From the IMG/VR virus record IMGVR_UViG_3300030382_004480, positions 1-21,777 of that record: a DNA stretch of 21,777 bases; one strand, given 5' to 3'. This DNA comes from a virus. Below the pieces are notes generated by a model, which saw nothing but the letters and a program-made list of their open reading frames with translations, was not told the origin of the DNA and ran no database searches. Position numbers and translations under genes: made by a program. Positions 1 to 21,777 of the stretch are shown here, in pieces. How positions within the stretch are numbered: position 1 is the first letter of the stretch; each line of letters begins with the position of its first letter.

Positions 1-31
1 CTCGCCCTCCCGTCGCGTTTTTCGCGCGAGA

Positions 32-39
32 GGTACAAA
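32..39 (+). promoter_or_regulatory. Candidate late-promoter element (variant) before terminase genes
   Basis: GGTACAAA resembles the core GGTAGAAC of the repeated late motif. Its T at 34 lies 34 bases before the ATG at 68, inside the 31-36 base spacing seen at most other copies. A CGCG-TTTTT-CGCG inverted repeat (14-26) lies just upstream. The match is partial, so this is inferred from position plus similarity. Confidence 0.35.
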
Positions 40-67
40 AGATCCAAGACCTGGGAGGACTTTTCTG

Positions 68-544
68 ATGTCAGGCAAGCCCCGGCGCCGTGTCGCCAAC
101 AGCAAACGAGAGCGTGACTTAGCCGCTGAGATCAAATCAATGCTAGCGCTGGCCAAGGCTGCCCAGCAACGTGGAGCCTTCACCCCGGCTGTCTCAGCCC
201 GGTCAAAGGTCAGCGCCCTGAGGACTGAGCAGGCCCGCCTGGTGGCTGAGCGGCTGGCAGAGGAAGAGACCGATCCGCTGGTGAGGATTCAGCGTCTGAG
301 ACGGATGGCCACAGAGGCTGGCAGCTACACATCAGCGGCAGCCCTGGCAAAGGTTGAGGTAGAGCTCCAGGCAGCCCGTGACCTGGCGGCTTCAGCCACG
401 GGAGACGGACTCGATGAGGCCAGCGATGCTGAGATCCTGGCTGTGGTGAAGGCGGCGATCAGGTCACTGCCTGACACCCTGGTTGCTGAGCTTGCGGCGG
501 CTTGTGATGACCAGCTCAACGGGCGCAAGCTGCGGGTTGTGTAG
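68..544 (+). CDS. Putative terminase small subunit
   Basis: This 158-residue protein sits directly before the large terminase gene, the usual place for the small subunit that recognises phage DNA and stimulates packaging. It starts at ATG 68 with a strong Shine-Dalgarno (GGGAGG at 53-58, 9 bases upstream). The protein is almost entirely helical, Ala/Arg/Glu-rich and basic at the N terminus. It contains two related helical segments, near residues 28-60 and 79-108, each with a G-[AS]-[FY]-T centre (RGAFTPA and AGSYTSA), which suggests an internal duplication of the sort seen in helical small-terminase proteins. Its TAG stop overlaps the GTG start of the next gene by one base, so the two are probably translationally coupled. 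The call rests on position, size and helical character, not on a diagnostic motif. Confidence 0.55.
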   Translation: MSGKPRRRVANSKRERDLAAEIKSMLALAKAAQQRGAFTPAVSARSKVSALRTEQARLVAERLAEEETDPLVRIQRLRRMATEAGSYTSAAALAKVEVELQAARDLAASATGDGLDEASDAEILAVVKAAIRSLPDTLVAELAAACDDQLNGRKLRVV

Positions 545-2016
545 TGGGCCTGGCAGCCCTGGCCCGTGCTGCTCAAGCGCTGTCAACCAGGGCAGCCCGA
601 TCACCCGTTGACCACTTGGCGTGGCTGCCCTATCAGGTGGCGTGGCTGAGCCACGATGACCCAGAGCCAGCCCTGCTCAGGCTGGGTAACAGGATGGGCA
701 AGTCCACAGCCGGCGCCGCTGAGCTGATCTTCAGGGCTCGAGGGGTCCACCCTTACAAGGCTGTCCCAGAAGCCCCGGCCCGGCTGGCCCTGGTCTGCTT
801 CTCCATCCTGCAGAGCGTCGAGATCCAGCGGGTGCTGTGGGATCTGCTCGGTGGCGCTGACAATACTGAGCTCATCGAGGGCACCGAGTTCAGCAGCCGC
901 ACCGGCTTCCGGGGGCATCGGCCCGTGCTCGAGTTCCTCAACGGGTCTGAGATTCACGTCTACAGCAACGCCCAAGGGGCGGGTGCTATGGCTGGCTCCG
1001 AGTACCGGTACATCCTGCTCGATGAGCCCCCAGCCCGTGAGGTCTTTGATGAGTGCCGGGCCCGGGTCAGGAACACTGGCGGCACCATTGGCCTAACCCT
1101 CACCCCCATCAACGGGCCCCCATTGCCCTGGCTCCGGGACCTTTGCGAGGATGGCAGGGTCAAGGATTACCACTTCCCACTGACGGCTGACAGCCAGGTC
1201 AGCCCCGTGACAGGTCACCCCCGGCGCACCCTGGACGGCACCCCCTGGGACGCTGACTTTATCGCTGAGCTCCGGCGCCTTGAGAACCCTATTGACGCCC
1301 CAATCCGTCTGGACGGTGAATGGGAGTCCAGGTGTGAGGGCCAATTCTTTGAGGTGTTCGACCCTGAGCGCCACATCAATCCTGAGCTGCCGGCCAGCGT
1401 GCTCTCACTGGCCCTGGGCATCGACTACGCTGCAGCGGATCGGGAGTATGGGATGGCTGCTGTACTGACCGGGATCGAGCTGGTCACTGAGTCCGATGGC
1501 AGGACATACCCCCACCTATACGCATTGGCTGAGGTGGTGGTCCCGGGCAACAGCACGATGGAGGTCTTCGCCGGCAAGATCCTTAGGATGCTGCAGGACC
1601 GGGGGATCAAGTGGCCAGAGCTGGACCACGTCTTGGGGGACAACCCGGTCAAGAGCCGGTTTGTGCTGTCCTCAAATCGGGAGCTCGGCAGGTGGATAGC
1701 CAGGCGCCAGCGGGTGGACCAGAACAGGCTCAGACCTCGAATCCTGTCAGCAAAGGAGGGCGGTGGCCGGTCAAACATCAAGCGCCGGTCAAAGGACATC
1801 AGGTGCCGGTGGATGTATGGTCAGATCGCGGCTGACCGCGTCAGGGTCCACCCCCGCTGTGAGACCTTGATCGATGGCCTGGCCCAGTGGGACTATGGGG
1901 ACCGCCACCCGCTCAAGGACATCCTCGACGCGTGGATGTACGGGCTAAGGGATTATTGGGCAGAGGCTCAGCGATGGGGGACAGCCCCCACAGTCAGAAC
2001 CCACGGCCCTCGGTAG
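544..2016 (+). CDS. terL: Terminase large subunit (packaging ATPase-nuclease)
   Basis: This is the motor that pumps DNA into the procapsid and cuts the concatemer. The 490-residue length is typical. Visible motifs: Walker A GNRMGKST (residues 48-55), Walker B YILLDEPP with D160 and E161, and a coupling motif LTLTP (184-188). The C-terminal RNase H-like nuclease shows the expected acidic positions: LGIDY (D294), VLGDN (D366) and KDILDAW (D459/D462). The start is GTG at 544 in a TAGTG overlap with the preceding gene; no good Shine-Dalgarno is visible, which fits translational coupling. The stop codon TAG lies inside the repeated motif CCTCGGTAGAAC, which ends three bases later. Confidence 0.95.
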   Translation: MGLAALARAAQALSTRAARSPVDHLAWLPYQVAWLSHDDPEPALLRLGNRMGKSTAGAAELIFRARGVHPYKAVPEAPARLALVCFSILQSVEIQRVLWDLLGGADNTELIEGTEFSSRTGFRGHRPVLEFLNGSEIHVYSNAQGAGAMAGSEYRYILLDEPPAREVFDECRARVRNTGGTIGLTLTPINGPPLPWLRDLCEDGRVKDYHFPLTADSQVSPVTGHPRRTLDGTPWDADFIAELRRLENPIDAPIRLDGEWESRCEGQFFEVFDPERHINPELPASVLSLALGIDYAAADREYGMAAVLTGIELVTESDGRTYPHLYALAEVVVPGNSTMEVFAGKILRMLQDRGIKWPELDHVLGDNPVKSRFVLSSNRELGRWIARRQRVDQNRLRPRILSAKEGGGRSNIKRRSKDIRCRWMYGQIAADRVRVHPRCETLIDGLAQWDYGDRHPLKDILDAWMYGLRDYWAEAQRWGTAPTVRTHGPR

Positions 2017-2019
2017 AAC
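2008..2019 (+). promoter_or_regulatory. Repeated motif CCTCGGTAGAAC, copy 1 (portal)
   Basis: Exact copy of the 12-mer found four times in the window. It spans the terL stop codon. The T of TAGAAC (2014) is exactly 12 bases before the portal ATG, so if TAGAAC is a -10 hexamer, transcription would begin at the A of the ATG, giving a leaderless mRNA. That fits the lack of a Shine-Dalgarno before the portal gene. Confidence 0.6.
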
Positions 2020-2025
2020 CCAGAC

Positions 2026-3417
2026 ATGCCCACCTATTCCTCAATCAGATCAGCCCCACCCCTGCCCTCAGACCCTGCAGAGATCCGACGGGTGGAGCAC
2101 ACCAGGCTGAGGCGCCGGGTGCTCTACAACCTGCACGAACAGGACATAGTCAGCCGTCTCACAAAGACGGTGGGCAACGTCAGGCGGGAGGCCTGGCCAC
2201 CACCTGACCTGACGGCAAACCCGGCCCGGCATGTATTCAGCCAATTGGCTGGCCTCTATCGCCAGGTGCCTGAGGTGATGCCCCCTGAGGGTGGTGAGCT
2301 GGCTGCCGCTGCAATGTCAGAGGCTGGCTATTGGCAGCTTGCCACCCGGGTCCAGCGGGACACCCTGGGCCTCAACAATTCCCTGGTCCACCTGTCCATT
2401 GTGGAGGGTGAGCCGGTTTACCGGCTGGTCTGGCCTGACATGGTCCAGGTAGAGGTTGACCCCCGGCAGCCCTCGATAGTGGTGGCTGTCCGTGAGTGGT
2501 CGATTGATCCTGATGACCCCTCAAAGTGGGTGACCCTGGTGACTGACCCCAGGACCCCCAGCTATAGAGCGCTCGACGCCAGCGGCAATGATGTCAGTGA
2601 CCGGGTCTTGGGTGGGGCCTTTGCGGGGGACAGTTACCCCTGGTGGACCGATGCCGGCGCCGTGCTGCCTTATGTGGCTTACAGCTCAGCCGAGACCGGC
2701 TACGCCTTTGACGCCTACTCCGGCGCTGAGGTCTTTGAGGGGTCTCTGCAGCTCGGTGTCTATTACACGATGCTGGCTCACACATTTGCTGACGCTTCCT
2801 GGGCTCAGCGCTACGCCATTGGGGCTGAGCCTGTGGGGCTCGACTCAGCCAGCACGGGGCGCCGGGCTGAGATCGTCACAGACCCTGCCACCCTGCTCCT
2901 GCTCCGTCAGGCTGATGACAGCTCAGGTCAGCCGGTGGTGGGTCAGTGGACCTCACCCGTTGACCCTTCCTCGATGCTCAGCGCCATCGAGCGCTATGAG
3001 CGGCGGATCGTTGAGATGGCCCTTGGCACTGTGGGGGTCAGCCGGCGTGAGTCTGATGTCCGATCCGCTGCCAGCCTGGCTGTGAGCCGGGAGGCACAGC
3101 GGGAGGCACAGCGATCCTATGAGCCCCTCTTCAGGCGGTCAGACCTGCAGCTCATCAGGTTGACGGCTGGCCTGTTGGGCGCCCCTGTGGATGGCTGGCG
3201 GATCACCTACAAGAGCCTCCCCAAAGACCCCAACGAGCAAGCCGCCGAATTGCAGAGCATCACCACCCGTCTCGAGGCTGGTCTGCTTGACAAGGTCTCA
3301 GCCTACATGGAGCTCCACCCGGGCCTCACCCGGGAAGAGGCCCGTGAGGCTCTGATGCTGGTGAGGCTCAATGATGCCGAGTTAGGATCAATCATGGAGG
3401 ACACCCCCGATGCCTGA
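2026..3417 (+). CDS. Portal protein
   Basis: A 463-residue protein directly after terL, where the dodecameric portal is normally encoded; the portal forms the DNA channel at the head vertex and docks the terminase. The sequence fits a portal: an N-terminal basic helical stretch (RRRVLYNLHEQDIVSRL), a Trp/Pro-rich beta core (roughly residues 60-230) and a long C-terminal helical segment with SRRESDVRSAASLAVSREAQ around residue 340, followed by an acidic tail. No Shine-Dalgarno is visible before ATG 2026; the repeated TAGAAC motif sits 12 bases upstream. The end overlaps the next gene by 8 bases (ATG 3410). The assignment comes from order, length and overall pattern; portal families diverge strongly, so I do not name a specific family. 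Confidence 0.82.
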   Translation: MPTYSSIRSAPPLPSDPAEIRRVEHTRLRRRVLYNLHEQDIVSRLTKTVGNVRREAWPPPDLTANPARHVFSQLAGLYRQVPEVMPPEGGELAAAAMSEAGYWQLATRVQRDTLGLNNSLVHLSIVEGEPVYRLVWPDMVQVEVDPRQPSIVVAVREWSIDPDDPSKWVTLVTDPRTPSYRALDASGNDVSDRVLGGAFAGDSYPWWTDAGAVLPYVAYSSAETGYAFDAYSGAEVFEGSLQLGVYYTMLAHTFADASWAQRYAIGAEPVGLDSASTGRRAEIVTDPATLLLLRQADDSSGQPVVGQWTSPVDPSSMLSAIERYERRIVEMALGTVGVSRRESDVRSAASLAVSREAQREAQRSYEPLFRRSDLQLIRLTAGLLGAPVDGWRITYKSLPKDPNEQAAELQSITTRLEAGLLDKVSAYMELHPGLTREEAREALMLVRLNDAELGSIMEDTPDA

Positions 3418-4057
3418 GCAAGAGATCACCCCAGCACCAGAAGCACCAGCCACCCCACAGCCTGAGAACGGCTCAGCAAAGACGGTGGGCTATGAGCATT
3501 TCCAGCGCGTGGTAAATGCCAAGCAAGGCCTCGAGGCCCAGGTGGTTGAGCTCAAGGGGCAGCTAAGCACAGCCCTTGAGCGTGCTGCCAATGTAGACAC
3601 CCTGGCAGGAAAGCTGACAGAGGCTCAGACTGCCACGGCAGCGGCTGAGGCCCGCTTCACGTCTTACCGGGAGATCGGCCAGTCCTTGGGGGTCACTGAC
3701 CCTGAGGTGGTTGAGCTGGCAGAGTGGTCCTGGTCAAAGCTGCCGGCAGAGGGTCGGCCCTCAATCGGTGACTGGTTGACTTCCCTGAGGGGTGAGCCAG
3801 CCTCAGCCCCTGTGGCTTTGCGCCCCTTCCTGGGTGCTGCTCCTGAGGCCACCCCAGCAGCCCCCCCGGCGCCAGGTCAATCCACGAGCACCACCCCCAG
3901 ACCCCCAGCAACCACCACCACAGCCCCTGGGGCGCCTTCCTCGGTGTCAGCCGATGCGATCCGTCAGGCCCGTGACATCGGGGTCAGGACGGGCAACTGG
4001 ACCCGCTACAAAGAGCTCAGTGTTGCTGCAGGCTATCGCCAGCCGGTCAAAACCTGA
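3410..4057 (+). CDS. Putative scaffold protein
   Basis: A 215-residue protein between portal and major capsid genes, the standard position for the internal scaffold that guides capsid assembly. Residues about 30-87 form a charged heptad-like helix (coiled coil). Residues about 130-178 are a Pro/Ala/Thr-rich flexible linker (PPAPGQ, TTTTAPGAP). A short C-terminal helical, basic segment (179-215) follows, resembling the part that scaffolds use to contact capsid subunits. No protease catalytic motif is visible, so there is no evidence of a protease-scaffold fusion. The start ATG 3410 overlaps the portal stop. The stop is a tandem TGA-TAG. Identification is by position and architecture only. Confidence 0.6.
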   Translation: MPEQEITPAPEAPATPQPENGSAKTVGYEHFQRVVNAKQGLEAQVVELKGQLSTALERAANVDTLAGKLTEAQTATAAAEARFTSYREIGQSLGVTDPEVVELAEWSWSKLPAEGRPSIGDWLTSLRGEPASAPVALRPFLGAAPEATPAAPPAPGQSTSTTPRPPATTTTAPGAPSSVSADAIRQARDIGVRTGNWTRYKELSVAAGYRQPVKT

Positions 4058-4091
4058 TAGACTCCATCTGTCCACGGCTCGCACCCGTCAA

Positions 4092-4112
4092 CCTGCGTAT
4101 GGGCACCCCCAC
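4092..4112 (+). promoter_or_regulatory. Candidate late-promoter variant before major capsid gene
   Basis: The stretch reads CCTGCGTATGGG followed by CACCCCCAC. Compared with the copy at 18821 (CCTCGGTAGAA then CACCCCCAC) it keeps CCT, GTA and the whole C-rich tail, with one extra base. It lies 42 bases before the capsid GTG. The hexamer TATGGG is a poor match to TAGAAC, so this is a weak member of the set. Confidence 0.3.
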
Positions 4113-4139
4113 AAAACCTGACTTTGTAGGAGCCCCCCC

Positions 4140-5048
4140 GTGGCTAATGAGATCGTACCTTCTGGCATCGCTGACCTGGTTGCCGGTGAAGTAATGGCGG
4201 CTGAATTCCTGATGCTTCTGGCAGACAGGGACGGCAGCATCCTCACCCATCCCGCGCTGTTCCATGCAACAGCATCAAGTCCCAGCTCTACTGTTGTCAG
4301 GGTGCCCCACCTGGGCCTTGACGGCTATGACCTGCTGGCGGCAACCACCCCCGGATCTGAGGTCGCAAACACGGCTCTCACTGACGGCTCAACTGATGTC
4401 ACCATTGCCACCCGGGCAAAGCGGTACACGCTTGACGATCTGGCCCGCTACATCGCAGACGGAAAGCTTGACCCCGTGATGTTTGCCCGTGATGCCGCGA
4501 TCAGCGTGGCCCAGACCCTCATCAGCCTCCTGGCGAATGTAGGTGATGACTTCACAAGCAGCGTGGGCACCACCACAGTGAACCTGGTTTGGACTGACAT
4601 TATTGACGGCAAGACTACGATCGGTATTGCAAAGGGATCGGGCTCGATGCTCGGTGTCCTGCATCCCGTCCAGTGGGGCGACCTGGAGACCGACGCCATG
4701 AGCGCTGGTGTGCTTCCTGCTCAGACTATGGGCGGCGTCATCAATGCCGGCCTTGAGTCCTCATACAAGGGCCGGTGGTTGGGGATCGACTTCTACACCT
4801 CGAGCGCTGTCCCCACGGCAAACGCAGCCGCTGACCGGGCTGGCTTCATCACCACCCTGGGTGGCCTGGCATGGGCTGACGCGGTGATGAGCCCTGAGAG
4901 CGACCCCAACATCGTGGACATGGGCCGGGCCCGGCTCGAGCGAGTCAGGCAGGGCACCTATGTAGCCACGTCCTATGTGGTCTCCCATGTGGCCGGCGTG
5001 GCCAAGGCTATCGACGGGGCTGGTGTTTCGGTCATCTCTGACGCTTGA
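4140..5048 (+). CDS. Major capsid protein
   Basis: A 302-residue protein after the scaffold-like gene, with the size and composition of an HK97-fold capsid subunit: Ala/Gly/Thr/Val-rich, few Lys and Cys, and no transmembrane segment. The N-terminal helix (IADLVAGEVMAAEFLMLLAD) would correspond to the N-arm. The middle segment RAKRYTLDDLARYIADGKLD is followed by a helix (FARDAAISVAQTLISLLANV), resembling the E-loop/spine-helix order. The C-terminal part VRQGTYVATSYVVSHVAGVAKAIDGAGVSVISDA fits the terminal beta strands. The start is GTG 4140 (MANEIV...) with Shine-Dalgarno TAGGAGCCC about 8 bases upstream. A noncoding region with a strong inverted repeat follows. Position between scaffold and connectors makes this secure, though fold-level proof needs structure prediction. 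Confidence 0.85.
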   Translation: MANEIVPSGIADLVAGEVMAAEFLMLLADRDGSILTHPALFHATASSPSSTVVRVPHLGLDGYDLLAATTPGSEVANTALTDGSTDVTIATRAKRYTLDDLARYIADGKLDPVMFARDAAISVAQTLISLLANVGDDFTSSVGTTTVNLVWTDIIDGKTTIGIAKGSGSMLGVLHPVQWGDLETDAMSAGVLPAQTMGGVINAGLESSYKGRWLGIDFYTSSAVPTANAAADRAGFITTLGGLAWADAVMSPESDPNIVDMGRARLERVRQGTYVATSYVVSHVAGVAKAIDGAGVSVISDA

Positions 5049-5072
5049 TCAGACTGACTGATTGACTGCTCT

Positions 5073-5133
5073 GACGGCGCCCCCGGTGGATCCCTTCTGG
5101 TGTCCTCCGTGGGGTGGCCCCGTGGGCGCCGTC
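5073..5133 (+). other. Inverted repeat downstream of major capsid gene
   Basis: GACGGCGCCC (5073-5082) and its exact reverse complement GGGCGCCGTC (5124-5133) form a perfect 10-bp GC-rich stem around a 41-base loop. The loop contains its own GGGG-TGG-CCCC hairpin (5111-5121). No U-run follows, so this is not a standard intrinsic terminator. It could act as a terminator, an mRNA-end stabiliser for the abundant capsid message, or a processing site. A candidate promoter element begins immediately after it. Confidence 0.6.
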
Positions 5134-5145
5134 TCCCGGTAGGAT
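5133..5145 (+). promoter_or_regulatory. Candidate late-promoter variant after the capsid inverted repeat
   Basis: CTCCCGGTAGGAT matches the CTCGGTAGAAC motif apart from two inserted C and the end of the hexamer. The T of TAGGAT (5140) is 32 bases before ATG 5172, the same spacing as the better copies. Its position straight after a hairpin fits an end-then-restart of transcription. Confidence 0.4.
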
Positions 5146-5152
5146 ATGCTGA

Positions 5153-5166
5153 GGTCAGGAGGACAC
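5153..5166 (+). promoter_or_regulatory. Strong ribosome binding site deciding the 5172 start
   Basis: GGTCAGGAGGACAC contains AGGAGG (5157-5162), 9 bases before ATG 5172. The identical 14-mer recurs at 17643-17656 before the tail chaperone gene. This supports ATG 5172 over the in-frame upstream start at 5100, which lies within the inverted-repeat region. Confidence 0.8.
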
Positions 5167-5171
5167 ACCCA

Positions 5172-5849
5172 ATGGCAAAGAAGCTGACAGGCGCCACCAA
5201 CAACGGCGCATCCTACACCCCCGAATTCGCAACCAGGGATCTGGGGCTCGGGCATCCCTGGATTGATGCGACCCCCCCATTCATCCTGGTCTACAGCCCT
5301 CAGCGGTGGATGGTCCTGGCTGGTCGGCTGGTGCCGATGCTCAGCAAGACCCCCTTGCTGGCTGGCGTCAACAGGATCGAGATCGACAAAGACAAGCGGA
5401 TCAGGTTTGCCGCCACCAGGGCCAAGCTCGAGGAAGAGGGCCGGCAGCCGATCCCCTATGAGTGGGGGCCTGGTGGTCAGAGTTACCTGACCACGGTTGA
5501 GACCCGCCCCAACGGATCACAGACGATTCAAACGGCGCACGTTTCCGTCTGGGAGAGCTGCCACGCCGGGGACCGGCTCCCGGCATCTGACGAGGATGGG
5601 TACTCAAAGTGGCTGGCCAGCCTGGTCAAGTCAGGCAAGCTGCCATCCTGCCCGCCCCACCTTGCCCGGCGCTTGCTCGAGCGTGCCTCTGAGGCCCTTG
5701 AGGAAGCTGAGGCCATGAGTTCCAAGCATGGAGGCCGGGCCACGATCCGGGCCAAGGCTATCAGGGCCAAGGTTGACGCCCTGACAAAGGCCTCAGGGCG
5801 TGGCACCAAGGCCAAGGCCAAGGCAGCCACCCCATTGATCGAGGATTGA
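5172..5849 (+). CDS. Unknown post-capsid protein
   Basis: A 225-residue protein I cannot assign. The N-terminal two thirds (to about residue 150) look globular and aromatic-rich: PPFILVYSPQRWMVLAGRLV, LLAGVNRIEIDKDKRIRF, then YEWGPGGQSYLTTV. The last third is helical and charged (RRLLERASEALEEAEAM) and ends in a Lys/Ala tract (TKAKAKA) before a short acidic end. Proteins at this place in phage genomes, between capsid and connectors, are often minor head components. I infer a virion or capsid-assembly role from position only. The start ATG 5172 is chosen because of the strong AGGAGG 9 bases upstream; a longer reading from 5100 would add 24 residues encoded by the structured noncoding region. 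Confidence 0.8.
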   Translation: MAKKLTGATNNGASYTPEFATRDLGLGHPWIDATPPFILVYSPQRWMVLAGRLVPMLSKTPLLAGVNRIEIDKDKRIRFAATRAKLEEEGRQPIPYEWGPGGQSYLTTVETRPNGSQTIQTAHVSVWESCHAGDRLPASDEDGYSKWLASLVKSGKLPSCPPHLARRLLERASEALEEAEAMSSKHGGRATIRAKAIRAKVDALTKASGRGTKAKAKAATPLIED

Positions 5850-5850
5850 G

Positions 5851-6018
5851 ATGAGCACTAAAGGCACCCCCGGTGAGCGTTCTGGTGACCGCCAGGTCAT
5901 GGAGAACAATACCCGCGATCTGGTTGAGTCAGGTGTCCCGTCTGACAAGGCCCGTCAGCTTGCCCGGGAGTCAATGCAACGGGTTGACCAGAAGCTCAGG
6001 CGCAAGGGGCAGCGATAG
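5851..6018 (+). CDS. Small hypothetical protein (55 aa)
   Basis: A short gene starting MSTKGTPGERSGDRQVMENN and ending QKLRRKGQR, very hydrophilic with many Arg, Lys, Asp and Glu and two predicted helices. It starts one base after the stop of the preceding gene, with GAGGATTGAG as a likely ribosome site, and ends two bases before the GTG of the next gene. It therefore fills the interval exactly and is a credible coding gene despite its size. No family is recognised. The repeated QLARESM/QKLRRK pattern suggests an amphipathic helical partner-binding peptide, possibly a minor head or scaffold accessory; this is inference. Confidence 0.7.
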   Translation: MSTKGTPGERSGDRQVMENNTRDLVESGVPSDKARQLARESMQRVDQKLRRKGQR

Positions 6019-6020
6019 CC

Positions 6021-6668
6021 GTGCCCTTCACTGTCCCCGGTCATCGGTTCCTGTTCGTCAACGTCCCCCAGACTTGTGGTGACTGGACACGGGCAGCCCT
6101 GGACCTGGTCAAGTGTCAGAGCGTCAACGGCCCCCCGGCTGAGGTTCCCTGGCTGGTGGCTGGCAATCAGGTGATCGCTCAGATCACGGATCCGTGGTCC
6201 TGGTATGCCAGGCTCCATGGCCACCTATGCCTCACAGGTCGGGACAGGGAGCTCAGGCAATGGGGCAACGGTGACAGCAGCTTTGCCGCTGTCCTCAAGG
6301 GCTGGACCCGGCCAGAGACCGTGGATGAGGTGCCCTCACCCCCCGGCGTGGTCTGGGCCCCTTATGGCCCAGGGCCCCACCCGCCCCTTGAGGGTGGCCT
6401 CTGGTCTTGGACCTATCGGGCCTTCCTCGGTGACCTGATCGCGATCCTGGTAGACCAGGCCCAGCTCATTGATGGGTGGTCATTCCTGCTGGCTCGTGAC
6501 CTGGAAGCGCCGCCACCTGAGCTGGACACAGCAGGCCCCCGGGCCCTCTATACCCGCCCCCTCAAGGACCGGGTCAGGGCTGCTGACCGGGAGCTCATCG
6601 AGCATTGTGGCTATCAATTCCTCAGGCCGTCTAAAGACGCATCCTTGCACGCTTGGCCCCCTCGGTAG
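6021..6668 (+). CDS. Sulfotransferase-like P-loop protein (degenerate)
   Basis: A 215-residue protein starting at GTG 6021. Three features resemble phage and bacterial sulfotransferase-family proteins. First, an N-terminal strand-loop FVNVPQTCGDWTR (residues 12-24) lies where the PAPS-binding loop F-[IV]-x-[IV]-PKTGGTS would be. Second, ITDPWSWYARL (55-65) resembles the R-x-P-x-x-W-Y segment that contacts the 3'-phosphate. Third, a C-terminal ALYTRPLKDRVRAADRELIEHCGYQF (175-200) resembles the usual closing helix. The loop Lys and first Gly of PKTGG are replaced (PQTCG), and the Arg of R-x-P is a Thr, so catalysis may be lost or altered. If active it would move sulfate from PAPS to a sugar or protein; if not, the fold may serve as a structural part. 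The stop codon lies inside motif copy 2. Confidence 0.5.
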   Translation: MPFTVPGHRFLFVNVPQTCGDWTRAALDLVKCQSVNGPPAEVPWLVAGNQVIAQITDPWSWYARLHGHLCLTGRDRELRQWGNGDSSFAAVLKGWTRPETVDEVPSPPGVVWAPYGPGPHPPLEGGLWSWTYRAFLGDLIAILVDQAQLIDGWSFLLARDLEAPPPELDTAGPRALYTRPLKDRVRAADRELIEHCGYQFLRPSKDASLHAWPPR

Positions 6669-6671
6669 AAC
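6660..6671 (+). promoter_or_regulatory. Repeated motif CCTCGGTAGAAC, copy 2
   Basis: Exact 12-mer spanning the stop codon of the sulfotransferase-like gene, followed by a C-rich tract containing CCCCACCCCC. The T of TAGAAC (6666) lies 36 bases before ATG 6702; a start 12 bases after that T would leave a 24-base leader with AGAGG as ribosome site. It would serve the long run of genes from 6702 through the tail module. Confidence 0.6.
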
Positions 6672-6701
6672 CCTTACACATCCCCACCCCCAGAGGTCTC
6701 A

Positions 6702-6920
6702 ATGCCTTATTTCAAGGTTGATAACTCCGTTGATGTCAACAAAGTCACCATCAGAGCCTCGGCAACATCAGCCCCCAACATCACGTCAGGTGCTGGTGCT
6801 CCTTCACACACTGCCCCGAACGGCAGCATGTACCTCAGGACAAACGCCAGTGACGCTGATGACGCGCTCTACATGAGGATCGGTGGGGCCTGGGCTCCCA
6901 TCCTGGGTGAGACTGCCTGA
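6702..6920 (+). CDS. Small virion surface-like protein
   Basis: A 72-residue beta-rich protein. The central part GAPSHTAPNGSMYLRTNAS followed by ALYMRIGGAW is a pattern often seen in short structural modules of phage head decoration, head fibre or tail fibre proteins, where PNGSxYxRT is followed by LYxRxGGxW. It directly follows an exact copy of the late motif, which suggests strong expression as expected for a decoration protein. AGAGG at about 6691-6696 is the ribosome site. Head decoration or head fibre role is inferred from the motif and location between capsid and connector genes. Confidence 0.6.
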   Translation: MPYFKVDNSVDVNKVTIRASATSAPNITSGAGAPSHTAPNGSMYLRTNASDADDALYMRIGGAWAPILGETA

Positions 6921-6921
6921 C

Positions 6922-7665
6922 ATGGCTTCTGGCGCTGCTACCAGCACCCTGACCGCTCGGTTCCTGCTCCCTGACCTCATGGAGCGTGGCCGGGCCAATG
7001 TGCTCTCCTGCCCCCTCTGGCAGGATGGCGCCCTGGTGGCGCCGACTGAGGCCGGCAGCACGATCACGATCTGGGATGGGCCAGGCACTGAGCAGGTCTC
7101 AGCGGCAGCCATCACGGTCACTGGCTCAATTGCGACCTATAGCCACACCCCTGCAGCATCGGTGTCCTATGGCGAGGGCTGGCGGGTTGAGTGGTCACTC
7201 ATTGTGGCTGGCGTCACCCATGTAGTCCGCAATGATGGGGCCCTGGTTCGCAACGTGCTCTATCCGGGCGTGACTGACGCTGACCTCTTCAGACGCCACA
7301 GGGCTCTTGACCCTTCCAGCTCGAGCCCCTTGAGCTCGGTGACGAGCTACCAGGACTACCGGGATGAGGCCTGGGCCACCCTCATGGGGCGGCTCATTGC
7401 CAAGGGTGACCGGCCCAACCTGATCCTCAGCCCGTCAGCGCTCAGGGACGTTCACCTGGCGCTGACACTGGCCCTGATCTTTGCTGACTTTTCCACCAGT
7501 CTGAATGAGACCTATGGCGAGAAGGCTGCCGATTACCGGGAGCAATACCAGGATGCCTGGGCTGACTTGAACTTCATCTACGCTGCCAGTGATGAGGATG
7601 ACCAGGGCACCCCCGATACCCGCCGGGCTGCTGTGCCTTCCATCTGGCTATCTGGCCGGCACTGA
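6922..7665 (+). CDS. Head-tail connector (adaptor)-like protein
   Basis: A 247-residue protein starting ATG 6922, one base past the preceding stop. It looks two-domain. Residues about 1-110 are beta-rich (AGSTITIWDGPG, SYGEGWRVEWSLIV). Residues about 115-230 are helical (YQDYRDEAWATLMGRLIAKG, LRDVHLALTLALIFADFST, YREQYQDAWADLNFIYAAS) and resemble the helical bundle of head completion/adaptor proteins that stack under the portal. The first portion recalls a small beta domain found in some connector or tail proteins. An upstream in-frame start at 6883 exists but lies within the previous gene. Position between decoration and tail terminator genes agrees with the call; the exact ring it forms is unknown. 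Confidence 0.55.
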   Translation: MASGAATSTLTARFLLPDLMERGRANVLSCPLWQDGALVAPTEAGSTITIWDGPGTEQVSAAAITVTGSIATYSHTPAASVSYGEGWRVEWSLIVAGVTHVVRNDGALVRNVLYPGVTDADLFRRHRALDPSSSSPLSSVTSYQDYRDEAWATLMGRLIAKGDRPNLILSPSALRDVHLALTLALIFADFSTSLNETYGEKAADYREQYQDAWADLNFIYAASDEDDQGTPDTRRAAVPSIWLSGRH

Positions 7666-8105
7666 TGCTGTCTGTCCTCACTGTTTCTGAGGTCAGGGAT
7701 CGCATTGACACAGCCCTTGCCGATGCCGGCTATACCCGCTCGAGGTTTGTGCCTGACCTCTTTGGCCGGGACACTGACCACCTTGTGTCAGGCTCCTACA
7801 GCATCAGCACCCCGGCAACCACCCTCGATCAGTTCTCTGGCCGGGACCAGTTCACCGATGAGGGTGAGGCTGAGACAGTGGTTGAGATCAGGACAGCCTA
7901 CCGGATCCGCCCTGACTCCCAGAGCCTCGACTATGGCCAGGCGTTGGACCAGGAGCATCAAGTCCTGAGGGCTGCCCTGGACCTTGACACCACTTATCTA
8001 CAGGTCAGGATCAATGGGATACCGCGCCGGGCTGTGTCCTCAGCCGGTGACTGGCTGGTCTCCACGATCCGTCTCACCATATTCCATCGCTTCACGTTTG
8101 CCTGA
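7665..8105 (+). CDS. Tail terminator/completion-like protein
   Basis: A 146-residue protein overlapping the preceding stop by one base (TGATG), so probably coupled. An N-terminal helix (VSEVRDRIDTALADAG) is followed by beta strands with EGEAETVVEIRTAYRIRPD and ending STIRLTIFHRFTFA. That alpha-beta order, with a helix packing on a sheet and a central helix (YGQALDQEHQVLRAAL), matches the general layout of phage tail terminator proteins, which cap the tail tube and join it to the head. Length is in the usual range. It lies one gene before the gp10-like neck protein and two before the tape measure gene, which supports a neck or tail-end role. Confidence 0.5.
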   Translation: MLSVLTVSEVRDRIDTALADAGYTRSRFVPDLFGRDTDHLVSGSYSISTPATTLDQFSGRDQFTDEGEAETVVEIRTAYRIRPDSQSLDYGQALDQEHQVLRAALDLDTTYLQVRINGIPRRAVSSAGDWLVSTIRLTIFHRFTFA

Positions 8106-8113
8106 GGGGATCC

Positions 8114-8542
8114 ATGCCGGTCAAGGTTGGAAAGGGCAGATCAGAGGTCACCATCAGTGGCGCCCTGGGTGATGACCTCGAGGCTGAGATCCGCGCCATC
8201 CTGGGCCCGGTGGCTGATGCCATGCAAGCTGAGGCCGATGCCATCCTCAAGGAAGAGGTGGGAGAGAAGTGGCCGGTCAAGTCAGGCAAGAGCCGGGGGG
8301 CCTGGGTGACTACCTTGAGGGTCCAGCCTGACTCAATGCTTGTGGAGATCGTCCTGAGCAACCCGTTTGCCTATACTCGTTATATCCGGTCCACCAGGGT
8401 GGGCAGAAACAATGACGCCACCCGGCGCCGGTCACCCCTGGTGGTCCACGTCAGGAAGCCCTCCAGGGCTGCCGTCAAGAGCCTCAAGAAGTCATTGCCT
8501 GGCATCATTGCCCAGGCTCTTGAGGATGGGGTCCTGACCTGA
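8114..8542 (+). CDS. HK97 gp10-like neck/tail completion protein
   Basis: A 142-residue protein with AGGGG as ribosome site before ATG 8114. It has an amphipathic helix (AEIRAILGPVADAMQAEADAIL) followed by WPVKSGKSRGAWVTT and VEIVLSNPFAYTRYI. The pattern of a helix, then P-x-x-[TS]-G-x-x-x-x-[SA]-W, beta strands and a [NA]-x-x-x-Y-x-x-[YF]-[IV] turn is characteristic of the HK97 gp10/minor tail family found at the head-tail joint. The C terminus is basic and helical (RKPSRAAVKSLKKSLPGI). The TGA stop overlaps the ATG of the tape measure gene by one base. Confidence 0.62.
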   Translation: MPVKVGKGRSEVTISGALGDDLEAEIRAILGPVADAMQAEADAILKEEVGEKWPVKSGKSRGAWVTTLRVQPDSMLVEIVLSNPFAYTRYIRSTRVGRNNDATRRRSPLVVHVRKPSRAAVKSLKKSLPGIIAQALEDGVLT

Positions 8543-11043
8543 TGGCTGACACCACTGTTTCAATTGGCGCTGACCTATCTGAGCTCAGGCGCGAGCTGGG
8601 CAAGCTGCCCAACCTGAGCGCGGAGGCGGCACAGCAAACCCTCATCCAGGTTGAGAAGGCTGTCCAGAAGGCTGAGGAAGCGTCAAAGAAGTCAGCCAAA
8701 GCGATCAAAAAGGCCCAGAAGGCAGCCGCAAAGGAAAGCCGCAAAGCCATCGAGGCCTCAGCCAGGGCCAGTGAGAAGGCGCTCAAGGGCATTGGAGACA
8801 CAGCCGGGGACACTGACAGCAGCCTCAAGGCTGTGGCCGGCGCCATCGGTCTGATCAGCCCTGAGGCTGAGAAGGCACTAAGCTCAGCCGGTGACCTGGC
8901 GGGAGGCCTCGAGGGTGTCACCCGTGGCACGGGCATTCTCGGGGGCTCAATGGCAGCCCTGGGGGCCCTGGTGGCTGCCGCTGCTGTGGGCTTTGCCGCC
9001 CTGGCAACGGTCTATCTGGCAGTCAGAAACGCCAGCGAGCAAGCGGCAGAGGAGGGGGGCCGGCTGGCTGCCCGGGTGGAGGAAACCCGGGCCCGGTCAG
9101 AGGCAGCAGCCGCCAAGGTCAGGGAGCTCACAGCAGCGTGGCAGGCCTACAACGACGGGGCCCAGGCCTGGCGGGACAAGATCGACCTCATCAACGGGGC
9201 GATCACTGAGACGGAGCTGGCCACCCGCAACGCAACAAAGGCCCTGACTGACCAGGCCCGTGCCTCTCTGGTGGCCTCAGGCACCCTGGTAGCCAGCATT
9301 GAGGCACAGATTGAGGCCAATGAGGCGCTCATCAAGTCCGGCAAATTGTCTTTCAAGGAAGAGGTGGCGCTCACAAAGCAGCAGGACATGCTCAAGGTCA
9401 AGATCAAGGGCGCCACAGAGGCGCTCGATAAGAGGAAAAAGACCTTAGACGATGACATCAAGGCAGTCACTGACGCGATCCAGTACAACGAGGAATTAGG
9501 CAAGTCCAACAAGTTTGTAGCGGATCAGGAAAGGGCCCGGACAAAGGCAGCCGTGGACGGCGCCAAGCAACGGGCAGCAGCGCTGAAGCGGGAGCAGGAG
9601 GGGTGGGACAATTTCCTCAGTGAGCTGGACCAGATCATTGAGGCCCTGGCAGAGGTCAAGCGTGCCCGGCGTGGCCTCAGCGATGAGATCGAGGACAGCC
9701 CCCCGGATGTGGTCCCGCCACAATGGATCAAGGATCTCAGGAAGCTGCAAGAGACCACAGATCAGCTTGTGGGCGCCAATGTCCTGAGCGAGGTTGATCA
9801 GCTTGGCCAGCACCTTGCATCTCTTCAGGGTGCCTGGAAGGCCAGCGGCTTCAGCGATGAGATGATCGCGGATCAGATCAAGCGGGTTGAGGCCAGGATG
9901 GCTGAGCTGGCGTCAGAGGCTGCCGATGCCCTGACGGCTGTGGAGGGTGACCCCGATCCTGATGTCAGCTTCTTTGAGAAGATACAAGCGGCAGCCGGCA
10001 AGACGGTCAGCGCCATCTCAGGGATAGGCGGCGCCATCGGTGGCGCTGTGGGGATGTTTGACCGCTTCCTTCAGATGGCTGGCGGCTTCAGCCTGGCTGA
10101 CCTGGGAGCCATTGCCGCTGAGGGTGGTGACGTTTCCGGCGCCGTGGAAGAGATGATCCAGGGTGGGCGGGACACCATCAAGGTCTTTGTGGAGTCCTTG
10201 CCAGCCGTGATTGATGCTTTTGTGGCTGAGCTCCCTGGCCTCATGGAGGACTTCACAAAGGCAATTAGGCCGGTGGTTGCCTCGGTGGCTGACGCTGTCC
10301 CTGTTGTGATTGATCAGATCGTGGCAGCCCTGCCCGGCCTGGTGTCAACGGTTGCGGATCTCATCACTTCTGGGCTCTTTGATCAGATCATCTCAAAGCT
10401 CCCATCGGTGGTTTCGGCCATCCTCGATGAGCTGCCAACGGTCATCACGGCGCTGCTGGCTGCCGTGGGTGACGTGGTGGCGGCGTTCATCTCCCAAATT
10501 CCGGCCATAGTCCTCACGGTTATTGATGCCCTGCCCCTGGTCCTCAAGGCAGTCACTGACGCCCTGCCTGACCTGGCGGTCCAGATCGTCCAGGCCATCA
10601 TCTATGAGCTCATCCCCAGGCTCCCTGAGATCTCGATAGCGATGACAAAGGCCCTGCTGATGGACCTGCCTGAGGCCCTGGCTGAGTCTTTCACCGAGAG
10701 TGTGCAGAAATTCTTTGAAGACTTGATGGCTGAGCTGGGCCCAGGTGACCCCAAGACTGAGACATTTGGCGATACCCCCGGGCCCGTCAGGGCGCCCCTC
10801 AGTGGCCTCAGGGCCCGCTTTGCACCAGGGGACACAGTCATAGCCGCTCAAGACCCTCAAGAGCTCTTGAGGCAAGCCAGGCAGGCAGCCGGGGACACAG
10901 GCTCAGGGGCTCGTGCTGTGACTCTTGATCTCAGGGACGGGCATCTGGCCTTTGATCGTATGTTCCGCACCAACATCAGATCAGGCGGCAGCCTCTCCAC
11001 CCTCATCAATGCCCCTGTGGGGCGTGTCAAGGTCTACGGATAA
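8542..11043 (+). CDS. Tape measure protein
   Basis: An 833-residue protein with the composition of a tape measure: it fixes tail length and is ejected with the DNA. Residues about 20-85 are a Lys/Ala-rich coiled coil (QVEKAVQKAEEASKKSAKAI). Residues about 133-161 form a hydrophobic stretch (ALVAAAAVGFAALATVYLAV). A further long coiled-coil region covers about 165-350. The C-terminal part, about 550-720, is built of hydrophobic LP-x9-LP units (for example LPSVVSAILDELP and IPAIVLTVIDALP). At about 1.5 A per residue the tail would be near 120 nm, an estimate from the known length rule. No peptidase or lysozyme motif is seen. It overlaps both neighbours by one base (TGATG and TAATG). Unusually, tail tube and chaperone candidates do not precede it. 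Confidence 0.88.
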   Translation: MADTTVSIGADLSELRRELGKLPNLSAEAAQQTLIQVEKAVQKAEEASKKSAKAIKKAQKAAAKESRKAIEASARASEKALKGIGDTAGDTDSSLKAVAGAIGLISPEAEKALSSAGDLAGGLEGVTRGTGILGGSMAALGALVAAAAVGFAALATVYLAVRNASEQAAEEGGRLAARVEETRARSEAAAAKVRELTAAWQAYNDGAQAWRDKIDLINGAITETELATRNATKALTDQARASLVASGTLVASIEAQIEANEALIKSGKLSFKEEVALTKQQDMLKVKIKGATEALDKRKKTLDDDIKAVTDAIQYNEELGKSNKFVADQERARTKAAVDGAKQRAAALKREQEGWDNFLSELDQIIEALAEVKRARRGLSDEIEDSPPDVVPPQWIKDLRKLQETTDQLVGANVLSEVDQLGQHLASLQGAWKASGFSDEMIADQIKRVEARMAELASEAADALTAVEGDPDPDVSFFEKIQAAAGKTVSAISGIGGAIGGAVGMFDRFLQMAGGFSLADLGAIAAEGGDVSGAVEEMIQGGRDTIKVFVESLPAVIDAFVAELPGLMEDFTKAIRPVVASVADAVPVVIDQIVAALPGLVSTVADLITSGLFDQIISKLPSVVSAILDELPTVITALLAAVGDVVAAFISQIPAIVLTVIDALPLVLKAVTDALPDLAVQIVQAIIYELIPRLPEISIAMTKALLMDLPEALAESFTESVQKFFEDLMAELGPGDPKTETFGDTPGPVRAPLSGLRARFAPGDTVIAAQDPQELLRQARQAAGDTGSGARAVTLDLRDGHLAFDRMFRTNIRSGGSLSTLINAPVGRVKVYG
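10189..10710 (+). repeat. Degenerate 11-residue LP repeats in tape measure C-terminal half
   Basis: Pro is spaced 11 residues apart in five places, each in an LP, VP or IP pair: LPAVIDAFVAELP, VPVVIDQIVAALP, LPSVVSAILDELP, IPAIVLTVIDALP and LPLVLKAVTDALP. At DNA level the units are diverged, so these are protein-level repeats. Confidence 0.65.
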
Positions 11044-14000
11044 TGGGCACCCGATACGATGACGCCCCCTATATAGGGCTCCTGGTCTCAGATGACCGGA
11101 TCAAGACAGCCAACCTGAGGGCCAATGACGGCACCCTTGGCAATAGTAACTACACACAGGCAGGACCTCAGCCCGGGGTGCCTGAGTTTGACCAGGCTGA
11201 GGTTGCTGCTGTCAGCGCCACAGCCGGGGACTATGGGCCCAGTCTGAGCCTCGAGGCCCTGGGGGACCAGGACAGCGCCACCAGCTACCACGTCAAGACA
11301 CTCAAAGGTGGGATGCCCGGCTCTGATGCCACAGTGGTCCGGCGGGACGCCCTGACCGGCACTGTCTGGCGTGGCTGGAATACATACAACGTCTTGGGCC
11401 ATGTTGAGACCAGCAGCTTCATCACCCACGACCCCACAGATCACATTGACTTTGCAATGTGCACAACGGCTGACCACAAGGCGCTGATCGTCAGGTGGGA
11501 CGCTCTCAAGATCGTGACTCGCCTGTGGGATCCTGAGACCAGGACAGCATCAGCCAACGTGACAGCGGTTGATCTGGTGCTCCCGGTGACCCCTAACGAT
11601 GATGATGCAGCCTATAGCGTAGCCGTGGGCACCCCTCTTGATGTGCTGGTGCTCCCGTCAGGGCGTCTGGTGATTTACTTCCTGACCAAAGAGATCGACA
11701 GCACCACATCAGTACAATTGTGGGCCAGCTACAGTGACGATGACGGCGCCACCTGGCGGACAGCCCAGTATCTGGGGCTGGCTGATGCCCTGACGGTGGT
11801 GGCCGGCACTGTCCTCAAGATGAAGGCAGCCTACTCAGACGGGTCTGTGCTGCTGGTCATTGAGCGGCGATACGATATCAACGATTCTACATACACGGGC
11901 CTCAGCCAGTACGCCAGTGATGACACGGGTTTGAATTTCGAGCTCGTGCGGGATGATGAGGCTGAGGAGGTCACCACAGGGGTCACCCATCCTGACATCC
12001 TGGTCGACCCCACCAGCGGCGCTTTTGTCCTGCTGTATGAGGATGACGGCGGAAACAGGATCCGGGCCTCGAGGCTGAGCTCACCCTATCTGCCCTATGT
12101 GGAGGGGGACATCGTGACAGCCAGCTCAGGGGTGGTGGCCCCTGACCACCTGGCGGCATTCCAGTCACCACAGGGCGATCTGTATTGCACCTACACAACT
12201 CAGGGGATCGCTATGCTCTGGTCCCGTGACGGTGGCGCCACCTGGGCCACCATTGAGGGGCCCTTTGACTGGGATGACGTGGCAGGGAACACGGGCTGGC
12301 TGTGGGATGTGACGGTCGCCAAGGGCCGGGCAGTCTGGATGATTACCCAGACGGTGAGCTCAGGGGCGCTGCCCCTTGATGATGACTTCCTGATCTGTGA
12401 GACAGGTGGATGGAATACGCTCTGTCAGTCCAGGGTGCTTGGCACAGACCCTACCCTCAATCGTGGATTCGGGGACACCACCATAGATGCTCATACATGG
12501 CTGCCCTTCACAGCCCCGGAGCTCGATCATGGCTGGACCAGAACCGGCGCCGGGGGTGCCGTCACCCCCAGTGGGGTGAGCCCTGGCCTGAATGTGACGG
12601 TTGAGACCCAATACAGCAAGTCACCCACGGGGGCAGACACTGATGGGATGGTGGTCTACTGGTCTCTTGAGGTGGACTCAAGCCCCAGCATCAGCGCTCT
12701 TGAGGTGGGGCTGCTCATCAAGCTCAAGACCTATGACATCAGTGTCAATTTTAGCGGCACCCAGGTCAGACTGTATGACCGCCACGCTGCTGCCGTCATC
12801 GGGACAGCCAGCCCCTCAGGTGGCATGGGCACAGAACACGTCTTCAAGCTGGCGATCTGCCACAATGCCGGCGCCAATGCCAGCGTCACCCTGTATCGCC
12901 GGGCACCCGGGTCTGACGTATGGGCCACGCTGATCAGCGGGACCACCACCACAGCCGGCGCCAGCGCCGTCAACCTGATCAAGTGGGGCAATTTCGTTGC
13001 GGCTGAAGATTCCACCTGGCGTTTTGTGGCCTATGTGATGGATAGCGGATCGGGGGTGGTGAATAACTACACAGACGATCTATCCTTTGACCTGCTGGCC
13101 CTGGATCCCTATGTGCTTTACGGGGCGCCGCTTCCTGTTCCACCCCACCGGCTCTACCTGGACAAGGGCCTCAGCATCAGGGGCACGTCAGGCCCGGCCA
13201 CCCGTGGGGACACCTGGAAGATTGAGCCCCGGTTTGACCACCCCATCACAGCCCTGGACCCTGTCAATTCCGCCAGTCCTGCCAGGCGCTGGCGTAGCAC
13301 AGACACCACCCTCCACTTGCTGGCCTGGGACATGACCCTGGCCACCACCCTGGGCAACAGCTCAATTGGGCTATTCCTCGGGGGTATCAATTTCCCCACG
13401 GCGCTCTTCCTCGGATGGGACGGGGCAGCCTGGGTGACGCTGGCCACCCTCAAGGCTGACCAGGGCCTCAGCGCCGTGGCCTGTGTAGTGACTGGGGACA
13501 CCATCACGGTCAATACGGCAGGCACTGTGGATGCCAGATACATCCAATATGGTGAATTCGTGGGCGGTTATGCCAAGTTCAATGGTGGTGACGTTCGCCG
13601 GATCGTCTGGAACAGTGAAGGCAGCTATACCGATGACACCACCAAAAGGCCTGAGTTTAGATTTGAGGGCACTGCCCCCGGTGGCGCCACGGCAACTGTG
13701 GAGCTGTGGCACCCCACAGCCCTGGTGCTGCTCCATGAGAACGCCACCCTATACTCACGCTATGGGCTGCAGATCCCAGCCTCCACCACGGCTGAGGGCT
13801 ACTTTGAGATCGGGGTAGTCCTCATGGGCGGCGTGGCTCTCTTTGGCCGCAAGTATTCCCGTGGTCGGGTGATTGAGACGGCGCCGAACTACAGCATGAG
13901 ACAGGACCAGGCCGGAGCTCGAGCCGTCACAAAGCAAGGGGACGCCCGGCGGGCTGTGTCCTTTGGGTGGTCAGAGGTGGACCTTACAGCCATCTCAGGC

Positions 14001-14306
14001 GCCACCCCTGACCCTGACTTCATCTCACCCCGGTCCCTGGCCACCACCCCCACGGCTGACCGCCACGGGGCGCCGCTGCTGGTTGAGGGCCTGGTCAGGG
14101 ATCTGGGTGGTGCCACCCGCCCTGTGGTCTATGTGCCCAACATCCCCAACACTACAGGCGGGAATAAGCAGACCCGCTTGAGCAGCCGTGAGGGCTATGT
14201 CTATGGGCGGGTCACCAGCTCAGTCAGCCGTCAGGCCCGGCTGGGCACTGAGAACCAGGACGAGGTAGTCACCCTCACAGGTGTCAGGATTGAGGAAGAG
14301 GTCTAA
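11043..14306 (+). CDS. Large tail protein with Asp-box (BNR/sialidase-type) repeats
   Basis: A 1087-residue protein directly after the tape measure gene (TAATG overlap), where the distal tail or tip proteins are normally encoded. Three Asp-box motifs S-x-D-x-G-x-x-[WF] are visible: SDDDGATW (231-238), SDDTGLNF (292-299) and SRDGGATW (394-401). They lie within a beta-rich region of about residues 100-460, consistent with a BNR-type beta-propeller. Residues about 500-700 look like a second beta sandwich (LEVGLLIKLKTYDISVNF, VTLYRRAPGSDVWATL), possibly lectin-like. The C terminus returns to tail-protein-like sequence. The propeller may bind or cleave surface glycans; Asp boxes are structural and do not prove enzyme activity, and I cannot place an Arg triad. 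It likely forms part of the tail tip and contributes to adsorption. Confidence 0.65.
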   Translation: MGTRYDDAPYIGLLVSDDRIKTANLRANDGTLGNSNYTQAGPQPGVPEFDQAEVAAVSATAGDYGPSLSLEALGDQDSATSYHVKTLKGGMPGSDATVVRRDALTGTVWRGWNTYNVLGHVETSSFITHDPTDHIDFAMCTTADHKALIVRWDALKIVTRLWDPETRTASANVTAVDLVLPVTPNDDDAAYSVAVGTPLDVLVLPSGRLVIYFLTKEIDSTTSVQLWASYSDDDGATWRTAQYLGLADALTVVAGTVLKMKAAYSDGSVLLVIERRYDINDSTYTGLSQYASDDTGLNFELVRDDEAEEVTTGVTHPDILVDPTSGAFVLLYEDDGGNRIRASRLSSPYLPYVEGDIVTASSGVVAPDHLAAFQSPQGDLYCTYTTQGIAMLWSRDGGATWATIEGPFDWDDVAGNTGWLWDVTVAKGRAVWMITQTVSSGALPLDDDFLICETGGWNTLCQSRVLGTDPTLNRGFGDTTIDAHTWLPFTAPELDHGWTRTGAGGAVTPSGVSPGLNVTVETQYSKSPTGADTDGMVVYWSLEVDSSPSISALEVGLLIKLKTYDISVNFSGTQVRLYDRHAAAVIGTASPSGGMGTEHVFKLAICHNAGANASVTLYRRAPGSDVWATLISGTTTTAGASAVNLIKWGNFVAAEDSTWRFVAYVMDSGSGVVNNYTDDLSFDLLALDPYVLYGAPLPVPPHRLYLDKGLSIRGTSGPATRGDTWKIEPRFDHPITALDPVNSASPARRWRSTDTTLHLLAWDMTLATTLGNSSIGLFLGGINFPTALFLGWDGAAWVTLATLKADQGLSAVACVVTGDTITVNTAGTVDARYIQYGEFVGGYAKFNGGDVRRIVWNSEGSYTDDTTKRPEFRFEGTAPGGATATVELWHPTALVLLHENATLYSRYGLQIPASTTAEGYFEIGVVLMGGVALFGRKYSRGRVIETAPNYSMRQDQAGARAVTKQGDARRAVSFGWSEVDLTAISGATPDPDFISPRSLATTPTADRHGAPLLVEGLVRDLGGATRPVVYVPNIPNTTGGNKQTRLSSREGYVYGRVTSSVSRQARLGTENQDEVVTLTGVRIEEEV

Positions 14307-15959
14307 ATGGCTGAGCTCAGACCAGCCCTGGCGACCCTGACCGCCCCCTATCGGTGGCTGGTTTCGCTCACCATTGCTGGCCGGGTGGTCAGGGTCAGCA
14401 CGGGTGGCCCTGTCACCATCACCGGCAACGATGGAGAGGTCTACACCTTCACCGGGGGGCTCGGTGACGTTGGCTTTGAGCGAGCCCTGGATCTCTGGGT
14501 GGCGAACCCGTCACCCCGATCCCTGTCTCTTGAGATGCTGCTGGGCTTTGACCTTGCCCAGATGGTGGCCAGGGGTGCCGCTATCTTTGCCGCTCGAGGT
14601 GAGCTGGCCCAGTGGTATGAGGGCCAGCCCTGGGAGAGCCGGCGGGTGGTGCTCAGGGGCCTGGTCCAGGAGCCAGCCTTCGGAGCTCTTGGTGAAGTCT
14701 TTGCCTTTGCCCTGGTGGAGGACCCTGGCGATGACCTGGCGCTCGTGCCCCGGTCCTCCTGGGTGGTTGAGACCGGCGCCACCTGGGAAGAGACAGGCAC
14801 CCTGGGCCCTGACCCGGGCATTGTGGGATCGTTCTACCCCCTGATCATCGGCGCCCCTGGTCAGGCTGTTGGGGTGGGGACCACGTCCACATCACTGAGC
14901 GATGAGATACCGGCCACCCCTGCCTTGCTGGTCAGGCGTGATGCCTCAGGCGGGACAGCCGTGGCTAACCACTGGATCCTGATCTGTGGCGGCACATCCA
15001 AGGCCACCAGCGTCAAGGTCTACAACGCCACAAACGACTCAAAGACATTCACACAGACAGCCTTTGTCAATGTCAATGACGCCCTGGGCCAGCCCGTCAC
15101 CTATGTCCAGCCCGACTCCACCAGCAACAGCCCTGTTGAGGGTGACCAGCTCTTTGCCATCTGGGATCCTGCCACAGGTGGAGGGCTGCAGAACCCCTAC
15201 GGCACTGGCACCCTCAGGGGCGCTGGTGATGTCATCAGGTGGGCCCTGGACAAGAGCTCTCTGAGGGTGGACAACAGCCGGCTCAGCGAGCTCAAGATCC
15301 TCAACTCCTATCACATAGACACCTACATCAATGGACCGGTGAGCCCCTGGTCCTGGTTGCTGGCTGAGGTGCTGCCCCTGCTCCCGGTCACTGTGGGCAC
15401 GGGGCCTGACGGACTCTTTGTGGTGCCCTGGCTGGCTCGAGCGCTGAGCGTGTCCCAGTCAATGGAAGACCTGGAAGAGGGCAGGAATTGCACCCGTCAG
15501 GGTGCTGTGGTCTACACGTCAACGTCAGAGGTTTACAACGACCTCACGATCCGCTTTGCGCCCAACATCGACAGCGGCAGCTTTGCCCTGCACCAGACCC
15601 TCAACGGGGAGACCTGGACCAGCACAGACCCCAATACAAGCCCCGGCTTGTGGTGCCGGCGCTCTGCCTCAATCTTTGGGAAGCGCTCCATGAGCCTTGA
15701 GGCCTCTGTCATCTATGACCCGGCCACAGCCGGCGCCGTGCTGACTGACATGGCCAGGCGCCACAGCCACCCACGGCGGGAGATTATCTACAGGCTGCCC
15801 AGGACACTGGACTGGCTCAGACCTGGCGACGTTATCACCCTCACCGATGCTGACCTCCACCTGTCCAGCGTGGTGGGTCTGGTTGGCTCAATCGCCTATG
15901 CTGAGGACGATCTCACAGCTCAGATCGTCCTGTTTGAGCCCCTTGTCTTTGCCGCTTAG
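14307..15959 (+). CDS. Tail hub/baseplate-like protein
   Basis: A 550-residue protein whose ATG directly follows the preceding stop (TAAATG), with GAGG as ribosome site. The N terminus (YRWLVSLTIAGRVVRVST, then VYTFTGGLGDVGFERALDLW) resembles the opening domain of central tail hub proteins. The segment from about residue 310 (IRWALDKSSLRVDNSRLSEL, then SWLLAEVLPLLPVTVGTGPDG and LEEGRNCTRQGAVVYTSTSEVYND) resembles the conserved hub core, and REIIYRLPRTLDWLRPGDVITLTD (about 490-515) is the typical strand-turn-strand with a Leu-x-Pro-Gly-Asp turn. Location after the tape measure and the large tail protein fits. No peptidoglycan-cleaving domain is visible. It is the last gene before the second cluster that begins with motif copy 3. 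Confidence 0.6.
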   Translation: MAELRPALATLTAPYRWLVSLTIAGRVVRVSTGGPVTITGNDGEVYTFTGGLGDVGFERALDLWVANPSPRSLSLEMLLGFDLAQMVARGAAIFAARGELAQWYEGQPWESRRVVLRGLVQEPAFGALGEVFAFALVEDPGDDLALVPRSSWVVETGATWEETGTLGPDPGIVGSFYPLIIGAPGQAVGVGTTSTSLSDEIPATPALLVRRDASGGTAVANHWILICGGTSKATSVKVYNATNDSKTFTQTAFVNVNDALGQPVTYVQPDSTSNSPVEGDQLFAIWDPATGGGLQNPYGTGTLRGAGDVIRWALDKSSLRVDNSRLSELKILNSYHIDTYINGPVSPWSWLLAEVLPLLPVTVGTGPDGLFVVPWLARALSVSQSMEDLEEGRNCTRQGAVVYTSTSEVYNDLTIRFAPNIDSGSFALHQTLNGETWTSTDPNTSPGLWCRRSASIFGKRSMSLEASVIYDPATAGAVLTDMARRHSHPRREIIYRLPRTLDWLRPGDVITLTDADLHLSSVVGLVGSIAYAEDDLTAQIVLFEPLVFAA

Positions 15960-15963
15960 TTAG

Positions 15964-15975
15964 CCTCGGTAGAAC
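15964..15975 (+). promoter_or_regulatory. Repeated motif CCTCGGTAGAAC, copy 3
   Basis: Exact 12-mer lying in the short gap after the hub gene stop, so it is truly intergenic and not explained by coding constraint. It is followed by CCCCCCACAGCCCCC. The T of TAGAAC (15970) is 31 bases before ATG 16001, leaving a predicted leader of about 19 bases. Confidence 0.65.
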
Positions 15976-16000
15976 CCCCCCACAGCCCCCGGATTGACTC

Positions 16001-16504
16001 ATGGCCAGCACCGTCAAAACAGACTTCACGCTCACCCTCAAGGCCAAGGAAGAGGAAAGCAACGACCTGGGCACCAGCCGGATGACTCACAATCTGGCCG
16101 TGTCCTCATTCTTTGCGGCTGGTTCTACCGCTTCTAAGTTCGACCGGGTGTATTCTGACAGCGGATCGGCAGCAGGCTCAGCCGTGGCCATTGATGTCCT
16201 CGGGGGTCTGAGCTCGGTATTGACCGGGGACGCTGGCAGCTTTGTCACCCTCAACGGCATCCTCATCAGGAACAAGAGCACCACCAGCACTGAGATCCTC
16301 AGCATCGGTGGAGGCTCAAACCCCATTGTGGGATGCTGGGGCGCCACTGGCGACCTCATCAAGCTGGGCCCTGGTGGGACCTTTGTTTGGCTTGACCCCG
16401 TTGACGGCGTCACCCCTGTGGCAGGGACAGGTGATATCCTCACCCTTGACCCCGGCTCAGATACAATTTCCTATGATGTGGTCCTCCTGGGCCGCTCAGC
16501 TTAG
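16001..16504 (+). CDS. Beta-rich virion-like protein
   Basis: A 167-residue protein preceded by an exact copy of the late motif. It is beta-rich and Gly/Ser/Thr-rich, with FDRVYSDSGSAAGSAVAIDVLGG, NKSTTSTEILSIGGGSNPIV, LIKLGPGGTFVWLDPVDG and a closing SDTISYDVVLLGRSA. The order (strand; LxGxL; then LGPGGxFxW; then GDILxL; then YDVVLLG) resembles a recurrent family of small jelly-roll-like phage structural proteins, for which I know no confirmed function. The promoter-like element and abundance-type composition suggest a major virion component, perhaps a tail tube or decoration protein. Its neighbour at 16533 is the better tail tube candidate. Both start with a promoter-like element about 31 bases upstream. 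Confidence 0.6.
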   Translation: MASTVKTDFTLTLKAKEEESNDLGTSRMTHNLAVSSFFAAGSTASKFDRVYSDSGSAAGSAVAIDVLGGLSSVLTGDAGSFVTLNGILIRNKSTTSTEILSIGGGSNPIVGCWGATGDLIKLGPGGTFVWLDPVDGVTPVAGTGDILTLDPGSDTISYDVVLLGRSA

Positions 16505-16507
16505 AAC
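16498..16507 (+). promoter_or_regulatory. Late-motif variant before tail tube gene
   Basis: AGCTTAGAAC followed by CTCCCCACCCCCC keeps TAGAAC and the C-rich tail of the repeated motif but not CCTCGG. The T of TAGAAC (16502) is 31 bases before ATG 16533, identical to copy 3. It overlaps the stop of the preceding gene. Confidence 0.5.
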
Positions 16508-16532
16508 CTCCCCACCCCCCAGGATCTGATCC

Positions 16533-17039
16533 ATGGCTTATTCCTCAGTTGTAAAGACCAAGCGTGACGGGGTCATCAGCATCTGTGATGCTGCTGGCTT
16601 TGGCGGCGCCAACACCATCGACATCAGCGCAGAGCCTGGTGACTTCAGCATGACAGCCGCTCAGGAGTCCCGTCTGGACTTCCTTGACCGTGGCCGGCTG
16701 GTGACCTCTGCCCGCTATGGGGATGACGCCGGGCTCACCGGGTCCTTCTCATCCTACTGGCGTGACGCCACTGACGCGGCTGTGGCTACCCTGTTCGACA
16801 TCCTCAACCAGTCCGGGTATGTCTCAACGGCCCCCTGGGTGTCCACCATCGGCGCCAGCGCTGAAGTCTTTGCGGTTGATTTGAGGCTCGTAATTGAGGG
16901 CAGCGATCACGGTGACGGTGGGGACCATTCCATCACCATCGAGGACTGCTCATTGGACTACGGCTTTGCTGAAGGGGATCCGGACGTGACCACAGTGAAC
17001 TGGCGTTCTCACTCCGATATTCGCCCAACCCTGGCGTAG
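16533..17039 (+). CDS. Putative major tail (tube) protein
   Basis: A 168-residue protein with a layout like small tail tube subunits: an N-terminal strand with KTKRDGVISICDAAG, then ISAEPGDFSMTAAQESRLDFLDRG, a mixed middle (YWRDATDAAVATLFDILNQSG), and strongly beta C-terminal strands (FAVDLRLVIEGSDHGDGGDHSITIEDCSLDYGFAEGD). Size (about 18 kDa) and the promoter-like element 31 bases upstream suit an abundant protein. It lies two genes before the tail assembly chaperone with its frameshift site, the arrangement expected for the tube gene in siphophages. The ribosome site is AGGAT, about 11 bases upstream. What is unusual is that the tape measure lies upstream of it, not downstream. A role as another structural protein remains possible. 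Confidence 0.58.
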   Translation: MAYSSVVKTKRDGVISICDAAGFGGANTIDISAEPGDFSMTAAQESRLDFLDRGRLVTSARYGDDAGLTGSFSSYWRDATDAAVATLFDILNQSGYVSTAPWVSTIGASAEVFAVDLRLVIEGSDHGDGGDHSITIEDCSLDYGFAEGDPDVTTVNWRSHSDIRPTLA

Positions 17040-17048
17040 CCCTGAGCC

Positions 17049-17636
17049 GTGGCCCTGGTCTTTCCATCAGCACACCTGAGGGCAGCGATGCCCCCTGAGG
17101 AATTCGCTGACCTGATCCTCGAGTATGAGGCTGAGTTGGATGAGCTCCACCCACCCTGGCGCCAGCCAGCACGGTCAAGGATGGGGCCCGGCATCATGGG
17201 CAGCCGTGGGGTGGAGGACCTAGAGGTCAAGGCCCGGGTCAAGTGGCTCCTACAGCGGCGAAAGCACCTATACGATGGGAAGAATTGGGACGTGGTGGTG
17301 AGGACTGCCATCGGGCCTGGTGGCCGTGCCCGGATGGTGGCAATGCCGATCATCCCCAGGGCTACCCATACCCCTGAGACGCTCGACGCGATCAGCCGGA
17401 TCAGGATGGCAGGCAAAGAAGCCCAGGCAAGTCTACCCCAGATCGCTGCACGGCTCGGGGTGCCGCTCAAGCGGGTTGAGACCCTGGTGATTGACTGCCC
17501 TGAGGGTGGAAACCTGTTCCACCACGCCAGGCGCAAGCTGGCAGCAGCTCCACAGCCGGCGCCGATCAAGATCAAGAGCAAGGCCAAGGCTAAGCCCAAG
17601 AGCAAGGCCAAGGCTAAGGCAAAGAAAACAAGCTAA
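17049..17636 (+). CDS. Unknown protein with HTH-like segment and Lys/Ala tail
   Basis: A 195-residue protein if read from GTG 17049; an in-frame ATG at 17088 has a better ribosome site (GAGGG about 6 bases upstream) and would remove 13 residues. I do not recognise a family. Residues about 57-75 are a basic helix (EDLEVKARVKWLLQRRKHLY). Residues about 128-147 (SLPQIAARLGVPLKRVETLV) resemble a helix-turn-helix with the LGV turn. Residues 171-195 are a histone-H1-like Lys/Ala tract made of two copies of an 8-residue unit. It sits between tail tube and chaperone genes, where a tail role would be expected, but the charged tail and HTH-like segment would also suit DNA or RNA binding. Function remains open. 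Confidence 0.7.
   Translation: MALVFPSAHLRAAMPPEEFADLILEYEAELDELHPPWRQPARSRMGPGIMGSRGVEDLEVKARVKWLLQRRKHLYDGKNWDVVVRTAIGPGGRARMVAMPIIPRATHTPETLDAISRIRMAGKEAQASLPQIAARLGVPLKRVETLVIDCPEGGNLFHHARRKLAAAPQPAPIKIKSKAKAKPKSKAKAKAKKTS
17574..17618 (+). repeat. Perfect 21-base tandem repeat coding the Lys/Ala tail
   Basis: Positions 17574-17594 and 17598-17618 are identical over 21 bases with a period of 24, coding KSKAKAK-P-KSKAKAK. It is a protein low-complexity repeat that may change copy number by slippage. Confidence 0.8.
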
Positions 17637-17642
17637 ACACCC

Positions 17643-17656
17643 GGTCAGGAGGACAC
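17643..17656 (+). promoter_or_regulatory. Strong ribosome binding site of tail chaperone gene
   Basis: GGTCAGGAGGACAC, identical over 14 bases to the site at 5153-5166. AGGAGG (17647-17652) sits 6 bases before ATG 17659, which selects this start over an in-frame upstream start at 17491 that lies inside the preceding gene. Confidence 0.8.
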
Positions 17657-17658
17657 CC

Positions 17659-18084
17659 ATGACCCCACGCTCAACCATCCGAGATATCCCCCAGTCTGAT
17701 CGCTATTTCAGCGTTGACCTGGGGGCTGATCTCGGGGACTTTGAATTCCGCTTCCCGTCCTATGGCAAGGCTGCCAGGATGGTGGGGCTGCTCCAGGGCC
17801 TACAGGAGGGTGACGGGCTTGACCGGCTGGTGGGTGTCCTCGACGTGGCCGGCTACGCAATCGGGGCTTGCTGGTTCAACCGTGGCTTTGACCTGGCGGC
17901 TGGGGATGCCCCCATCGCCATCAATGGCAACGGGTGGCGTGAGTACGGTGACGCTGTGATCGATGAGCTGCAGGAACACGGGGTCAAGCTGCCCGGGGTG
18001 ATGCTGCTGGTCAATACGCTGATCAATGAGCTGGGCTCGAGAATGTCAGAGAGCGCGGAGGCTGAGGAACAGGCGGGAAACTGA
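17659..18084 (+). CDS. Tail assembly chaperone, short form (G-like)
   Basis: A 141-residue protein starting MTPRSTIRDIPQSDRYFSVD. It is acidic and mixed alpha-beta, with AARMVGLLQGLQEGDGLDRL and an acidic end SRMSESAEAEEQAGN. Its last two sense codons, GGA-AAC, form with the preceding G the heptamer G-GGA-AAC (18075-18081) directly before the TGA stop. In siphophages such as lambda, the chaperone pair G and GT is produced by a -1 slip at such a site; the proteins coat the tape measure during tail building and are not in the final tail. Length, acidic C terminus, slippery site and overlapping -1 frame all agree. The ribosome site is very strong, as expected for an abundant chaperone. The gene lies about 6.6 kb downstream of the tape measure gene, instead of directly upstream. 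Confidence 0.75.
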   Translation: MTPRSTIRDIPQSDRYFSVDLGADLGDFEFRFPSYGKAARMVGLLQGLQEGDGLDRLVGVLDVAGYAIGACWFNRGFDLAAGDAPIAINGNGWREYGDAVIDELQEHGVKLPGVMLLVNTLINELGSRMSESAEAEEQAGN

Positions 18085-18098
18085 CCACCCCTGAGGGT
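18075..18098 (+). promoter_or_regulatory. Programmed -1 frameshift signal
   Basis: GGGAAAC (18075-18081) in zero-frame phase G-GGA-AAC fits the X-XXY-YYZ rule exactly, and the next codon is the TGA stop. Five bases later ACCC-CTGA-GGGT (18087-18098) can form a small hairpin. The lambda G/GT site is GGGAAAG, one base different. After the slip, reading continues at CTG 18081 in the -1 frame. Confidence 0.75.
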
Positions 18099-18368
18099 CG
18101 GCTCGACTTCATCACGATTGAGGCCGGGCTGCTCTTTGGGGGTGGTAACCCTGACTGGTTGCTTGACCTCCCACGGGAGCAACGGGTCAGGGTGATGGCG
18201 TATGTCCTTGCCCGGAAGGACAAAGAGCTGGCCTTCTGGTCATCCTCAGGGGTTCAAGCTGGTGACCTCGTCCACCTGCTGAGCGCTGTGGCCACAGGCA
18301 AGCGTCAGGGGCCCAGGGGTGACATGATGGACGGGCTACTGGGCCAGCTCGAGGATGAGGCCGAATAG
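18081..18368 (+). CDS. Tail assembly chaperone, -1 frame extension (T-like domain)
   Basis: The -1 frame is open from 18066 to the TAG at 18366-18368 and reads LTTPEGRLDFITIEAGLLFG, then GGNPDWLLDLPREQRVRVMAYVLARKDKEL and AFWSSSGVQAGDLVHLLSAV. Fusing it to the 141-residue short form gives a 236-residue long form. The extension is helical and charged and looks like genuine coding sequence; LPREQRVRVMAYVLARKDKE has the look of small tail chaperone extensions (L-x-x-[EQ]-x-R-x-x-x-x-A). There is no ATG or GTG start with a ribosome site; the only independent start would be TTG at 18159, which would lose the first 26 residues. Expression by frameshifting is therefore the better explanation. Confidence 0.7.
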   Translation: MTTPEGRLDFITIEAGLLFGGGNPDWLLDLPREQRVRVMAYVLARKDKELAFWSSSGVQAGDLVHLLSAVATGKRQGPRGDMMDGLLGQLEDEAE

Positions 18369-18383
18369 GCTACACTGTGGCCG

Positions 18384-18869
18384 ATGAGGACAGGCTCAAA
18401 GCCCTGCAGATCGTGGCGTCAATTGGCGCTACCCTTTGGGGCGCCGGGCCCCGTCTCCCGGCCCAGGGGCCCCGGCATTGACCTGGCTGACCCCCACCAG
18501 CGTGGCATCATCAATCGGCAGTTCTGGGGCTCGTTTGCTCAGCGGCTCAGGGCTCGAGGCCTTGACCCTGAGGACTGCCTGCAGGAAGTCTATAGGGGTG
18601 TCTTGACCCGCAACCGTGGCGCCAGGCCCTATGACCCCCGGGCCTCGAGCCTGAGCACCTACTCATACATTGTGATCCGATCCGTTTTCCTCAACTACCT
18701 GGACCACAACAGGAGGGCAGATCGCCGGCTCGGGGTGGTGGGGATAGAGGGGGATGCGGCAATGGTGGCCCATGTCCCGCTATGGGGTAATCCCCGGCCA
18801 CCTGAGCTGGAAGATATGACCCTCGGTAGAACACCCCCACCCTTGATGGAGCTCCCCCAATGGCTGTAG
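18384..18869 (+). CDS. Sigma-factor-like protein (region 2 only), candidate late regulator
   Basis: A 161-residue protein. Residues about 45-115 resemble sigma-70 region 2: FWGSFAQRLRARGLDPEDCLQEVYRGVL matches the core-binding helix with its D-x-x-Q-[ED]-[VT] signature (DCLQEVY), and YDPRASSLSTYSYIVIRSVFLNYLDHNRR matches region 2.3-2.4 (FDP-x-x-G-S-F-x-x-[WY]-...-N-x-x-x-D-x-x-R-x-x-R), which melts and reads the -10 box. The rest (about 116-161) shows no region 4 helix-turn-helix. Near the N terminus is QLALPF (13-18), like sliding-clamp-binding motifs QL[SD]LF and QLSLPL. T4 gp55, also a small sigma without usable region 4, drives late genes with the clamp. I infer a role reading the repeated TAGAAC motif. 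No clear ribosome site precedes ATG 18384. Motif copy 4 lies within its 3' end, and it overlaps the next gene by 10 bases. Confidence 0.6.
   Translation: MRTGSKPCRSWRQLALPFGAPGPVSRPRGPGIDLADPHQRGIINRQFWGSFAQRLRARGLDPEDCLQEVYRGVLTRNRGARPYDPRASSLSTYSYIVIRSVFLNYLDHNRRADRRLGVVGIEGDAAMVAHVPLWGNPRPPELEDMTLGRTPPPLMELPQWL
18821..18832 (+). promoter_or_regulatory. Repeated motif CCTCGGTAGAAC, copy 4
   Basis: Exact 12-mer in the 3' end of the sigma-like gene, read there in a different codon phase from copies 1 and 2, so protein coding does not explain it. It is followed by ACCCCCACCC. The T of TAGAAC (18827) is 33 bases before ATG 18860, predicting a 21-base leader. Confidence 0.65.
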
Positions 18870-19189
18870 ACCTCTCAGCACAAGCACCCCCCCGGCAATG
18901 CATGAGGGTGGCCCTTGACGGCACAGCAGACAACCTGACAAAGGTGACCCTGCCTGAGTGGGCCACGGCTGTGACCGTGACGTTCAAGCAGAACAATGAC
19001 AGCACCGATGACAGCGGCTTCATCACCTTTGCTGGCACTGACGGCGCCACCAAGGGTAACAACTGGTTTCCTATTGCTTCCGGCGGCGCCTACACCTACG
19101 CCATCAACGCCCCTGATGACAACTCAGTCATCTACCTGGCAGCAGCCACGAACACGGCATTTGCTCACCTGATGTTTGAGCGCTCCTGA
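18860..19189 (+). CDS. Small beta-rich virion-like protein
   Basis: A 109-residue protein directly behind motif copy 4, overlapping the sigma-like gene by 10 bases. It is beta-rich and ends without a membrane segment: RVALDGTADNLTKVTLPEWA, TAVTVTFKQNNDSTDDSGFI, GTDGATKGNNWFPIASGGAY, and a closing NSVIYLAAATNTAFAHLMFE. The pattern resembles small single-domain jelly-roll or decoration-type proteins. I do not recognise a specific family. It is probably a virion protein because it has its own late-type element and is coupled (TGATG) with the fibre-like gene behind it. Possible roles are decoration protein or tail fibre partner. Confidence 0.6.
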   Translation: MAVDLSAQAPPRQCMRVALDGTADNLTKVTLPEWATAVTVTFKQNNDSTDDSGFITFAGTDGATKGNNWFPIASGGAYTYAINAPDDNSVIYLAAATNTAFAHLMFERS

Positions 19190-20211
19190 TGGGATTCTAT
19201 AGATTCACCACTGGTGGCGGTGACGGATCTGACCTGGCGCTTGCTGACGGGCTGACCACCCAGCAGGACACCCTGGCCCAGGTCACCAGCACGGCTGAGA
19301 ACGGGGCAGGGACTTTCACCTGGACGTTAACGGACCCCTCAGGCGCCAGCGCCACAGCACGGCTCTCTGCCACAGATACGGCATCAGTGAATTGGACGCC
19401 CCACAACGGGCTCGATGATGACAAGTGGCTTGCCGGAAACTGGGTTGCTGCCTGTACTGATGGCACCGTCACGGTCAAGCACGTCATCCAGATCGGAACC
19501 GACAGCGGACACATACTCCACGACTGGACTACGAGGACCTATGCCACCACAACTGTTGGCTCTGTAGACGCCCGGGACGAACCCAACGAGGACTTCTCTA
19601 CCCCCACGAACCCTACGTTGGCGATTGATGGCGCTCAGAAGTGCAATATGTACCAAGCGGGAACGGACGGGTTCTGCATGGGATTCACCAGCCCCATCTG
19701 CTCGGCAGCTTCATTTGATGACATGATGTTCTCTGCCTACTCCATCATCCTTGTCACCGACGCTGATGAGATTGCCGCTGCGGATTCCAGCCAGAACGGG
19801 GTCTACGCGGGCCTGACTGAAAACGATACCTTCGGGTCTAACGAGGGGATCGCATGTGGGGTGGACCGGACAAGCACCGGGGTCATTAAAGCGGTCTCCT
19901 GTAAGGCAGGCTCGTCAAGGAATGTCAGCGGCAACGTCGCTTCAGACGATCCGCAACGATTCGAGGGCGTCGTGCTGCGATGGGAGCCTGAAGGGTCATC
20001 GGTCTGGGCGATCCAGATCGTCAATGCACAATCGGCTGCCGGGGTCACCACGGACAGTGCCGTGCAGACTTCCATGAATGAGGACTTCGGGACCTCACCC
20101 CAGATCTTTTGTGGCATTGGTTCCGTTGCTGGGGGTATGGCTTCCGGGTGGACCCAGGCGCTGAAAGTCTATTATAAATTCTTTCCTCAATATGACGGGC
20201 CCTCTGTCTGA
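19189..20211 (+). CDS. Tail fibre/receptor-binding-like protein
   Basis: A 340-residue beta-rich protein, coupled to the preceding gene by TGATG. Residues about 30-110 look like an immunoglobulin-like or bacterial-Ig-type domain (GAGTFTWTLTDPSGASATARLSATDTASVNW, then WVAACTDGTVTVKHVIQIG). Residues about 120-340 form a second domain with many Asn, Ser, Thr and four or five Cys (KCNMYQ, GFCMGFTSPIC, IACGVD, VSCKAG), and strands such as RFEGVVLRWEPEGSSVWAIQIV, which suggest a carbohydrate-binding lectin-like domain. Base use changes here: the pentamer CTGAG, very common elsewhere, is absent from about 19,300 to 20,205, suggesting the receptor-binding part was exchanged by recombination. Function is inferred. 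Confidence 0.55.
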   Translation: MGFYRFTTGGGDGSDLALADGLTTQQDTLAQVTSTAENGAGTFTWTLTDPSGASATARLSATDTASVNWTPHNGLDDDKWLAGNWVAACTDGTVTVKHVIQIGTDSGHILHDWTTRTYATTTVGSVDARDEPNEDFSTPTNPTLAIDGAQKCNMYQAGTDGFCMGFTSPICSAASFDDMMFSAYSIILVTDADEIAAADSSQNGVYAGLTENDTFGSNEGIACGVDRTSTGVIKAVSCKAGSSRNVSGNVASDDPQRFEGVVLRWEPEGSSVWAIQIVNAQSAAGVTTDSAVQTSMNEDFGTSPQIFCGIGSVAGGMASGWTQALKVYYKFFPQYDGPSV

Positions 20212-20216
20212 GCTCG

Positions 20217-20579
20217 ATGGCTGACCCCATCCCACCAGCAGGCCCGGCGACAGGCCCCCCGGCTGATGTGGCCCTGGTGGGCCGGGTGGTGGGCGCTGTC
20301 CCTGGCTGGCTGTGGTGGAGGTGGCGCCAGAGCCCCATCCTGATCACCACAGCGGCTGGCGTCATCATCGCTGGCACGTCCTGGTTTGTGGAGACGGTCC
20401 CGCCAATGCTGGGGATCGCTGATGAGGATCTGCCCTTCACAACCCAGGCCCAGCACGCCGAGGCTCTGTGTATGATAGAGACCGTACAGCACGGCACCTG
20501 TTCGCTGTTGGTTGCGGTTGGTCAGAGAGCTGCTGAGGACTGTGGAGACCCGCCCCCGTGCCCCCCACCAGCACCATAG
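20217..20579 (+). CDS. Membrane-anchored protein, possible lysis protein
   Basis: A 120-residue protein with one predicted transmembrane helix at about 39-58 (SPILITTAAGVIIAGTSWFV), preceded by a Trp/Arg cluster WLWWRWRQ, and a Pro-rich N terminus. The positive charge before the helix predicts N-in, C-out. The outer domain holds four Cys (85, 95, 109, 115), which could form disulfides, and ends in a Pro-rich tail. It is followed by a small exported protein and a cell-wall enzyme-like protein, so a lysis cassette (holin, pinholin or spanin-like partner) is possible. One helix and a long outer tail fit a spanin- or signal-anchor-type protein better than a classic holin. Its TAG stop overlaps the AGGAG ribosome site of the next gene. 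Confidence 0.55.
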   Translation: MADPIPPAGPATGPPADVALVGRVVGAVPGWLWWRWRQSPILITTAAGVIIAGTSWFVETVPPMLGIADEDLPFTTQAQHAEALCMIETVQHGTCSLLVAVGQRAAEDCGDPPPCPPPAP

Positions 20580-20582
20580 GAG
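20578..20582 (+). promoter_or_regulatory. Ribosome binding site of the exported protein gene
   Basis: TAGGAGCCC includes the stop of the preceding gene and AGGAG, 6 bases before ATG 20589. TAGGAGCCC is also found before the major capsid gene (GTG 4140). Confidence 0.65.
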
Positions 20583-20588
20583 CCCACC

Positions 20589-20858
20589 ATGATCTCAGCC
20601 CTGGCCCTTGTCCTCAATGCTGCTGCTGGTGAGCCCCCTGAGCCGGCCACCCAGGCTGAGACCTGCCACGCTGAGATGGTGCAAACCCTCCGGGCCATCT
20701 CTGATGACCTGGCGGCGGTTGACCTCGAGGCCCTGGCTGAGCTGGCTGCCCAGCAACCTGACCCGGCGCCGGCTGTGGCTGAGCCTGTGGTTGAGCCACC
20801 TGCCCCGGCTGACTCCGATGCCGGACTCTCACCCCTTCTGATCAAGGTCAGTGACTGA
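20589..20858 (+). CDS. Small exported protein with Pro/Ala-rich tail
   Basis: An 89-residue protein starting MISALALVLNAAAGEPPEPA, which looks like a short signal peptide with an A-x-A-type cleavage region around residues 11-14. The mature part is acidic: a helix (AEMVQTLRAISDDLAAVDLEALAEL) and a Pro/Ala/Val-rich stretch (DPAPAVAEPVVEPPAPADSD) ending in LLIKVSD. It has one Cys (near residue 26) not in a clear lipobox position, so I do not call it a lipoprotein. Its place between a membrane-anchored protein and a cell-wall enzyme-like protein suggests the host cell envelope as location; spanin-like function is possible but unproven. It ends in a GTGACTGACATG overlap with the next gene. Confidence 0.55.
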   Translation: MISALALVLNAAAGEPPEPATQAETCHAEMVQTLRAISDDLAAVDLEALAELAAQQPDPAPAVAEPVVEPPAPADSDAGLSPLLIKVSD

Positions 20859-20859
20859 C

Positions 20860-21465
20860 ATGCCGGCGCCGGCCTATCCATTGCCGCTGGTGCTCCAGCG
20901 CATCAAGGCAATTGGGGGTGAGGTCTTCACCAAAGGCGCGTACAACTTGAACCTGTTTGGCATCAGGTCACCCAGCCGGGACGCTGGTGCCTTCGATGAC
21001 CTCATGGGCTGTGCCTATCGGCCCACCGATGGTGGCCCCTGGCGGGTGGCGTATTGGCCGGCGACCACTGACCCTGGCATCTACTGGCTCCAGCACCCCA
21101 TGAGGGTGGAGGGCTGTGCCGCCCTGGTTGCTGATCGGCAGTATCCGGGGCTGTGGAAGGTGGGCCAGCACCGTGGGCAATATCGGGCCCTGGTCCAGGT
21201 CGGCACCTGTGCTGTCTATCGGGATGATGACCGGGATCGGGTGCTGGATTATGACCCCGTCACCATCACTGAGGGGGTCTTTGGCATCAATGCCCACAAG
21301 GCTGGCCAGGCCTCCACAGTGGTGGGCAAGTGGTCAGCCGGATGTCAGGTGCTGGCCCAGTCCGGCCCGGCTGGCTTTGGTGACCTGATGTTCCTGGTCG
21401 ACCTGCAGCTCACCCACCACCCGACCTGGGACCGCTTCACCTATACGCTCTTGAACCAGTGGTAA
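20860..21465 (+). CDS. YkuD-like H...SxGC protein, candidate endolysin
   Basis: A protein of about 201 residues (204 if read from GTG 20851). FGINAHKAG (H146) followed by KWSAGCQVL (S159, C162) resembles the H...S-x-G-C signature of the L,D-transpeptidase/YkuD catalytic core, in which Cys attacks the peptide and His activates it. The segments YNLNLFGIRSPS, PATTDPGIYWLQHPM, LWKVGQHRGQYRALVQVG and AVYRDDDRDRVLDYD form a conserved-looking pattern also seen in phage proteins with this core. It may cut or remodel peptidoglycan for lysis; a muramidase or amidase motif is absent. The start is uncertain: AAGG (20844-20847) is 3 bases before the GTG and 12 before ATG 20860. It lies at the end of a putative lysis group. 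Confidence 0.6.
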   Translation: MPAPAYPLPLVLQRIKAIGGEVFTKGAYNLNLFGIRSPSRDAGAFDDLMGCAYRPTDGGPWRVAYWPATTDPGIYWLQHPMRVEGCAALVADRQYPGLWKVGQHRGQYRALVQVGTCAVYRDDDRDRVLDYDPVTITEGVFGINAHKAGQASTVVGKWSAGCQVLAQSGPAGFGDLMFLVDLQLTHHPTWDRFTYTLLNQW

Positions 21466-21484
21466 TTTCGATCAGGATCTGACT

Positions 21485-21777
21485 ATGGAAACCCTCGACT
21501 TGTCTGGCCTCCCGGCTGAGGTGCTGGAAGCCGGCGCCGCTATCGCTGAAGAGTCCGGCCTATTGGCTGTGGCTGATGCTGCCCTGGATGCCACGGGCAA
21601 CAAAAGCAAAGCGGCCACCATCACCGGCCAAGTGGTGGACGCCCTGGTGGACTTTGAGGCCCTTGAGCTCGGTGTCCTTGGCCCCTTTTTGGAAGCTGTG
21701 GATGACGATGTGGCAGCCTGGCTGGTTGAGCTGGCCCTGGGCCTGGCCCAAGATGAGGTCAGACGGGCAGCCCGTCA
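21485..21777 (+). CDS. Helical acidic protein, truncated by window end
   Basis: The frame opens at ATG 21485 with AGGA 7 bases upstream and stays open for 97 codons to the end of the window, so the C terminus is missing. The visible part, METLDLSGLPAEVLEAGAAI, then GLLAVADAALDATGNKSKAA and VVDALVDFEALELGVLGPFL, is acidic and helical with hydrophobic faces (LGPFLEAVDDDVAAWLVELALGL). I recognise no family. It starts 20 bases after the putative endolysin stop, so it may belong to the same transcription unit. Confidence 0.65.
   Translation, partial: METLDLSGLPAEVLEAGAAIAEESGLLAVADAALDATGNKSKAATITGQVVDALVDFEALELGVLGPFLEAVDDDVAAWLVELALGLAQDEVRRAAR

Follow-up and report, generated by a model that had tools for sequence, protein, structure and literature searches.

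The order tail tube, G/GT chaperone, tape measure ranks with the best-conserved traits of long-tailed phages, and genes are routinely annotated by it. The usual arrangement of the tail genes has been stated for Arthrobacter phages (PMC5513430), and the chaperone precedes the tape measure in further descriptions (PMC3556154, PMC2147016, PMC12859696). We analysed an entire IMG/VR virus record of 21,777 bases (hereafter, the window), in which densely packed late genes occupy a single strand. The original prediction for positions 8542-18368 placed the tape measure, a large tail protein and the hub first, with the tube and the chaperone behind them, and the gene coordinates agree with this order. 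In its parts the tail cassette of the window is that of an ordinary siphophage; what is unusual is the order of the genes, which has become fixed in a single clade.

All genes and sites described here between 7665 and 19189 lie on the + strand. On the neck side of the tail genes is a presumed tail terminator (7665..8105), whose homologues adjoin the adaptor in genomes where a separate tube exists. It is adjacent to a tail completion or neck1-like protein (8114..8542; weak phrog_5 match, E = 0.022), which overlaps the start of the 833-aa tape measure protein (8542..11043; phrog_58, E = 1e-14, plus other tape-measure families). A 1087-aa tail protein (11043..14306), located directly 3′ of the tape measure throughout the family, separates the latter from the hub or tail tip protein (14307..15959; Pfam PF13550 Phage-tail_3, E = 3.4e-5, exceeding the gathering score). 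Between the hub and gene 18860 (18860..19189) lie exactly a small protein (16001..16504; phrog_22694 of unknown function, E = 3.3e-18), the tail tube protein (16533..17039), a 195-aa protein (17049..17636), the chaperone (17659..18084) and a sigma-like gene (18384..18869). Since neither PHROGs nor Pfam nor NCBIfam offered a name for 16533, 17049 or 17659, these assignments needed other evidence. Further downstream, a 340-aa protein (19189-20211) is 90% identical to its L002 counterpart (10687-11706), the neighbouring proteins being 96-100% identical; no homologue was found elsewhere in the phage family, and it may be a receptor-binding or fibre protein that evolves rapidly. A likely endolysin is encoded at 20851-21465 (phrog_33083, E = 4e-15; phrog_3000, E = 1e-30).

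The proposal that 17659 is a frameshifted chaperone was borne out. The short form (G) ends at 18084 and contains an in-frame slippery heptamer, G GGA AAC, at 18075..18081; a slip of one base backwards opens a frame extending to 18368 (18081..18368), which would yield the long form (G-T). Two bases past the heptamer begins a stem-loop (18084..18146) with a predicted stability of -41.2 kcal/mol (z = -5.1), equalled by no shuffled sequence. The same heptamer, GGGAAAC, which is also found in Caulobacter phage Colossus (PMC3556154), sits at the equivalent place in L002, G002/L003, L004 and L015, and a stem-loop is likewise predicted in the diverged relatives L003 (z = -3.2), L004 (z = -2.4) and L015 (z = -2.7). 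The standard heptamer is absent from many canonical chaperone homologues. Family-wide, nearly every complete homologue is prolonged in the -1 frame by a sequence of the form GDPxWFxxL...LA. Judged by these sequence features, 17659 with its extension is the predicted G/GT tail assembly chaperone. The 195-aa protein travels with it: homologues of 17049 are found just 5′ of the chaperone in L027, L028, L031, L037 and G007. In the window the chaperone lies 6.6 kb beyond the end of the tape measure, so a definition by position before the tape measure fails here; that location is a family habit, not a function.

Synteny was compared by establishing the order of 15 marker genes, from iterated profiles, over 69 contigs of an uncultured phage family. 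All contigs are metagenomic, and no isolated phage of the family was found. A tblastn search of 50,697 phage records returned no match for the tube, 16001 or the hub, and the tube was not found in the bacterial genome contigs scanned. In the 55 contigs having both genes, the tube is upstream of the tape measure in 49, some of them near-identical and hence not to be counted as 49 independent cases, and downstream in six. The corresponding figures for the chaperone are 50 and six. The six contigs with the derived order are the window, L002 (97% identical to it in DNA sequence), G002 (= L003), L004, L015 (= L008/L030) and L033. They fall on one side of a branch in the trees of the tube (SH-aLRT 95), the hub (99), the 1087-aa protein (100), the major capsid protein (MCP; 100, three of the six being present) and a concatenation of four tail proteins (100). 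The adaptor tree places L033 away from the other three derived members, without support. The six exceptions are one clade, and the block was probably relocated once. As this clade is nested within genomes of canonical order, the usual order is ancestral; L033 is the deepest-branching member with the moved order. The agreement of five other contigs with the window, together with the usual order in 49 relatives, indicates that the arrangement reflects neither chance nor an assembly error.

Both breakpoints could be located, adding strong support to the module rearrangement that had been proposed. In the close canonical relatives whose orthologues are unambiguous (L074, L075, L079-L081), the genes run terminator, tube, chaperone, completion, tape measure, the orthologue of 8114 being immediately 5′ of the tape measure in each. 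In the window, terminator and completion genes are neighbours. At the other end, orthologues of 18860 lie directly 3′ of the hub in canonical relatives, no more than about 50 nt from its end or overlapping it in L058, L060, L068, L071, L072 and L074. The block left the junction between terminator and completion genes and entered that between hub and 18860. Equivalently, the segment from completion gene to hub can be described as having moved ahead of the block. Genes scoring as completion-like are found before the tube in some contigs (L020, L054) and between chaperone and tape measure in others (L036, L058); two distinct families may have been captured by the completion profile.

Rather than moving within a genome, a second tube-chaperone cassette might have been gained after the hub, with the original copy lost later. 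Phage tails often exchange modules, and a simple move leaves unexplained why the homologue of 16001 is 3′ of the tube in G007 and L027 and 5′ of it in the window. 16001, which was not detected at that position in L004 or L033, is an optional component of the block and is itself mobile. The tube and hub trees, however, both hold the derived clade together, and no genome with two copies was detected with a clean profile built from 54 tubes; beyond the clade, branches are too poorly supported for donors to be compared. We regard gain followed by loss as a real but less favoured possibility, and a single move of the block as the better account.

The moved segment had also been credited with its own control. 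A motif profile built without the window identified CCTCGGTAGAAC four times in it, at 2008, 6660, 15964 and 18821, each copy scoring 20.3 bits; the next-best site on either strand reached 8.7 bits. As anticipated, the third copy (15964..15975) coincides with the split, lying at the 5′ boundary of the relocated block, and its position is kept in G002, L015 and L004. The motif is present at this edge, exact or with one to two changes, in all four independent genomes having the sigma-like gene, and G002 and L015 contain an additional copy just 5′ of the tube (at 16513 and 13508, respectively). A variant thought to lie at 16502 was rejected: in the 60 nt that precede the tube in the window, the highest-scoring site reaches -5.1 bits, which does not rise above background. 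Elsewhere, the motif precedes the portal gene, 6702 and 18860, and in relatives also the MCP gene and g5172 (G002, 4143 and 5220 in reverse-complement coordinates; L015, 606 and 1723). Among tail genes it is found before 16001 or the tube and not directly before the tape measure, the 1087-aa protein, the hub or the chaperone. Its placement may point to genes whose products are required in large numbers. The copy at 18821 lies inside the 3′-terminal part of the sigma-like gene, a position that it keeps in L003.

The sigma-like gene, located right after the moved block, encodes a protein matching sigma-70 region 2 (PF04542, E = 4.5e-7, above gathering; TIGR02937, E = 3e-7), with no match to region 4 found. 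The five contigs encoding an 18384-like protein contain 17 occurrences of CTCGGTAGNAC, against two in the 64 contigs (882 kb) without one. These patterns make it possible that 18384 is a phage late sigma and CTCGGTAGNAC its promoter; we infer both the motif's promoter activity and its recognition by the 18384 protein. With the motif at the block's edge in four independent genomes, own transcriptional control of the block is plausible, the support being positional. The predicted promoters would plausibly be a way of keeping tube dosage high. A further idea, that extra promoters could make the move workable, stays conjectural: L033 combines the moved order and a 40-base gap between hub and tube with neither motif nor sigma-like gene detectable, and the motif also precedes other genes. 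The putative promoters may therefore not have been needed for the move. The simplest history puts the move before the acquisition of the sigma/motif pair, or has L033 losing that pair. We consider only tentatively that a region-2-only sigma and its promoter would give the block an independent late transcript, freeing the tail gene order and separating tube dosage from that of the tape measure and hub.

The motif, with core TCGGTAGNAC, could alternatively, instead of a promoter, be an RNA-level element that sits at gene ends, serves in processing or translation and has no connection with the move. The copies at 2008-2019 and 6660-6671 contain the stop codon (CGG TAG) of TerL and of 6021, respectively, the former starting just 18 nt before the start codon of the portal gene, and L033 has the moved order without the motif. 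On the other hand, the motif recurs only in genomes encoding the sigma-region-2 protein, where every copy has the orientation of the genes and most lie 29-45 nt 5′ of a start codon, a spacing that fits a -10-like element followed by a short leader. An RNA element seems less likely to us, and we retain the promoter as the preferred, if conditional, interpretation.

The presumed identity of 16533 as the tail tube was upheld by structure and by position. Homologues were identified at 67 viral loci. Three sequences alone gave a poor model (pLDDT 39); an alignment of 54 homologues gave a good AlphaFold2 model (mean pLDDT 87.8, pTM 0.80). Its top match in the PDB was the tail tube of siphophage vB_DshS-R4C (8gtb; Foldseek E = 5.3e-5; Z 10.9, rmsd 2.5 over 122 residues), closely followed by lambda gpV, monocin MttP and SPP1, and when the tube profile was searched against PDB sequences, no relative emerged. 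Terminators and tip proteins, which share the tube fold, also match the model, so that the fold alone is insufficient to assign the role. In principle, 16533 might be one of these other proteins, a terminator or distal tail protein, with the true tube located 5′ of the tape measure, 7665 being a candidate that an iterated tube profile indeed connects to tubes. That profile had drifted into terminators, for which reason the claim of one tube per genome rests on the clean profile: the latter matched a single ORF in each genome and, in the window, 16533 and not 7665, ruling out a second tube there. In canonical genomes, moreover, the 16533 orthologue is 5′ of the chaperone, mostly directly, and a separate 7665 homologue lies beside the neck genes, an arrangement that argues for the tube role. 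With tail tubes as the best matches of the model, this position and the single copy, identification of 16533 as the tail tube is supported, and the alternative appears very improbable. That the gene order stems from a chimeric contig has a negligible chance and was rejected, for even though every contig is metagenomic and isolates are lacking, six diverged contigs from separate assemblies, with tube identity down to about 62%, agree and form one clade.

The explanation that best covers these results, to which we assign a probability of roughly 0.85, combines one block move in the clade ancestor with ordinary jobs for the proteins and, probably, a transcript start of the tube's own. The usual late order in this siphovirus-like family is neck, tube, G/GT chaperone, tape measure, large tail protein, hub and tip genes. 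As to the recombination route, we infer that a contiguous segment comprising the tube, a 17049-like gene and the G/GT chaperone was relocated once, between the hub and 18860, together with 16001 in most members of the clade. For assembly, G and the frameshifted G-T product would act in loading the tape measure and in delivering tube subunits, and these would polymerise on the hub/tape-measure complex. Such a process would require the presence of these proteins in the same cell and not one particular gene order. The majority of clade members have a copy of the late-promoter-like motif at the start of the block and the sigma-region-2 gene immediately after it; because the motif opens the block and the sigma-like gene follows, the abundant tube probably has its own transcription start. 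Read-through from the tail genes that occupy about 7.4 kb upstream could also supply tube transcript, presumably not as the sole source.

The clade keeps all parts of the cassette, with the first half placed behind the second, which indicates that the canonical order is not required for assembly. Comparison of L025, L074 and L079-L081 with the derived clade offers a clean view of the state before and after the move, and with it an approach to why the order is so conserved. The nearby sigma-like gene and motif make an explanation based on transcription dosage testable. In practical terms, annotation of genes by position fails in this clade. The open-access papers searched yielded no account of a siphophage whose tube and chaperone follow the hub, which is weak evidence of novelty because most subscription journals lie outside that search.

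Late sigma factors of the T4 gp55 type are small phage proteins with similarity to sigma region 2 only, associated with short repeated sites before late genes. By its region 2 match and the repeated sites before late genes, 18384 may be comparable to them; the putative motif described here is GC-richer. The R4C tail tube has the same fold as 16533, with 20% identity over the aligned residues. G/GT chaperones likewise comprise a short form and a -1 frameshifted long form produced at a slippery heptamer, whereas here the gene is downstream of the tape measure and a strong stem-loop follows the heptamer directly. Finally, the canonical siphophage module, as in lambda (V-G/GT-H), SPP1 and the actinophages, consists of the same tube, frameshifted chaperone, tape measure, tail protein and hub, but in this clade the tube and the chaperone come after the hub, about 7.5 kb downstream of the tape-measure start.
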